Assembly: GCF_900109885.1 (NCBI RefSeq)
Contig: NZ_FOBS01000008.1
Coordinates: 62,001-126,000, forward strand
Direction: 5' to 3'
DNA: 64,000 bases
Origin: Syntrophus gentianae
GTDB taxonomy: Bacteria > Desulfobacterota > Syntrophia > Syntrophales > Syntrophaceae
The notes below the pieces were generated by a model, which did no database searches, had not been told where the DNA came from, and was given only the letters and a program-made list of their open reading frames with translations. Positions within the stretch are counted from its first letter, which is position 1; every line of letters starts with the position of its first letter. Below, piece after piece: positions 1 through 64,000 of the stretch. The translations under genes were made by a program, and so were the position numbers.

Positions 1-1035
1 TCGGTTCGAACGGAATTGATCCAGATTGCCGAAGTCCTTTCCTGGAAGGAAGACAATCTTGACAACCAGACGGAAGTCTTCTGTGCCTCGATCCCGAAGT
101 CTGCGTCCCCCATCCACATCATGACCGATGCCGCAGGCTCCCTGACCCGCAGGCAGGCCCGGCAATTCGGCTTTACTCTGCTGGATAGTTACGTCACCCT
201 GGAAGAACAGAGTCTCCCTGAAACCCATCTCGATCCAGCGGAGGTTTACAGCGCAATGCGTCGGGGGATTCGGGCGATGACCTCTCAGGCGTCCCTCTTT
301 GAACGCCATCAGGTCTATGCTCAGGTCCTGGAACGGTTTCCCCGCGTTTTGTACCTTTGTGTGGGTTCGGTCTTTACGGGAAACGTCACCACAGCCCGGG
401 ACTGGAAAACACGCCATGACCCCGAAGACCGTCTTTTAGTTCTGGATACCGGTGCGGCCTCCGGTCGACTCGGGCTGCAGGCCTTGGCCGTGGCGCGCTT
501 CGCTCAAGTCGCAAAGGACGGGGATTCCGTGATCGCCTTTGCCCAAATGCTTCAAAACCGTTGCGAGGAGTACCTTTTTCCCGACCGCCTGCAATATCTT
601 GCCACCGGTGGACGGCTATCCCGGACGGGAGCGCTGCTGGGGGATCTGCTGCATGTCAAACCCGTGATATCCCCCACCCCGGAAGGAGCAAAGAAGGTCG
701 GCGCCGTACGCAACCGGGAGGAGCAGCTTCGTTTTGCCTTGGACCGGCTGTCCGGAATCCTGCCTCAGCCTGCGGGGAAGCGCCTGATGATCATGCTGGA
801 ATATTCGGACAATCTGGACTGGGTGAACTCCGAGGTTCGGGAGGCGTTCGTCCTCCATGCCGGGGGCGCGGAGATCCTGATCCAGCCCCTTTCCCTTACG
901 GCAGGGGTTCATACGGGGCCGGGAACATGGGGAATGGCCTTTTTGACGCTTCCGGAAGAAATCGACTTTGTAGAGGCGGAACAAAAGGAGGGATTCCGAA
1001 GACAGGCCGCAAAGACGCGGGATGGCGGGATATGA
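1..1035 (+). CDS. DegV family fatty-acid-binding protein (5' end outside window)
   Basis: The frame is open from the first base, so the gene begins upstream; the first start-like codon inside (TTG at 16) is probably not the real start. The visible 344 residues contain the DegV fold hallmarks: TDAAGSLT (normally TDSTADL) about 35 residues in, a lipid-pocket-like SVFTGN segment, YLATGGRLSRTGA followed by LLHVKPVIS, and a late HTGPGTWG. DegV proteins bind fatty acids and, in Firmicutes, supply them to FakA kinase; the role here is unknown. About 35 residues precede the usual DegV start, so the full protein probably has another N-terminal domain (a DAK2-type kinase domain is one known partner; not seen here). 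The stop overlaps the next gene by four bases (ATGA), implying translational coupling. Confidence 0.85.
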   Translation, partial: SVRTELIQIAEVLSWKEDNLDNQTEVFCASIPKSASPIHIMTDAAGSLTRRQARQFGFTLLDSYVTLEEQSLPETHLDPAEVYSAMRRGIRAMTSQASLFERHQVYAQVLERFPRVLYLCVGSVFTGNVTTARDWKTRHDPEDRLLVLDTGAASGRLGLQALAVARFAQVAKDGDSVIAFAQMLQNRCEEYLFPDRLQYLATGGRLSRTGALLGDLLHVKPVISPTPEGAKKVGAVRNREEQLRFALDRLSGILPQPAGKRLMIMLEYSDNLDWVNSEVREAFVLHAGGAEILIQPLSLTAGVHTGPGTWGMAFLTLPEEIDFVEAEQKEGFRRQAAKTRDGGI

Positions 1036-1844
1036 CCGGCTCTAAAGGGAGAGATCGTCTGGCGGTTGTTATTCCCGCCTACAATCATGAAAGCCGGGTG
1101 ACGGAGGTCATTCTGGCGGCGAAGGAACTTCCCTTTCCCATCTTTGTGGTGGACGACGGGTCCACAGACGGAACCTATGAGCGGATACGGGTCATTCCCG
1201 ACATTTCGATTCTGCGTCATCGGGAAAACAGGGGCAAGGGAGCGGCCCTTCTGACAGGTTTTGCCGCCGCATCCACCGTGGCGGACTGGGCGGCCACGGT
1301 GGATGCGGATGGACAGCACAACCCCAAAGATGTCCTGAAGCTTTGGTCTGCCGTCGCCAATCGGCTGGAGAAGTCAAGCTTCGACGCGGCTCCTGCGTCC
1401 AGAAAGAGCAACCGGCCTATGGAATCGCGACGGCCTTTCGTCGTCGGCCTGAGGGAAGAAATGACGGGACCTGAAGTCCCCTGGACAAGCCGCTTTGGCC
1501 GTTCCTTTTCCAACTTCTGGGTGCAGCTCGCCGGGGGACCGGAAGTCCGGGATTCTCAGAGCGGTCTGAGGCTCTACCCCCTTCCTGAAGCGCTACACCT
1601 TGGCGTTCAGGCGCGTCGCTTTCAGTTTGAGGTGGAAATTCTTGTCCGGGCGCAATGGCAAGGATATCCTGTCCTGGAAGTCCCCATCGGGGTGACCTAT
1701 CAGCCGGGAGCCGAACGGATTTCCCATTTCCGGCCTTTTGTTGATTTTCTCCGCAATTCCTGCACGTTCAGCCGTCTGATCGCCCTGCGCATCCTTGTCC
1801 CCCGACGCTGTCGGATGACGCCCGGACGGAAGAATTCGCCCTGA
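1032..1844 (+). CDS. family 2 glycosyltransferase
   Basis: A 270-residue GT-A fold glycosyltransferase. VVIPAYNHE near residue 15, VVDDGSTDGT near residue 40 and the DxD-like DADGQHNP near residue 95 are the nucleotide-sugar and metal sites typical of polyprenyl-phosphate glycosyltransferases and related GT2 enzymes. No convincing membrane helix is seen, so it probably acts at the cytoplasmic face of the membrane. The ATG at 1032 overlaps the DegV stop (ATGA) and is preferred over upstream in-frame starts, which would lie entirely within the DegV gene. The middle of the protein (about residues 110-150) is low-complexity and Arg/Pro-rich compared with typical members. The substrate is not deducible. 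The adjacent gene is convergent. Confidence 0.85.
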   Translation: MTGSKGRDRLAVVIPAYNHESRVTEVILAAKELPFPIFVVDDGSTDGTYERIRVIPDISILRHRENRGKGAALLTGFAAASTVADWAATVDADGQHNPKDVLKLWSAVANRLEKSSFDAAPASRKSNRPMESRRPFVVGLREEMTGPEVPWTSRFGRSFSNFWVQLAGGPEVRDSQSGLRLYPLPEALHLGVQARRFQFEVEILVRAQWQGYPVLEVPIGVTYQPGAERISHFRPFVDFLRNSCTFSRLIALRILVPRRCRMTPGRKNSP

Positions 1845-1876
1845 GACTCTAAACCCCCGTTATTTCAAACTATGCG

Positions 1877-2596
1877 TTATGCCACCTCGCTGAATTCCGA
1901 CTTGCCGGCGCCGCAAACCGGACAGGTCCAGTCATCGGGAAGCTGATCAAAGGCGGTCCCCGCAGGGATGCTGTTCTCCGGATCGCCGATTTCCGGATCG
2001 TAGATGTAGCCGCAGATTCCACACTCGTACTTTTTCATCGTCCTCTCCTGTTTTTTTATTTCAACAGCCGGTTCTGCCGTCTCACCCTTATACGTCGGGG
2101 CGGTTTTGGGAGCCTTCCCGTTTTTTACCTCCTGGTAATAGGCATAGGTCAATGGAGCGCCCTTTTTCAGGACTGCCGCGGCCACAAGTTCGACCACAAA
2201 GACCGTATGCGTTCCCCCATCGGCCGAGGCAACCACCTTCCCTTCCATATAGGACAAGGCGTGGTCCGTGACGCAGGGACACCCGGTTACGCCCGGGGTA
2301 TACGCACACTGGCAGAGTTTGTCGATCTCGCGCCCTGATTTAAAACCGAAGAGCCCGATAAAGGAAAGGGGGGTCTCCTGCTCCAGGATCGATACCGCCA
2401 GAATACCGCTTTTCAGAATGTATTCATGGGTCAGATTTTCCTTGTTGATGCTCACGGCAATCTTGGCGGGCGAACTGCTGATCTGAAAGACCGTGTTGGC
2501 AATCTGCCCGTTCATTTTGCCGTCCGCAATCGAGGTCACTACATAAAGACCATAAGTGATGTCGTATAACGCCTTCCGATCCATCGTCGTTTCCAT
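1877..2596 (-). CDS. hrb: high-molecular-weight rubredoxin (flavin reductase-rubredoxin fusion)
   Basis: This 239-residue protein joins an FMN-binding flavin-reductase-like domain (about residues 1-155) to a complete rubredoxin (about 188-239) with iron ligands C192, C195, C225 and C228 in CGIC and CPVC motifs. This architecture is known as high-molecular-weight rubredoxin (Hrb), the NAD(P)H-dependent electron donor to the flavodiiron protein FprA in Moorella. It lies 3 bases downstream of the fprA homologue on the same strand, which fits that partnership. A linker rich in Ala, Pro, Lys and Glu (about 160-187) separates the domains. M187 at the start of the rubredoxin is preceded by an ideal ribosome binding site, so a free 53-residue rubredoxin may also be made. 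An in-frame ATG at residue 5 is an alternative start. Confidence 0.9.
2036..2049 (-). promoter_or_regulatory. internal ribosome binding site and start for a free rubredoxin
   Basis: On the minus strand AGGAGAGGACGATG places AGGAG six bases before the ATG coding for M187 of the Hrb fusion, exactly at the beginning of the rubredoxin domain. Translation from here would give a 53-residue rubredoxin (1877..2038). The sequence is seen directly; internal initiation is inference. It could instead be a relic of the fusion of two formerly separate genes. Confidence 0.5.
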
Positions 2597-2599
2597 GAT

Positions 2600-3799
2600 C
2601 TAGACTACCTCCTGAAGTCTCTCGGCCACGGCCATTCCCATGGCAAAACACTCGTCCAGCACGTCTTTGCCGGGGACATAGTTGGCCTTGACGGGTTTTC
2701 CAACAATTTCTATCTTCATTTCTTCCAGAAATGCCTGGAGTTGCGCAGGGGATTCTCCACTCCAGCCATAGGAGCCGAAGGCAGTGCCGATCAAATTCCT
2801 CGGCCTCAACCCCTTGAGATAGGTGAGCGTATCCGCCAGGGTGGGCAGCAGCTGATTATTCAGCGTCGGAGAGCCGACAATCAGCGCCCCGGCCTCCAGG
2901 ATTTCATAGGCCACTTCGCTGCGATGGGTGCAGCTCAAGGGAAGCAGCCTGGCCTGCGCCCCACCCTCCCGCAGTCCCTCTTCAATGGCCCGCGCCATGC
3001 GCTCCGTGGAATGCCACATGGTATCATAAACCACGAGGGCCTTCCGTGTGGGCTTCTGTGCGGCCAACGAACGATATTGGCCCATGAGGGCCTCAAAGCC
3101 TGAGCGCCATATGGGGCCGTGATCCGGAGCGATGGTTTTAATCTCCAGCCCCAGAGAGGGAAATTTATCCACCAGACTCGACACCTGCGAGGCATAAGGC
3201 AACAGGATATTGGCAAAATACTTCTTTGACTCATAATCGAGAATGTCGGCCGGGATCTCATCGGCATAGCGTTCTTCCGTGGCCAGGTGCATCCCGAAGG
3301 CATCCTGGGAAAAGAGGATCTTATCCTCCTTGAGGTAACTGAACATGGAATCGGGCCAGTGCAGCATGCGTGTTTCCAGAAAGGACAGGGTCTTGTTCCC
3401 CAGGGAAATCTCGTCGCCGCTTTTCACTGGGGTGATCCCCTGTTTCAGGGCGAAATGCTTCGGGATCGTTCTGGCACCCATAACCGATGCAAAGACCTTC
3501 TCGGGTTTCACCGCCGCAAGGATTTCCGGAAGACAACCGGTGTGATCCATTTCGGAATGATTGGAAACGAGATAATCGATCTTCTGCGGATCAATTACGG
3601 ATGCAATGCGTGCCAGCAGCTCATCCCTGAAAGGGGCTTTTACGGCATCCATCAAGGTCACCTTTTCCGCCAGGATGAGATAGGCGTTGTACGTACTGCC
3701 GCGCAATGTGCTGTAGCCATGAAACTCCCGGATTTTCCAGTCGATGGCCCCAACCCAGTAGACGGAATCACTCATCTTGATCGCTTTAAATACAGGCAT
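2600..3799 (-). CDS. fprA: A-type flavoprotein (flavodiiron NO/O2 reductase)
   Basis: A 399-residue flavodiiron protein that reduces O2 to water and/or NO to N2O in anaerobes. The N-terminal metallo-beta-lactamase-like domain carries the di-iron ligands: H81, E83 and D85 in HSEMDH, H147 in LHWPD, D166 and H227 in PDHGPIW. A flavodoxin domain follows from about residue 253, with the FMN loop near VVYDTMWHSTERMA. The ATG at 3799 is chosen because AAGGAG lies five bases upstream; a GTG two codons earlier overlaps that site. It is the first gene of an fprA-hrb pair, so the electron path NAD(P)H to Hrb to FprA is encoded together. It lies divergently from nrfHA, another nitrogen-oxide-handling system. 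Confidence 0.95.
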   Translation of the reverse strand: MPVFKAIKMSDSVYWVGAIDWKIREFHGYSTLRGSTYNAYLILAEKVTLMDAVKAPFRDELLARIASVIDPQKIDYLVSNHSEMDHTGCLPEILAAVKPEKVFASVMGARTIPKHFALKQGITPVKSGDEISLGNKTLSFLETRMLHWPDSMFSYLKEDKILFSQDAFGMHLATEERYADEIPADILDYESKKYFANILLPYASQVSSLVDKFPSLGLEIKTIAPDHGPIWRSGFEALMGQYRSLAAQKPTRKALVVYDTMWHSTERMARAIEEGLREGGAQARLLPLSCTHRSEVAYEILEAGALIVGSPTLNNQLLPTLADTLTYLKGLRPRNLIGTAFGSYGWSGESPAQLQAFLEEMKIEIVGKPVKANYVPGKDVLDECFAMGMAVAERLQEVV

Positions 3800-3984
3800 A
3801 TGCACTCCTTAACTCTTGTTGAACACATTGTGGAAAGAAAACAGCGGCTCAATTCTTTCGCAGCCGGCCAATTCGCCTTTATCCTCATATATGCCGGGGG
3901 ATATCCTACTGGAGTTGGGGTCTAAAAGAAACCCTATTTTTTTTCACGATTCAGGATCATCTTATCCCTTCTGGGGATTGCCCG

Positions 3985-4013
3985 TTGACCAGCAGCGCTG
4001 AAAGGTTTATATA
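3985..4013 (+). promoter_or_regulatory. probable sigma-70 promoter for nrfHA
   Basis: TTGACC (3985-3990) is followed after 17 bases by TATATA (4008-4013), embedded in TTTATATAAT. The position, about 80 bases before nrfH and reading toward it, fits a vegetative promoter. No clear FNR-type dyad was seen beside it. Confidence 0.5.
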
Positions 4014-4092
4014 ATGGCTGTTGATTCATCCGTGTCGTTTTTGCTGGAGCAGTTGAAACCCGAACGAATGCAAGGGGGGATCTTCTACGGCA

Positions 4093-4557
4093 ATGGGCAA
4101 ACATAAAAAAACGATAGCCATCCTTTCAGCCGGTATCCTTGCCGGACTTCTTCTTGCCTGCCTGATGGCGGGCGCATATCATTACGCGGGAACGACGGGA
4201 TTCTGTTCAAGCTGCCACAGCATGGGCGATGTTCACAGGGAGTGGCGCCGATCTCTGCACAGTTCCTTTGCCTGTATCGAATGCCACATGCCTGACGCGA
4301 ATGTTTTGACGAGACTTGTCTACAAGGCCCGGGCAGGTTTGCGGGATGTTTACCACGAAACCCTGAGGGACTATCCCGCTGCCATTTCACTTTCCAATGA
4401 AGGCAGAATCATCGCCGAGGGCAACTGCCTGCGCTGTCATCGGGCGGCCGTGGAAAACACCTTCATGATCCGGCAACCGCCGGGAAACTGCACAGCCTGT
4501 CATCGCTCTTTGGTCCATGGTCAGAGAATGCCGGAAAGGGGGTTGCTCCATGATTAA
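4093..4557 (+). CDS. nrfH: cytochrome c nitrite reductase, membrane quinol-oxidising subunit NrfH
   Basis: A 154-residue tetrahaem cytochrome c of the NapC/NirT family. One N-terminal membrane anchor (about residues 8-30) is followed by four CxxCH haem sites at 38-42, 61-65, 112-116 and 133-137. Met44 just after the first haem is at the position of the unusual axial Met known in Desulfovibrio NrfH. NrfH takes electrons from menaquinol and passes them to NrfA at the periplasmic face of the membrane. The ATG follows a G-rich ribosome binding region (GGGGGG about 13 bases upstream). The 3' end overlaps nrfA by eight bases. Confidence 0.95.
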   Translation: MGKHKKTIAILSAGILAGLLLACLMAGAYHYAGTTGFCSSCHSMGDVHREWRRSLHSSFACIECHMPDANVLTRLVYKARAGLRDVYHETLRDYPAAISLSNEGRIIAEGNCLRCHRAAVENTFMIRQPPGNCTACHRSLVHGQRMPERGLLHD

Positions 4558-5827
4558 AAAGATTTTCTTTGCCGGAATTGCCGTTGCCGTCCTGTTGGTC
4601 ATCCTCGTCGGTGCCCGTGTCTGGTTTTTCCAGCCTCAGGAGGGATTCAAACTTGTGAGCATCCCCGAAGGCGTCCATGATCCGGCGGAATGGGGTAAAT
4701 TCTATCCCTTGGAGTACCAGAGCTATTTGAAGAATCGCGAGATGGCCCCAACGCCTTCGGGATTCGGCGGTAGTGAAAAGGTCCAGAAGGCCCTCAAGGA
4801 GCCGGCAAATCTCATGAACTTCAAGGGGTATGGATTCAGCAAGGACTATACGGAGGATCGCGGCCATCCCTATGCCGTGGAGGATTTGCGGGAAACGAAA
4901 CGCGTGACGCCCAAGACCACGGGGGCCTGCATGACCTGCAAGACGGCCCAGCTTGGCGACATCTTCAAGGAAAAAGGGTGGGACTATGCCAAGATGCCTC
5001 TGGCGGAGCTTCTCCCCACTCTGAAGCACCCCATCACCTGCAGCAATTGCCATGATCCGAAGACGATGAATCTCCGGTTGATGAATCCCGCCTTTGTCGA
5101 GGCCATGGCCAAAAAGGGCATCGACGTGAAGAAGGCCTCCCGGACGGAGATGCGCAGTTACGTCTGCGGCCAGTGCCATGTGGAATACTATTTCCAGCCG
5201 GAGACCTACCATGTCGTATTTCCCTGGGACAAGGGACTCCTGCCGGAACAGATGTACGCCTATTATGCCGAAAAGCCCGCCGGTTTTGCCCAGGACTGGG
5301 TCCATCCCGATTCCCAGGCCAAGATGATCAAGGCCCAGCATCCCGATTTCGAGACCTGGAGCACGGGAACGCACGGCATGGCGGGTGTGGCCTGCGCCGA
5401 CTGCCATATGCCCTTCATGAGGGAGGGCGGCCGGAAGTATTCAAGCCATTGGGTGACGAGTCCCATGCGGACCGTAGAGGCATCCTGCCGGACCTGCCAT
5501 ACGCAGACCGAGGCCTGGCTTCTGGCGCGTGTAAAGACGATCCAGGGCCAGGTCTGGGACATGCAGCTCCGGGCGGGCAACACGGTGAGTCAGGCCCACG
5601 AGGCGATTTCCAAAGCGGCGGCGGTGGCCAATGTCAAGGGAGACGACCTGGACAAGGCCCGGGAGTTGCTCCGCAAGGCTCAATGGTACTGGGATATCGT
5701 GTCAGCGGAAAACAGCATGGGCTTTCACAATCCGTCGCAGGTTCTGAGCACCCTGGGACAGTCCGTTGATCTGGCCCATCAGGCCATCGCCACGGCGAAA
5801 CGAGCTGCGAGCGCCGCCGGCAGATGA
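4550..5827 (+). CDS. nrfA: cytochrome c nitrite reductase catalytic subunit NrfA
   Basis: A 425-residue pentahaem periplasmic enzyme reducing nitrite to ammonium with six electrons; it can also act on NO and hydroxylamine. The active-site haem has the diagnostic Lys-ligated motif CMTCK (127-131), followed by CSNCH (164-168), CGQCH (206-210), CADCH (282-286) and CRTCH (313-317). Tyr in CHVEYYF and His in GTHGMAG match the conserved catalytic residues. The N-terminal hydrophobic segment (about 4-21) acts as uncleaved anchor or signal peptide. The start at 4550 is preferred to an in-frame ATG 33 bases upstream because it yields a proper signal segment and has AAAGGGGG before it. With NrfH it forms a membrane complex for nitrite ammonification or nitrosative-stress defence. 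Confidence 0.96.
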   Translation: MIKKIFFAGIAVAVLLVILVGARVWFFQPQEGFKLVSIPEGVHDPAEWGKFYPLEYQSYLKNREMAPTPSGFGGSEKVQKALKEPANLMNFKGYGFSKDYTEDRGHPYAVEDLRETKRVTPKTTGACMTCKTAQLGDIFKEKGWDYAKMPLAELLPTLKHPITCSNCHDPKTMNLRLMNPAFVEAMAKKGIDVKKASRTEMRSYVCGQCHVEYYFQPETYHVVFPWDKGLLPEQMYAYYAEKPAGFAQDWVHPDSQAKMIKAQHPDFETWSTGTHGMAGVACADCHMPFMREGGRKYSSHWVTSPMRTVEASCRTCHTQTEAWLLARVKTIQGQVWDMQLRAGNTVSQAHEAISKAAAVANVKGDDLDKARELLRKAQWYWDIVSAENSMGFHNPSQVLSTLGQSVDLAHQAIATAKRAASAAGR

Positions 5828-5859
5828 TTCCGACCCGAGATTCAGGCTGAAAACGACGT

Positions 5860-7005
5860 TTATTCTTCGGGACGAACGCCTTCTGCACTGATCCCGTGGA
5901 TGAAATAATCGGAATCGTTGAGAAAGTTCATGAAAATGATCACAAAGGCAAGGGCGACTTCAATCATGAAGGCTTTATCGTCGTATAAGGCCTTGAGCTG
6001 CGCCTTGCGGGCTTCCCGCTCCGGCTGATCGAAAACGGTCATGAGCAATCCGTTCAGGCGGGACTCCGGATTGGGAGGAGTCACCTGATCAAATCCGCCC
6101 GTTTGAGAATAGGCCATTGTATCCATGAGGATTTTTCGGAACTTCGTGGTGTCCGGATCATGGTACCCGAAGACATGCAGAGCAATGCGCTGGGCTTCCT
6201 TCATGCTGGCCTGGGCGAGGGCTTCAAAGAGCGCCTGTGCTATGTCATCGTTTGCTGTCGCCTTTTTCTGTCGAATGAGTGACAACAAAAGGATATTCTT
6301 GAAGAGCTGGTAGAGACGCTGCGCACCGTTCAGTATAACGGTGGGTTGATGGGGCTTATCGGGCCGATAGCCCTTATACGTATTGGAAAAAACCATCTGA
6401 AAGGCGATTTCAAAAAAGTCCACGCCCTCCATGGGATCCTGCAGATCGATCCGCATGTCGAAGGTATTGTCCAGCCGGTCTGCAAGCTTTACCCGTACGG
6501 CTTCCGGCCTTCCTCCGGCTTGATCAAGGAGATGTCCAATATAGTGGTAGTAATTCTCCGAAGGTTCTTTGGTCAGCCACTGCAGTTGCGCCCTTAGACG
6601 CCTCTGATCAAGTTCCGGCAAAGCCAGCAGAAAAGATTGGAAGGCCGTATCCAGGTTGATCCAGTCCGAATCTTTAAACTGGGCAGGCTTGAAATCCTCG
6701 AAGGTATCATGAAGAAGACAAGTCATCATGTCCAGGAGGTTGATTTTCTCTGAGGCATGGCATAAAAGCGCTGTGGCCCGGATCGGATGTAAAACGGACA
6801 GAGGCCCAAGATTCCGTTTCATTTTCCCATAGACATTTCTCACGTAATCGAACACCTGGCTCAATATGGCTTGATCCGTTTCCGATATCGGCCTGCCCTC
6901 CAGGATGACCATTGTGACACTGTTCCAGTTAAGATGTCTGGCGCATAACTGGTAGTTCAATAAGGCCGAGGTTGTGAGAAAGTCTGTCAAGCTATAGGAT
7001 TGCAT
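5860..7005 (-). CDS. HD-domain phosphohydrolase resembling the SpoT hydrolase domain
   Basis: A 381-residue soluble protein. HP (H73), the HDTFED cluster (H99, D100, E103, D104) and KLADRLDN (D176) reproduce in order the metal-binding HD motif of RelA/SpoT (p)ppGpp hydrolases, where HDxxED and KLADRxxN are typical. No synthetase, TGS or ACT domain is present. The roughly 200 residues after the HD core are helical-looking and unassigned. It may hydrolyse (p)ppGpp or a related nucleotide, but an unrelated phosphohydrolase role is possible. The start is set at the ATG preceded by GGAGGAAGG with a three-base gap; a further ATG 39 bases upstream has no comparable site. It is convergent with nrfA. 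Confidence 0.65.
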   Translation of the reverse strand: MQSYSLTDFLTTSALLNYQLCARHLNWNSVTMVILEGRPISETDQAILSQVFDYVRNVYGKMKRNLGPLSVLHPIRATALLCHASEKINLLDMMTCLLHDTFEDFKPAQFKDSDWINLDTAFQSFLLALPELDQRRLRAQLQWLTKEPSENYYHYIGHLLDQAGGRPEAVRVKLADRLDNTFDMRIDLQDPMEGVDFFEIAFQMVFSNTYKGYRPDKPHQPTVILNGAQRLYQLFKNILLLSLIRQKKATANDDIAQALFEALAQASMKEAQRIALHVFGYHDPDTTKFRKILMDTMAYSQTGGFDQVTPPNPESRLNGLLMTVFDQPEREARKAQLKALYDDKAFMIEVALAFVIIFMNFLNDSDYFIHGISAEGVRPEE

Positions 7006-7330
7006 GGGCCTTCCTCCCTTTCCCGATTCATAAGGACCATTCATTATTTGTTATATCCGTTTGACCTCTCTCCCCAAAATCTTTGCCGGTTCACTTCATT
7101 GTACACGACCCGTTGTCCCGGTGTAAACGGCTTTCAGCAGCACTCCGCCAAAAATAATTTTTCCCTCCCCGGCGTTTATTTTCTCGCATTCAGGAATAAT
7201 ATCCTATAAAATTTTCAGGGATTTGAGCAGAGTCCGGCATCTAAATACCATGATCCGGATCTTTGTACTCTGTTCAACGGCCCTATCCTACCTTTTTTCC
7301 ACAACCCCTTTCTTTTGAGGAGGTATCAAA
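7006..7330. other. divergent intergenic region, HD protein / DUF4197 protein
   Basis: This 325-base gap separates two divergent genes. On the plus strand TTGAGC (7223-7228), a 17-base spacer and TACCAT (7246-7251) form a plausible weak sigma-70 promoter for the downstream gene, and GAGGAGG lies just before its ATG. I see no gene or repeat in the rest. Confidence 0.4.
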
Positions 7331-8131
7331 ATGTCTCACTGCAAAGATTGGAATCGGCAAATTGATCGGCGCGTCTCTTTGAAATCCCGCAACATTCGAA
7401 CTTCCCTTCGGACCCTGTTGATTTCGCTCTTTTTATGCGCCTGTCTCATGGTGTCCACGGCCTATGGGGCGGGGATGAGCGATCTACTGAAAAATCTTCC
7501 CGGTACGTCTTCGACCGTTACTTCTCAGGATAGTGGGACTCTTTCCTCGGGCCTCAAGGAAGCCTTGTCCGTGGGGACGAAAAATGCCGTCAACTTCCTT
7601 TCGAAAAAGGACGGGTACTTCGGAAACGATGCCGTCAAAATCCTGCTCCCCGACAACATCCGCAAGGTCGGAACCCTTTTGAGCTCACTGGGTTACCAGA
7701 AAGAGGTCGATGCCTTTGTGCTCAGCATGAACCGTGCGGCAGAGAAGGCCGTGCCCGAGGCAGCCGATATCTTCGCCGGCGCTATTTCGTCCATGACCTT
7801 TGAGGACGCCCGCAAGATCCTCAACGGCGGAAACACGGCGGCAACCCAGTATTTCAAGAAAAAAACCTCGTCCAAACTCTTTGACTCCTTCAAACCCACT
7901 ATCTCGCAAAGCATGAACGAAGTGGGGGTCACCAAGGCGTACAAGGACATGATGGGGCGCTACACCGCCGCCGTCCCCCTGGGCATGACGGAATCCCTCG
8001 ATCTGGACACTTACGTGACAAACAAGGCTCTCGATGGGCTCTTCTACAAGCTGGGACAGGAGGAGGCAAAGATCAGGACCAATCCCGCGGCCAGGACGAC
8101 GGAACTTCTAAAAACGGTCTTTGGGAAATGA
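7331..8131 (+). CDS. secreted DUF4197 family protein
   Basis: A 266-residue protein with a long N-terminal signal region: basic residues up to about 27, a hydrophobic stretch about 28-42, and a likely cleavage near STAYGA (about 46). The mature part begins with GMSDLLKNL and contains helical repeats typical of DUF4197 proteins (for example [32 protein letters not shown] and a C-terminal [15 protein letters not shown]). The family is widespread in proteobacterial periplasms and has no established function. AGGAGG precedes the start with good spacing. It is convergent with the efflux permease gene and no operon partner is visible. Confidence 0.8.
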
Positions 8132-8156
8132 GGTCCGTTCTTCTTTAAGGAGGATT

Positions 8157-9386
8157 TTACTCATAGCGCAGGGCTTCGATAGGATTCAGCAGAGAGGCCT
8201 TGTATGCCGGATAGAATCCGAAGAAGATCCCCACCAGACCGGAAAAGCCGAAGGCCAGGAGAATGGACAGGGGTGAGATGACGGTCGGCCATTCGGCCAC
8301 CGTCGATAAAACTTCGGAAGCGGCGATTCCCAGGAGAATCCCCAGGATTCCCCCGGTCAAGGAGAGGGTCAGGGCCTCGATGATGAACTGAAAGCGGATA
8401 TCCCAGGTCTTCGCACCAACAGCCATCCGGATGCCGATTTCTCTGGTCCGTTCCGTCACGGACACCAGCATGATGTTCATGATTCCAATGCCGCCGACGA
8501 GGAGCGACACCGAAGCAACGGCGCCCAGCAGAAGGGCCATCACCCGGGAGGACTCTTCTGCAGCCTGCATGATCTGGGTGAGATTTCTCACGGTAAAATC
8601 ATTCTCCTGCTGCGCCCCGATGCGATGCCGCTGCTGGAGCAGTTCCGTGATCTGCTTTTCAGCTGCCTCAAGATCTTCCGAACCTCCGGCCTTGACCAGA
8701 ATGGAGCGCACCATCCCCGGAATGGAAGTCCCGAAGATCTTCTTCTGCGCCGTCGAAATGGGAATGTAGATGAGGTCATCCTGATCCTGTCCCATGGCGG
8801 ACTGGCCCTTGCTCTCAAGTACGCCGATGACCGTGAAGGGCACCTTTTTGATCCGGATGATCGAGCCGAGAGCGTCCATGGTTCCGAAGAGATTGTCCAC
8901 GACCGTCTGCCCAAGAATGGCCACCTTCGTGGCGTTCCGGATATCCTGGTCCGTAAAGGAACGTCCGGAAGCCAGGACCCAGTCCCGCACGGTAAGCATG
9001 GCCGGCGTCGTGCCGTAAATGCCAGTCGCCCAGTTCGAATCCCCGCACACCACCTGAGCGGCGCCGTTCAGGACCGGTGCAACCTCTGACACCGCGGAAC
9101 ATTCTCTGGCAATGGCCTCCGCATCCGCCACGTTCAAAGTGGCCCGCGATCCGGTCCCCAGCCTCAATCCCCCCGCGGTCATGCTGCCCGGCAGGACCAG
9201 GATCAGGTTGCTTCCCATGCTCGCGATCTGTCCCGAGATCCTGTTTCCCGCGCCGGCGCCCACAGCCAGCATGGTGATGACGGCTCCCACACCGATGATG
9301 ATCCCCAGCATGGTGAGGGCGGATCGCATCTTGTTCACCCGCAGGGCCCGGAAAGAAATTTTCAGGGTGGAGGGAAGATGAATCAT
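8157..9386 (-). CDS. MacB-type ABC transporter permease
   Basis: A 409-residue permease of the MacB/FtsX (type VII ABC) class. It has one N-terminal membrane helix (about 20-45), a large periplasmic domain (about 45-285), and three C-terminal helices. The segment containing VGGIGIMNIMLVSVTERTRE and the following EIGIRMAVGA is the cytoplasmic coupling signature of MacB. In E. coli MacB the ATPase is fused to this permease; here it is a separate gene just upstream, overlapping by four bases (ATGA). Together with the membrane fusion and TolC proteins upstream it would form a tripartite mechanotransmission exporter for peptides, macrolides or lipids. The substrate is unknown. Confidence 0.9.
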   Translation of the reverse strand: MIHLPSTLKISFRALRVNKMRSALTMLGIIIGVGAVITMLAVGAGAGNRISGQIASMGSNLILVLPGSMTAGGLRLGTGSRATLNVADAEAIARECSAVSEVAPVLNGAAQVVCGDSNWATGIYGTTPAMLTVRDWVLASGRSFTDQDIRNATKVAILGQTVVDNLFGTMDALGSIIRIKKVPFTVIGVLESKGQSAMGQDQDDLIYIPISTAQKKIFGTSIPGMVRSILVKAGGSEDLEAAEKQITELLQQRHRIGAQQENDFTVRNLTQIMQAAEESSRVMALLLGAVASVSLLVGGIGIMNIMLVSVTERTREIGIRMAVGAKTWDIRFQFIIEALTLSLTGGILGILLGIAASEVLSTVAEWPTVISPLSILLAFGFSGLVGIFFGFYPAYKASLLNPIEALRYE

Positions 9387-10075
9387 GACTTTACCACGGC
9401 TTCGTCGCGAAGAATGCGTCCGTCCCGGAACCGGATGATCCTCCTGCTGTAGGCGGCGATGTCCGGTTCATGGGTGACCAGCACGATGGTGATCCGAGAT
9501 TCCGAATTCAGACGAGTCAAAAGTTCCATGATCTCGATGCTTGTTTTCGTGTCCAGATTTCCGGTCGGCTCGTCAGCCAGAAGAAGGGGGGCATCATTGG
9601 CCAGCGCCCTGGCGATGGCAACCCTCTGCTGCTGCCCACCCGAAAGCTGATTGGGGGCATGATGCTCCCTGTCCTCCAGTCCCAGCATCTTAAGAGCCGC
9701 CAGCGCGCGCCTTCGCCTTTCCGTCGCAGAGAGGTTATTGTAAAGCATCGGCAGTTCCACATTTTCCAGGGCCGAGGTACGCGGGAGGAGATTGAATCCC
9801 TGAAAGACAAAGCCGATTTTCCGGTTCCGGATTTCAGCCAGTTCATCGCGCGTAAGACCGCCGACTTCAATGCCATCGAGGAGATATCTCCCTTTCGTCG
9901 GTTCATCCAGACAACCGATGACATTCATGAAGGTGGACTTCCCCGATCCCGATGGTCCCATGATGGCGACGAATTCCCCCCGATCAATCGTTACGGAGAC
10001 CCCATCGAGGGCCGTAACGGTATGATCCCCAATCTCATAGATTTTATAGAGATCTTTTGTTTCCAGGAGTGCCAT
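9383..10075 (-). CDS. MacB/LolD-type ABC transporter ATPase
   Basis: A 230-residue ATP-binding subunit. Walker A GPSGSGKST (40-48), the Q-loop, signature LSGGQQQR, Walker B LLLADEPTGNLD and the switch His in VTHEP are all present, with the TGNLD variant typical of the LolD/MacB/FtsE group. It powers the permease encoded immediately downstream, with which it overlaps by four bases, and starts four bases after the membrane fusion gene, so the three are one transcriptional unit. Confidence 0.93.
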   Translation of the reverse strand: MALLETKDLYKIYEIGDHTVTALDGVSVTIDRGEFVAIMGPSGSGKSTFMNVIGCLDEPTKGRYLLDGIEVGGLTRDELAEIRNRKIGFVFQGFNLLPRTSALENVELPMLYNNLSATERRRRALAALKMLGLEDREHHAPNQLSGGQQQRVAIARALANDAPLLLADEPTGNLDTKTSIEIMELLTRLNSESRITIVLVTHEPDIAAYSRRIIRFRDGRILRDEAVVKS

Positions 10076-10079
10076 GGGC

Positions 10080-11267
10080 TTAAAACATTCTCGGTCCCCG
10101 TGAGGACGACGGCGACGTCTCGTTTTTCTTTTTTTCTTTCAGGGTTTCCAGGATCACCTTCTCCCCTTCGCGCACGTTTTCGGAAAGGATCTCCGTGAAA
10201 GTCCCGTCGCTGATCCCCGCAGTCACGGCCGTACGTGCCGGCTTATTTTTTCTCAGAATATAGACCGCCTGCTCTTTTCCCCTCGTGGGACGAGCCTTGA
10301 CGCGACCATCGGCTTCAGTCGGACGGAAACGCAGGGCTCCATTCGGAACCCGGAGGACTCCCGCCTTATCGGCAAGAATAATGGAGACATTGGCCGTCAT
10401 CCCCGGCTTCAGGCGCTTATCCGGATTGTCCACCCGGACCACCACATCATAGGTCACAACATTCTGGACGTTAATAGGAGCGCTTCGCACCTCGGCGACC
10501 TTTCCCCGGAAGACAAAATCCGGATAGGCATCCACGGAAAACTCGACCGGCTGCTGAACCTGGACCTTTCCGATATCGGCTTCATCCACATTGGCGTCAA
10601 TCTGCATCCGGGTCAGATCCTGGGCGATGGTAAAGAGGGTCGGGGTCTGGAAGCTGGCGGCCACCGTCTGCCCGACATCCACATTCCGTGAGATCACCGT
10701 TCCGTCTACGGGCGAGATGATCCGGGTATAGCGCAGATTGGTTTCCGCGAAGCTCAGGGAGGCCTTTGCCTGGGCAACCTGCGCGCTGGCGGCGGAAAGC
10801 TGGGAGTGGGAAACCTGGGCGTTTGTTTCCGCCGTGTCCAGATCGCTTTGAGCAATCAGATTGCGGCCGAAGAGCGTCCTGTTTCGATCCCTCGTCCGTT
10901 TCGCATCGTTCAGGGATGCCAAAGCCTTTTCCTCGTTTGCCTTCGCCAGGAGCAGGTTTGCGCGTGCCTGCTGGACTTGCGCCTCGAAGGTGGCCGGATC
11001 GATCTGGGCGAGGAGCTGCCCCTTTTTTACGGGAGAGTTGAAATCGACATAAAGCGTCTTGATCGTTCCGGAAACCTGCGTGCCCACGAGAACCGTGGTC
11101 ACGGCGTTGACCGTTCCGGTCGCCGTAACCAACGCCCGAACATTGCCCCGAGAAACCTCTTCCGTCCTGTATTTTGGCCCTTTCTCCCCGCTCTTCAGCA
11201 GAAGATACGTCCCGGCTCCAAAGAGGAGAATCATCAGGATCATTCCGGCGAGTAGCTTCTTTTTCAC
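10080..11267 (-). CDS. MacA-type periplasmic membrane fusion protein
   Basis: A 395-residue HlyD/MacA-like adaptor. There is one N-terminal membrane anchor (about 4-23), then a split lipoyl domain (GTVNAVTTVLVGTQVSG and later SPVDGTVISRNVDVG), a long alpha-helical hairpin with Ala/Gln-rich heptads (about 95-165), beta-barrel and membrane-proximal domains, and a charged C-terminus rich in Lys, Glu and Ser. It bridges the inner-membrane ABC transporter and the TolC channel. The start is a GTG with a weak GACGGA site; a start four codons upstream is possible. The C-terminal tail is longer and more basic than in most relatives. Confidence 0.92.
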   Translation of the reverse strand: MKKKLLAGMILMILLFGAGTYLLLKSGEKGPKYRTEEVSRGNVRALVTATGTVNAVTTVLVGTQVSGTIKTLYVDFNSPVKKGQLLAQIDPATFEAQVQQARANLLLAKANEEKALASLNDAKRTRDRNRTLFGRNLIAQSDLDTAETNAQVSHSQLSAASAQVAQAKASLSFAETNLRYTRIISPVDGTVISRNVDVGQTVAASFQTPTLFTIAQDLTRMQIDANVDEADIGKVQVQQPVEFSVDAYPDFVFRGKVAEVRSAPINVQNVVTYDVVVRVDNPDKRLKPGMTANVSIILADKAGVLRVPNGALRFRPTEADGRVKARPTRGKEQAVYILRKNKPARTAVTAGISDGTFTEILSENVREGEKVILETLKEKKKNETSPSSSRGPRMF

Positions 11268-11352
11268 GTTTCCGTCTCATCCAATCTTCGTTTTATGATG
11301 TCTTACGAATCGAATATCCGCCTTTTTCGCTTTCCCTGGTACGGCCTGCCGA

Positions 11353-12630
11353 TCAGTCTCTCTTCCCGATGGATTTTTCCAGACCGGCCTGAGCGATCCG
11401 GCAATCGGTCAAGGCGGCAATATAGGCCGTTCGGGCATTGCTCAGGGACACCAGAGCGTCCGTTACCTCGATCGGATTTCCCACCCCTGCGTCATAGCGG
11501 CCGTTGGCAAGTTCCGCATTTTCTTCGGCCTGACGGACCGCGACGCGGGTCGCCTCTGTTCTCTCCTGGGCCTCCCGCAGGTTGGAAAGGGCCTGCTCCA
11601 CTTCGAGACGGATCGTTTGCCGCAGGGATGCTTCATTGGCTCGCAGGACATCGAGGCTTGCCTTGGCCTCTTCAACGGCGTACCGGGTCTGGAAACCGCT
11701 GAAGAGGGGAACATTCAGCAGGGCCCCGACGTTCCAGCCGTCACGGAGCGGGAAGTCCTCTCCGCTATAACCATAGCCGGCGGATCCAGTCACATAGGGA
11801 TAATAGCCCTTCCGGGCCAGTTTAATCGATTCATCCGCCGCCTCCACCTTTTTTCCGATCGATTGGAGGTCCGGCCGATTGCGATAGGCCCTTTCCAAAG
11901 CGTCAGCCAGATCGATCTTTTCTTTCTGAAAGAGCGGACTGTCATCGAGGGAAAATTCCGGGGCGGAGGGAATTCCCAGGGCATTGACCAGACCAACGCG
12001 GGCGATCCTGAGGTCGTTCTCAGCCCGGATGCGGTTCAGAACGGCATTGCTCAGATCCACTTCAGCCTTGGTGACATCGAATTTGGGCTTGGTTCCCACC
12101 TCAAAAAACCCTTTTGCCTGGGTTAGATGATGCTGAAACTGAGCGACGGTCTCGACGGCCACGTCCCGATTTTTTTCGGCCTGCAGGAGAGAAAAATAGG
12201 CCGATTTCACGCCGTAGACAATCTCCGTTTCCGCCCTATGGAGATCCTGGCGGAAGGAATCCGTAGTCAGTTTTTCGATATTCACCGATGTCTTTGTCTT
12301 CCCGAAATCGTAGAGCGTCTGGCTCAGGACGACACTGCTGTTATAGTCGCTGTAGGTGCTGTTTCCTGTTCTGGAACGGTTGATCCGGGTGTAGTCGGTC
12401 TGCCAGTTGACCTGAGGATAGTAGTTCGCCTGGGCCTGTCCGATCCGGCTTTCGCCGATTCGGATCGTATCCCGGGCCCCCTGAACAACAGGATGGTTTC
12501 GAAGGGCTGTTTCGACACATCGACTGAGATTCAGTCGTTCGCCCTTTTGAATGGGCACTTCAGACTTGGCCAGAGCCGGAAATAGAGCCAGCAGAAGAAT
12601 CGTCAAAAGGAAAGGTTGATATTTTTTCAT
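11353..12630 (-). CDS. TolC-family outer membrane efflux protein
   Basis: A 425-residue outer-membrane channel subunit with a signal peptide (about 1-23, ending near ALAKS). Two structural repeats contain the long coiled-coil helices of the periplasmic tunnel, for example NLSRCVETALRNHPVV near residue 35 and DLADALERAYRNRPDL in the second repeat. Trimers would form the exit duct for the MacA/ABC pump encoded downstream on the same strand. It is the first gene of the efflux operon and lies below a conspicuous double palindrome (12810-12861). Confidence 0.92.
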   Translation of the reverse strand: MKKYQPFLLTILLLALFPALAKSEVPIQKGERLNLSRCVETALRNHPVVQGARDTIRIGESRIGQAQANYYPQVNWQTDYTRINRSRTGNSTYSDYNSSVVLSQTLYDFGKTKTSVNIEKLTTDSFRQDLHRAETEIVYGVKSAYFSLLQAEKNRDVAVETVAQFQHHLTQAKGFFEVGTKPKFDVTKAEVDLSNAVLNRIRAENDLRIARVGLVNALGIPSAPEFSLDDSPLFQKEKIDLADALERAYRNRPDLQSIGKKVEAADESIKLARKGYYPYVTGSAGYGYSGEDFPLRDGWNVGALLNVPLFSGFQTRYAVEEAKASLDVLRANEASLRQTIRLEVEQALSNLREAQERTEATRVAVRQAEENAELANGRYDAGVGNPIEVTDALVSLSNARTAYIAALTDCRIAQAGLEKSIGKRD

Positions 12631-12809
12631 ACTTATCCACGTTTGTTCTGTTTCTTCAAAGCAGATACAACAAAAGGACCTCTGTTGACGGCCAAGAACA
12701 GCAACGATTATGCCCGGGGATAACGACTTTACATCTCATCGTAATAATGGCGTTATGATCTCAGGGAATGGGTGATGGAATTTTTAATGAGTGAAATGTC
12801 CGGCAGAAT

Positions 12810-12861
12810 CCGGATATTAAATATCCAGCCATGGGTTTTATCATGGATATTTAATATCCGG
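12810..12861. promoter_or_regulatory. double palindrome upstream of the tolC-macAB operon
   Basis: Two copies of the 15-base pseudo-palindrome GGATATT-A/T-AATATCC (12812-12826 and 12845-12859) have centres 33 bases apart, about three helical turns. The larger arms (12810-12827 and 12844-12861) are perfect 18-base inverted repeats of each other. They lie about 180-230 bases before the tolC start and downstream of the minus-strand deoxyhypusine-synthase-like gene. The arrangement fits cooperative binding of a dimeric repressor, as for TetR-like efflux regulators; a cruciform or terminator role is also possible, but no T-tract follows on the minus strand. Confidence 0.55.
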
Positions 12862-12915
12862 GTCTGTCGATTAAAATTCTGAAAAATCGTGACGGATCAG
12901 TGAATCTTCCCCGAT

Positions 12916-13932
12916 TCAGGCCAAGGTTTGTGCAAGCCTCCGCTGCCGTCTTTTTTTCCAGTTCCCCTGGTGGTAGACATAGCTGGCCAGAAGAGGAAGC
13001 ACGGACGTGGCTTCCGCATAAACCATCTGCTCATAGGAGACGTCCACCTTGCCCCAGGATGTCGCTTCGCGGAGCGTCGAACTGGAACAGGCGCCATCTC
13101 GTGCGTCCGCTACGGTGATCTGGATGGCGTAGCGATGCATGGGCACTTCCTTACCCAGAACCTCTGCACAGATCACGGTGTCCTGGGCAAAATTCTTTGG
13201 GACCCCTCCCCCGATCATCAGCAATCCCGAATTTTCCACGGCCATCTTGATCATGGTCAGTTCCCGGAAGTCCTTCACGGAATCAATGCTCACATGCGAA
13301 TCCGGGTGATTCGCCTGATGGAGAACCAGGCCGAAACCGGCGCTGCTGTCCGAAAAGGCCGGGCAGAAAATGGGGACATCCTGTTCAAAGGCCGTCTGGA
13401 CGAGAGAATTCTTCTTGACGGCGTGGGACGTCAGATATCGTCCCATCTCCCGGATAAATTCCCGGGAAGAATAAGGTCTGGGGGAAAGGCCGTCGGCAAT
13501 CTCCCGGACCGTGCGATCACAGATCTGCAGTTCCTCTTCATCGATGTAGGTGTCGTAGATCCGGTCGATATAAAGCCGTCGCAGCTCCTGATCATCCACA
13601 TGGGGCGTTCCCTGGTAATGGCGGAAACCCAGGGCCTCGAAGAAATCCATGTCGACAATCGTTGCTCCCGTTGCCACGATGGCATCCACCATGTTATGGC
13701 GGACCAGATCCGCATACACCTGCATGCAGCCGGCGGCGCTCGTGCTTCCCGCAATCGTGAGAATAACGGCGCAATCCTCATCGGCCAGCATGGCGTCGTA
13801 AATTTCCGCAGCCACGGCGAGATCGCGCGCCGTAAACGACATGCCCCGCATGGCCCGGATGATCTCCACGGCATTTATCTTTGTGAAATCTACATGTTCC
13901 ACGGTTGTTTTCAGATAATCCTTTTTTTCCAT
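12916..13932 (-). CDS. deoxyhypusine synthase-like protein
   Basis: A 338-residue NAD-dependent aminobutyl-transferase homologue. The C-terminal sequence SSSTLREATSWGK contains K295 at the position of the catalytic lysine of deoxyhypusine synthase, and GSTSAAG, ATGATIVD and IGGGVPKNF match the NAD-binding core. The eukaryotic and archaeal enzyme modifies eIF5A, which bacteria lack. Bacterial homologues are known, and some act as homospermidine synthases, so polyamine synthesis is the likeliest role. The start is the ATG with AGGAG five bases upstream; further upstream starts add an unrelated tail. No polyamine gene is visible next to it. Confidence 0.85.
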   Translation of the reverse strand: MEKKDYLKTTVEHVDFTKINAVEIIRAMRGMSFTARDLAVAAEIYDAMLADEDCAVILTIAGSTSAAGCMQVYADLVRHNMVDAIVATGATIVDMDFFEALGFRHYQGTPHVDDQELRRLYIDRIYDTYIDEEELQICDRTVREIADGLSPRPYSSREFIREMGRYLTSHAVKKNSLVQTAFEQDVPIFCPAFSDSSAGFGLVLHQANHPDSHVSIDSVKDFRELTMIKMAVENSGLLMIGGGVPKNFAQDTVICAEVLGKEVPMHRYAIQITVADARDGACSSSTLREATSWGKVDVSYEQMVYAEATSVLPLLASYVYHQGNWKKRRQRRLAQTLA

Positions 13933-14163
13933 ATTTTCTCCTGAGAGACAGGACGGGAAGCCCGGAGACGATTCTTCCGGCCTGCCTTTACAATTGACAA
14001 ATGAACTTTCCGCCGGAAACGCTCTCATCATTCCCTCCAGGGAAAGCCGATTCTCCGGCAACTGGTCCTACTCTTAAATCATGGCCGGATAAATGTCAAC
14101 TTCGGAAGAACCCTGAAAAAAAAATGACCCTTGTCACGAGGAATAATATCTGATAGGTGCAAT

Positions 14164-15531
14164 ATGATGAAGGAAACTACAACGGTGATACTGACCGTTT
14201 CGGAATTGAATGAACAAATCGGGAAACTCCTGGAACCCCGTTTTGACCTGATATGGGTGGAGGGAGAAGTCTCCAACCTGCGTCGCCCCTCGTCAGGACA
14301 TCTCTATTTCACCCTTAAAGATGAAAAAAGCCAGATTCGGGCTGTTATTTTCAAAAATCTTCCTGGATCGAGATCCTATCGAAACAACCGCCCTCCCCTT
14401 TTCGAACTCGAAGAAGGCCTGCGGATTCTCTGCCGCGGAAGATTGGCCGTCTATTCCCCGCGGGGGGAATATCAACTGATCCTCGATTCGCTGGAACTGC
14501 GCGGCACCGGCGCGCTTCAACGAGCTTACGAGCAGTTGAAGTCGCGCCTCCAGGCAGAAGGACTTTTTGATCCGCTCCGGAAGAAACCGATTCCTTACCT
14601 GCCCCGCCGAATCGGCGTGATCACTTCCCCCTCCGGAGCCGTGATCCGTGATATTCTGAACATTTCCGGCCGACGTTTTCCTTCCGTCTCAATCGTCGTT
14701 GCCCCGGTCAGGGTCCAGGGGTTCGAATCAGCGGGAGAGATCGTCCAGGCCTTTTCGGACCTTCATACTCTCGGCGGCATAGATGTGATCATTCTGGCCC
14801 GCGGGGGTGGGTCGCTGGAAGACCTGGCGCCCTTCAACGACGAGCGGGTCGCCCGCGCCATCTCTTCCTCTCTTATCCCCGTCATTTCCGCCGTTGGCCA
14901 CGAAACGGATTACACGATATCAGACTTTGTGGCGGACCTCCGGGCACCCACGCCTTCAGCGGCGGCGGAGCTTGCCCTTCCCAATCGGATTGAGCTGAGA
15001 GCCTGGCTGACCGACAATCAGACCCGGTTCGCTGAGGCCTGGCGCCGTAAGTTGTCGCGTCATCGTGAGTTGCTGTCCCGTCACGGTGAGCGTCTTAAAG
15101 ACCCGAACCGGAAAATTGCCGGTTTTCGTCTTGTCCTGGATGACCGCGAGGAACGCCTTCTTTCCCTTGCGCAGGAGAGGATTTCAAGGGATAAGCAAAA
15201 ACTTGCATTTTTTTCCATGCATCTTCAACAGGCTGGACCCCTCCGCAGAATCCGGAACAGCCGCCTGGAAGGAGAAGTGTTTAAAAATCGTCTTTATTCA
15301 GTCTCTCGGTTTATTTTTGAACGAGCCCGAAAGGCCTGGGCCGTTCAGGCAACCCTGCTGGATTCTCTGAGTCCCCTGGCCGTGTTGTCCCGGGGTTACA
15401 GCATTTCCCGGACCCTTCCGGAAGGCAGGATAATACGGGACGCCGCAACGCTGGCAGCGGGCGATTCCCTGGAGATACAGGTTTTCAAAGGCCGCCTCCA
15501 GGCGGAAGTTTCACGAATCTTTCCGGAGTAA
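14164..15531 (+). CDS. xseA: exodeoxyribonuclease VII large subunit
   Basis: A 455-residue nuclease subunit. It has an N-terminal OB-fold (about 10-105, including SGHLYFTLKDE), a catalytic core with ARGGGSLEDL and the downstream AVGHETD segment, a coiled-coil-rich region (about 280-400) and a C-terminal segment containing LSRGYSI. With XseB it degrades single-stranded DNA. The ATG at 14164 follows the weak AGG in GATAGG; the next codon is also ATG. An upstream TTG would add 11 residues without support. It leads the xseA-xseB-ispA-dxs-tlyA-ispH run. Confidence 0.96.
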   Translation: MMKETTTVILTVSELNEQIGKLLEPRFDLIWVEGEVSNLRRPSSGHLYFTLKDEKSQIRAVIFKNLPGSRSYRNNRPPLFELEEGLRILCRGRLAVYSPRGEYQLILDSLELRGTGALQRAYEQLKSRLQAEGLFDPLRKKPIPYLPRRIGVITSPSGAVIRDILNISGRRFPSVSIVVAPVRVQGFESAGEIVQAFSDLHTLGGIDVIILARGGGSLEDLAPFNDERVARAISSSLIPVISAVGHETDYTISDFVADLRAPTPSAAAELALPNRIELRAWLTDNQTRFAEAWRRKLSRHRELLSRHGERLKDPNRKIAGFRLVLDDREERLLSLAQERISRDKQKLAFFSMHLQQAGPLRRIRNSRLEGEVFKNRLYSVSRFIFERARKAWAVQATLLDSLSPLAVLSRGYSISRTLPEGRIIRDAATLAAGDSLEIQVFKGRLQAEVSRIFPE

Positions 15532-15549
15532 AGGAAACGAAAGGATCGT

Positions 15550-15789
15550 ATGGCAAAGGAAAAATTTGAAGAGGCGATGACCAAGCTGGAAAGCCTTGTC
15601 CGAAAAATGGAAACGGGAGAGATGACCCTGGAAGAATCCCTGAAGGCCTTCGAGGAAGGCATCCGTCTCTCCCGGCTGTGCGCAGCCCGTCTGGATGAGG
15701 CGGAAAGACGCGTGGAGCTGCTTATGCGCGAAAATAAAGAGATCTCCGTCCAGCCTTTTCCGGAGAATGGAGCAAAGAGTGAATCCTGA
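15550..15789 (+). CDS. xseB: exodeoxyribonuclease VII small subunit
   Basis: A 79-residue helical protein with the XseB pattern: KFEEAMTKLESLVRKMETGE, then LEESLKAFEEGIRLSRLC. It binds the coiled-coil arms of XseA to form the multi-subunit nuclease. It follows xseA by 18 bases with AAAGGA upstream. Its last codons overlap the start of ispA. Confidence 0.95.
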   Translation: MAKEKFEEAMTKLESLVRKMETGEMTLEESLKAFEEGIRLSRLCAARLDEAERRVELLMRENKEISVQPFPENGAKSES

Positions 15790-16693
15790 ACCTGCCTTTG
15801 ATCTGAACGCCTACCTAAAGGAACGAAAGCAGAGAATTGACGAGGCCCTCGACCGATACCTGCCCGGCGAGGAGAAATCTCCGGCAGAGCTCTTCAAAGC
15901 GATGCGTTACAGCCTCTTTGCCGGCGGAAAGCGCATTCGTCCCATTCTCTGCCTGGCGGCAGCGGAGACTGTCGGCCAATCAGCTTTTCCCGACGCCCTC
16001 CTTCCGGTTGCCTGCGCCCTGGAATACATTCATACCTATTCTCTCATCCATGACGATCTTCCGGCCATGGACAATGACGACTACCGTCGGGGCAACCCGA
16101 CCAGCCACAAGGTCTTCGGCGAGGCCTTGGCCATCCTGGCCGGGGACGCCCTCCTCACAGAGGCCTTCTCCCTGATGGCCCGGGTTGATCTTCAGGTCGG
16201 CCTTGCAGCGGAAAACCGGCTGAGAGTCATTTCGGAAATCGCCACGGCGGCCGGCGCTTTCGGCATGGTGGGAGGACAGGTCGATGATGTGCAGTCGGAA
16301 GGGAAACCGGGAAATCTGGATCTGCTGAACCAGATCCACGCCCGGAAAACGGGGGCCATGATCGTCGTTTCCCTCAGGGCCGGGGCGATTCTCGCCGGTG
16401 GGACGGAATCAGACCTTTCAGCCCTGACCGATTACGGCCACAAGATCGGGCTGGTTTTCCAGATTGCCGACGATATCCTCAACGTTGAAGGAGACCGTGA
16501 ACTCCTTGGGAAAAATACGGGAAGCGACGCCACCCGCGGGAAGATGACCTTTCCGAACCTGCTGGGACTGGAATACTCCCGGCAGAAGGCCTTTTCTCTC
16601 GTAGAGGAGGCCATAAGCGACCTTGACGTTTTTGACAGCCGGGCAACGCCCCTGCGGCGACTGGCCCGGTACTTCGTGGAACGGCGTTTTTAG
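15779..16693 (+). CDS. ispA: farnesyl/geranyl diphosphate synthase
   Basis: A 304-residue short-chain trans-prenyltransferase condensing IPP with allylic diphosphates. The first Asp-rich motif is DDLPAMD (92-98), the second is DDILN, and GGKRIRP near residue 50 binds IPP. The GTG at 15779 is preferred because GGAG lies six bases upstream; an ATG four codons earlier (15767) is the alternative. It overlaps the xseB stop. Product chain length cannot be fixed by eye, though the residues before DDLPAMD (CALEYIHTYSLIH) are of farnesyl-type synthases. Confidence 0.93.
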   Translation: MNPEPAFDLNAYLKERKQRIDEALDRYLPGEEKSPAELFKAMRYSLFAGGKRIRPILCLAAAETVGQSAFPDALLPVACALEYIHTYSLIHDDLPAMDNDDYRRGNPTSHKVFGEALAILAGDALLTEAFSLMARVDLQVGLAAENRLRVISEIATAAGAFGMVGGQVDDVQSEGKPGNLDLLNQIHARKTGAMIVVSLRAGAILAGGTESDLSALTDYGHKIGLVFQIADDILNVEGDRELLGKNTGSDATRGKMTFPNLLGLEYSRQKAFSLVEEAISDLDVFDSRATPLRRLARYFVERRF

Positions 16694-16750
16694 AATGCAC
16701 AAATAGACGAATCTCTCGTTAACAGAATAGAACGGATTTACTTCAACCTT

Positions 16751-18673
16751 ATGAACCCTGCAAAAAGGAGTTTCGGAAGCGTTCTCAACCGGATTTTATA
16801 TCCCGAAGGCATCCGGACACTGAACAACGAAGAGCTGACGGCTCTGGCGGAAGATCTTCGCGCCACCATCATCGAAACGGTCTCCCGGACGGGCGGCCAC
16901 CTGGCCTCATCCCTGGGAGCCGTCGAACTGACCCTGGCCGTGCACAAGGTCTTCAATACCCCGCAGGACAAGATCATCTGGGATGTGGGACACCAGGCCT
17001 ATGCCCACAAACTGATTACGGGGCGGGCGGACCGCTTCTTCACCCTTCGCCAGAAGGGAGGGATCAGCGGCTTTCCGAAACGGGAAGAGAGTCCCTATGA
17101 TGTCTTTAATGTCGGGCACAGTAGCACCTCCATTTCCGCCGCCTCGGGCATTCTCGAGGCCCGGGATCTGAAAAAGGAGGATTTCAAGGTCGTGGCCATC
17201 ATCGGCGATGGGTCCATGACGGCTGGATTGTCCTTTGAAGGATTGAACTGGTCGGGTGACCGCAAGAAGGACCTCATCATCATCCTCAACGATAACGAGA
17301 TGTCCATCTCGCCCAACGTCGGGGCGTTATCCAGCTACCTCAACTCTGTCATGACGGGTCAGACCGTCAAGAAGATCCGGAAGGACATCAAGAATTTCCT
17401 GAAGACGATTCCTTCCATCGGTGAACAGGTTCTGGAATTTTCAAAACGAGCGGAGGAATCCCTGAAGGCACTCATCGTCCCGGGAGCGCTCTTTGAAGAC
17501 CTGGGCTTCACTTATGTGGGTCCCCTGGATGGCCACCGCCTCGATCACCTGATTCGAAACCTCGAGAATGTCCGCAACATGGAGGGTCCCGTTCTGGTCC
17601 ATGTCATCACCCGGAAAGGCAAGGGCTACGAATTTGCGGAAGCCGAGCCTTTGCGCTTTCATGGGATCGGCCCGTTTTACCCGGAAACGGGAGGGGCAAA
17701 GACCGCCGGGAAGTCCCCGGCGGCGCCCTCCTATACGCAGGTCTTCGGCCAGACCCTCGTTCAACTGGCCAGAGAGAATCCCCGAATCGTGGCCATTACC
17801 GCCGCCATGTGCGAAGGAACAGGACTGAACGCCTTTGCCGGAGAATTTCCGGACCGCTTTTTCGACGTGGGCATCGCGGAACAGCACGGCGTAACCTTTG
17901 CCGCCGGGCTGGCAGTCGAAGGGATGATTCCCGTTGTGGCCATCTATTCAAGTTTTCTGCAGCGAGCCTATGACCAGATCCTCCACGATGTCTGCCTGCA
18001 GAATCTCCCCGTGGTGTTTGCCCTTGACCGGTCCGGTTTCGTCGGGGAAGACGGCCCGACCCACCATGGGCTCTTTGATCTCGCTTTTCTCCGGTCCATC
18101 CCGAATCTGATCGTCATGGCCCCGAAGGACGAAAATGAGTTGCAGTCGATGCTTTTTTCCGCAGTCTCCTGCGGTCAACCCGTCGCCATCCGGTATCCGC
18201 GGGGAAGCGGCGTCGGCGTTCCTCCGGATGATGAGCCAAGGGCCCTGGAAATCGGCAAGGGAGAAGTGCTTTCCGAGGGAACGGATATCGCGATTCTGGC
18301 CATCGGCTCAACGGTCTATCCTGCCCTCAGGGCCGCCGAACGACTCAGGGAGGAGGGAATCTCCGCTGCGGTGATCAATGCCCGATTCGTCAAACCCCTG
18401 GATGGTTCCCTTCTTTGCAACCTTGCCCGTTCCTTTAAAAACATTCTGACGGTTGAGGAAAATGTTTTAATGGGAGGGTTCGGCAGCGCCGTCCTGGAAT
18501 TTTTTGAAGAAAACAATCTCCGGGATATCCGGGTCAAAAGACTCGGGATCCGTGACGAGTTCGCCCAGCATGCCACGCAGGCCGAATTGCGCAACCTCTA
18601 TGGAATTGATGAAAGAGGTATTGTTTCAACCGTTTCGGCCATGATGGCGAGAAAAGACATCGAGACGCCTTGA
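16751..18673 (+). CDS. dxs: 1-deoxy-D-xylulose-5-phosphate synthase
   Basis: A 640-residue thiamine-diphosphate enzyme that makes DXP from pyruvate and glyceraldehyde 3-phosphate, the entry step of the MEP pathway. The thiamine motif begins GDGSMTAG near residue 154 and ends at NDNEMSIS. The pyrimidine-binding segment DRSGFVGEDGPTHHG and the C-terminal transketolase domain are intact, and length is normal. No strong ribosome binding site precedes the ATG. It is in line with ispA and ispH, so the window holds the first and last MEP steps and the prenyl elongation step together. Confidence 0.97.
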   Translation: MNPAKRSFGSVLNRILYPEGIRTLNNEELTALAEDLRATIIETVSRTGGHLASSLGAVELTLAVHKVFNTPQDKIIWDVGHQAYAHKLITGRADRFFTLRQKGGISGFPKREESPYDVFNVGHSSTSISAASGILEARDLKKEDFKVVAIIGDGSMTAGLSFEGLNWSGDRKKDLIIILNDNEMSISPNVGALSSYLNSVMTGQTVKKIRKDIKNFLKTIPSIGEQVLEFSKRAEESLKALIVPGALFEDLGFTYVGPLDGHRLDHLIRNLENVRNMEGPVLVHVITRKGKGYEFAEAEPLRFHGIGPFYPETGGAKTAGKSPAAPSYTQVFGQTLVQLARENPRIVAITAAMCEGTGLNAFAGEFPDRFFDVGIAEQHGVTFAAGLAVEGMIPVVAIYSSFLQRAYDQILHDVCLQNLPVVFALDRSGFVGEDGPTHHGLFDLAFLRSIPNLIVMAPKDENELQSMLFSAVSCGQPVAIRYPRGSGVGVPPDDEPRALEIGKGEVLSEGTDIAILAIGSTVYPALRAAERLREEGISAAVINARFVKPLDGSLLCNLARSFKNILTVEENVLMGGFGSAVLEFFEENNLRDIRVKRLGIRDEFAQHATQAELRNLYGIDERGIVSTVSAMMARKDIETP

Positions 18674-18721
18674 GGTCATTCCTTGAAAATTCTTGTCCAC
18701 AATGACCCGGGACCTGCCGAC

Positions 18722-19489
18722 ATGAGCGCGAAAACAGAGAAAATACCGAAAATCCGCCTGGATCAGCTCCTGGTGACGTCTGGTCTTACAACAAGCCGGG
18801 AACGGGCCCGGGCCTTGATTCTTGCCGGTGAGGTTCTTGTGGATGAAAAATCCGCGGATAAGGCTGGCATGCTCGTCTCTCCCCTGGCGATCATCCGGAT
18901 CAAGGGAAAGGATTCTCCCTTTGTAAGCCGCGGGGGACAGAAGCTTGAGGGAGCCTTGGAAGCCTTTGAAATCGATGTCCGGGATCTGGTCGTGCTGGAT
19001 GTCGGGGCATCCACAGGGGGATTTACCGACTGCCTCCTGCAGAAGGGCGCCCGTCATGTCTATGCCCTTGATGTGGGATATGGTCAACTCGCCTGGAAAC
19101 TGCGAATCGATCCTCGGGTTACCTCTATTGAAAGGACGAATATCCGGTTTTACGACGGCACGGGGATGGATGCCCCTTTGGATCTGCTGACCATCGATGC
19201 CTCCTTTATCTCGCTGAAGCTGGTCATTCCTGCCGCGGTGAAATTTTTAAAAAAGGGCGGGTTGCTCCTTGCCTTGATCAAACCTCAGTTTGAAGTGGGA
19301 AAGGGCCAGGTGGGGAAAGGCGGTGTCGTCAGACAGCCGGAACTTCACCAGACCGTTCTGGAGGACATGGCCCTCTTTCTGCGGAATTCGGGACTGGAGG
19401 TCATCGGTACGGAGGCCTCTCCCCTTCTGGGTCCCAAGGGGAACAGAGAGTTTTTTATTTACGCCCGGTTGCCGGTGGAATTCTCATGA
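18722..19489 (+). CDS. tlyA: TlyA-type rRNA 2'-O-methyltransferase
   Basis: A 255-residue protein with an N-terminal S4 RNA-binding domain (about 12-70, RLDQLLVTSGL) and an FtsJ-type methyltransferase domain. SAM-binding motif I is DVGASTGGFTD; the acidic and Lys catalytic positions lie in TIDASFISLK and LIKPQFEVGK. TlyA methylates cytidines of 16S and 23S rRNA in other bacteria; some homologues are annotated as haemolysins. The ATG at 18722 is favoured; a TTG at 18683 would add 13 residues. It overlaps ispH by four bases. Confidence 0.92.
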   Translation: MSAKTEKIPKIRLDQLLVTSGLTTSRERARALILAGEVLVDEKSADKAGMLVSPLAIIRIKGKDSPFVSRGGQKLEGALEAFEIDVRDLVVLDVGASTGGFTDCLLQKGARHVYALDVGYGQLAWKLRIDPRVTSIERTNIRFYDGTGMDAPLDLLTIDASFISLKLVIPAAVKFLKKGGLLLALIKPQFEVGKGQVGKGGVVRQPELHQTVLEDMALFLRNSGLEVIGTEASPLLGPKGNREFFIYARLPVEFS

Positions 19490-21219
19490 GCGTCCTTATT
19501 GCAAACACGGCCGGCTTCTGCATGGGCGTCAGGCGCGCAGTCGACATGGTGCTCGATATCGCCCGCCATAAAGGCATGGAAAAGATTTATACCTATGGAC
19601 CTTTGATTCACAATCCTCAAACCGTGGACTTCCTGAGGGAAAGAGGCATTATCCCCGTTGACGACCTTGATTCCATCCCCCCTTCCGAAGGCCAGGCGGC
19701 CATCGTGATCCGGGCCCACGGCATTTCCCCGATCGAGCGGCGGAAGATCCGCAAAAAAGGTCTCCGGATCATCGATGCAACCTGCCCAAAAGTCGCTCAC
19801 GTTCAGGCGATCATCCGCAAACACGCAGCCCAGGATTATGCCATTCTGATCGTCGGCGACGGGGATCATCCCGAAGTCAACGGCCTTCTTGGCCATGCCG
19901 GCAACCGCGGCCGGGTTATCGGCAGCTGCTCGGATGTGGACGGCCTCCCTGAGCTGGGAAAAGTCTGTGTTGTCGCCCAGACCACCCAGAGTGTTGAAGA
20001 ATACGAGACCATAGTCCGCCGGATCCGTGAAAGATTTCCGGAAACCATCGTTTTCAAAACGATCTGTGATTCCACGGAAAGGCGTCAGTCCGAGGTTCAG
20101 GAACTGGCCTCCCAGATGGACGCCATGGTGATCGTCGGCGGCAGAAACAGCGCCAACACGCGACGTCTGGCCGCCTTGTCCTCCCTGCGGGGGACGCCGA
20201 CCTTTCACATCGAAACGGCGGACGAGCTGAATGAGGAAACTCTTGCCAACTATGACCGCATCGGTCTTTCCGCTGGGGCGTCCACGCCGAACTGGATCCT
20301 TTCCCGGGTCGTTGATCGCATCGCGGAACAGCAGCGGAAAAAAAAACGGCGAGGTCAGGGGCTCTTTAAACTCTGGAGTCTGGCGGTCCGTACCGATCTC
20401 TATTCCGCCCTCGGGGCTGCCTGTCTGTCCCTGACGGCCATGCTCCTGGAGCGCGTCCCGGTCAATATCCTCTTTCTTCTTCTTACCGCCCTTTATGTCC
20501 ATGCCATGCATACCTTCAACCGGTTTGTCAACCGAAGGAAATGCAGCATCGGTTCCTTCCGGGAAGAATCCTACCTGAAGCATGAATACTTTTACCTCTC
20601 CGGAGCCATCCTGTCCCTGTTTGCCGGTCTGGGCATCGCCATGAGTCAGGGACTTCAGGCCTTTCTGCTGCTTTTCTTCATTTCGGCTCTGGGCGTGCTC
20701 TATAATTTACCGATATTCCCAGAAAAATGGCGCTACCGCAGCGTAAAGGATCTACCCGGATCAAAGAACATCTCCATGGCCCTGGCCTGGGCGACTGTCG
20801 TTGCCGTCATGCCTGCTTTGGATGGGCGGTTTTTTTTCTCCCCCGGAATGATCATCGCTTTTCTTTTCACCTTAGGCCTGGTTTTCATCCGCTCCTCCCT
20901 TTCAGATATCCTGGATATTCAGAGTGACAGGCTGATCGGCAAGGAAACCATCCCCGTGCTGATCGGCAAGCCGAAAACTCAGATTCTCCTGAGCGTTCTC
21001 TCCTTCCTTCTAGGGGCCATTCTGCTGTCCAGCGCCTATTTCCGCTGGACATCCTCGCTGGCATGGGTCCTCTTTATTAATTTATTTTATATATGGATTT
21101 GTTTCCAACTTTGTGATAGAAGGGCGTCGTTTTCAGGGGTGGTCCTCGAAGGACTTCTGGAAACCAGTTATGTTATCGCCGGGTTATGCTCCATTCTGTG
21201 GTTTTATACGCTGGCCTGA
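19486..21219 (+). CDS. ispH: IspH fused to a UbiA-like prenyltransferase domain
   Basis: A 577-residue fusion. Residues 1-285 are a full 4-hydroxy-3-methylbut-2-enyl diphosphate reductase, with cluster cysteines C12, C100 and C194, substrate histidines H42, H78 and H128, and catalytic E130 in DHPEV. After a basic linker (KKKRRG, about 285-290), residues 295-577 are a multi-helix membrane domain of UbiA type. Its second Asp-rich motif DILDIQSDRLIGKETIP (474-490) is typical, but the first, normally NDxxDxxxD, reads NRFVNRRK and lacks the aspartates. IspH makes IPP and DMAPP; the membrane domain may transfer prenyl groups or only anchor the enzyme. The reading frame is continuous, so no sequencing artefact is needed to explain the fusion. 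Confidence 0.93.
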   Translation: MSVLIANTAGFCMGVRRAVDMVLDIARHKGMEKIYTYGPLIHNPQTVDFLRERGIIPVDDLDSIPPSEGQAAIVIRAHGISPIERRKIRKKGLRIIDATCPKVAHVQAIIRKHAAQDYAILIVGDGDHPEVNGLLGHAGNRGRVIGSCSDVDGLPELGKVCVVAQTTQSVEEYETIVRRIRERFPETIVFKTICDSTERRQSEVQELASQMDAMVIVGGRNSANTRRLAALSSLRGTPTFHIETADELNEETLANYDRIGLSAGASTPNWILSRVVDRIAEQQRKKKRRGQGLFKLWSLAVRTDLYSALGAACLSLTAMLLERVPVNILFLLLTALYVHAMHTFNRFVNRRKCSIGSFREESYLKHEYFYLSGAILSLFAGLGIAMSQGLQAFLLLFFISALGVLYNLPIFPEKWRYRSVKDLPGSKNISMALAWATVVAVMPALDGRFFFSPGMIIAFLFTLGLVFIRSSLSDILDIQSDRLIGKETIPVLIGKPKTQILLSVLSFLLGAILLSSAYFRWTSSLAWVLFINLFYIWICFQLCDRRASFSGVVLEGLLETSYVIAGLCSILWFYTLA

Positions 21220-21262
21220 TCAAAAAAGGACGAAGCGAACCCTGTCACGATATGAGGTTCTT

Positions 21263-21853
21263 GTGAAAAGACCAATACGCTACATCATGCTTGCCGCATT
21301 CCTGATCCTGGTTCTTACAGCCTGTGGCGGATTGCGTTATTCCCAGGTGGACCCGGAAGCCAGGAATTTCCACCCGGGGAGAATAGGGGTTCTTCCTGTC
21401 GATGTGGGACCCTATGAAGAGGCCAGAGGTGCCATTGATCAGATTGTCGCCGGGGTCTTAATGGAAAAGGGCTGGTTTTCCAATGTCGTGTCCGGGGGCG
21501 AGATCAATCGCCAATATCAGGCGAATGAAGAACTTCGGAAGGTGGTGGTCGATTACGCCGCCAAGTTCAAAGCCGTCAATTTTTCCGATCCGCAGCTCAG
21601 CACAAGAATTGGAGAGTTGTGCGGGGTTGACGCCTTCCTTCTTGTATCGGTCGACTACTGGAACTATACAACAATAGAGACGGACAAAGTGGCAAAGGTC
21701 GAAATGGAAATCAAAGTGGTCGACGCCGCCACGGGCAAAGTTTTTTGGAAAGCCGGCCATTCCAGGGAAGAAAAGTATTTGCTGATCAAACCGGATCTGC
21801 CGGATGTGGCCAGGGCGCTCGTCAAGGAGATGATCGCCGAGATGCCTCATTAA
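21263..21853 (+). CDS. outer-membrane-type lipoprotein, CsgG/FlgP-like in layout
   Basis: A 196-residue protein starting at a GTG with GAGG five bases upstream. The signal peptide ends in the lipobox LTAC at about residues 17-20, so it is probably a lipoprotein. The mature part shows an alternating strand/helix layout: [41 protein letters not shown] and [14 protein letters not shown]. This layout is shared by CsgG, FlgP and other small assembly lipoproteins, but I do not recognise a specific family. It follows ispH by 43 bases and may be the last gene of that operon. Confidence 0.7.
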
Positions 21854-21938
21854 TCTTTACGGGATTGCCGGACGGATCGTCGCTTTCCGATTCATCCTGA
21901 AATCCAAGAATTGTCGTGAAAAAAGAGAGGTCACAGGC

Positions 21939-22160
21939 ATGAAAGATAAAGTACAGGAAGTTCTGAATCAGATAAGACCCGGACTTAAGGCTGATGGAGG
22001 CGATGTCGAACTGGTCGATGTCAGCGAGGACGGCGTGGTCAAGGTTCGCCTTGTCGGCGCCTGCAAGGGATGCCCCATGTCTCAGATGACATTGAAGATG
22101 GGGATCGAAAAGATTCTGAAAGAGAAAATCGCTGCCGTCAAGGAAGTGGTATCGGTCTGA
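21939..22160 (+). CDS. NifU C-terminal-like Fe-S scaffold protein
   Basis: A 73-residue stand-alone NifU/Nfu domain. [13 protein letters not shown] and the cluster ligands in [13 protein letters not shown] (CxxC) are the hallmarks. Such proteins carry or transfer iron-sulfur clusters. The neighbouring ferredoxin, and the Fe-S enzyme IspH just upstream, make a maturation role plausible. AGAGAGG lies upstream of the ATG. Confidence 0.93.
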
Positions 22161-22173
22161 AATAGATCATAAC

Positions 22174-22206
22174 ATGACCCGTTTCCGGTGCGGGAAAACG
22201 GATCAT
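22174..22206. other. hairpin between nfu-like gene and ferredoxin
   Basis: ATGACCCGTTTCC (22174-22186) pairs with GGAAAACGGATCAT (22193-22206) apart from one mismatch and one bulge. An A-rich stretch follows, not a T-tract, so it may be a processing or attenuation structure rather than a classical terminator. Confidence 0.35.
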
Positions 22207-22245
22207 GAAATAAAATGAAATAAAAATTAAAAAGGAGATAGAATT

Positions 22246-22425
22246 ATGGCTTACGTAATTACCGACGATTGTTTGGCTTGTGGTTCCTGTCAGGATGAGT
22301 GCCCGGTTGGTGCGATCAGTGAAGGAGATGACAAGTATGTAATCGATCCCAATCTCTGCACCGATTGTGGAACTTGTGCAGAACAGTGCCCTGCGGAAGC
22401 GATCGTACCCGGCGAAGGAAAGTAA
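22246..22425 (+). CDS. 2[4Fe-4S] ferredoxin
   Basis: A 59-residue bacterial ferredoxin starting MAYVITDDCLACGSC. Two cluster-binding motifs of the form CxxCxxCxxxCP are present: CLACGSCQDECP and CTDCGTCAEQCP. It carries low-potential electrons in the cytoplasm; in anaerobes the partners are hydrogenases, oxidoreductases and Rnf-type complexes, none of which is in the window. AAGGAGA precedes the ATG with ideal spacing, and a strong terminator follows, so it may be highly expressed. Confidence 0.95.
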   Translation: MAYVITDDCLACGSCQDECPVGAISEGDDKYVIDPNLCTDCGTCAEQCPAEAIVPGEGK

Positions 22426-22442
22426 GTTTTCAAAACTCGCTC

Positions 22443-22500
22443 AAAAGGGGAAACCACTTCACGGTTGAATGTACGGAAGTGTTTCCCCTTTTTTATTTTT
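22443..22500 (+). terminator. intrinsic terminator after the ferredoxin gene
   Basis: AAAAGGGGAAACCACTTC (22443-22460) pairs with GAAGTGTTTCCCCTTTT (22476-22492) with a single bulged C, followed by TTTTATTTTTT. This is a classic GC-containing stem and T-tract. Confidence 0.85.
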
Positions 22501-22509
22501 TAAATCATC

Positions 22510-23157
22510 ATGTCATTTCTTATTTCCTTTGAAGGCATTGAAGGGTGCGGAAAGACCACCCAGTTGAAATTGGCCGCACAATTTCTCCGGAAATCGAATG
22601 TTCCCGTTCTGACGACGGAAGAACCAGGTGGTACGCCACTGGGTAAAAAGATCCGGAAACTGCTTTTGAACCGGTGGTCCTTTGAAATCTGTGCAGAAGC
22701 GGAAATTTTGCTCTTTCTGGCCGCACGAGCTCAGCACATCCGCGAAGTTCTCCGTCCCGCTCTGGATCGGGGGGAGTGGATACTGTGTGACCGCTTTTCC
22801 GACGCCACGATGGTTTATCAGGGTATCGTCCGGGGGATCGAGACGACATGGATTCGTCAACTCGATGATTTCGCCACTTCTTCCCTGAAACCAGACTTGA
22901 CCTTTCTTTTCGATCTGCCGGCGGAAAAAGGACTTCACCGGGCGATGCAGCGCATGACCGGCATCCCGGAAAACGCACGGGAAGATCGCTTCGAGCAGGA
23001 GGGACTGAAGTTTCATCAAAAGATCCGGGAGGGATATCTTTCCCTGGCCCGTCAGGAACCTGATCGGTTTCGGGTTCTGAACGCGGATGCGGATATTGCT
23101 TCAATTTCCCGGGAGGTATGCCGCCATCTCAGCATTTTCCGGAGTCAGCACAGCTGA
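22510..23157 (+). CDS. tmk: thymidylate kinase
   Basis: A 215-residue kinase phosphorylating dTMP to dTDP. P-loop FEGIEGCGKTTQ lies near residue 8, the DRFSDAT motif near residue 96, and EEPGGTPLG near residue 38. Length and order match bacterial Tmk. Eight bases of spacing separate it from the ferredoxin terminator tail, so it likely has its own promoter inside that region; none is clear. It begins the usual tmk-holB-ricT string. Confidence 0.95.
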   Translation: MSFLISFEGIEGCGKTTQLKLAAQFLRKSNVPVLTTEEPGGTPLGKKIRKLLLNRWSFEICAEAEILLFLAARAQHIREVLRPALDRGEWILCDRFSDATMVYQGIVRGIETTWIRQLDDFATSSLKPDLTFLFDLPAEKGLHRAMQRMTGIPENAREDRFEQEGLKFHQKIREGYLSLARQEPDRFRVLNADADIASISREVCRHLSIFRSQHS

Positions 23158-23170
23158 GTTAGGAAGGTCC

Positions 23171-24145
23171 ATGTCATTTAAGGATATTCTTGGTCACCGG
23201 ACGCCCGTCGAAACCCTGCAGAATGCCCTTCGGAGGGACCGTCTCGCCCACGCCTATCTCTTTCATGGAATGGAGGGCATCGGGAAACGCACCTTCGCTT
23301 TGACCTTCGCCAAGACGCTTAACTGCCTTCAGGGGGGCTTCGATGCCTGTGATGCCTGCCTTTCCTGCATCAAGACCGATCACAAGAACCATCCGGACAT
23401 TGAGACGGTAGAAGCAGAAGGCGCCTTCATCCGGATCGATGCCGTCAAAAAACTCCAGGAACGAATGAAATTCAAGCCAATGGAAGGTCGAAAACGGGTG
23501 GTCATCCTTTTGGAAGCGGACAGGCTGAACAACGCAGCGGCCAACGCCCTGCTGAAAACCCTGGAAGAACCTTCTGCAGCCAATATTCTGATTCTCGTCA
23601 CGACCCGCCCTTACTCTCTTCCGCAGACGATCCTTTCACGGTGTCAGCAGATTCGCTTTCATCCCCTTCCCCAGGATATCGTGGCAAGTTTGCTATGTGA
23701 ACGGTTTTCTCTGGAGGAATCTCAAGCGCGGCTGCTGGCGGCCGCTTCCGGCGGCAGCGTGGGCAAGGCCCTGGAGCTGAATCGCGAATCCTTTCTCGCG
23801 CTGAAAGATGAATGCCTTCATCATCTTGCCAAAATTCATCCGGATCAACCCCTCCAGCGATTGTCTTTTATCCGTTTTCTAAACGATGACAAGAAGGACA
23901 TTCTGGATAAGCTGGACATTCTGAAGACTTTTTTCAGAGATGTACTCTTCTACCGGGAAACGAGAGAGAGGAAATCTCTTTTGCACCAGGACAGACTGGA
24001 TCTGATTGCGGCTTTCGCCGAAAAACGATCTCCCTCGGAACTCTTAAGAAATATCCAGTCCGTTGAAGAGGCAATGCGTCTATTGGAGCAGAATACGAAT
24101 AAATCCTTGACTTTAGAGGTTATGATGTTTAAACTCGCGATCTAG
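23171..24145 (+). CDS. holB: DNA polymerase III delta' subunit
   Basis: A 324-residue clamp-loader subunit. It starts MSFKDILGH with AGGAAGG three bases before the ATG. It has a P-loop-like HGMEGIGKRT, a zinc-binding segment CDACLSC, LEEPSAANILILVTT and SRCQQIRFHPL in the standard AAA+ order. The tmk-holB linkage is conserved in bacteria. An upstream in-frame start inside tmk is not supported. Confidence 0.94.
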   Translation: MSFKDILGHRTPVETLQNALRRDRLAHAYLFHGMEGIGKRTFALTFAKTLNCLQGGFDACDACLSCIKTDHKNHPDIETVEAEGAFIRIDAVKKLQERMKFKPMEGRKRVVILLEADRLNNAAANALLKTLEEPSAANILILVTTRPYSLPQTILSRCQQIRFHPLPQDIVASLLCERFSLEESQARLLAAASGGSVGKALELNRESFLALKDECLHHLAKIHPDQPLQRLSFIRFLNDDKKDILDKLDILKTFFRDVLFYRETRERKSLLHQDRLDLIAAFAEKRSPSELLRNIQSVEEAMRLLEQNTNKSLTLEVMMFKLAI

Positions 24146-24187
24146 CCAGTAACCCGTCAGGAGAAATTCCAGGAGATGATTTAACCT

Positions 24188-24913
24188 GTGCTTAAAAGTA
24201 TTGTCGGTGTCAAGTTTAAAAAAGAAGGAAAAATCTACAGCTTCGATGCAGGAGACCTTGAACTGAAGGTCAGTGATCTCGTTATTGTCTCGACAGACGA
24301 CGGCATGTCCATTGGGACAGTCCTCACCAGTCCCTCATCCGCACCGGAGGAAAGTCTCCAGACCGCGTTGAAACCGGTGATTCGCAAGATAACGGAAGAA
24401 GATCTGCGCATTCGGGACGCCAATAAAACCCTCGAAGCAAGTTGCTTCTCCTTCTGCGCGGAAAGAATCAAAATCCGGAATCTGCCCATGAAACTGATCG
24501 ATGTGGAGTGCCTCTTTGATAAGAGCAAGATTATTTTTTATTTCACAGCGGAAAACCGGGTTGATTTCAGGGAAATCGTCAAGGATCTCGCCCAGAAATA
24601 CAAAACGAAGATTGAGCTGAGACAGATTGGAGCCCGTCAGGAGGCCAGGATCGTCAAAGGAATGGGGATCTGCGGACGGGAAGTCTGCTGTGTCAATCTA
24701 CTCCATAATCTTGACCGGGTTTCCGTAAAAATGGCCAAGGAACAGAACATGTCCTTGAATCCGGAAAAGATTTCCGGATTGTGCGGCAGGCTCATGTGCT
24801 GTCTTTCCTTTGAATACGAATGTTATCGGGAAAGAAAAAAAGAAAAAAGTTCGCACAGTCGAAAAGAAAATGCCGGCTCCGCCGATCCCCCCCCTGTGGA
24901 AAAGAATCCCTGA
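24188..24913 (+). CDS. ricT: PSP1 domain protein, RicT (YaaT) homologue
   Basis: A 241-residue PSP1-domain protein. The conserved cysteines occur as GICGREVCC and GLCGRLMCCL, which in Bacillus RicT bind iron-sulfur clusters in the RicA-RicF-RicT complex that affects RNase Y. Position after tmk-holB is the usual one. The role in Gram-negative anaerobes is not established. The tail is a Lys/Ser-rich extension. The start is a GTG, with AGGAG about 13 bases upstream, somewhat far. Confidence 0.9.
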   Translation: MLKSIVGVKFKKEGKIYSFDAGDLELKVSDLVIVSTDDGMSIGTVLTSPSSAPEESLQTALKPVIRKITEEDLRIRDANKTLEASCFSFCAERIKIRNLPMKLIDVECLFDKSKIIFYFTAENRVDFREIVKDLAQKYKTKIELRQIGARQEARIVKGMGICGREVCCVNLLHNLDRVSVKMAKEQNMSLNPEKISGLCGRLMCCLSFEYECYRERKKEKSSHSRKENAGSADPPPVEKNP

Positions 24914-24969
24914 AACCGGCCATTATAGAATATCTTTGAATATTCAATTCTTAATCATTGCTGCCAATT

Positions 24970-25728
24970 ATGGAACTTAAGTTTATCACCGACTATCTCG
25001 ACGCCTACTTTGAAATCGACGCATTTCAGGATGATTCGGCAAACGGTCTTCAGGTTGAGAACAGCAAGAAGATAGAAAAGATCGGTCTTGCCGTTGATGC
25101 CTGTCAAGAGTCCATCTGCAAAGCGGCAAAAGCAGGCTGCGATCTACTGATCGTCCATCACGGCCTGTTCTGGGGGCGTCAACAGTTGATTGTTGACCAT
25201 CATTATCTGCGCATACGGGATCTGATTATGGCCGACATGGCGCTCTATACCGTCCATATCCCCCTGGACGCCCATCCGGAAATCGGCCATAACCGCATGA
25301 TTGCAAGCCGGATGGATCTCGACGGCATCGAGCCCTTCGCCCTGTACCACGGCAGGCATATCGGCGTTAAGGGTCGACTCAAACGGCCCTGCTTACGCTC
25401 TGAAGCAGCGGCCGAAGTTGAACAGGCAATCGGTTTTTGCCAGGGTTTTCTGAAGTTCGGTGCGGAAAGGATCTCCACCGTTGCCATTGTCGCCGGCTCT
25501 GCCACCGACCCCGAGCTTTTCAAGGAACTGAAGCGGGAATGCATCGATCTCTTTATTACGGGTGAGCCTAAGCACGGTGCTTATCACCTGGCTCAGGAAT
25601 TCGGTTTGAACATCTTTTATGGCGGTCATTATCAGACGGAAACGTTCGGCATTATGGCATTGGGCGAGCATCTCCATAAGCTGTGGGCAATTCCTGTCGT
25701 TTTTATCGATGCACCCTGCGTCTTCTAA
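24970..25728 (+). CDS. Nif3-like dinuclear metal centre protein (YbgI/DUF34 family)
   Basis: A 252-residue protein of the Nif3/YbgI family. Metal ligands are recognisable in IVHHGLFWG, in DAHPEIGHN and in the C-terminal GGHYQTETFG. It is often annotated as a GTP cyclohydrolase I type 2 homologue, but the biochemical function is unproven. The ATG at 24970 is chosen; an upstream TTG would add four residues. No ribosome binding site is evident. A structured hairpin lies downstream before fbp. Confidence 0.88.
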   Translation: MELKFITDYLDAYFEIDAFQDDSANGLQVENSKKIEKIGLAVDACQESICKAAKAGCDLLIVHHGLFWGRQQLIVDHHYLRIRDLIMADMALYTVHIPLDAHPEIGHNRMIASRMDLDGIEPFALYHGRHIGVKGRLKRPCLRSEAAAEVEQAIGFCQGFLKFGAERISTVAIVAGSATDPELFKELKRECIDLFITGEPKHGAYHLAQEFGLNIFYGGHYQTETFGIMALGEHLHKLWAIPVVFIDAPCVF

Positions 25729-25737
25729 GAAATACGG

Positions 25738-25792
25738 CACTGCGTTTGGATGCCGCGGCTTCGGCATCCTGGTAGACAATAAAACGCAGGTG
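25738..25792 (+). other. nested stem-loop between the nif3-like gene and fbp
   Basis: An inner stem GGATGCCG/CGGCATCC (25748-25755 with 25762-25769) sits within an outer stem CACTGCGTTT/AAACGCAGGTG (25738-25747 with 25782-25792, one bulge). It lies 38 bases before the fbp start and TTTT follows. It may terminate the upstream transcript or form the fbp leader. No known riboswitch consensus was recognised. Confidence 0.45.
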
Positions 25793-25830
25793 TTTTAAAA
25801 TATTCTTTAACTATTTTACAGGAGGGTTTC

Positions 25831-26829
25831 ATGCCAGTAGAGTTTGAACAGACTTTTCGTAATTTTTTAATGCTTCATCAGGAAAAACACAATCGAACCT
25901 ATCACTTTCTGATCCTTATGGATTCCATCCTTACGGCGGCAAAGCGCATTGAGTTGTATTACCGTACCGGTGCGCTCAAGGGGAATCTCGGTATGGCCGG
26001 TTCCATCAATGTGCAGGGCGAGAATGTCATGAAGATGGATGATATCGCCAATCAAATCGTGCTCCATTATCTTGAGTCAAACAAGCGCGTCATTCAAGTG
26101 GTGAGTGAAGAGTGTGACGGCGTCGTCGATTTGAACAAGGAAGGCGGCCGCTACTTTGTGTATTTCGACCCCCTGGACGGATCATCCAATGTAGCGCACG
26201 GCCTGCCGGTGGGTTTCATGTTCGGCATTGCCAAGCGCAATCTTGACGGCGATATGCGGGGTCCCGAAGATTTTCACCTGCGCCGGGGAAACGAATACAT
26301 CGCCGCCGGCATGTTCGTCATTCCCACAGGCATGTTTACCCTGGCCCTCCGCGATGCGGGCTGCTGGCGCTTTCATTCCGATGAAACGACAACCTATGTC
26401 AAGCCTATTCAGATGATCATGCCGGATACGCCTAAAAAATGGGAGCTCTCCTTCAATGCAGGCAACACGAGTGTGTTCAGTGACAAAGTTCAGAAGTGGA
26501 TTCAAGACAATCTGCATAAATTCAAGTTCCGTTATATCGGCGCTCTTGCCGGCGACTTTCATCGGCTGCTCTCCAACGGTGGTCTCTTCATGTACCCGGC
26601 CATCGTCAATCATCCCGACCCTAAAGAGAACAGGCCTCAGGGAAAGCTGCGGCTTCTGTATGAGGCCAATGTCGTTTCTTTCATGTGCAGGGAAGCGGGT
26701 GGCGATGCCATCGACGAAACCGGCTCCAGAATTCTGGATGTCAAACCGGAGACTCATCACCAGAGAACCACGCTATATGTAGGATCCAAAGCCATCATTG
26801 ACGACCTTGCGGCGACACTGAAGGCTTAA
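25831..26829 (+). CDS. fbp: fructose-1,6-bisphosphatase class I
   Basis: A 332-residue enzyme that hydrolyses fructose 1,6-bisphosphate in gluconeogenesis. The metal and substrate motif DPLDGSSN near residue 113 and EECDGVVDL upstream are diagnostic of class I. Length matches E. coli Fbp. ACAGGAGGG precedes the ATG with good spacing. A syntrophic or acetate/benzoate-using anaerobe would depend on it for hexose synthesis, and an aldolase-like gene lies about 2 kb downstream on the other strand. Confidence 0.96.
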   Translation: MPVEFEQTFRNFLMLHQEKHNRTYHFLILMDSILTAAKRIELYYRTGALKGNLGMAGSINVQGENVMKMDDIANQIVLHYLESNKRVIQVVSEECDGVVDLNKEGGRYFVYFDPLDGSSNVAHGLPVGFMFGIAKRNLDGDMRGPEDFHLRRGNEYIAAGMFVIPTGMFTLALRDAGCWRFHSDETTTYVKPIQMIMPDTPKKWELSFNAGNTSVFSDKVQKWIQDNLHKFKFRYIGALAGDFHRLLSNGGLFMYPAIVNHPDPKENRPQGKLRLLYEANVVSFMCREAGGDAIDETGSRILDVKPETHHQRTTLYVGSKAIIDDLAATLKA

Positions 26830-26874
26830 GATCAAGTTTCTTTAACCATTTCTTTTTATTCTGGATCAATATTT

Positions 26875-28785
26875 ATGGAAAATATCTATTACGTCACCAC
26901 ACCTATCTACTATGTCAACGCCTCTCCTCATCTGGGACATGCCTATACGACCATCGTTGCCGACGTCCTGGCCCGTTATCATCGCCTGAGTGGAGATCAA
27001 ACCTTTTTCCTCACGGGCACGGACGAACATGGGGATAAAATCGCCGAAGCCGCTGAAAAAAGCGGTGTAACACCCAAGGCCTACGCGGACCGGATCAGCA
27101 GCCAGTTCCGGGACCTCTGGCCGAAGCTGGCCGTCACAAACGATTTCTTCATCCGGACGACGGATAACGCTCACATCGAAACCGTACAGGCGATTCTTCG
27201 CAAGGTTTATGATGCCGGCGACATTTATTTCGGCCATTATGAAGGATTCTACTGTGTCGGCTGCGAACGCTTCTATACCGAGAAGGAGCTGATCGACGGG
27301 AAATGTCCGGATCATCAGACGGAACCGGAATTCCGCAAGGAAAGCAATTATTTTTTCCGAATGAGCAAGTATCAGGACTGGTTGATTTCCCATATCAAGG
27401 CGCATCCCGATTTCATTCGGCCTGAACGCTATCGCAACGAAGTCCTGTCTTTCCTCCGCGAGCCCCTGGAGGATCTCTGCATTTCGAGACCGAAGTCCCG
27501 GCTTACCTGGGGAATATCCCTTCCCTTCGATGAAAATTACGTCACCTATGTCTGGTTTGACGCGCTGATTAACTACATCACCGGAATCAACTATCCCGAT
27601 GGTGAGAACTTCCGTAAATTCTGGCCTGTCGCCCAGCATTTGATTGCCAAGGACATTCTCAAGCCTCACGGAATCTACTGGCCCACCATGCTGAAGGCGG
27701 CGGGCATCGAACCTTATCAGCATTTGAATGTTCACGGATACTGGAACGTCGACCAAAGCAAAATGTCCAAAAGCATCGGCAATGTTGTCCGTCCCCTCGA
27801 TCTTAAGGACAAGTACGGCCTGGATCCTTTCCGCTACTATCTCCTCCGGGAAATGGTTTTCGGCCTCGATTCCAGCTTCAGCGAAGAGGGGTTCGTCCAG
27901 CGGGTCAACGCCGAACTGGCCAATGACCTGGGCAATCTCGTCAGCCGGGTTACCTCCATGGCGATGAAATTCTGTCAGGGAAAAGTCCCGACGGTATCGG
28001 AACGGACTGAAAATGACCGCATCCTTCCCGATACCGCCTTCAAAGTTCTTGCGGAGGTAAAATCCTCTTTCCGGGAACTTACTTTTCACAAGGCCCTGAT
28101 GTCCATCTGGGATTTGATCGGTACGGCAAACCGGTACATCGTGGAACAGGAGCCCTGGACTCTGGCCAAGGACCCGTCAAAACAGGCCAGATTGAATGAG
28201 GTGATCTATTCCCTGCTGGAAACATTGAGGGTAATCGCCGTTCTGGTTGCCCCATTCATCCCCGGCTCAGCCGAAAAAATTATGGCGCAACTGGGCATCG
28301 CAAAGCCGGAGGAGGAAATTTTTAAATCCATCCGTACCTGGGGAGGCCTGGCTTCCGGTCAATCCCTGCAGCGCAGCGAAGCCCTCTTCCCCCGGATCGA
28401 TTACAAACCCGATACAGCAGAGATCGAGCAAAAGATCCCCGCGCCGCCTCCGCCGATCAAGCCGGAGGTTTCTTATGAGGATTTTGAAAAGATCGATCTC
28501 CGGGTCGCCCGGATTCTGGAAGCCGAGATTGTTCCCAAATCCGCCAAGCTGCTTAAGCTGAAGATCGATATCGGCGAAGAGCGGACCGTGGTTGCCGGCA
28601 TTGCTAAAGACTATGCACCGGAACAACTGGTAGGAAAGTCGATCGTCATCGTGGCCAATCTCAAGCCGGCAAAATTGATGGGGATCGAATCGCGAGGCAT
28701 GCTGCTGGCCACGGATACAACAGCGGAGGGAATCACGGTGCTCGCCTTTGATCGCGAACCGAGAACGGGGTCAAAAGTCCGGTAA
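26875..28785 (+). CDS. metG: methionyl-tRNA synthetase
   Basis: A 636-residue class I synthetase. The HIGH-type signature is HLGH (19-22), the zinc-binding CVGC is near residue 126, and KMSKS is near residue 298. After the anticodon-binding helical domain, a C-terminal tRNA-binding domain (about 535-636, starting SYEDFEKIDLRVARILEAE) gives dimerisation and tRNA affinity. A Pro-rich linker (PAPPPPIKPE) joins them. No ribosome binding site is visible before the ATG. A bidirectional terminator lies downstream. Confidence 0.97.
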   Translation: MENIYYVTTPIYYVNASPHLGHAYTTIVADVLARYHRLSGDQTFFLTGTDEHGDKIAEAAEKSGVTPKAYADRISSQFRDLWPKLAVTNDFFIRTTDNAHIETVQAILRKVYDAGDIYFGHYEGFYCVGCERFYTEKELIDGKCPDHQTEPEFRKESNYFFRMSKYQDWLISHIKAHPDFIRPERYRNEVLSFLREPLEDLCISRPKSRLTWGISLPFDENYVTYVWFDALINYITGINYPDGENFRKFWPVAQHLIAKDILKPHGIYWPTMLKAAGIEPYQHLNVHGYWNVDQSKMSKSIGNVVRPLDLKDKYGLDPFRYYLLREMVFGLDSSFSEEGFVQRVNAELANDLGNLVSRVTSMAMKFCQGKVPTVSERTENDRILPDTAFKVLAEVKSSFRELTFHKALMSIWDLIGTANRYIVEQEPWTLAKDPSKQARLNEVIYSLLETLRVIAVLVAPFIPGSAEKIMAQLGIAKPEEEIFKSIRTWGGLASGQSLQRSEALFPRIDYKPDTAEIEQKIPAPPPPIKPEVSYEDFEKIDLRVARILEAEIVPKSAKLLKLKIDIGEERTVVAGIAKDYAPEQLVGKSIVIVANLKPAKLMGIESRGMLLATDTTAEGITVLAFDREPRTGSKVR

Positions 28786-28831
28786 TGCGTTACCGGAAAT
28801 CGCCCTGCACCGGGACTGAAATTGAAGAAAA

Positions 28832-28895
28832 AAAGAAGAGAGTCGGCTGGGTTCCATGAACTGGATTTCCCGGACCGGCTCTCTTCTTTAATTTT
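28832..28895. terminator. bidirectional terminator between metG and the aldolase-like gene
   Basis: AAAGAAGAGAGTCGG (28832-28846) pairs with CCGGCTCTCTTCTTT (28875-28889) with one G-U pair. A-runs lie on the left flank and TAATTTT on the right, so it can serve both converging genes. Confidence 0.75.
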
Positions 28896-28922
28896 CAGCC
28901 AAACTTGCAATCGCAGTTTTCT

Positions 28923-30320
28923 CTATCCTTTTAAAACTGCGGGCGCCTTCAAGGAAACATCCACAATCGGAACGTGCTTACGCACCACCTCTTCGGTGTT
29001 TACCACATTCAATTTCCGGAAAAGAAAGGAGAACTGGTTTTCCAACTCCGCACTGATCTGCTGGAGTGTTTCCGGCGGAAGCTGCCAGAGTTCCTGTTTG
29101 AAAGGTCCGAAGCCTTTTTTCCGGGTTTTATAGAGGAACTGTTCTTCCGTGTCTTTTTCCTTCTTTTCTCCCTGCATTTCCCGCTGCAGATACTCGTAAA
29201 TACGCCCTCGCAGATCTGCCGGAAAGTGTGCACTGTCGTAAATGATGTTCTGGAACCCGGTAGCCAGATGAATTTCCGCCGTTCGGATCGCCGGGAACCG
29301 GTCGAAAGCTTCGTTGGGCAGGGTGGAAGCGCCATGCTGAACGGCTCCGGAAAGTCCGTAACGGCTCCGGGCGACTTCAGAGAGTTTTTCCAGGGTTTCG
29401 AAATCCAGTTTCACCTGGGCCACACTGCCATCGGCCAGGGGAACGCCACCATGGGTCGTCCCTGTCTGAACGCTGATTTTACTGATTCCCTTAAGGTTCG
29501 GTCCATATTTTTTCAGAGATTCCAGATAACCATCCATGAAGGCCTGAAGTTCCTCGACCGTGCTGTTTTTTCCGCCTACCTCGCCGATCTCGCCGCCTAC
29601 GGAAACCGTAATTCCGGCCGGCTCCAGATCACGGATGACGGCGGTCAGTTCCGCAGCGAGGTCAAAATTTGTCTTCTGCTGTTCGTTAATCGAGGGTTTT
29701 GAAAGATCAACGAGCGTCGAGGTGTCCACATCGATGTTGTAGAAGCCTGCCTCGAGAGCTTCCCAGATGAGATCCTTGACGCCCTTCACTTCCTTTTCAG
29801 CGTCGGTGGCAAATTTCTTGGCGTTCACCTGGAAGTGATCTCCCTGCAGAAAAAGGGGCCCGCGAAATCCCGTTTTAATGGCCGCCGCTGTCACGGCGCT
29901 TGTGTATTCAAGAGGTCTCTGCTTCGTGTAGTCAATCTCCGAACGGGCGATTTCAAAAATAACGGCGCCAACAGAGTCTTTCAAAGCTGCCCGGAAAATC
30001 GCCTGGGCAACCTCATAGGTCAAGGACCGGATATTGATGGCTGGGACGGTAAAACCTGTCACTTCCTTTTTTCCCATGGCGTCGTACAGCGACGAAATGG
30101 AGGATAACACGATCCCCAGTGCCGCGCCGCTGCGTCGAATCAGCCATGAAGCGGCCTCTTTCACTTCCGGAAGGGGACTGAAGACCGCCGTAAAAATCAG
30201 AGAATCGATAAGCGAATTCCTTAACGCCTCTTCATTGAGCACCTTAACCTGATCATCCGTCACAGCCAGGATTCCTTCATACCCTTTTTTCATTTCACTC
30301 AAATTTTCGTAAATCATCAT
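28923..30320 (-). CDS. long class II aldolase-family protein
   Basis: A 465-residue protein with the core of class II fructose-bisphosphate aldolases: FTVPAINIRS near residue 90, zinc ligand H162 in QGDHFQ (replacing the usual DH), E244 in GGEIGEVGG, H290 in GTTHGG and H329 in VQHGAS. Usual enzymes are 285-360 residues; this one has about 85 extra N-terminal and about 120 extra C-terminal residues that I cannot assign. It may cleave or form fructose bisphosphate or act on tagatose or another ketose phosphate. GGAAGAG lies just before two consecutive ATGs. It fits gluconeogenesis with fbp nearby. Confidence 0.8.
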   Translation of the reverse strand: MMIYENLSEMKKGYEGILAVTDDQVKVLNEEALRNSLIDSLIFTAVFSPLPEVKEAASWLIRRSGAALGIVLSSISSLYDAMGKKEVTGFTVPAINIRSLTYEVAQAIFRAALKDSVGAVIFEIARSEIDYTKQRPLEYTSAVTAAAIKTGFRGPLFLQGDHFQVNAKKFATDAEKEVKGVKDLIWEALEAGFYNIDVDTSTLVDLSKPSINEQQKTNFDLAAELTAVIRDLEPAGITVSVGGEIGEVGGKNSTVEELQAFMDGYLESLKKYGPNLKGISKISVQTGTTHGGVPLADGSVAQVKLDFETLEKLSEVARSRYGLSGAVQHGASTLPNEAFDRFPAIRTAEIHLATGFQNIIYDSAHFPADLRGRIYEYLQREMQGEKKEKDTEEQFLYKTRKKGFGPFKQELWQLPPETLQQISAELENQFSFLFRKLNVVNTEEVVRKHVPIVDVSLKAPAVLKG

Positions 30321-30762
30321 CTCTTCCTTTCCATCTTGATAAATACGTTATTACTGATCTCTTTCAACTTTGATGTGCCACATGCCGAATCGAACAGGAT
30401 AATATGAACCTTCTGATTGCGCCGGCAACACAAAGAATGCCCGCCGCTTACAGCGGCTAAAAAAATCCAGAAATTATTTCTATTTTTGATATCGCCCGGT
30501 ATGAGCTCGCATTGCAAATTCGATTGCCTTAAAAATTTTGAAATCTATTATCTTGGTTGATGCAGGGAGGGTAAGGCGATCATTTCACGATCGAATGTCG
30601 CTATTTTCTTGAGAGAGTTATATATATTGAAATGTACTTGCTTGCAACCAATATTTCTGATTAAGCAGAGGATGTTCTTATCCCCGTGTCTTTGCAGGAG
30701 GTCCCGTTCTAATCTGCTTTGAAGAAGTATCTTACGATTGCCTCCGGCAATCGTAAGAGGAG
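30321..30762. other. 442-base intergenic region with a hairpin
   Basis: No convincing gene is present. TCTTACGATTGCC (30730-30742) and GGCAATCGTAAGA (30746-30758) form a perfect 13-base inverted repeat with a three-base loop, immediately after the stop of the minus-strand membrane gene; no T-tract follows. Between 30550 and 30660 the minus strand reads NSLKKIATFDREMIALPSL before a stop, which faintly recalls a PIN-domain end, but there is no intact frame with a start, so it is not called. Confidence 0.4.
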
Positions 30763-31053
30763 TCAAAGGCTGGACATGGCCATCCCTGCCAGAATTCCAC
30801 AGCCCGTGACGACAAGCATTCCCTGAATCGAGAATGGCCCGGCGACTGCACCCAGGATGTAAAGAAACAGGGACGGCTTTAAAAAGAAAAGACCAAAGGA
30901 AAGGGTAATCAAGGGCAGTATCAGCCACCTTGTTCGCCCGATCCAGATTCTTTCAATGAAGAGAGAAGTCAGAGTCATGATCAGGACGAAATAGAGGAGG
31001 TTGAAAAGGATCAAAAAAGCGCCTCCTATGCCTGGCGATGAAATTGCATTCAT
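30763..31053 (-). CDS. small membrane protein of unknown function
   Basis: A 96-residue hydrophobic protein with three predicted membrane helices (about 10-32, 42-60 and 65-92). The only charged cluster is ERIWIGRTR between helices one and two. AAGGAG lies eight bases before the ATG, which supports translation. I do not recognise a family. It is alone on its strand between the aldolase-like gene and a divergent lipoprotein gene. Confidence 0.6.
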   Translation of the reverse strand: MNAISSPGIGGAFLILFNLLYFVLIMTLTSLFIERIWIGRTRWLILPLITLSFGLFFLKPSLFLYILGAVAGPFSIQGMLVVTGCGILAGMAMSSL

Positions 31054-31229
31054 TGTGATAACTCCTTAATTAAATTTAATTCTTCTTTTTCTGCAGGCAA
31101 GACGGTTCAAGTAGATATTTTTTTGTTTCCTGTGGAAAGGACATATAATTTCATGATAATAGGAGCTGATTTCGGCACAGATAAATTCACCGCTTGCGTC
31201 CCTCAGCTCCAAGAGGAGATATTACTATT

Positions 31230-31712
31230 ATGAAAATATTTTTTGATCGGCGTCGCGGCAACTCCAGAGAAACGTTTTTCAGCGCAGTTTTTCTGCGTCT
31301 CATTGCCCTTTTTCTGCTCGGCAATCTGCTGGCCTGCGGAGCGCAAATCGGGCAAACGGTGATCTCTCAACCGGACGAGTATATTTATACCTATGAAGCG
31401 AAAGAAAAGTTTATTCTCCGGGCGATTGCCCGGGTTTTTAAAGAGAAAAAGATGGGGACCAATATTCGGATCGATGAAGAAAAGCACAGCGTAGAATCGG
31501 ACTATCTCATTCTGGATGATTGGCGTACGAAGAGTGTTGCCAAGGTCAAGAAACTCAACTGGAAGGAAAATGAAGTGACGATTTCCGTTACTACGGAAAA
31601 GAAAACCGCTTCAGGCTGGGAAATGCGACGTCTATTGGAAAAAGAACAATATGCCAAAGTTTTTGATACCATCGATCTGAAGATTTATGAAGAAATGTAC
31701 AAGACTGAATAA
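31230..31712 (+). CDS. hypothetical lipoprotein
   Basis: A 160-residue protein with an N-terminal signal peptide ending in the lipobox LLAC (near residue 35), so probably lipid-anchored. The mature part is charged, with EKFILRAIARVFKEKKMG and a regular strand pattern around VTISVTTEKK. No family is recognised. GAGGAG lies about 11 bases before the ATG; a TTG 36 bases upstream is less likely because it precedes that site. It is 24 bases upstream of the phosphohexomutase gene and may be cotranscribed. Confidence 0.65.
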   Translation: MKIFFDRRRGNSRETFFSAVFLRLIALFLLGNLLACGAQIGQTVISQPDEYIYTYEAKEKFILRAIARVFKEKKMGTNIRIDEEKHSVESDYLILDDWRTKSVAKVKKLNWKENEVTISVTTEKKTASGWEMRRLLEKEQYAKVFDTIDLKIYEEMYKTE

Positions 31713-31736
31713 AAAAAGACACTGAGGAGCTAAGCC

Positions 31737-33092
31737 ATGAATCCTGAAATATTTCGTGAATACGATCTTCGTGGCATCGTTGACAAGGACCTGGATGTCG
31801 ATCTCGTCTATCGCCTGGGTCAGGCGATCGGCACTTTCGCAATTTCCCGCGGCGCTGCCACGCTCACGACGGGAAGGGACTGCCGGCTCAGTTCCAAAAG
31901 TTATCAGCAGGCTCTTGGGGAAGGTCTCCTCGATACGGGGATTGACGTTGTCGATATCGGCCTTTGCGCGACCCCCATGCTTTACTTTTCCATCCGCCAA
32001 TTTATGACGGACGGCGGGATCATGGTCACGGGAAGCCACAATCCCCCTGAATTCAACGGATTTAAAATATGCATCGGTCAGGATACGATCCATGGGGAAG
32101 AAATTCAGTTCTTAAGAAGGATAATGGAAGCCGAAAATTTCAAAAAAGGCAACGGTCGTTTTCAAGAGCGATCCGTAGCGGAGGACTACAGCAATTTGCT
32201 CTGCAGCGCCTTTACACTGAGACCGGGCTTGAATGTCGTCCTCGACGGCGGCAACGGCGTCGGGGGATATTTTGCGGCCCCGATATTAAAACAGTTGGGC
32301 TGCCAGGTAGAGGAACTCTATTGTGAACCCGATGGATGCTTTCCCAACCATTTTCCCGATCCGACTCTTCCTGAAAATTTGACAACCCTGATGTCGCACG
32401 TCAAATTGCGGAAGGCTGATGTCGGCCTGGCCTATGACGGTGATGCAGATCGTCTTGGCGTCGTCGCCGATTCGGGGAGAATCCTTTGGGGTGACGAACT
32501 CCTGCTTCTTTTTGCCCGTCCCATTCTTGAAAAGAATCCCGGAGCGGCCATCATCGGCGAAGTGAAATGTTCACAGAAACTCTATGACGATATAGCGGGC
32601 CGCGGCGGGAAAGCGATTATGTGGAAAGCCGGCCATTCCCTGATCAAGAGCAAAATGAAAGAAGAAAAGGCGCTCCTGGCGGGAGAAATGAGCGGTCATC
32701 TTTTTTTTGCGGACCGTTATTTCGGTTTCGATGATGCGATCTACGCCTCCCTGCGACTTCTCGAAATTCTTTCCGAAAAAGGGCAATCCGTCAGCGACCT
32801 TATCGCGGACATCCCGGAAACCTTTACGACACCGGAAATTCGGATTGAATGTCCGGATTCTGTGAAGTTTCGCGTTGTGGAGGCAATACGGGATCATTTT
32901 CGGGCCCTTGGTCCCATCATTGATATCGACGGAGTCCGTATCCCCTTCAGCGACGGTTGGGGATTGGTCCGGTGCTCCAACACCCAACCTGTCCTCGTTC
33001 TTCGTTTTGAGGCCATGACAGAACCGCGATTGGGCCTCATCCGTTCCACCATCGAAGAAGTTGTGTACAATAAACTGCATTCCCTACGATAA
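31737..33092 (+). CDS. phosphomannomutase/phosphoglucomutase
   Basis: A 451-residue alpha-D-phosphohexomutase of the AlgC/ManB type. The phosphoserine loop is TGSHNPP (near residue 100), the metal loop DGDADR (near 238), the sugar loop GEMSGH (near 319) and the phosphate-binding loop RCSNTQP (near 422). The GEMSGH form suits both glucose and mannose phosphates. It interconverts hexose 1- and 6-phosphates for LPS or exopolysaccharide precursors. GAGGAG precedes the ATG. Confidence 0.94.
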   Translation: MNPEIFREYDLRGIVDKDLDVDLVYRLGQAIGTFAISRGAATLTTGRDCRLSSKSYQQALGEGLLDTGIDVVDIGLCATPMLYFSIRQFMTDGGIMVTGSHNPPEFNGFKICIGQDTIHGEEIQFLRRIMEAENFKKGNGRFQERSVAEDYSNLLCSAFTLRPGLNVVLDGGNGVGGYFAAPILKQLGCQVEELYCEPDGCFPNHFPDPTLPENLTTLMSHVKLRKADVGLAYDGDADRLGVVADSGRILWGDELLLLFARPILEKNPGAAIIGEVKCSQKLYDDIAGRGGKAIMWKAGHSLIKSKMKEEKALLAGEMSGHLFFADRYFGFDDAIYASLRLLEILSEKGQSVSDLIADIPETFTTPEIRIECPDSVKFRVVEAIRDHFRALGPIIDIDGVRIPFSDGWGLVRCSNTQPVLVLRFEAMTEPRLGLIRSTIEEVVYNKLHSLR

Positions 33093-33425
33093 GCAGATAT
33101 TTTATTCCAATTTTCGAGGAAAGATGATATCAAAGCGGCAACTCAAAGGTGACATATCCATAAAATAAAAAACTTTGCCGAGGAACCTGTGACATAGCCG
33201 GAAAAGAAAGCGCTTTGAAATGTGACATGGCACTAGAAGTATCGTAATCTGGACAGAATGATAGAGCTCAGACGTATAAAAAGATCGAATAAACACACCC
33301 TTTTATAGTCTTTTCCCACCTATCCAACCATTTATCCTCTTCGATACAACCAATCAGGTTTCTTTATCGCCGGTGAGTCCGGGAATAACACCGAAGTAAA
33401 AAAATATTAAAGGATTAAAGGCAAC
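33093..33425. other. 333-base intergenic region with three GTGACAT repeats
   Basis: The heptamer GTGACAT occurs at 33149-33155, 33189-33195 and 33222-33228, same orientation, start-to-start spacings 40 and 33 bases. No frame of note is open. They could be a regulator's repeated site upstream of typA, or the remains of an insertion-sequence end, since some IS21-like ends carry repeated GTGACAT-like blocks. Confidence 0.3.
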
Positions 33426-35234
33426 ATGAAAATAAGAAATGTAGCGATTATCGCCCATGTCGATCATGGCAAGACCACACTGGTCGATAAACTTCTGATT
33501 CAGAGTAAAATCTTTCGGGATAACCAGGAAGTGCGGGATTGTTTTCTGGATTCCAACGATCTGGAACGCGAAAGGGGCATCACGATTCTTTCCAAAAACA
33601 TTTCCATCAACTACAAGGGACACAAAATCAACATTATCGACACCCCGGGCCATTCCGATTTCGGAGGAGAAGTGGAGCGGGTTCTTAAAATGGCCGATGG
33701 CGCGATTCTGCTTGTGGACTCCTTTGAAGGCGCGATGCCGCAAACGCGCTTCGTCCTGCAGAAGGCCCTCTCCTTCAATCTGACCCCTATTCTGGTCATC
33801 AACAAGATGGACAAACCAAACCGCAGACCCGCCGAAGTGCTGGATGAGGTTTATGATCTCTTTATCGATCTCGGCGCCGATGACGACCAGATGGAGTTTC
33901 CCGTGCTCTATGCCTCCAGCCGTTTTGGCTGGTCATCGCTTCTTCCCGATGGGGAGGGCACGGATCTGACCCCTCTACTCGATGCCGTGATCGACTCCAT
34001 TCCGTCCCCCGAAGAAGTGGAGGGACCTCTACAGATGCAGGTTACGACGGTGGATTACTCGGATTATGTAGGCCGGATCGCCATCGGACGCATCTTCCGG
34101 GGGACTATCCGTTCGGGGATGCCCATCGCTGTGTTAAAACGTGACGGGTTCAGCCAGAGATCCACGATCAAGGATGTTTTTCTTTTTGAGGGACTGCAAC
34201 GCAATAAAGTTTCGGAAGTTTCCTGCGGAGATATCTGTGCCGTCCTCGGACCTGAAGATATCGATATCGGCGACACCATCGCCGATGTGGACAATCCGGA
34301 GCCCCTACCCATCATTCCCGTGGATGAGCCCACCATGAGCATGACCTTCTCCCACAACGATTCCCCCTTTTTCGGCAAAGAGGGGCGTTATGTAACGGGT
34401 CGCCATCTTCGGGATCGCCTTTTCCGGGAAATCAAGAGTGATGTGGCCCTTCATGTGGAAGCGACGCCGGGGACGGAAGCACTCAAGGTGTATGGACGAG
34501 GAATCCTGCATCTATCCATTTTGATTGAAACGATGCGGCGCGAGGGTTATGAATTTCAGGTAGGTCAACCTCATGTGATCTATAAGGAAATCAACAACCG
34601 CAAGGCCGAGCCCATTGAGTTGCTCATCGTCGACGTGCCGACCGATCTTTCGGGAAGGGTCATCGAAGTCGTCGGCAGGAAACGTGGTGAGCTGAAAAAA
34701 ATCGATTCCATCGGAGGGCGTTCCCGTCTTGAGTTCCATATCCCCGCTCGAGGAATGATCGGCTTGCGCAATCGTCTTCTCAACGCCACCGCTGGTGAGG
34801 CAGTCATTCATCACCAGTTCTATCAGTATGAACCCTTTAAAGGCTCCATTCCTCATCGCCAGAATGGTGTTCTCATCTCCATGCAGGCCGGTGCAGCGAC
34901 GGCCTATGCTTTAGATGCGCTGCAGGCAAGGGGAAAGTTCTTTATCTCACCGGGAGACGTAGTCTATGAAGGGCAGATCGTCGGGGAACACAACAAAGAG
35001 GAGGATATGGTCGTCAATGTCCAGAAAGCCAAGAAGCTCACGAACATGCGTGCCTCCGGCAGTGACGAGGCGGTCAAACTGTCTCCGCCTGTTACTTTTT
35101 CTCTTGAGGAAGCCCTGGAATACATCAACGAAGGAGAAAGAGTGGAGATTACCCCCAAATCCATCAGGTTGCGCAAGAAAATTCTTGGTGAGTGGGAACG
35201 GCGTAAGGCTGATCGTCTGGAAACCGTGGAGTGA
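33426..35234 (+). CDS. typA: ribosome-associated GTPase TypA/BipA
   Basis: A 602-residue translational GTPase. G1 is AHVDHGKTT (11-19), the switch region contains ERGITI, G3 is DTPGH and G4 is NKMD. Domain II and a C-terminal domain specific to BipA follow (GRGILHLSILIETMRREGYE near residue 358). TypA assists 50S assembly and stress or low-temperature growth. AAAGG lies five bases before the ATG. Length is normal. Confidence 0.96.
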   Translation: MKIRNVAIIAHVDHGKTTLVDKLLIQSKIFRDNQEVRDCFLDSNDLERERGITILSKNISINYKGHKINIIDTPGHSDFGGEVERVLKMADGAILLVDSFEGAMPQTRFVLQKALSFNLTPILVINKMDKPNRRPAEVLDEVYDLFIDLGADDDQMEFPVLYASSRFGWSSLLPDGEGTDLTPLLDAVIDSIPSPEEVEGPLQMQVTTVDYSDYVGRIAIGRIFRGTIRSGMPIAVLKRDGFSQRSTIKDVFLFEGLQRNKVSEVSCGDICAVLGPEDIDIGDTIADVDNPEPLPIIPVDEPTMSMTFSHNDSPFFGKEGRYVTGRHLRDRLFREIKSDVALHVEATPGTEALKVYGRGILHLSILIETMRREGYEFQVGQPHVIYKEINNRKAEPIELLIVDVPTDLSGRVIEVVGRKRGELKKIDSIGGRSRLEFHIPARGMIGLRNRLLNATAGEAVIHHQFYQYEPFKGSIPHRQNGVLISMQAGAATAYALDALQARGKFFISPGDVVYEGQIVGEHNKEEDMVVNVQKAKKLTNMRASGSDEAVKLSPPVTFSLEEALEYINEGERVEITPKSIRLRKKILGEWERRKADRLETVE

Positions 35235-35321
35235 TCAGACCGGCGTTTTTCCTTGATAAACTCCCGGAAAGGAATTATAGATTCACGAATTCTGCACATC
35301 ATCAACAACGGAAGGAAAATC

Positions 35322-36671
35322 ATGACTTTCACCCAATCTAAAAAGAATCTGACCCCTTATATTATTGTCCCTGCTGTTCTTGTCGTTATCGCTCTTGCGG
35401 CCTGGCTTTTCCTGGGTCATCGTTTTGAATTCGGAAAGCCTATCTTCACCTTCGATGGCGAACTTCGAACGATCGGATGGCAGAGCACAGTGAATCTGAC
35501 CTTTTCCGATCCCCAAAGCGGCCTTTCAAAAACGGAACTTGTCCTTATTCAGGACGGCAGAACCTATCCCCTTTCCGCCCTTACCTATCCTTCAGGAAAG
35601 GTCAAGACCCAGAAAATCCGAATGGTCCTGGATCCCGCGAAAATCAAGGTGCACGAAGGTCCGGCCACCCTCCATATCTCTGCAACAGATTGTGCACTCT
35701 TCAGTAATTCTATATCCGTAGATAAACCTGTCATGATCGACTTTGGTCCTCCCCAGATTTTTCCGCTCAACACACAGAACCACATCAATCCAGGTGGTAC
35801 CTGTGTCGTTGCCTATCGCGTCTCGGAACCCGTCACCATGACCGGCATCCTTGTCGACTCATCTTTCTGCAAGGCTTATCCAATTTCCCTGTCGGGGAAA
35901 CCGGCCTTCATCGCCTATTTTCCGGTGCCCATGGAAGCGGGCAATCGACCTGTAAACATCCGTATTGTGGCCAGAGATCAAGGTGGCAACGAATCTTCTT
36001 CTACTGTCCCTTATCTGCTTCTGAACAAAACGTTTCGAAGCGACAAGATGATGTTGAGCGAATCTTTTCTCCAGCGGAAGATGCCGGAATTCCAGGCGGC
36101 CAATCCGCAATTGAGGGGCAAGACCCTTCTGGATACCTTTATTTATGTCAATACCCAGATGAGAGCAGAGAATTTCAAAACGATCCAGGGTTTGAGCGCT
36201 AAAAGTGAACCCCGTCAGCTCTGGAACGATACCTTCTTGAGGATGAAGAATGCTTCGCCCATGGCCCTCTTCGGGGATCGAAGGACTTATATCTACGGGG
36301 GACAGCAGGTTGGGGAAAGTATCCATGAGGGAGTCGATCTGGCTTCAACAACGCAGGCCCCCATCGAGGCGGCCAACAACGGCATCGTTGTTTTTGCCGG
36401 CCCATTGGGTATTTACGGAAACACTGTTATGATCGACCACGGTTTCGGGCTTTTCACCCTTTATGCCCACCTTTCCACCATTTCGGTCAAAAGCGCCCAA
36501 ACGGTCTCCATGGGCAGTGTCATCGGTTCAAGTGGGCTGTCAGGCCTGGCTGGAGGGGATCATTTGCACTTCGGGATGATGGTGGGAGGACAGTTTGTGA
36601 ATCCCCAGGAATGGTGGGATCCTCATTGGATTAAGGATAATGTCTTACGGAAAATGGAGGTGGGCATCTAA
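35322..36671 (+). CDS. membrane-anchored M23 family metallopeptidase
   Basis: A 449-residue protein with one N-terminal membrane helix (about 12-32), a long beta-rich periplasmic region, and a C-terminal LytM/M23 domain. The zinc ligands are visible as HEGVD (near residue 337) and HLHFG (near 418), plus the intermediate YAHLS. It probably cleaves peptidoglycan cross-links. The ATG at 35322 follows GGAAGG; an upstream in-frame start at 35253 overlaps no gene but lacks a ribosome binding site. It lies 87 bases after typA. Confidence 0.9.
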   Translation: MTFTQSKKNLTPYIIVPAVLVVIALAAWLFLGHRFEFGKPIFTFDGELRTIGWQSTVNLTFSDPQSGLSKTELVLIQDGRTYPLSALTYPSGKVKTQKIRMVLDPAKIKVHEGPATLHISATDCALFSNSISVDKPVMIDFGPPQIFPLNTQNHINPGGTCVVAYRVSEPVTMTGILVDSSFCKAYPISLSGKPAFIAYFPVPMEAGNRPVNIRIVARDQGGNESSSTVPYLLLNKTFRSDKMMLSESFLQRKMPEFQAANPQLRGKTLLDTFIYVNTQMRAENFKTIQGLSAKSEPRQLWNDTFLRMKNASPMALFGDRRTYIYGGQQVGESIHEGVDLASTTQAPIEAANNGIVVFAGPLGIYGNTVMIDHGFGLFTLYAHLSTISVKSAQTVSMGSVIGSSGLSGLAGGDHLHFGMMVGGQFVNPQEWWDPHWIKDNVLRKMEVGI

Positions 36672-36728
36672 GGGAGTTTCCTGGCCGAAGCCGAAGGGGC
36701 AGGATCAACGCTTCATTATCAAGTTCTC

Positions 36729-37592
36729 TCAGCTTTTATTGATGTCGCGATGAATGGCATTGACCGGGTAATCCTGCTTCGAAAAGTAAGACAATAATTC
36801 GTTCGCCATGACGACGGAACGATGCTTTCCTCCGGTGCATCCCACGGCAATCGTCAGTCTCGGTTTTCCCTCCTTTTCATAAAGAGGCATCAAGAATTCC
36901 ATCATATCGAAGAGTTTTTGAAGAAAGACGACACTCGCTTCGGCACTCAGCACATATTCCCGGACATCCTCATGATGTCCATTATAATTTTTCAACGTCT
37001 CCACATAATAGGGATTGGGAAGGAAACGGACATCGAGGACAAGGTCGGCATCAACAGGAATCCCATAGCGATAGCCGAAAGAAATCATGAGGATAAACAA
37101 CCTTTTGGCTGTTGAAGAGGACAGAAAATGTCGCTGGACGGCATCCTTTAATTGGTGAACATTGCAGGATGTCGTATCAATGACCCGGTCGGCCATTTCC
37201 TTCAGGCCATGGAGCAGCATCCGCTCCCGATGAATCCCCTCCATGACGGAAGCCTGGGAAAGTGGATGAACCCTCCTTGTTTCACTGAAACGATGAAGCA
37301 GAGCGTCATCACGGGCGTCCAGGAAAAGAATCTCAATTTTATATCCCTGAAGTCGAATCTGCTCAAAGATGCTTTGGTAGGTCTCGATAAAGGTATTTTC
37401 TCTCAAGTCCATGACCATGGCCACTTGAGTAATATTTTTTGATTGAGCGGACTGTATTTCAAGAAACTGTGGAAGAAGAACAACAGGCATGTTGTCTACA
37501 CAATAAAATCCGATATCTTCCAAGGCACGCAATGCCGTGGTTTTGCCTGAACCGGAAAGACCTGTAACAATCACTACGCGAAGACTTTTCAC
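36729..37592 (-). CDS. rapZ: RapZ (YvcJ) nucleotide-binding adaptor
   Basis: A 287-residue P-loop protein. Walker A is [18 protein letters not shown] at about residues 10-27; the C-terminal half has the conserved DVRFLPNP and [10 protein letters not shown] segments. In E. coli RapZ adapts the sRNA GlmZ to RNase E and senses glucosamine 6-phosphate. The start is the GTG at 37592 with GAGGAAAG upstream, overlapping the hprK stop (GTGA). The longer ATG at 37610 would overlap hprK further. It is last in the rpoN-hpf-ptsN-hprK-rapZ order. Confidence 0.93.
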
Positions 37593-38494
37593 TGCTCTTT
37601 CCTCATACATCGAAAAGTTTGTATTGAATGATCCAATTGTGTTGCCATGGTCAGTAGATCTCCTGAAACAGGCAGAGAAATTCCGGGAATGGGAGTTTCC
37701 AGAATGTCCAGGATCTTTAACGGATTGTCCCCCTCTTTTCCCTGATCCGTACCCGTCCCTTGAACCAGTTCCACAAAGAAGTCAATTTTACTTTCTTCTT
37801 CGATGGCAGACGGTATCAGTACGTCCTGTACACGAACGATCCCCCGATCCTTGATTTCAAGAAGCGGGAAGTCACTCTTCCAACTTCTGCCATAAATGAA
37901 CCCATCGTTCTTTCTTTTCGCGAAAACGACATCATCCGCCACCCAGTGATATCCCCTTTTAACAAGCTCAAGGGCACAGGTTGTCTTTCCTGAGCCGTGT
38001 TCTCCCAAGATCAGAATGCCGCTCCCATGAAGACTGATCAATCCTCCGGAAAGGGAAGTTTCTCCCTCGATCTTTTCTCGAAAAAGTCCGGTCAGGCGGC
38101 TTTCAAGCAGATATTCATCGTAAATTGACGAAAATAAGTGCGTATCGGCATTGCTTACGGCATGGATCAAAAAATCCGGAATTTTTTTGGCACCGGCAAT
38201 GGCGATGCAGGCGCTTTTTGAAGGACGAGCCTTTAAAAACTTTCGGGACAATGAAAGCGGAAAGATCTGTTCGCCCTTGTTCAAAGGAAAGGCGCACGAT
38301 GGAAGGATGCAGATCATTTCCGGACGGGAAGATAAAAATAATTCCGTAAGATTTTTAAACCTGGTAATGTAAAGGCTCTTCAAAGGTCTCGGCAGACCTG
38401 CGCCTTTTACATATTGGTTGATTCCCAAACGACTTGAAGCGCCATTCAGAAGATCCTGAAGAGAAGGGGCCTGCTCCAGGGTCATCGGCATCAT
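37589..38494 (-). CDS. hprK: divergent HPr kinase/phosphorylase
   Basis: A 301-residue HprK-type protein. Walker A is GEHGSGKT (164-171), unlike the usual GxSGxGKS; the downstream [15 protein letters not shown] matches the ADD motif (D187, D188). By visual alignment the conserved His of the VHG motif just before the P-loop is replaced, the aligned segment reading LSGG at 148-151. The N-terminal domain is shortish. HprK phosphorylates HPr on Ser46 and also dephosphorylates it. The ATG at 38494 has GAGGA nine bases upstream; the ATG at 38503 is too close to that site. No HPr or enzyme I gene is in the window. Confidence 0.8.
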
Positions 38495-38506
38495 GTAAAA
38501 CATTCC

Positions 38507-38968
38507 TCATGAATTTTCATCCTTATCCGCAATAATCCGATACAATTCATCCCTGGATTTTGCCTCCATGAGGCATGTTCTAAATTTCTGATCCTTGAGC
38601 ATTCTAGAAATTCTTGCCAACACTTTGAGATGCTCACTGGTGGAATGTTCAGGTGCCATAAGAAGAAAAAAGAGGTTAACCGGTTTTCCGTCCATTGAAT
38701 CAAAATCAATGCCCGAACGGCTTCTCCCAAACGCAAGAATCAGATCTTCAAGTCCATTCAATCTTCCATGAGGAATCGCAACACCGTCACCAATCCCTGT
38801 ACTTCCGAGCTTTTCTCTCTCGGTCAGGACTTTGATCATTGCATCCAGATGAAAATCTAACTTACCTTTCAGGATTCTTCGCGATAATTCTTCCAGCACC
38901 TCCTTTTTATTTGATGATACCAACCCATCGATAATATATTCTTTCCTCAATAAATCAGCGATCTTCAT
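38507..38968 (-). CDS. ptsN: PTS EIIA-Ntr-type regulatory protein
   Basis: A 153-residue EIIA protein of the nitrogen-PTS type. The phosphorylated histidine is H67 in VAIPHGRL. Linkage to rpoN, hpf and rapZ is the classic rpoN-operon arrangement. EIIA-Ntr usually regulates potassium uptake, sensor kinases or nitrogen metabolism rather than sugar transport. No EI-Ntr or NPr is present here. Confidence 0.93.
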   Translation of the reverse strand: MKIADLLRKEYIIDGLVSSNKKEVLEELSRRILKGKLDFHLDAMIKVLTEREKLGSTGIGDGVAIPHGRLNGLEDLILAFGRSRSGIDFDSMDGKPVNLFFLLMAPEHSTSEHLKVLARISRMLKDQKFRTCLMEAKSRDELYRIIADKDENS

Positions 38969-38982
38969 TCATTATTCAATTA

Positions 38983-39522
38983 TCAGCCGTTCGTTTCGAT
39001 CAGGAGGTAACCGCCATCATCACGCCTGTAAATGACATTGACACTTTCAGACGACGCATTTCGATAAACGACGAAGCGATTTTTCGTTGAATCCATTTCC
39101 ATAACGGCATCATCGAGAGACATTGGTTTCAAGATGACTTTTCTTGTTTCTACAATCCTAGACTCCGCAACTTCCTCCATTTCCACGGGCGAAGCTTCAG
39201 CTTCCTCGCCTTCTTCCTTCAAGGCGCCGCTCTTGTGAACCCGGATTTTTTCCCTATGTTTTTTTAACTGTCGCTCTATCTTCTCGACGGCATTATCAAT
39301 CGCAAGGTGCATGTCTTTTGACTCTTCTTTTCCGATGATATTCAACCCGTTTGTCAGGACATTAATTTCTGCGACATTTCTGAATTTTTCGACCGTCAGG
39401 ACAACATGAACATCTGCAGGTGCATCAATATATTTATTTAATTTTTTCATACGGTCATCAACATATTCCTTTTGCCAACCTTCATCTTCGGTATTCCGGA
39501 AGGTCACAGAAATTTTCATCAT
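38983..39522 (-). CDS. hpf: long-form ribosome hibernation promoting factor
   Basis: A 179-residue protein with the N-terminal S30AE/HPF fold (about 1-100, including DMHLAIDNAVEKIERQLKKH) and a C-terminal dimerisation domain (about 120-175, KVILKPMSLDDAVMEMD and NVIYRRDDGGYLLIE) joined by an acidic linker. Long HPF makes 100S ribosome dimers alone. GGAGG lies nine bases before the first ATG; two consecutive ATGs occur. The gene sits between rpoN and ptsN as in many Proteobacteria. Confidence 0.95.
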   Translation of the reverse strand: MMKISVTFRNTEDEGWQKEYVDDRMKKLNKYIDAPADVHVVLTVEKFRNVAEINVLTNGLNIIGKEESKDMHLAIDNAVEKIERQLKKHREKIRVHKSGALKEEGEEAEASPVEMEEVAESRIVETRKVILKPMSLDDAVMEMDSTKNRFVVYRNASSESVNVIYRRDDGGYLLIETNG

Positions 39523-39685
39523 TTTTTATATTCCTCCTTTTTTTTCGTTAAAACTGGATACTGCAATAACCTCTGACTCGCGGCAAATCATCCGGCTCCG
39601 AAAAGGGTCTTCATCCCCATTCCGCGCTCTCTGCATTCTCTGCCGATAATTTTTATTTGAGCGGCAAAATTCGTGAATAGACGCT

Positions 39686-41152
39686 TCAAAAATATCTCTT
39701 CCTTCTCGAGGAAGGAAGAATATTCATCATTTCACGATATTTGGCAACGGTTCTCCTGGCAATCTTAATACCTTTCCCTTCCAGGAGACTGACTATTTCA
39801 TGATCACTGTAAGGATTTTTGGGATCTTCAGAACCAATCGCCTTGCGGATTTCCTCTTTGACGCTTTTTGACGCAATGGCTTCGCCACTTTTTTTCTGGA
39901 TACTGCTGCTGAAGAAATACTTTAATTCAAAGATGCCGCGCGGAGTGTACATGTATTTGTTTGTGACCACTCTGCTGATCGTAGACTCGTGCATTTCCAC
40001 ATCGTAGGCAATATCCCTCAGAACGAGCGGCTTCAAGTAGCTAATTCCTTTGTCAAAAAAATCCTTCTGATATCTGACGATACTATCGGCTACTTTATAG
40101 ATGGTCCTCTGCCGCTGCTGGATACTTTTAATGAGCCAAGTGGCTGACTGAACCCGTTCACGAATGTACTTTTTTCCATTTTCGGAATGAGAATCGTTCT
40201 TCACATTTCCCATGATTTCTTTATAGAAATTGCTGATCCTCAGTCGCGGCATACCGTCATCATTCAGAACAATCTTGTATTCGTCGCCCGTCTTAAAAAC
40301 GTACACATCGGGAATAATTGCCTGGATCCTTTCCTCATTATAAATACTTCCCGGTCTTGGATCCATATCACTGATGATCATGACGGCCTGCAGGACATCC
40401 TCGATCGAAACCCTGTTTTTCTTGGAAATATGATTATAGTTCTTAATCTCCAGGTCTTTCATGTGGTTCTGAATGATAATTTCAACCAGGGGATTTACAA
40501 TGCCTAATAATTTTACCTGAATAAGCAGGCATTCCTGCAGATTTCTTGCTGCAATTCCGGCAGGATCAAATTCCTGAATCTTATCCAGAACAGCGACCAC
40601 TTCCGTTTCCGCAACATTTTCCAAATTGGCAATTTCTTCAGGCGTAGCGACCAGATAGCCATTCGAATCAAGGTTACCGATAATCTGTTCCCCTATCCTC
40701 ATTTCGATGTCTGATAAACGGGTAAGCTTGAGCTGCCACATCAGATGATCCGTCAACGTCGACTTTTCCGTCAGCAGATTATCCCATGACGGCGTATCTC
40801 CATCCTTGCTGCGATCGTATGTTGTCCCTATCGATCCATAATCTTCGAGATAGCTGTTCCAGTCAAACTCCTCCTTCCCGTCCCCCTCTCCCGTTATCTC
40901 TTCGGTTCTTTCGATGCTCTTCAGCTCTTCTCTCTCGGAAATCTTTCCCTCTTCGCTGATCTGATCCTGATCCACCTCATCATATTCCTCTGAAGGCATA
41001 TCCTCGAGCAGGGGATTCTCTTCCATTTCCTGGTTGATGACATCAATCATCTCCATTCGTGAAAGCTGGAGCAGTTTAATGGCCTGCTGCAACTGCGGAG
41101 TCATAATCAGTTGCTGGCTCAATTTTAAATTTTGTTTAAGTTCAAATGCCAT
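39686..41152 (-). CDS. rpoN: RNA polymerase sigma-54 factor
   Basis: A 488-residue sigma factor. Region I is Gln/Leu-rich (LSQQLIMTPQLQQAIKLLQL, 12-31), an acidic region II follows (about 45-115), and the C-terminal RpoN box reads ARRTVAKYRE near residue 470. It recognises -24/-12 promoters and needs NtrC-type activators, one of which is encoded at 56.8 kb. A near-consensus target promoter is found at 45777. It follows lptB by 28 bases. Confidence 0.97.
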   Translation of the reverse strand: MAFELKQNLKLSQQLIMTPQLQQAIKLLQLSRMEMIDVINQEMEENPLLEDMPSEEYDEVDQDQISEEGKISEREELKSIERTEEITGEGDGKEEFDWNSYLEDYGSIGTTYDRSKDGDTPSWDNLLTEKSTLTDHLMWQLKLTRLSDIEMRIGEQIIGNLDSNGYLVATPEEIANLENVAETEVVAVLDKIQEFDPAGIAARNLQECLLIQVKLLGIVNPLVEIIIQNHMKDLEIKNYNHISKKNRVSIEDVLQAVMIISDMDPRPGSIYNEERIQAIIPDVYVFKTGDEYKIVLNDDGMPRLRISNFYKEIMGNVKNDSHSENGKKYIRERVQSATWLIKSIQQRQRTIYKVADSIVRYQKDFFDKGISYLKPLVLRDIAYDVEMHESTISRVVTNKYMYTPRGIFELKYFFSSSIQKKSGEAIASKSVKEEIRKAIGSEDPKNPYSDHEIVSLLEGKGIKIARRTVAKYREMMNILPSSRRKRYF

Positions 41153-41180
41153 GTCGTTTCCCGGGTTGTCTCTAATTTAA

Positions 41181-41903
41181 TTAAAGGATAAAACCTTCGC
41201 CAAAATAAATTTTCCTTGCCATTTCGCTGGATGCAATCTCTGCCGGTTTTCCTTCAACAAGCACCTTTCCTGCATTAACGATATAGGCGCGATCGCATAC
41301 TGAGAGCGTTTCCCTTACATTGTGATCCGATATCACGACGCCGATCCCCTTAGATTTCAGCTTTGCGATAATCTTCTGAATATCCGCTACAGCCAAAGGA
41401 TCGATCCCGGCAAAGGGCTCATCCAGAAGGATATATTGCGGGGAGGTGACCAGTGCCCGAGTAATTTCCACACGCCTTCGCTCTCCTCCAGAAAGCGAAT
41501 AGGCCTTGTTTCTCGCCAGATGGGTCAAATCCAGCTCCCCAAGCAATTCCTGTAACCGTTGCTCCTTTTCGTTCTCTGTCAATTTCAGGGTTTCAAGAAT
41601 CGCCAGAATATTCTCCTCCACGGTGAGCTTTCTAAAAACAGAAGGTTCCTGAGGGAGATAGTTCAACCCCTTTCTTGCTCGAATGTACATCGGTTTTTCG
41701 GTAACATCTTCATGATTAAGGGAAATAGATCCACCATCGGGATGGATAAGACCGACAATCATGTAAAAGGTGGTCGTTTTACCCGCACCGTTCGGTCCTA
41801 ACAACCCCACTACCTCACCGGGTTGAATCCTCAGATCGATTTCATCAACGACTCTACGGCCATTGTAAATTTTAACCAGGCGATTTGCCGATAACTCACT
41901 CAT
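41181..41903 (-). CDS. lptB: LPS export ABC ATPase LptB
   Basis: A 240-residue ATPase. It has Walker A GPNGAGKTTT near residue 35, signature LSGGERRR, Walker B ILLDEPFAGIDP and the switch His in SDHNVRE. LptB with LptF and LptG extracts LPS from the inner membrane and powers passage through LptC, LptA and LptDE. It sits three bases after lptA. LptF and LptG are not in the window. Confidence 0.95.
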   Translation of the reverse strand: MSELSANRLVKIYNGRRVVDEIDLRIQPGEVVGLLGPNGAGKTTTFYMIVGLIHPDGGSISLNHEDVTEKPMYIRARKGLNYLPQEPSVFRKLTVEENILAILETLKLTENEKEQRLQELLGELDLTHLARNKAYSLSGGERRRVEITRALVTSPQYILLDEPFAGIDPLAVADIQKIIAKLKSKGIGVVISDHNVRETLSVCDRAYIVNAGKVLVEGKPAEIASSEMARKIYFGEGFIL

Positions 41904-41906
41904 TCC

Positions 41907-42506
41907 TTATGGCCGTTGCTTATTCCCCTCATCTTTTTCTGTGGGATATACGGTCGCTGTAACTCTCTTGTGCTGGGAACTTTCGACCATGCCTCGATTT
42001 TCTTTAACAAAGACGACAATACGGTCGCCACGGATGACATTCTTCTTCTCACGCATAACCGGATTTCCCGTTACAACGATCTTCTGGGCATCTTGAAAAT
42101 AAACCGCTTCTTCGCCTGTGACAACCCGCTCTCCCTGAGTTACGATCACATGCCCCTTAGCCTCGATTCGTTCAAGATCTCCAGCTCGACCGATATCTTT
42201 TACTGCGCCCTTCTTTGCTTCCCCTTCCTTTTTCTTGTAGTAAAGCAGGATCTTGTCCGATTTTATAACTTTATCCCCTTGCACGGCGACCGCGTTTCCG
42301 GCAAAGACAACCAGACGCTTATCATTGTATGCATCCAGCCGATCCGCATCAATCCGGATCGGTTCTTTGCCTACGTCCAGATTTTTTTTCTCCGGCTGCG
42401 TTTCACCAGCCGCCTGCAGATCCACGGGCGTAAAGTTCATCAAACTGGCTATTAGGAGAATTGCACACAAAACCAACCGTTTTTTCAATCTTGAAAGCTC
42501 CCTCAT
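41907..42506 (-). CDS. lptA: LPS transport periplasmic protein LptA
   Basis: A 199-residue protein with an N-terminal signal peptide (about 10-32) and an OstA/LptA beta-jellyroll domain: ADRLDAYNDKRLVVFAGNAV, then a repeat ending VIVTQGERVVTGEEAVYF. It forms the periplasmic bridge for LPS. The ATG overlaps the lptC stop (ATGA). The C-terminus is charged and Lys-rich. Confidence 0.92.
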   Translation of the reverse strand: MRELSRLKKRLVLCAILLIASLMNFTPVDLQAAGETQPEKKNLDVGKEPIRIDADRLDAYNDKRLVVFAGNAVAVQGDKVIKSDKILLYYKKKEGEAKKGAVKDIGRAGDLERIEAKGHVIVTQGERVVTGEEAVYFQDAQKIVVTGNPVMREKKNVIRGDRIVVFVKENRGMVESSQHKRVTATVYPTEKDEGNKQRP

Positions 42507-43075
42507 TTATGGATATAGGCCTTCACCCCGGACAGAAGGCTCAAATGTTCGTCTTTCAGCGAGATCGACATCCCTTTGGCATCAACTTGAATTCTGCTGT
42601 TTCTGAAGCTGACAGGCGAATTGGTGTAACAGCGTTTTTCACTTCCGGAGTATTTCAGGAGATCCGTTTTAAAAGAATCGCCATTGTTGGAAGCTAGTTG
42701 AACATCGCCGGATAGTTCCATGTCTTTCGAATCCTGATGCAGGTAACCCTCTTTCCCACTCAGGACGAAGCTACGCCCATTTGGCATCATCAACTTGATT
42801 TTTGGACTCTTAAAAACCGCAAGATTTTCTTTTTTTCGATACTGAGCACTGTCCGCATGAACCTCCCAGGTGACTCCTTCTTCAGTTGCTTCCGTGTAAT
42901 GCACGTTCATGACCTGCAAATCCACCTGATCATCCATGATTTTCAACGGAGTTTTTCGCGGTGTTTTTTCCGTCACGGTGTAAACGATCCCGGCAAGAAT
43001 CAAAAGAACGGCAAGACATCCTGCGGACAAGATCAGTCTCTTTTTTCGTAACTCGATAAGTTTTTTCAACTTCAT
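42503..43075 (-). CDS. lptC: LPS export protein LptC
   Basis: A 190-residue bitopic protein. A single membrane anchor (about 12-34, LILSAGCLAVLLILAGIVYT) is followed by an LptC domain (KIMDDQVDLQVMNVHYTEATE, and ELSGDVQLASNNGDSFKTD). It takes LPS from LptBFG and passes it to LptA. The ATG at 43075 gives a normal N-terminus; a GTG nine codons upstream is possible. It overlaps lptA by four bases and follows kdsC on the same strand. Confidence 0.9.
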   Translation of the reverse strand: MKLKKLIELRKKRLILSAGCLAVLLILAGIVYTVTEKTPRKTPLKIMDDQVDLQVMNVHYTEATEEGVTWEVHADSAQYRKKENLAVFKSPKIKLMMPNGRSFVLSGKEGYLHQDSKDMELSGDVQLASNNGDSFKTDLLKYSGSEKRCYTNSPVSFRNSRIQVDAKGMSISLKDEHLSLLSGVKAYIHK

Positions 43076-43141
43076 CCCATCTATTTTGCTTTTGTATATC
43101 ACCCGTTTCGGGACATGTAAAGGTTAAACATGAATCAGATT

Positions 43142-43681
43142 CTATTCATATCCTCCCAGTTCGTATCGCTCGGCAACCTCTGCCCATTTGTCCTGAACTT
43201 TGAGGATGAGATCACAGACCTCACGGACCGCACCTCGCCCCCCGGGATTATCCGTTATGAAATCGGCAAATTGCTTTACTTCACTGACAGCGTCTTTCAC
43301 GGCGACAGAAAAGCCGCTCCTTTTCAAAAGAGGAACATCCACAAAATCGTCTCCAATGTACGCTATTTCCTCTGGATTTAACCCTCTTTCTGAAATGAGC
43401 TGCTGGAAGAATTCTTTTTTGTTCAATATTCCCTGAAACACCTCCCGAATGCCAAGATCGTTGGCACGATGCATAACAACGGAAGAGGAACGGCCGGTCA
43501 AAAGAATGACATCAATTCCATAACGCATGATCATTTTCAGACCGTGCCCATCCTTGACGTCAAAATGCTTACTTTCCTGCCCGGCATCGTTAAGGATGAT
43601 TCGGCCGTCCGTTAAAACACCATCCACGTCCAGTATCAGAATACGGATCTTTTTAATTTTATTTTTGATCTCTTCATCCAT
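43142..43681 (-). CDS. kdsC: 3-deoxy-D-manno-octulosonate 8-phosphate phosphatase
   Basis: A 179-residue HAD-superfamily hydrolase of the cap-less C0 type. Motif I is ILDVDGVLTDG near residue 15; LLTGRSS is motif II and YIGDDFVDVP is motif IV. It removes phosphate from KDO 8-P. The ATG at 43681 has AAGGA seven bases upstream; an ATG five codons earlier is less well placed. It lies between kdsA and lptC, so KDO synthesis and LPS transport are one unit. Confidence 0.94.
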   Translation of the reverse strand: MDEEIKNKIKKIRILILDVDGVLTDGRIILNDAGQESKHFDVKDGHGLKMIMRYGIDVILLTGRSSSVVMHRANDLGIREVFQGILNKKEFFQQLISERGLNPEEIAYIGDDFVDVPLLKRSGFSVAVKDAVSEVKQFADFITDNPGGRGAVREVCDLILKVQDKWAEVAERYELGGYE

Positions 43682-43727
43682 GTTTCTATCCTTCATCCTT
43701 TTCGCTGATCCTGCCGGTCTCTTTTAT

Positions 43728-44564
43728 TTACAGGGTGGTTGACTTCGTTTTTCTGACACTGTCGTCGATGGTTTTCACGATTTCCAAAAGATCCGGAAGG
43801 GATTCGAGATAAAGGGAATTCGGACCATCACACAAAGCCTTTTCCGGATCCGGGTGCACTTCCAGGAAAAGTCCGTCAATGCCGACTGCCGCAGCGGCAC
43901 GCACCAGATAGGGAACCATTTCTCTTTGCCCTCCTGAAGCGGTCCCCTGCCCCCCTGGCAACTGGACGCTATGAGTCGCGTCAAAAATGACCGGATAACC
44001 TTCACGGCGAAGAATCGGCAGGGAACGAAAATCCACAACCAGGTTATTATATCCGAAGCTTGTCCCTCGTTCGGTGATCAGAATTCGGTCATTTCCCCGG
44101 GACAGAACCTTTTCGATAATATTCCTCACATCCCACGGGGCCATGAACTGACCCTTTTTGATATTTACGACGCCGGCGTGCTGAGCGACTTCAACGATAA
44201 GATCCGTCTGTCGGCAGAGAAAAGCCGGTATCTGAACCACATCCAATATCTCGGCGGCCCTTTCGATTTCCTCATGACGATGGACATCGGAAAGGATGGG
44301 AATTTTCAGGTCGTCTTTGATGGCGCCAAGGATTTCGATTCCCCGTTCAAAGCCGGGACCACGATAGGCCTCTCCTGAGGTCCGGTTTGCCTTGTCGTAA
44401 GAGGCTTTGAAAATAAAGGGAATATCCATTTCCTGTGTAAGGTTTTTCAGATAAAGGGCAATGGATCTCGTCTTTTCTTCATCCTCAATAACACAGGGCC
44501 CGGCAATCAGCACCAGAGGTTGCTCATCCCCCACAACAAAATTGCCAATGGGAACAGTTCTCAT
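43728..44564 (-). CDS. kdsA: 3-deoxy-8-phosphooctulonate synthase
   Basis: A 278-residue synthase condensing arabinose 5-phosphate and phosphoenolpyruvate to KDO 8-P. LIAGPCVIEDEEKT near residue 20, FKASYDKANRTS near 55 and FDATHSVQLPGG near 198 are diagnostic. C26 in AGPCVIE is the metal-ligand Cys of the metal-dependent class, which also fits the cysteine-bearing lineage. GGAAGG precedes the ATG. It is followed by kdsC. Confidence 0.96.
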   Translation of the reverse strand: MRTVPIGNFVVGDEQPLVLIAGPCVIEDEEKTRSIALYLKNLTQEMDIPFIFKASYDKANRTSGEAYRGPGFERGIEILGAIKDDLKIPILSDVHRHEEIERAAEILDVVQIPAFLCRQTDLIVEVAQHAGVVNIKKGQFMAPWDVRNIIEKVLSRGNDRILITERGTSFGYNNLVVDFRSLPILRREGYPVIFDATHSVQLPGGQGTASGGQREMVPYLVRAAAAVGIDGLFLEVHPDPEKALCDGPNSLYLESLPDLLEIVKTIDDSVRKTKSTTL

Positions 44565-44606
44565 TTCAACCTTCCTCGCAACAATTTTAAATAGCTCATC
44601 GAGGAG

Positions 44607-45506
44607 CTAAACTCGCGGATGATATTTTTTGTGAATTTCTTTCAAGTGTTCCCGCGTAACATGCGTATAAATCTGGGTTGTGGAAATATCCGCATGTCCC
44701 AGCATCATCTGAACCGACCGGAGATCGGCGCCTCCTTCAAGAAGATGGGAAGCAAAGGAATGCCGGAAGGTATGGGGGTGTACTTTCTTGTGAAGCCCTG
44801 CTTGAATTGCGTATTTTCGTACCAGTTTCCAGAACCCCTGACGGGTCATTCCCTGTCCGGATTTGTTCAGAAAGAGCACGTTCGTTTGCGTCCCTCTGAT
44901 GTATTTCGGTCTGACTTCGTTAAAGTAACGCCTGACCTTTTCATAAGCAACCTGGCCGATGGGAACAATACGTTCTTTACTGCCCTTACCCTGAACAACG
45001 AGATATCCGACTTGCCAGTTGATGCTGTTTGTTGTCAATGAGATAAGTTCCGATACGCGTAGACCTGTGGCATACATTAATTCAAGCATGGCAGTATCCC
45101 GGACGGAACTGTCCGTTCTTACTCCCGGTTGTAACAGCAATTGATCCATTTCCTCATGGCTTAAGGTATCTGGAAGACGCATCCAGACTTTGGCCAGTTC
45201 GATCTCCGCGACGGGATTCTGCTCGATTTTCTTCTCTCTCAGGAGAAATTTATAAAAACCACGAAGCGCCGCGAGGCTTCTGTTCATGGAATTTGCGGAT
45301 AACCCTCTCCGCTTCAATTCAGACATGTAATAGATGACATCATCCGGGCTGATTTCGTGAATTTCCTTTATACCTCTTTCCTGGATCAGACCGGTGTAAC
45401 GGTTCAAGTCTCGACTATAAGCTTCTATGGTATTGTTTGAGGCGCCTTTTTCAACAACGAGGAAATTCAAATATTCATCGATGAGTTCAAAGTTCATGAC
45501 CGGCAT
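44607..45506 (-). CDS. xerD: XerD-type tyrosine recombinase
   Basis: A 299-residue recombinase. The N-terminal SAM-like core-binding domain (about 1-95) is followed by the catalytic domain with Arg in ATGLRVSEL, HTFRHSFASHLL (His and Arg), and the nucleophile Tyr in TQIYTHV. No mobile-element context is seen, and length and sequence fit a housekeeping chromosome-dimer resolvase. A good sigma-70-like promoter lies 40 bases upstream. The start ATG has GGAAAG nearby; an ATG three codons later is possible. Confidence 0.9.
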   Translation of the reverse strand: MPVMNFELIDEYLNFLVVEKGASNNTIEAYSRDLNRYTGLIQERGIKEIHEISPDDVIYYMSELKRRGLSANSMNRSLAALRGFYKFLLREKKIEQNPVAEIELAKVWMRLPDTLSHEEMDQLLLQPGVRTDSSVRDTAMLELMYATGLRVSELISLTTNSINWQVGYLVVQGKGSKERIVPIGQVAYEKVRRYFNEVRPKYIRGTQTNVLFLNKSGQGMTRQGFWKLVRKYAIQAGLHKKVHPHTFRHSFASHLLEGGADLRSVQMMLGHADISTTQIYTHVTREHLKEIHKKYHPRV

Positions 45507-45545
45507 AAAGTACTTTCCAAAAGAAATATGATAAACAGGGGGTTG

Positions 45546-45574
45546 TATTTAAGCTATTCCAATAGAAAGGTCAA
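45546..45574 (-). promoter_or_regulatory. probable sigma-70 promoter for xerD
   Basis: On the minus strand TTGACC (45569-45574), a 17-base spacer and TAAATA (45546-45551) read toward xerD, whose start is about 40 bases further on. The match is good in both boxes and spacing. Confidence 0.55.
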
Positions 45575-45696
45575 TACGATAGTGATTTTGATTCGATCCT
45601 TTCTTCCTCATTCAATTAGACAGATAATACATTTTTTCTGAGGAATAAATCAGCAAAATAGATTCCAAGCATCTTCATTGTTTCTCCGGATTGATC

Positions 45697-45736
45697 TTGA
45701 CTGCAATAAAATGCTTCGCACCTTTTATGCAGTCAA
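45697..45736. promoter_or_regulatory. dyad upstream of the sigma-54 promoter, candidate activator site
   Basis: TTGACTGCAATAAAA (45697-45711) and TTTTATGCAGTCAA (45723-45736) are inverted repeats with one bulged A and an 11-base loop. They lie roughly 70-105 bases before the inferred start of the sigma-54 promoter, where enhancer-binding proteins usually bind. It could instead be a hairpin of another transcript. Confidence 0.5.
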
Positions 45737-45776
45737 TATAAATCGCTCTATGCCGGGGTTTGCTTATCTGGCTCCA

Positions 45777-45792
45777 TGGCACCGGAATTGCA
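45777..45792 (+). promoter_or_regulatory. sigma-54 (-24/-12) promoter for the PilZ-motA-motB operon
   Basis: TGGCACCGGAATTGCA matches the consensus TGGCAC-N5-TTGCA, with GG and GC separated by exactly ten bases. It reads toward the PilZ gene 53 bases downstream. Sigma-54 (41.15 kb) and an NtrC-type activator (56.8 kb) are encoded nearby. Confidence 0.85.
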
Positions 45793-45844
45793 AAATTTGA
45801 TGCGTCCTTGACTCTATTAAACATAACCTGCCAGGTTGATAACC

Positions 45845-46378
45845 ATGGAAAAAGACAACAGCGAATTGAATAAGAGAAAATTTTCGCGCGTGGATGCCTA
45901 TCTACCCATTGCGTATCGGCTTGTTCCTGCGGAAGAACAGAACTATATTCAAGCGGAGATTTTCGATCCGATATACGTGGACTGCTGCAATCTTCCGGAA
46001 ACAAACGATCAGGCGCTTCAGGCCTGTTTGAACCTCCTGAATGCAAAACTCGATTCGATACTCCACCTTCTTACGTTGCGCAACGAAGGCTTTTCGTCCC
46101 TACCCTCTCGATTAATCAATATCAGCGGCGCCGGTCTTCGTCTTACAACTTCCGAAAAATTCGCAAATGGCGATATCCTGGAAATAAAAACCTTTCTTTC
46201 GCCACAAAAAAACCGTGCACTTCGTCTTTACGGCAAGGTCATCGGCATTGAAGAACAGCAAGAGGGATACCAGACGTCTCTTTCCTTTGTCCAGATGGAC
46301 GATATCGTCAGAGATGAAATTGTAAAATTCGTTTTCGGACGGGAAAGGGAAATTCTCCGGGAAAAGCGGAGGATATAG
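45845..46378 (+). CDS. PilZ domain protein (c-di-GMP binding candidate)
   Basis: A 177-residue protein. RKFSRVD near residue 13 is an RxxxR-like first motif, and LINISGAGLRL near residue 95 matches the (D/N)xSxxG motif; together they resemble a PilZ c-di-GMP site, although the second Arg of RxxxR is clear only as R13/R17. The middle (about 30-80) is a helical insertion not typical of single PilZ domains. Position ahead of motA and motB, under the sigma-54 promoter, suggests it tunes the flagellar motor, as YcgR does. The ATG at 45845 is chosen over a TTG three codons upstream. Confidence 0.75.
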   Translation: MEKDNSELNKRKFSRVDAYLPIAYRLVPAEEQNYIQAEIFDPIYVDCCNLPETNDQALQACLNLLNAKLDSILHLLTLRNEGFSSLPSRLINISGAGLRLTTSEKFANGDILEIKTFLSPQKNRALRLYGKVIGIEEQQEGYQTSLSFVQMDDIVRDEIVKFVFGREREILREKRRI

Positions 46379-46388
46379 CGGGTCATTC

Positions 46389-47246
46389 ATGTTTGCAATC
46401 ATAGGAATCGCCGTTGTTCTTTCAACTGTTATCGGTGGTTATCTTCTTGAGCATGGCAATCTGGCCGTTTTGATTCAGCCGGCGGAAATGATCATTATTT
46501 TTGGAGCGGCAACAGGCGCTCTTCTGATCAGTTCCCCATCTAAAGTCGTCAAAGCAGTCCTCAAAGCTGTCTCCCAGATATTTGGAGGAAAAACATTCGA
46601 GAAGAAAGATTACACAGAGGCTTTGCTGCTGCTGAACGGCATATTTTATAAGATTCGCCAGCAGGGACTCGTCTCCATTGAATCGGATGTTGACAACCCC
46701 AAGGAAAGCGCCTTGTTTAATCAATATCCAGCTATTCTGAAAAATACACACGCCGTCGACCTCATTACCGATACCCTGAGAACGGTCATGACAACCACCA
46801 TTGCCCCTCACGAACTGGACGCATTGATCGATCAAGAACTGGAAATACATTTTGAAGAAATGATGCAACCCGCAAAAAGTGTCAATTTTGTGGCAGACGC
46901 TCTTCCCGGCCTTGGCATTGTTGCCGCGGTTCTTGGTGTCGTCTTGACAATGGGGAAGATCAGCGAACCTCCGGAAGAATTGGGAAAATGCATCGGCGCC
47001 GCACTGGTGGGCACGTTTCTCGGCGTTCTTATGTGCTATGGTTTTGTTGGCCCCATGGGAAAGAATATCGAGCACCGGGCCGGCGAAAATGTACTCTACT
47101 TGACTGTTTTGAAGGTAGCCCTCCTGGCCTTTATCGGCGGGTCGGCGCCTAAAGTTGCCGTAGAATTCGGACGTCGTGTCATTCCTGCCGGCGATCGCCC
47201 ATCTTTTGCGGAAATAGAAGAAGCCTTGCGGCAGCATAAGGGGTAA
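46389..47246 (+). CDS. motA: flagellar stator protein MotA
   Basis: A 285-residue stator protein with four membrane helices (about 2-22, 30-50, 170-192 and 202-222) and a large cytoplasmic loop (about 55-165). The PGLGIVAAVLGVVLTMG segment is the characteristic third helix of MotA. With MotB it forms the proton (or sodium) channel that drives flagellar rotation. The start is ten bases after the PilZ gene. Confidence 0.95.
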   Translation: MFAIIGIAVVLSTVIGGYLLEHGNLAVLIQPAEMIIIFGAATGALLISSPSKVVKAVLKAVSQIFGGKTFEKKDYTEALLLLNGIFYKIRQQGLVSIESDVDNPKESALFNQYPAILKNTHAVDLITDTLRTVMTTTIAPHELDALIDQELEIHFEEMMQPAKSVNFVADALPGLGIVAAVLGVVLTMGKISEPPEELGKCIGAALVGTFLGVLMCYGFVGPMGKNIEHRAGENVLYLTVLKVALLAFIGGSAPKVAVEFGRRVIPAGDRPSFAEIEEALRQHKG

Positions 47247-47253
47247 TGCCTTG

Positions 47254-48015
47254 ATGGAAGATCAACAGATTATCATCATCAAAAAAGTCAAGAAACGGCA
47301 CAACGAAGGACATCACGGTGGCTCCTGGAAGGTCGCCTATGCTGATTTTGTCACTGCGATGATGGCGTTTTTCCTTTTACTATGGCTCCTTTCCATGGTC
47401 TCTCCGGAAAAAAGGATTGCCGTGGCTGAATATTTTAAATCCTTTTCCGTCATGAAAGAAAGCGGCTCTTCATTTATGACCGGTTCTTCAATGATTCTGG
47501 ATAAGGCAGGTGGAGGCGCAAATTCCGTCCAGGATTATAAAAATAAGAAATCCAGAATTTCCCCGAAAGATCTGCAACAACGACTGACCAGTGCAATTGA
47601 TTTGAATCTGCAGGCAATCAAAGACCAAGTCATCATCAATATTGTCGATGGCGGATTAAAAATACAGATTGTCGATAAAGAAGGCAGTTTGATGTTTCCC
47701 TTAGGCAGTGCGGAACCTACAGCAAAAGCGAAGGAAATCCTGAAAATTGTATCGGAAAACATCAAGGACAGTTCCAATAGGATCATTGTTGAAGGTCACA
47801 CCGATGCTGCCCCCTTCCAAAGTGCCCAGACAACCAACTGGGAGCTTTCAACTTCCAGGGCATCTGCAGCGCGAAGAGAACTTGAAAAGAATTCCATTGA
47901 TCCTGGGCGCATTGCCAAAGTGATCGGTTATGCCGATCAGGAATTATTAATCCCCCTGAATCCCATGGACCCCCGCAATCGAAGAATCAGCATTATCGTC
48001 GTTCAGCCGAAATAG
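47254..48015 (+). CDS. motB: flagellar stator protein MotB
   Basis: A 253-residue protein. A basic N-terminus (KKVKKRHNEGHHGG) precedes the single membrane helix with the proton-accepting Asp in AYADFVTAMMAF (about residues 29-40). A plug segment and a periplasmic OmpA-like peptidoglycan-binding domain follow (about 140-250, VEGHTDAAPF and NRRISIIV). AAGGGG precedes the ATG at 47254; the TTG at 47251 is a less likely start. It is the last gene of the PilZ-motAB unit. Confidence 0.95.
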   Translation: MEDQQIIIIKKVKKRHNEGHHGGSWKVAYADFVTAMMAFFLLLWLLSMVSPEKRIAVAEYFKSFSVMKESGSSFMTGSSMILDKAGGGANSVQDYKNKKSRISPKDLQQRLTSAIDLNLQAIKDQVIINIVDGGLKIQIVDKEGSLMFPLGSAEPTAKAKEILKIVSENIKDSSNRIIVEGHTDAAPFQSAQTTNWELSTSRASAARRELEKNSIDPGRIAKVIGYADQELLIPLNPMDPRNRRISIIVVQPK

Positions 48016-48328
48016 GCATTCCGTAAAAAATACGTCTATGTAAATAATATCCAGCCTGATTGCTGAATTATCCTCGTTCGAGGCTGTCGCCTCGGCATGA
48101 AAATTTACAAGAATTCTATTCTACGATAACACTTTGGATTGGCAGTTTGTTGTCTTTGAAAAGCAATTAGGCTGGATTTTTAGTTTTTGAGTGACTTAAT
48201 GGATAATTGGTTTCATCGTACATCAGCGTCGAAAGCCCCGTGCATTTATTTGCAGGCCTTAATCGAAGGTGGCCGCGCTGTTGCGCGGCTCTATCAAAAA
48301 TATAACCTTCGCGGACAATGAAATGGCT
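48016..48328. other. intergenic region between motB and cheX with structured elements
   Basis: A 313-base convergent gap with two structures. First, ATCCAGCCTGATTGC (48049-48063) and GCAATTAGGCTGGAT (48163-48177) are 15-base inverted repeats with one mismatch, bounding 129 bases that include the small hairpin CGAGGCTGTCGCCTCG. Second, CGAAGGT (48264-48270) pairs with ACCTTCG (48305-48311) and encloses the stem GCCGCGC/GCGCGGC (48272-48278 with 48283-48289). No gene is present. Confidence 0.5.
48049..48177. repeat. 129-base element with terminal inverted repeats (MITE-like candidate)
   Basis: Arms 48049-48063 and 48163-48177 match at 14 of 15 positions as inverted repeats; an inner hairpin lies at about 48072-48095. 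No coding sequence. It may be a miniature inverted-repeat element or a long-loop terminator for motB, as TTTTTAGTTTTT follows the right arm. Confidence 0.35.
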
Positions 48329-48799
48329 CTAGGCAGGACCGTTGTCAAGGCAAAAATCCACAACAAACGGTCCCTCATTGATTTCAAAAGGAATGATGAT
48401 GCTTGGCCCACCCAGGACGTGAACAATGGAGTGACTTTTACCGGCCACTACAGTCGGGATGGCTGACGTTATATTCAATCCGTCCGACTCTAACTTTTTC
48501 CGGGCAACTCCCGAAATCATATTCGTAATCTCACCGACGGCGTCTTTCACATCATTATCGATTCCCGTCATAGATTCTCCCAGCATATTGGAAACGATCT
48601 TGACAATGCAGGCCTCACTGAAACTCAAGCCCAGAGACCCCTTGAGATCACCGGTTAACCCGATTATTCCGGAAATATCCCCTCTTGCCATATTGTCCTT
48701 TTTTAAATATGGCTTACCTGCCTTCGGCTCCACAAACGCCATCGTTTTTAAGACATTCTCCGTCGCATCTAAAAAGGCATTGATAAATCGAACGTCCAT
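48329..48799 (-). CDS. cheX: CheX-type chemotaxis phosphatase
   Basis: A 156-residue CheX/CheC-family protein. The catalytic pair is in VGEITNMISG (Glu and Asn separated by two), the motif that dephosphorylates CheY-P. LTGDLKGSLGLSFSEA and VLGGPSIIIPFEINEGPF are conserved strands. No CheZ is visible; CheX proteins probably replace it. It is last in the minus-strand chemotaxis run. Confidence 0.9.
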   Translation of the reverse strand: MDVRFINAFLDATENVLKTMAFVEPKAGKPYLKKDNMARGDISGIIGLTGDLKGSLGLSFSEACIVKIVSNMLGESMTGIDNDVKDAVGEITNMISGVARKKLESDGLNITSAIPTVVAGKSHSIVHVLGGPSIIIPFEINEGPFVVDFCLDNGPA

Positions 48800-48874
48800 T
48801 AATATATCCTCTTCTTTTCTTCTAGATGTATGGCTAAGCGAAAATAGCCGCGTAAAGAATTGCTGTAAAACTCA

Positions 48875-49258
48875 CTACAGATTTTCCAATATTTTTTCGA
48901 TCTTCGAATTCAGAACCTCGGCAGTAAAGGGCTTTACGATGTAATTACTCACTCCTGCTTTTACAGCGGCAATCACATTGTCCTGAAGCGCTTCGGCTGT
49001 GACCATCAGAAAAGGCGTTTTGCTTAATTCATTATCCGCCCGAACAGCCTTCAGCAGCTCCAGGCCGCTCATATTAGGCATGTTCCAGTCGGATATAATA
49101 AAGTCTACTTCATTATTTTTGAGGGTTCGAAAGGCGATAGCCCCGTCTTCGGCCTCAATAATATTCTCATATCCCACTGACTTTAAAAGATTTCTTATGA
49201 CTTTTCTCATCGTCGTAAAATCATCAACGATTAATATCTTTATGTTTTTATCCATCAT
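48875..49258 (-). CDS. cheY: chemotaxis response regulator CheY
   Basis: A 127-residue single receiver domain. The acidic pocket is D12 and D13, the phosphorylation site D57 in IISDWNMP, the Thr in MVTAEA and Lys in IVKPFT. The WNMPNMSG motif is characteristic of CheY proteins that bind the flagellar switch. GGAGG lies before the two consecutive ATGs. It follows cheA with a short overlapping open frame between them. Confidence 0.93.
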   Translation of the reverse strand: MMDKNIKILIVDDFTTMRKVIRNLLKSVGYENIIEAEDGAIAFRTLKNNEVDFIISDWNMPNMSGLELLKAVRADNELSKTPFLMVTAEALQDNVIAAVKAGVSNYIVKPFTAEVLNSKIEKILENL

Positions 49259-49364
49259 TTCCTCCGAGAATAGCTTTTTCGATTTCTAAAACAGAATTCA
49301 TATCCTCATCGTTGGCAATAGCCTTTATCTTTTGCTCTTTTGCCCGCGACTCAGCAACGTTCAC
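49248..49364 (-). CDS. possible 38-residue small protein between cheA and cheY
   Basis: An open frame starting at a GTG overlapping the end of cheA and ending inside the first codons of cheY. The residues are mostly charged and helical-looking (AKEQKIKAIANDEDMNSVLE). No clear ribosome binding site precedes the GTG. It may be a true coupled small protein or chance, since it fills the space where cheY's ribosome binding site lies. I do not recognise it. Confidence 0.3.
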   Translation of the reverse strand: MNVAESRAKEQKIKAIANDEDMNSVLEIEKAILGGNDG

Positions 49365-51573
49365 TGAGTTCAAACAATCCCTCAGGATCGATGATCAAAC
49401 CGATCTGGCCGTCTCCCATAATGGCCCCCCCGGATATCCCATCAATATCCTTTAATCCGTCTCCCAGGCTTTTAATCACAACTTCAGCCTTGCCGATAAT
49501 CTGATCCACCAGCAGGCATTTTGCATTCGTAGCCCCTTCGACCACAATCAGAATCGCATCCCAGGGATTGACATTTTCCGGTTCAATGTTGAAAATATCA
49601 TAGACTCGGACCAGGGGCATAAGTTGTCCCATAACATTGATGGTTTCTCCCTGTCCCATAATATGATTATAGGCTTCTCGGGTTGGTCTCAGAGCCTGAC
49701 GTATTGCCGTCGTCGGCAGGATGAATCGCTCTTTACCCACCTTGACGATCATTCCGTCGATAATGGCCATGGTAAGAGGAAATCTTGCGATAAACGTCGT
49801 ACCTTTTCCCGGTGTGCTTTCGATTTCAATTTTACCCCTCAGTTTTTCAATGGCCTGCCTTACGACATCCATACCGACACCGCGACCTGATACATCCGTC
49901 ACTTTTTCAGCTGTAGAAAAACCAGGCAGGAAGATCATTCGGTAAATTTCCTGGTCCGTAAGACCTTCAACATTATTGACAACATGATTTGCCAAGGCCT
50001 TCTTCAGGATTTTTTCTTTGTTCAAACCACGACCATCATCAGAAATTTCGACGACAAAGTTTCCACCCCTGTGATAAGCTTTCAACTGAATCAGACCCTT
50101 TTCAGGTTTTCCGCATTGCAATCTTTCCTCGGCGGTCTCCAAACCATGATCCACGGAGTTCCGGATCATGTGCACCAGGGGATTATAAATTTCATCGACC
50201 ATGTTCCGGTCCAGTTCCGTATCCTCACCTTCCATCTCAACGGTAACGACTTTCCCCACATTTTTCGAAACATCCCGGGCAAGGCGCGCCATCCTTTGAA
50301 AAGTCTGCTTAATGGGAATCATACGGAGGCTCGTCGATATCTTCTGTAGACTTGAAGCAATGCGGAACAGTTGCGCAATGTTCCGTGTCAGATTTTTATT
50401 GCCGTCATCCTGATTATTGATGTCCTGCTGTACCATGGTTTGAGTGATCACAAGTTCTCCGACCATATCAATAAGATCATCGAGTTTGCGTGTATCAACC
50501 CTGATGGTGGACATCTCAGAGGCCTGCTCTGCCTGTTTCCTCAGCGCCTGCGAAACCTGTTTCGGTGTGACACTCCCTTCCTGAATCAGCGTCTCGCCAA
50601 GCTTCTTCGTAGGATTGTCGGCGCTTTTCTTCAGTCCTTCCTCCAAAGCTTCTTTAGAAATGGCCCCCTCATCGACAAGAATTTCACCCAGTTTCTGTAC
50701 TGTACGTTCCTGTTCAATCCCCTGGTCGACATTCTTTATTCGTCCTTCCAAATCTGAAAGATCGACATCCAGAGGATTATCATTCTTACCCTCAAGTGCT
50801 TCCTTCAGTTTTGAAATCATGTTTTTCAGAGCATCGGCGCCAGCCAGGACGACATCGATCAAGTGAGGCGTAACACTGAGTTCACCGTTTCTTGCCTTGT
50901 CCAGAAGGCTCTCCAAGTTGTGTGACAGTCCTCGGATCTTCTCAAGATTCAAGAAACTGGCTACCCCTTTGATGGAATGAAAAGGGCGGAAAATAGCGTT
51001 AATATAATCTTTATCTTCCGGATTGTTTTCCAGATTTAGAATATTGACTTCAATTTCCTCTATATATTCTGTTCCTTCAGCTATGAAATCACGCAGCAGG
51101 GATTCATCTTGAATGATGAATTGTTCAGAGGAAGCCGCAGCAGCCGGTTTTTCCTCTTCCAACGGCTTTTCTTCAGGCATACTTTCCTCAACTTTTTCCA
51201 CATATGACGTTTCAATGGCAATTCCCGTTAAAGAAGAAATCTGTTCAAGATAACTTTTGTAGTCCTTTGGATATTGCCCAGTTTTTTTCTGTTCATTCGC
51301 AATTTCCTGCAGGAGTGCGATTCCCGCTTCAAAGATCGAGAGCGCTTTTTCCTTCTCTTTCAGGGAATCCAGGATGATACATTCAAGGATTGAATTCATG
51401 CCCTTCGACACATCCAGAATAGGCTGAATATTTAAATTTTCCGCCTCTTTTTTTACATTTTCCAGGTTATTAAGAAAATTCCCCGCTGTCGGAATATTCA
51501 TGTCTCTGCTGTCGAGGAAGAGAAAATCCGATGCGATTAGATCAATTGATTTTAGTAATGTTTCATAATTCAT
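49351..51573 (-). CDS. cheA: chemotaxis histidine kinase CheA with extra repeats
   Basis: A 740-residue kinase. Residues 1-100 resemble an Hpt domain without a phosphorylatable His. The true Hpt has H199 in FHSIKGVASFL. Two tandem repeats of the form KLGEILVDEGAISKEALEE (293-318) and KLGETLIQEGSVTPKQVSQ (323-348) follow; they resemble the MshEN/GspE N-terminal type motif, unusual in CheA. The dimerisation domain starts near 352, the ATPase N-box is HMIRNSVDHGLE (468-479) with DDGRG (512-516) and GRGVGMD, and a CheW-like domain occupies about 605-735. Start ATG at 51573; the stop is two bases before cheB's downstream order, all on one strand. Confidence 0.95.
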   Translation of the reverse strand: MNYETLLKSIDLIASDFLFLDSRDMNIPTAGNFLNNLENVKKEAENLNIQPILDVSKGMNSILECIILDSLKEKEKALSIFEAGIALLQEIANEQKKTGQYPKDYKSYLEQISSLTGIAIETSYVEKVEESMPEEKPLEEEKPAAAASSEQFIIQDESLLRDFIAEGTEYIEEIEVNILNLENNPEDKDYINAIFRPFHSIKGVASFLNLEKIRGLSHNLESLLDKARNGELSVTPHLIDVVLAGADALKNMISKLKEALEGKNDNPLDVDLSDLEGRIKNVDQGIEQERTVQKLGEILVDEGAISKEALEEGLKKSADNPTKKLGETLIQEGSVTPKQVSQALRKQAEQASEMSTIRVDTRKLDDLIDMVGELVITQTMVQQDINNQDDGNKNLTRNIAQLFRIASSLQKISTSLRMIPIKQTFQRMARLARDVSKNVGKVVTVEMEGEDTELDRNMVDEIYNPLVHMIRNSVDHGLETAEERLQCGKPEKGLIQLKAYHRGGNFVVEISDDGRGLNKEKILKKALANHVVNNVEGLTDQEIYRMIFLPGFSTAEKVTDVSGRGVGMDVVRQAIEKLRGKIEIESTPGKGTTFIARFPLTMAIIDGMIVKVGKERFILPTTAIRQALRPTREAYNHIMGQGETINVMGQLMPLVRVYDIFNIEPENVNPWDAILIVVEGATNAKCLLVDQIIGKAEVVIKSLGDGLKDIDGISGGAIMGDGQIGLIIDPEGLFELSERC

Positions 51574-51575
51574 CT

Positions 51576-53125
<1,550 letters not shown>

Positions 53126-53146
53126 CAGAAACGGCTTCTTCCATCT

Positions 53147-53614
53147 TTACGGACTTTGTATCTGCAAAAGGATGCCAAGTGTTTCTCCGTCCGAATCAAA
53201 GACCGCCTGCCACAAACTGGCTTCTGACTCCGGAAATATCTGCATGAGATCCCCCTGATTATTCTTGTGAAACGTTGGTATGGAGAGATTGAAAACCTGG
53301 CTGCTGTCATAGTTCCGCAGCATATTCCCGCAAACCATGTTAATGGCTTCCCGGGCGCAGTCCTCTCTCATGGAATCTGTTATTTCCTCATCCGAAAGAC
53401 TGAGCATGTTTTGCACCATGGATGATACCAAGCCATCTGACAAATACATCTTCATGGCTCCCTCAAAAGGGCCTTTAAATTGGATTTCCGCGGCCATGTC
53501 ATATGCAATGGCTCTTTTCTCAACGGGTTCAAGAAAATTAAAGAACATCTTTTCAAAGACTTCAAAAGTCGAAGTCGTTATCATCTCCCTCATTTTCCCC
53601 ATAACTTCCATCAT
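53147..53614 (-). CDS. CheX-like chemotaxis protein (second copy)
   Basis: A 155-residue protein of the CheX/CheC fold. AREAINMVCGNML retains the Glu-x-x-Asn pattern of the phosphatase site; FPESEASLWQAVFDSDGETLGIL is the C-terminal strand pair. It overlaps the upstream cheY-like gene by 53 bases in a different frame. It may act on that regulator. The start has GGGG seven bases upstream; two consecutive ATGs occur. Confidence 0.75.
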   Translation of the reverse strand: MMEVMGKMREMITTSTFEVFEKMFFNFLEPVEKRAIAYDMAAEIQFKGPFEGAMKMYLSDGLVSSMVQNMLSLSDEEITDSMREDCAREAINMVCGNMLRNYDSSQVFNLSIPTFHKNNQGDLMQIFPESEASLWQAVFDSDGETLGILLQIQSP

Positions 53615-53993
53615 CGCAGACCCCTAACACTTCATTGAGAATTTTTTTCAAATCTTCCGGTAAAAACGGCTTTTTTATAAATCCCTTCGCGCCGTACTGA
53701 AATGCCTCTTCCATCCTTGTACTGCTGCCTTCCGTTGTGATCATGATCACTGGAATATCTCTAAATAGATCATCTTTTTTCAGATGGCTTAACATTTCAA
53801 GCCCGTTCATTTCCGGCATATTAATGTCCGAAATGATGACATCCACCCAGTTGTTTTCAAGCAGAGTTACCGCTTCTCTTCCGTTGCCGGCTTCAAGACA
53901 GGTATCCACTTTGAATCCAGACATGGAAATAATCTTCTTTATGACTCCCCGCATTGAGTTGGAATCATCAACAATCAGTACGTTAAAGGACAT
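53562..53993 (-). CDS. CheY-like response regulator
   Basis: A 143-residue receiver domain with an acidic C-terminal tail (CDDGSYGENEGDDNDFDF from about 126). The pocket is D9 and D10, the phosphorylation site D56 in IISDINMP, Thr in MITTEG and Lys in IKKPF. The ATG at 53993 has GAGGT five bases upstream; a GTG two codons earlier is possible. The acidic tail is unusual for a switch-binding CheY. Its 3' end overlaps the next CheX-like gene. Confidence 0.9.
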   Translation of the reverse strand: MSFNVLIVDDSNSMRGVIKKIISMSGFKVDTCLEAGNGREAVTLLENNWVDVIISDINMPEMNGLEMLSHLKKDDLFRDIPVIMITTEGSSTRMEEAFQYGAKGFIKKPFLPEDLKKILNEVLGVCDDGSYGENEGDDNDFDF

Positions 53994-54028
53994 AAACACC
54001 TCTTGAAAAGCTTCGTGTCATATTTGCT

Positions 54029-54874
54029 CTAAACAATTTCCAGCATGCTCCGGGCATCATCAAGAGCATCCAGTAAATCCATCATATATACTTGCAGGTC
54101 CTTATCCCGAAGATCGAATTTCTTCAGGGCCTCACTCACACCACGATACGCCAGCCCGTCGACGCCATTGCCTATACCCAGCATCATGCACAGTTGATCC
54201 GCAAGATAGACAATCCACTGCGTTTCTATGGTATTTTTTTCCAGAAGATCCGGATGATGATGAAAGGAAATTGCGTCACAAATTTCTGATGGAAAATTCC
54301 AACGTCCGGTAATCTTTCCACCAAGTTCTGCGTGATTCATGCCAACGATCACTTCTTCGGCTTCAAGAAACGAGCATTGTTTTTTTTCGACGAGTTCGTT
54401 TATTTTTTCAATGGATTCATAAATATACTCCCCCATGATGATTTTTCCCACGTCATGGAGAAGGGCCGCTGTATAAAGAACCGAATTTTCAACCCCGTAT
54501 ATCTTCTTGGACAGGATCTGGGACATTAAGGCCACAGCGACAGAATGTTCCCACAGATCCGATGCGGTTGAAACATATCCTTTGATTTTCGTCTTATAGT
54601 ATTTCGATATTCCGGCTGTCTGCACAGCGCGAATCAGATTCTCTTTGCCCAGATAACTCACGGCATCCCGAATTGTCTTGATAGATCGACCGCCGCTTAA
54701 CTGAGCTGAATTACTTATTTTCAGGATGTTTCCCGTAATTGACTGATCGAAGCTGATCACTTTTGCGACTTCAGCCAAAGAATAGTCCTCACTCGACAAC
54801 AAACCCATCACCTTAACTACTGTGGCAGGAAATGCAGGAAGATTATCGACTGATTTTATTATCTTGTTGATCAT
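54029..54874 (-). CDS. HDOD domain protein in the chemotaxis operon
   Basis: A 281-residue HDOD-domain protein. NLPAFPATVVKVMGLL and FDQSITGNILKISNSAQ are characteristic. The HD-type histidines are kept: LWEHSVAVAL, LLHDVGKII and GMNHAELGGKI, plus ISFHHHPD. HDOD proteins generally act as signalling adaptors rather than enzymes. Its place between cheD and cheY suggests a signal input or output specific to this pathway. Start and cheD stop share a base. Confidence 0.85.
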   Translation of the reverse strand: MINKIIKSVDNLPAFPATVVKVMGLLSSEDYSLAEVAKVISFDQSITGNILKISNSAQLSGGRSIKTIRDAVSYLGKENLIRAVQTAGISKYYKTKIKGYVSTASDLWEHSVAVALMSQILSKKIYGVENSVLYTAALLHDVGKIIMGEYIYESIEKINELVEKKQCSFLEAEEVIVGMNHAELGGKITGRWNFPSEICDAISFHHHPDLLEKNTIETQWIVYLADQLCMMLGIGNGVDGLAYRGVSEALKKFDLRDKDLQVYMMDLLDALDDARSMLEIV

Positions 54875-55356
54875 TATAATTCCTTTAGCAATCCACCCGA
54901 TCGTTTTATAAATACCTTCCCCGTATTGATCTCAAGGCGCACGGTGCGATTGTAGTTGCTTCCCGTGTCTTCCGCGTTGATCATGACATTGTTTTTCCAG
55001 AACATCTTTCGAACTGCCATGATGTTTTTCTGGCCGATACGGAAAAAATTCGTATCGTCCAGGATACTGGCGCCCCCGATGACTTTGACGATCATCGATT
55101 TCTTCTGTGCCCCCAGATTGTAGCAAGCCTTGAATAGGAGAGGAATCCCCGTATCGGCAAACATGCCTGGCGTTGCCTTTGCCTTATTCATGTCCAAGGA
55201 GGAATCTGGAAGCATATAATGCAAAAGCCCCCCCACCTTGACCTTGGGATCATAAATCGCCACGGCAATGCAGGAACCAAGCGCATAAGTAACGAGAACA
55301 TCATCCGCCTTATTACTCACCTTTAAATCCGATATCCCAATGACAACATCACCCAT
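54874..55356 (-). CDS. cheD: chemoreceptor glutamine deamidase CheD
   Basis: A 160-residue deamidase with intact catalytic residues by comparison with Thermotoga CheD: T23, C29 in LGSCIAVAIYD, and H46 in GLLHYMLP. It deamidates receptor glutamines and interacts with CheC/CheX. It follows cheR by three bases. The second, degenerate CheD is encoded 1.7 kb downstream. Confidence 0.95.
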   Translation of the reverse strand: MGDVVIGISDLKVSNKADDVLVTYALGSCIAVAIYDPKVKVGGLLHYMLPDSSLDMNKAKATPGMFADTGIPLLFKACYNLGAQKKSMIVKVIGGASILDDTNFFRIGQKNIMAVRKMFWKNNVMINAEDTGSNYNRTVRLEINTGKVFIKRSGGLLKEL

Positions 55357-55359
55357 GGC

Positions 55360-56190
55360 TTATTTCCGATACACACTAGGTTCGATATATTTGAAGGCAT
55401 GATCCAAACCCGTAAGACTTTCAGAATGCCCTATGAACAAATAACCACCTTTACCCAGACAGTTATAGAATTTATTGACGACTGATCCCTGTGTCTGCTT
55501 ATCAAAATAAATCATGACATTCCTACAGAATATGATGTCAAATTCATGATTTGAAGAAGGGGTCTCCATTAGATTAAACCTTGAAAAATCAATCATGTCG
55601 CTGATTTCCTTCTTTATTCTGATGTATCCATCCCAGTTTCCATGACCCTGTTGAAAATATTTCCTCAATATAGCCGAAGTAATATTTTTCGTTTTCTCAA
55701 CGGGATATACCCCGTTTCCTGCTATCTTCAGGACCCTGGTCGATATATCCGTTGCCATGATCTTCACGTTTGCCGGAAAACCGTTTAAAGATTCCTTGAT
55801 TGTAATTCCCAAGGAATAAGGTTCCTCTCCCGTTGAACATCCTGCACTCCAGATTCTAATTGCCGGTATTTTCTGCCTTTGTTTGTCAGCATTATCCAGG
55901 ATAGATTTGACAATGGTCTGCAACCGTTGAAAATGAGATTCCTCCCGGAAAAAATAGGTTAGATTCGTTGAGATGGAATCAATCATCGTGATGAGCTCAT
56001 CGGTTCCCTCTCGTGTCGTTACATATTTGTAATAGTCTGAAAACGATCGGAAGTTTCCTTCACGTAAGCGTTTCCCTAATCTGGCCTTAACCAGCTCTTT
56101 CTTTCCATCGTGGAGATTAATGCCGCACTGGGAATAAACAAGCTGGCTTATTTTTTCAAATTCTCTATCGCTTAACTCAGATGAATTCAT
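55360..56190 (-). CDS. cheR: chemoreceptor methyltransferase CheR
   Basis: A 276-residue SAM-dependent methyltransferase. It has an N-terminal helical domain (about 1-90), SAM motif IWSAGCSTGEEPYSL near residue 113, and the DIIFCRNVMIYFD segment near residue 220. No pentapeptide-binding extension beyond the normal beta-subdomain is seen. It appears to be the first gene of the minus-strand chemotaxis run. It is preceded by the large intergenic region of unknown control. Confidence 0.95.
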   Translation of the reverse strand: MNSSELSDREFEKISQLVYSQCGINLHDGKKELVKARLGKRLREGNFRSFSDYYKYVTTREGTDELITMIDSISTNLTYFFREESHFQRLQTIVKSILDNADKQRQKIPAIRIWSAGCSTGEEPYSLGITIKESLNGFPANVKIMATDISTRVLKIAGNGVYPVEKTKNITSAILRKYFQQGHGNWDGYIRIKKEISDMIDFSRFNLMETPSSNHEFDIIFCRNVMIYFDKQTQGSVVNKFYNCLGKGGYLFIGHSESLTGLDHAFKYIEPSVYRK

Positions 56191-56825
56191 AATGACGACG
56201 ATGGCTCATAGGTAAATAAATCGGTTTAAAAAGTGACCGGGCATCCTTCCCTCTGAAGGCGCCCCATTCTTAACCCGTTGCGCGTAACGGTTGACACCTT
56301 GAAAAGCATCTTTGCGATGCTCATCCCCTTTAAATGATGATATACTTGCGACGGGCTAAAATAGCTTCCCTGAAGCGTTCCCGATTCGCAATGCCCATGC
56401 CAAAGAAAATCGAATGGCTGATATATTTACGATTAGCTTTTGCTATTGTCGGCTTAATTCTTTATTGCACCTCACAATCCGTCATGCTGGAGAGAAAAAA
56501 TCTGAACATCAATAGATGGAAAATCACGGATTGATTTGGAGGGTGAGATATTTACAATAAGGTGAATTGTGTCACATGGCTGTTTTCAGCTTAAATTCGT
56601 GACCATACGTCATAGTTTTGACAAAGGGGCTATTTATAGTTGTAATTTAAAAACATTTATCCTATAAATGACACATTGAATTGGTTATGCTGTTTATTTA
56701 CCTTCCTGACCTTTGAACTTATGGAATATTTAACGCTGATCGCATTATCTCATTGATTTATTTTTATATCTCCCTTATCTAAAGCTGGATATTCGGGTGT
56801 TTATAAAAACAACAGAGTGGACAAC
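56191..56825. other. 635-base divergent region between cheR and the NtrC-type gene
   Basis: No firm gene is present. AGCATC/GATGCT (56305-56310 with 56316-56321) and a bulged dyad around AACCCGTT...AACGGTT (about 56262-56282) lie upstream of cheR and could be operator or leader structures. A 47-codon plus-strand frame from the ATG at 56388 has one membrane helix (IYLRLAFAIVGLILYCTS) but no ribosome binding site. No clear sigma-54 promoter is seen; the region from 56540 to 56820 is AT-rich. Confidence 0.4.
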
Positions 56826-58211
56826 ATGAAAAAACAAAAGATACTGATTGCCGAGGATGATGATCTCAACAGAAATAATTTGACGGAATTGCTGTCACTG
56901 GAAGGTTATGAAGTCCATGCCGTCGAAAATGGGAAGGAGGCCATGGCTTCCTTTGTGGAGGATAAATATGACCTTGTTATCACCGATCTGAAGATGCCGC
57001 AGGGTGATGGGTTGGAACTCCTGAAATTTGTCAAAGACATGAATCCCGATAATATCGTCATCATGATGACCGGCTTCGGCACGGTTGATTCGGCTGTTGA
57101 AGCGATGAAGTTTGGCGCCTTTGATTACATATCCAAGCCAATGAAAGATGACCTGGTCAAATTAACGGTCAGCAGAGCGTTGTCCTTTGCCAGTCTCCAG
57201 GAAGAAAATGTCACCTTACGAGACAACCTCAGGGAGAAATATGATTTTGGCAAGATGCTCGGATACAGTGAATGCATGAAGACCATCTTCGACACGATCG
57301 AAAAGGTTGCCAAATCCGACAGTACCGTGATCATCTATGGTGAAAGCGGAACAGGGAAGGAACTTGTGGCGCGGGCCATCCACTTCAACAGCGACAGAAA
57401 GAATTTTCCTTTGATTCCCGTCAACTGCGGTGCGATCCCCGAAGAACTTCTTGAAAGCGAACTATTTGGACACGAAAAGGGTGCTTTTACCGGCGCAATA
57501 CGAAACAGACTGGGAAGGTTTGAACTCGCCCAGGGGGGAACAATTTTTCTTAACGAAATCGGAGACATGAGTCCATCGCTTCAAGTCAAATTATTGAGAG
57601 TCATTCAGGAAAAGCAATTCGAGCGAATTGGAGGCGTCAAAACGATCAATGCTGACGTTCGAATTCTCGCCGCCACCAATCAAAATCTGGAAGAAGCCGT
57701 TGCGGAAAAGCGTTTCCGGGAAGACCTTTATTACAGGATCAATGTCATCCCCATCCACCTGCCGGCTCTTCGCGAAAGAGGTCCCGATATTGCGATCCTG
57801 GCCAACCACTTCCTGCAGAAATTTGCACAGATGAAAAAGAAGGAGGTTACCCATATCTCTCCAGAGGCGATTGCCTGCCTGCTCCATTACCCGTGGCCGG
57901 GAAATGTCCGGGAGCTGGAGAATCTGATCGAAATGCTTGTGGTCTTGAAAGAAGGCAATGACATTGTTCTTGAAGATCTCCCTTTGAAAATTCGCCAGTT
58001 CAAGCGGGAAGCTCAAACCATTGGAGCCATTCAAATTCCAGAAGAAGGGATTGATTTTAATGAACTTGTCAGTCAGTTTGAAAAAGATATTCTTCTTAAT
58101 GCCTTGGAAAAAAGCGGTGGCGTCAAGAACAGAGCCGCGAAACTACTGAATCTCAATCGGACAACCCTTGTAGAAAAGCTGAAGCGCCTTAATATCTCCG
58201 CAGAAGCATAA
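56826..58211 (+). CDS. NtrC-type sigma-54 activator (response regulator)
   Basis: A 461-residue enhancer-binding protein. The receiver (1-120) has D54 in VITDLKMP. The AAA+ domain has Walker A GESGTGKE, the sigma-54 contact loop GAFTGA, Walker B TIFLNEIGDM and the R-finger region LRERGPDI. A Fis-type DNA-binding helix-turn-helix ends the protein (KNRAAKLLNLNRTTLVEKLK). Its location beside chemotaxis genes and the motAB sigma-54 promoter suggests FlrC/FleQ-like flagellar control. The ATG at 56826 is chosen over a GTG three codons upstream. Confidence 0.95.
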   Translation: MKKQKILIAEDDDLNRNNLTELLSLEGYEVHAVENGKEAMASFVEDKYDLVITDLKMPQGDGLELLKFVKDMNPDNIVIMMTGFGTVDSAVEAMKFGAFDYISKPMKDDLVKLTVSRALSFASLQEENVTLRDNLREKYDFGKMLGYSECMKTIFDTIEKVAKSDSTVIIYGESGTGKELVARAIHFNSDRKNFPLIPVNCGAIPEELLESELFGHEKGAFTGAIRNRLGRFELAQGGTIFLNEIGDMSPSLQVKLLRVIQEKQFERIGGVKTINADVRILAATNQNLEEAVAEKRFREDLYYRINVIPIHLPALRERGPDIAILANHFLQKFAQMKKKEVTHISPEAIACLLHYPWPGNVRELENLIEMLVVLKEGNDIVLEDLPLKIRQFKREAQTIGAIQIPEEGIDFNELVSQFEKDILLNALEKSGGVKNRAAKLLNLNRTTLVEKLKRLNISAEA

Positions 58212-58310
58212 ACATATTGAACTGTTGGCAATCTCTAACATTAACGTCGCCTTCCAGGAAGAACATATTGAATTTGAGTGCCGGTAGATGCTCGTTGAAA
58301 GGCAGGATTT

Positions 58311-58733
58311 GTGAAAAGACATATCTTGGTTGTAGACGATGAAGAAGCAATAAGATCTTTATTTGAGAGTCTTTTTCCGGAAGGTGATTATGATGTCCAT
58401 ACAGTCCAGGATGGTCTGGAAGCTCTACAGCTATTAAAGGAAATCACGATAAACGTCATTTTCCTCGATCTCAAGTTATTCGGAATGGACGGAATCACCT
58501 TGTGCCGGCAAATTCGTCAGACCAATCCCGTTGCCATTATCCACGCGATGACCGGCTGGTCGGTCCTTTATGATCTCGAAGAATGCCGCTCCGCAGGATT
58601 TGATGATTATTTCGTCAAACCCTTGGACATTGACCTGATTTTATCGACGGTCCAAGAATCCTTCAAGAAACTTGATCGCTGGCGACAAAAATCAATACTT
58701 CCTTCCGTAGACCCATCTCGTTCTCTTCCGTAA
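58311..58733 (+). CDS. single-domain response regulator
   Basis: A 140-residue receiver with D9, D10, D53 in IFLDLKLF, Thr in AMTGW and Lys in FVKPL. A basic C-terminal tail (LDRWRQKSILPSVDPSRS) follows. The start is a GTG with AGGA about six bases upstream. Its partner kinase is unknown. It lies 99 bases after the NtrC-type gene. Confidence 0.88.
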   Translation: MKRHILVVDDEEAIRSLFESLFPEGDYDVHTVQDGLEALQLLKEITINVIFLDLKLFGMDGITLCRQIRQTNPVAIIHAMTGWSVLYDLEECRSAGFDDYFVKPLDIDLILSTVQESFKKLDRWRQKSILPSVDPSRSLP

Positions 58734-59020
58734 TTTCGATTCTCTGTCAATACCTGCCGTGTTTGCTGCCTTTCCGGTTCCGCCATGTACCATTGACATA
58801 TGACGGTTTCCCTCCAGCTTGTCCTTTATTCAAGAATTCCCACGGGACAAAGCACCTAAATGGCACAGTTTATGAAATCGAAAGAAATTCATAAATTAAA
58901 AGCCAATCGGCATCCCCTTCTCTTTTATAAAATCTGAATATTCGATTCAGTATGATATGGAAGGAAGGGAAACGTAATTCTAAAATAATTACTAACAGAT
59001 AAACCAGGAGGAATTTCACC

Positions 59021-59530
59021 ATGCCCAGTGCAATCGAAGAAACAATGTCCCAGGCTGTTGCCATGATGACCGACAGGGAAGGCAAATATCTGACTTTTTC
59101 CCTTGCCGGGGAGGAATATGGAATCAGCATTCTGAAAGTGAAGGAAATTATAGGCATGATGCCTATTACAACCGTGCCTCAGACACCGCTTTATGTCAAA
59201 GGTGTTATCAATCTTCGTGGCAAGGTTATCCCCGTTGTAGATCTACGCAGTAAATTCGGGATGGACTCGATGGAGTACACCGAACGTACCTGCATCATTG
59301 TTGTGGAGATTGCCTTTGCGGGAAAAATGATTCCGATGGGAATTGTTGTTGATTCCGTTTCGGAAGTGCTGAACATAAAAGCCGGTGATATCGAAGAAAC
59401 ACCAAGTTTTGGAAGTCGACTGGATACGGATTATATCCTTGGCATGGCCAAAGTGAGTGGTGGCGTAAAAATATTACTGGACATTGATCGTGTCATGAAT
59501 GCAGAAGAAGTGGCCGCACTGGTGCAATAA
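59021..59530 (+). CDS. cheW: chemotaxis coupling protein CheW
   Basis: A 169-residue CheW. YLTFSLAGEEYGISILKVKEI near residue 25, VPQTPLYVKGVINLRGKVIPV and the C-terminal DIDRVMNAEE are diagnostic. A 20-residue N-terminal extension precedes the fold. AGGAGG precedes the ATG. CheW links chemoreceptors to CheA. No chemoreceptor gene is in the window. A 287-base gap precedes it. Confidence 0.94.
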   Translation: MPSAIEETMSQAVAMMTDREGKYLTFSLAGEEYGISILKVKEIIGMMPITTVPQTPLYVKGVINLRGKVIPVVDLRSKFGMDSMEYTERTCIIVVEIAFAGKMIPMGIVVDSVSEVLNIKAGDIEETPSFGSRLDTDYILGMAKVSGGVKILLDIDRVMNAEEVAALVQ

Positions 59531-59643
59531 CCTGTTCATTATAACTGTAACACTTAAAAAATCCGCAACTCGGTTTCCGATCCTAACACGCGCAGGGATG
59601 GCCCTTTTTTCCTTCTTCTGCACGACCTCAGTATGACACACAA

Positions 59644-59681
59644 ATCGTGGATATTGCATAGAATAATGCAATATCCACGAT
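59644..59681. terminator. perfect 16-base hairpin between cheW and ald
   Basis: ATCGTGGATATTGCAT (59644-59659) and ATGCAATATCCACGAT (59666-59681) flank a six-base loop. It lies between converging genes and may terminate either; no long T-tract follows, so Rho-independent action is uncertain. Confidence 0.5.
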
Positions 59682-59707
59682 CCTTTGATCGTTTCAGCAG
59701 TTTTCGA

Positions 59708-60826
59708 TCAGCTTTTAAACAGCTTCTGCAAGGGAACATATTCCAATGAGTGGGCCTCACCGACGGGACGACTGGTGAGATGTCCCGTCAGCGTATTCAC
59801 ACCCCGGAAAAGGGATGTATCCCGTTTTATAACCTCCAGAAGATCTGACTTGGCGATTTTCATGGCGTAGGGAAGGGTCACATTGTTCAAGGCATAGGTG
59901 GAGGTCCGGGGAACGGCGCCGGGCATGTTCGTCACGCAATAATGGATGACCTCATGGAGGCGATAAACGGGATCGCTGTGTTTTGTCGGTCTCGCCGTTT
60001 CCACGCAACCACCCTGGTCTATCGCGACATCCACGATGACGCTCCCCGGTTTCATGGAGGCCACCATCTCCCGGCTGACAAGTTTCGGCGCTTTGGCGCC
60101 AGGGATCAGGACACTCCCTACCACGCCATCGGCGTGTTTGACGGAATCGGCAATATTCTGGAAATTGGAGCCAAGCGTCGTTAAATTTCCGTGAAGCACC
60201 TCATCCAGATAACGGAGGCGATCCGCATTGGTATCGATGATGGTGACATGAGCCCCCATTCCCAGAGCCATTTTTGCCGCATTGCTCCCCACAATCCCCC
60301 CACCGAGAATGACCACATCCGCCGGACGGACACCGGGCACTCCTCCCAGAAGCTTTCCCCTTCCCCCGTTTTCTTTTTCCAGATAGTGGGCAATGACCTG
60401 AATGGACATTCGGCCGGCCACCTCCGACATGGGCATCAGCAGGGGCAGCACACCACTGTCAAGCTGAACCGTTTCGTAGGCAATCGCGGTTGTTCCAGCC
60501 TCCAGAAGCACCTTTGTCAGCTCCGGCTCAGCGGCAAGGTGTAGATAAGTAAAAAGAATCATATCCTTCCGAAGATAAGCATATTCAACAGGCTGTGGTT
60601 CCTTAACTTTCATAATCATCGCCGAACCTTCCCATACGGCTGCCGCTTCCGGTAAAAGGATGGCTCCCGATGAACGGTATTCCTGATCCGCGAATCCACT
60701 CCCCTCCCCCGCACCGCACTGCACGAGCACTTCGGCACCTTCCCGGACAAGCATTTCGACACTTCCAGGCGTCAAGGCAACGCGATACTCGTTATCTTTG
60801 ATTTCTTTCGGAACGCCTATCTTCAT
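59708..60826 (-). CDS. ald: alanine dehydrogenase
   Basis: A 372-residue NAD-dependent enzyme interconverting L-alanine and pyruvate plus ammonia. It has MKIGVPKEIKDNEYRVAL at the start, K73-type catalytic Lys in MIMKVKEP, the Rossmann motif VILGGGIVGSNAAKMA and the segment containing MPGAVPRTST. GGGAGGGG precedes the ATG. It could link carbon and nitrogen flow in a fermentative or syntrophic metabolism. Confidence 0.95.
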   Translation of the reverse strand: MKIGVPKEIKDNEYRVALTPGSVEMLVREGAEVLVQCGAGEGSGFADQEYRSSGAILLPEAAAVWEGSAMIMKVKEPQPVEYAYLRKDMILFTYLHLAAEPELTKVLLEAGTTAIAYETVQLDSGVLPLLMPMSEVAGRMSIQVIAHYLEKENGGRGKLLGGVPGVRPADVVILGGGIVGSNAAKMALGMGAHVTIIDTNADRLRYLDEVLHGNLTTLGSNFQNIADSVKHADGVVGSVLIPGAKAPKLVSREMVASMKPGSVIVDVAIDQGGCVETARPTKHSDPVYRLHEVIHYCVTNMPGAVPRTSTYALNNVTLPYAMKIAKSDLLEVIKRDTSLFRGVNTLTGHLTSRPVGEAHSLEYVPLQKLFKS

Positions 60827-60982
60827 GGCCCCTCCCTTTCTGCTAATACTATGAAAACATGAAGCATATTTCTTAACATATCTTAACTTGACGATATTTC
60901 TTCCCTATTATTAATTAACCAAAAAGGTAAAACATTTTGACAGTAAAAAATGTATTCAACAAGAGGTAAAAAGGATTTTTTT

Positions 60983-61795
60983 ATGAAAAAGCATGCAATA
61001 TTATTTTTAATTCTGGTCGTTCTGTTCATAGCTGTACCGTCTTTCGCATCCGTTACCAATTATTTCGGATATACGACTTATGGCGGGACATGGTCCGATG
61101 CGGACAAGACATACAGCAATTCCGATGATGACTACATGTGCTGGGCTGCAGCCGCTTCAAATATCCTTTCCTGGGCAGGATGGAGTACATCGTTGTACTC
61201 CAGCGCCGATTCGATCTTCGCCGCTTTCCAGGAATACTGGACTGACCAGGGTGGACTGATGAGTTATGGATGGGATTGGTGGTTTACGGGCGCCACACCT
61301 TCCTATGGGACAAGTGCATCCTATGTCTACGTTTCCGGTGGAGGGGGCTATTACAAATCCTTATTCGAATCTCTATCTCTGAATTTCGCAGATTACTACC
61401 ATGAAGAAACGAATGCGGGCAGCATGATGTCTGCTATTGCCACATATCTGACCTCAGGATATGGCACGACCATCGGTATCTACAAAGCGATCGGGAATTC
61501 CATTACCGGACATGCCCTTACCGTCTGGGGATATGCTTATGATGGAAATGAATACACTGGAATCTGGGTGACCGATTCGGATGATTACGGGTCATCTGAC
61601 AGTCTGACCTATTATGACGTCGAATATAAAAATGGGAAATGGTATTTAGAGGGTTATAACGGATATTATATCGGCGTTGTTGAAGCCCTCGATCGCAACA
61701 CGAGCTCATCAGCGGTTCCCATTCCTGCCGCAATTTGGCTGTTCAGCTCAGGGCTCCTCGGGCTGATCGGCTTTAGAAAAAAGATTGCGCACTAA
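60983..61795 (+). CDS. secreted IdeS-like cysteine protease with VPxPA-CTERM-type anchor
   Basis: A 270-residue exported protein. Signal peptide about 1-22 (ending SFAS). The catalytic Cys is C53 in YMCWAAAASNIL, the His is H177 in GHALTVWGYAYDG, and the Asp is in VTDSDDY (D198/D200); this Cys-His-Asp order and the surrounding sequence resemble the IdeS/Mac (C66-like) family of papain-fold proteases. The C-terminus VPIPAAIWLFSSGLLGLIGF followed by RKK (residues 245-267) is a PEP-CTERM-class sorting signal, cut by an exosortase. The mature part is Gly/Ser/Tyr/Trp-rich. AAGGA precedes the ATG. The exosortase gene is not in the window. Confidence 0.85.
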   Translation: MKKHAILFLILVVLFIAVPSFASVTNYFGYTTYGGTWSDADKTYSNSDDDYMCWAAAASNILSWAGWSTSLYSSADSIFAAFQEYWTDQGGLMSYGWDWWFTGATPSYGTSASYVYVSGGGGYYKSLFESLSLNFADYYHEETNAGSMMSAIATYLTSGYGTTIGIYKAIGNSITGHALTVWGYAYDGNEYTGIWVTDSDDYGSSDSLTYYDVEYKNGKWYLEGYNGYYIGVVEALDRNTSSSAVPIPAAIWLFSSGLLGLIGFRKKIAH

Positions 61796-61799
61796 TCGA

Positions 61800-61847
61800 T
61801 TTCGAGGTCACAAGTATTTTTTTCGCCGGATGCTTGTGACCTCGAAA
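61800..61847. terminator. perfect 15-base hairpin after the protease gene
   Basis: TTTCGAGGTCACAAG (61800-61814) and CTTGTGACCTCGAAA (61833-61847) pair perfectly. A T-run lies in the loop rather than after the stem, so it is terminator-like but not classical. Confidence 0.5.
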
Positions 61848-61950
61848 GGCACAAAATCCTGCATGGCCCGTCTCTCCCATCCGCTCTTCATTTTCCTTGC
61901 ACAAGCCGTCAAGAACGTGTAAACAGTTCCAATATTTCAGGAGATTCAAC

Positions 61951-62166
61951 GTGAAGCTGAAAGACACGGACAAGCTGGAATTTGTGGATCAAACCCTTAC
62001 CGTCAACGGCAAACCCTTTGTCGTCCAATACCCCGATGAGCCACTGTTCGGCGCTGAAGAGGGCAAGCTGATCACCATCGTCTTCAAAGGTTGCGGATAC
62101 ACGCAGTACCAATGGGACCCTGAAGAAATTGAGGGGTACTTCCCGGATTCCGAATCACCCTCTTAA
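61951..62166 (+). CDS. small hypothetical protein
   Basis: A 71-residue protein beginning at a GTG with AGGAG seven bases upstream. It is acidic, with KLEFVDQTLTVNGKPFVVQY and a C-terminal acidic tail (DPEEIEGYFPDSESPS). I see no family. It ends 14 bases before the convergent radA stop. An upstream in-frame ATG at 61897 would add 18 residues but lacks a ribosome binding site. Confidence 0.55.
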   Translation: MKLKDTDKLEFVDQTLTVNGKPFVVQYPDEPLFGAEEGKLITIVFKGCGYTQYQWDPEEIEGYFPDSESPS

Positions 62167-62180
62167 AATCAAAGCCGCCT

Positions 62181-63542
62181 TTAAAAGAGATTTTCCAGAA
62201 GTTCTCCCAGATTTCCGACCCGGCAGAGCTCCATCCCGGAAGAATCGGAAATCTCCTGAGAGAGGGCGCGGGGAAGAATGCAGCGGGTAAATCCCATTCG
62301 CGTCGCTTCCCGAATCCGCAGAAGCATTTGTGCAATCCCCCGCACTTCTCCTGTCAATCCCACTTCTCCGAAGACCACCGTTCCCGGAAAAATCGGCCGG
62401 TTCAGAAAACTGGATGCCATCGCCGCCACAATCCCCAGGTCCACGGCCGGTTCGTCCACCCGGATACCGCCGGCCACATTGAGAAAGATGTCGTGAGAGC
62501 CGAGATGTAATCCGCAGATGCGATCCAGGACGGCCACCAGCAGGGACACCCGGTTGGAATCGACGCCGATGCTGGTTCTTCTCGGCATCCCCAAGGTGGA
62601 AGGGCTGACCAGTGCCTGGATCTCTACAAGGATCGGACGGGTGCCTTCCATGCTCGGAACGACCGCAGATCCCGACGCGGAATCAGGCCGATCGGAAAGG
62701 AAAAATGCCGACGGATTCCCCACTTCCGTCAAACCGGAATCTCTCATTTCGAAGACCCCGATCTCATTGCTCGGTCCGAACCGATTCTTTATCCCGCGGA
62801 CAATCCGATAGGCATGACCGGAATCTCCTTCAAAATAGAGGACGGTATCGACCATGTGCTCCAGGACTTTGGGGCCGGCTATGGCGCCGTCCTTGGTGAC
62901 ATGGCCGACGAGAAAGATGGAGATCCCCGTCTTCTTCGCAAAAAGGATCAATCGGCCGGCCGTCTCTCTGACCTGCCCGACGCTCCCCGGCGCAGATCCG
63001 AGGCTCGATGAATAGACCGTCTGAACGGAATCAATTACTGCGACATCCGGACTGACTTTCTGTAAATGCTGAAGTATGTTATCCAGGGCTGTTTCTACCA
63101 GAATCAGCAAGTTCTTCGATCCGGCCCCGATCCGCAGGCCCCGCAGCTTGATCTGCCGTGCTGATTCCTCTCCGGACACATAGAGGACATTTCGACCTTG
63201 TTCCGCAAGCTTCTGCAGCATCTGCAAGAGCAGGGTCGACTTGCCTATGCCGGGATCGCCGCCGACGAGAATGGCGGAACCTTCGACAATCCCGCCGCCC
63301 AGAACCCGATCCAGTTCAAGCACCTTCGTTTCGATTCGTTCCTTTTCATCAGCCTCGATGGCATCGATGGACAGGGGAATTTCATTGCTCTGCAGGGCTG
63401 CATAACGGGAATCGCCCGGCAATCCGCTGGCCTCTTCCTCAATGAAGGCGTTCCACTCATTGCAGGCCGGACATTTTCCCATCCACTTCGGCGATTCATA
63501 CCCACAGTTGCGGCAAAAAAAACTTGTCTTGCTCTTCTTCAA
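62181..63542 (-). CDS. radA: DNA repair ATPase RadA (Sms)
   Basis: A 453-residue protein. The N-terminal zinc finger is FCRNCGYESPKWMGKCPACNEW-like with four Cys (C10, C13, C26, C29 by approximate count). Walker A is GGDPGIGKST near residue 93, the RadA-specific KNRFG motif is near residue 252, and a Lon-like C-terminal domain follows (SLLVAVLDRICGLHLG). RadA drives branch migration in recombination. The start is a TTG with AAGGAG immediately upstream; no better ATG is seen in the region. Confidence 0.94.
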   Translation of the reverse strand: MKKSKTSFFCRNCGYESPKWMGKCPACNEWNAFIEEEASGLPGDSRYAALQSNEIPLSIDAIEADEKERIETKVLELDRVLGGGIVEGSAILVGGDPGIGKSTLLLQMLQKLAEQGRNVLYVSGEESARQIKLRGLRIGAGSKNLLILVETALDNILQHLQKVSPDVAVIDSVQTVYSSSLGSAPGSVGQVRETAGRLILFAKKTGISIFLVGHVTKDGAIAGPKVLEHMVDTVLYFEGDSGHAYRIVRGIKNRFGPSNEIGVFEMRDSGLTEVGNPSAFFLSDRPDSASGSAVVPSMEGTRPILVEIQALVSPSTLGMPRRTSIGVDSNRVSLLVAVLDRICGLHLGSHDIFLNVAGGIRVDEPAVDLGIVAAMASSFLNRPIFPGTVVFGEVGLTGEVRGIAQMLLRIREATRMGFTRCILPRALSQEISDSSGMELCRVGNLGELLENLF

Positions 63543-63576
63543 ATTCTCCTTCTCCCTCTATCGTATGAATGGATAA

Positions 63577-63605
63577 AACATAAGTTAGACCGGTGTCTTA
63601 GTCAA
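63577..63605 (-). promoter_or_regulatory. probable sigma-70 promoter for radA
   Basis: On the minus strand TTGACT (63600-63605), a 17-base spacer and TATGTT (63577-63582) read toward radA, whose start is about 35 bases downstream. Confidence 0.55.
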
Positions 63606-63638
63606 TATTAAATGACAAAGTTCTTCTTCGTAAATTTC

Positions 63639-63667
63639 TTGAGTAATGAAATCAATATTGATATAGT
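63639..63667 (+). promoter_or_regulatory. probable serC promoter with a palindrome in the spacer
   Basis: TTGAGT (63639-63644), a 17-base spacer and TATAGT (63662-63667) point to serC. The perfect palindrome ATCAATATTGAT (63651-63662) fills the spacer, a place where a repressor could block RNA polymerase. Confidence 0.5.
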
Positions 63668-63706
63668 GCGCCCGAATTTCAAAAAAGAGAAAGAGGAAGA
63701 GTGTTT

Positions 63707-64000
63707 ATGCATAATCCAAATTTCAGTTCAGGCCCCTGCAGTAAACGACCCCGTTGGAACCTAGAGTTTTTGAAAGACGCCCCCGTCGGGCGTTCTCACC
63801 GTTCTCCTCTGGGAAAGGAAAAACTGGCCAAAGCCATTACGGATTCAAAAAGAATGTTGAACATCCCGGACAATTATCTGGCGGGCATCTTCCCCGCGTC
63901 AGACACGGGAGCCTTCGAAGCCGCCATGTGGACCCTCCTTGGACCCCGGCCGGTCACCGCCCTAGTCTGGGAAAGCTTCAGTGAAGGATGGGCTAACGAT
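63707..64000 (+). CDS. serC: phosphoserine aminotransferase (3' end outside window)
   Basis: The first 98 residues of a class V aminotransferase are visible and the frame runs off the window end. [26 protein letters not shown] and [23 protein letters not shown] are typical of the SerC group found in Alphaproteobacteria and Methanosarcina rather than the E. coli type. It converts 3-phosphohydroxypyruvate and glutamate to phosphoserine. AGGAAGAG precedes the ATG. It is divergent from radA, with the two promoters facing apart. Confidence 0.9.

Follow-up and report, generated by a model that had tools for sequence, protein, structure and literature searches.

A C66/Mac-1-type cysteine protease with a predicted exosortase sorting signal in Syntrophus gentianae

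The 64-kb stretch of DNA analysed here (the window), from the free-living anaerobe Syntrophus gentianae, contains a gene for a cysteine protease of the type known from streptococcal IdeS. By its sequence, its residues and its predicted fold, the protein belongs to the C66/Mac-1 group. It also presents a signal peptide and a C-terminal exosortase sorting signal. We consider it probable that the protein is an exosortase-processed endopeptidase of the cell surface or matrix, and that it cuts an extracellular protein other than an antibody.

The protease gene, its residues and its predicted fold

The open reading frame is intact and occupies positions 60983-61795 (+), where a previous sequence-only reading had placed it. 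It encodes 270 amino acids. An alternative in-frame ATG exists at 60950. We judge it the less likely start, since with the ATG at 60983 the signal peptide begins with MKK, as in most other tailed proteins of this genome. The N-terminus, MKKHAILFLILVVLFIAVPSFA, is a typical signal peptide (residues 1-22; 60983-61048, +), with cleavage presumably after SFA. Its hydropathy agrees with the signal peptide already proposed: Kyte-Doolittle averages over 15-residue windows, with start residues 1-13, lie between 1.4 and 3.0.

The gene has a GC content of 47%, compared with 54-56% in two neighbouring genes. Directly after its stop codon lies an inverted repeat (61800-61847), a possible terminator with 18-nt arms and a 12-nt loop. 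The repeat is near-perfect and present as a single copy in the genome. Its T-run is in the loop, not after the stem. Rfam and tRNA scans of the 64-kb window gave no matches, and the result of a promoter scan was at chance level.

The residues expected for catalysis are all present. C53 (61139-61141, +), within MCWAAAASNIL, is the predicted nucleophile; H177 (61511-61513, +), within GHALTVWG, is the predicted base. The segment D198-S199-D200 (61574-61582, +), within VTDSDD, corresponds to IdeS Asp284/Asp286. The sequence-only reading had claimed a Cys-His-Asp set in the IdeS order. The alignment bears this out, with C53, H177 and D198 falling on IdeS Cys94, His262 and the Asp of VTDSD. It adds K42 (61106-61108, +), absent from that reading, which aligns with IdeS Lys84. 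In the IdeS structures discussed previously, Lys84 contacts the catalytic cysteine (PMC11833123).

We examined the conservation of these residues in the family. We searched 155 genomes of the class and detected relatives in six more genomes. The alignment of these class relatives then retrieved 75 loci in species-representative genomes, several of them in the same genomes again. The resulting alignment has 60 sequences. In it, C53, W54, A55, H177, W182 and D198 are invariant, and D39, K42, D49 and N60 are conserved in at least 90% of the sequences.

Comparisons with known proteins point to the same group. Using phmmer against PDB sequences, IdeS comes first (2au1, 5.9e-6), and the alignment covers the Cys segment as well as the His/Asp segment. 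Every PDB entry matched by the profile of the 60-member family is of C66 type; the matches are IdeS (6.6e-27), S. canis IdeC and Treponema denticola T-Mac. Against the Pfam Mac-1 model (PF09028), the single protein scores 18.6 bits, where the gathering cut-off of 20.3 bits is a detection threshold. Relatives exceed this cut-off with 45.5 and 76.9 bits, and 39 of the 60 match the model at E 0.01 or better.

The AlphaFold2 model, made from the 60-row alignment, has a pLDDT of 88.4 and a pTM of 0.82. Foldseek returned 11 matches under 0.001, all of them IdeS/Mac-1, IdeC or T-Mac. With VIA-align, the model superposes on T-Mac with Z 20.0 (rmsd 3.1 over 211 residues) and on IdeS 1y08 with Z 19.6 (rmsd 3.0 over 203 residues). 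Other papain-fold proteins (staphopain, papains) reach a Z of 12.9 at most. So, profile search and structure prediction agree with the IdeS-like core proposed from the letters: the model shows a papain-like fold with IdeS and T-Mac as its nearest neighbours.

The sorting signal and the exosortase

The C-terminus of the protein is VPIPAAIWLFSSGLLGLIGFRKK and ends in VPIPAAIWLFSSGLLGLIGFRKKIAH. Residues 245-270 (61715-61792, +) form a module of VPIPAA, a helix and RKK. It is identified by its pattern, by the tailed proteins of the whole genome and by a helix at residues 250-262 in the model. The window has 466 stop-ended frames with 60 or more amino acids, and VPIPAAIWLFSSGLLGLIGFRKK is the only match in them to a strict sorting-signal pattern. 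The curated models for such tails are short, and their cut-offs are detection thresholds; the protein scores 15.5 bits against 25.35 with the VPLPA-CTERM model (TIGR03370), and 12.3 bits against 20.7 with the PEP-CTERM model (PF07589). Since the single protein remains below both cut-offs, the tail is best labelled as VPxPA/VPLPA type, not as classical PEP. Of the earlier claim of a PEP-CTERM-class signal, then, the module stands, and the classical label is less apt.

The search for further proteins of this kind found 24 in the genome with the same C-terminal module. Nearly all of them have signal peptides, and they are otherwise unrelated to the protease. The motif variant of the protease tail is common to this set. 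When the 25 tailed genes were compared by eye for a common promoter motif, most of them showed an AAGGAGG-like ribosome-binding stretch; it is not directly before the protease gene.

Exosortases act on proteins with sorting tails of this kind. The genome encodes one exosortase (PF09721, 1.6e-68), an enzyme whose presence the sequence-only reading had left to be searched for. This protein of 525 aa carries a fused EpsI-like domain at its C-terminus and is best described as XrtD-like (TIGR04152, 397.9 bits against a cut-off of 400). Its locus (L119:9076-17908, on G000:C9) contains genes for glycosyltransferases, a PrsT-like TPR protein, polysaccharide export, chain length and a tyrosine autokinase. 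Because the exosortase adjoins these exopolysaccharide (EPS) genes, sorting is probably coupled to exopolysaccharide. Such a coupling has been proposed for the PEP-CTERM system (PMC1569441).

We compared tail and exosortase in 50 genomes reached through the family loci. Tailed or untailed status was assigned by pattern, and by eye for L032, whose clear tail the pattern did not catch. An exosortase is present in 20 of the 21 genomes with a PEP-type tailed member and in 11 of the 29 with an untailed one (Fisher p 2.7e-5, which is optimistic, as the genomes are related and not independent samples). Five Syntrophales assemblies (G018, G020, G086, G091 and G111), two of them more than 90% complete, have a tailed relative and no detected exosortase. 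When these five are added together with G000 and G109, the association becomes weaker (22/28 against 11/29, p 0.003, optimistic for the same reason). We therefore rejected, as too strong, a rule by which every genome with the tail would also have an exosortase. The relatives in these five assemblies (L013, L011, L016, L015 and L014, respectively) end in PEP-CTERM-like tails; missing contigs or another sorting enzyme could account for the lack of a detected exosortase.

Distribution of the family and history of the locus

The family extends over Desulfobacterota, Planctomycetota, Omnitrophota, Verrucomicrobiota, gut Bacteroidota and Bacillota, and its surface modules are lineage-specific. Relatives were found with the alignment-based scan; scans of genome contigs and viral contigs with the single protein, and tblastn on plasmids, gave none. 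Members are common in non-host genomes, such as those assembled from sediments and digesters. They are also present in animal-gut bacteria (Akkermansia, Alistipes, Phocaeicola), so the family is not purely environmental.

Relatives in other lineages carry dockerin, PKD, SdrD_B, P-domain, FG-GAP, Big_1 and fimbrillin-like extracellular modules. In planctomycetes (L018-L021, L033, L034, L036, L039), members are within proteins of 700 to more than 4000 amino acids; among the planctomycete proteins scanned, one has P-domain and SdrD_B modules. The gut Bacteroidota members (L066, L074, L078, L080-L083, L086-L088) are long proteins with a C-terminal Mac-1-type domain, and several are apparently lipoproteins. 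L051, L065 (Akkermansia glycaniphila) and other Akkermansia and Opitutales loci present PEP-CTERM tails, and the genomes tested have an exosortase. It means that exosortase-tailed C66-type proteases exist in animal-gut bacteria too. One member with PKD domains (L031) comes from a metagenome-assembled genome titled Bathyarchaeota, which could be a binning error.

In the tree, a mostly gut-derived Bacteroidota/Verrucomicrobiota group is set apart. The window protein groups loosely with deltaproteobacterial, Omnitrophota and Auribacterota members; support for this placement is weak, so we make no claim of transfer.

The protease gene lies between an alanine dehydrogenase-like gene (ald; 59708-60826, -) and a small conserved ORF (61951-62166, +), which is followed by a radA-like gene (62181-63542, -). 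The functions of ald and radA are assigned from sequence inspection only. Two sister species keep the order ald, small ORF, radA. Their protease slot is empty: ald and the small ORF lie about 180 bp apart. The gene is thus accessory, gained here or lost there. Phylum-wide, 6 of 395 genomes contain a family member.

Proposed function and comparison with known systems

We infer the processing by the genome's own exosortase, the activity, the location and the substrate class from the evidence above. The Sec system would export a papain-fold cysteine endopeptidase. The XrtD-like exosortase would then recognise the C-terminal VPxPA signal and cleave at VPIPA, and the protease would either be displayed on the surface of the cell or pass into the exopolysaccharide layer. 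In that place it may cut protein of the matrix, of neighbouring cells or scavenged, through a Cys-His-Asp mechanism helped by K42. The conserved catalytic set, together with the varied extracellular modules in other lineages, suggests surface proteolysis as a common theme of the family. An antibody is an unlikely substrate in the habitat of this bacterium. The precedent is T-Mac, a surface-displayed C66-like protease that cuts complement factors and not IgG (PMC11833123). So, IgG cleavage is not implied by the fold, and by analogy a target other than antibody is plausible.

The protease could instead serve its own cell, as a processing enzyme of the EPS/exosortase system that trims or matures other VPxPA-tailed surface proteins. 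The sorting route it has in common with 24 such proteins fits this, and the high specificity of IdeS-type enzymes would suit a single partner protein (PMC9759587). However, the sister species lack the protease, though one of them (G001) keeps the exosortase, and most exosortase-bearing genomes of the class do without it. The gene is on a different contig, not near the EPS locus. We give this role a small probability. Slightly less likely is an enzyme of antagonism or defence, acting at the surface on proteins of competitors, predators or phages. A sporadic accessory spread (6/395 phylum genomes) and the empty site in the sister species are consistent with changing selection; nevertheless, no immunity, mobility or defence gene is apparent nearby, and the flanks are of housekeeping type.

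Papain-like folds also include amidase-, transglutaminase- or ligase-like enzymes. A non-peptidase use of this kind, or a catalytically dead binding protein, might agree with the Trp that follows the catalytic Cys in every relative, in the place of Gly in IdeS. Yet the full IdeS catalytic set is kept, including the Lys, and both sequence and fold comparisons put only proteases at the top. We regard this reading as very improbable, the least probable of those considered. A surface or matrix endopeptidase is the function we prefer. The sequence-only reading was correct in what it observed, and its interpretation is a reasonable one.

IdeS, a textbook enzyme of immune evasion, has been approved as a drug. 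Similar genes in many environmental and gut bacteria indicate that this kind of protease is not solely for immune evasion. Tentatively, and with somewhat less than even probability, the IdeS-type immunoglobulin proteases could be a host-adapted offshoot of an old and widespread surface-protease family, whose environmental members are exosortase-sorted and have extracellular proteins of microbes as their substrates. An environmental branch that combines the IdeS catalytic set with a tail for exosortase would demonstrate that the fold has uses beyond immunity and would supply relatives with new specificities. The exosortase field would gain a substrate with a predicted enzyme activity that can be assayed.

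Compared with IdeS/Mac-1 of Streptococcus pyogenes (MEROPS C66; PDB 1y08, 2au1, 8a47), the protein is alike in its predicted fold, the Cys-His-Asp order, the Lys ahead of the Cys, the VTDSD motif and secretion. On the other hand, identity is about 22% over aligned residues, and in the profile alignment the stretch from the Cys helix to the following one is shorter than in IdeS by about 37 residues. Trp follows the Cys where IdeS has Gly, an exosortase tail is present, and no animal host is apparent. T-Mac (TDE0362/C0362; PDB 9mdm, 9mdk, 9arc) is the closest structure by VIA-align, tied with IdeS. Unlike the window protein, it has two Big domains and an Ig-like N-120 domain and is thought to be lipid-anchored; it has Asn/Glu where IdeS has Asp (PMC11833123).

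The protein resembles the substrates of VPLPA-CTERM/XrtD-type exosortases in its signal peptide, in its C-terminal module of VPxPA, helix and basic residues, and in the exosortase located in an EPS locus. As of 2006, a match to a Pfam family existed for less than 10% of PEP-CTERM proteins (PMC1569441). In contrast to most of them, the window protein has an identifiable enzyme domain. Within the literature searched, of partial coverage, no C66 protease bearing an exosortase (PEP-CTERM) signal came up. The protein is thus a member of a known protease group in a combination for which no report was found, and the family is wider than its streptococcal fame suggests.
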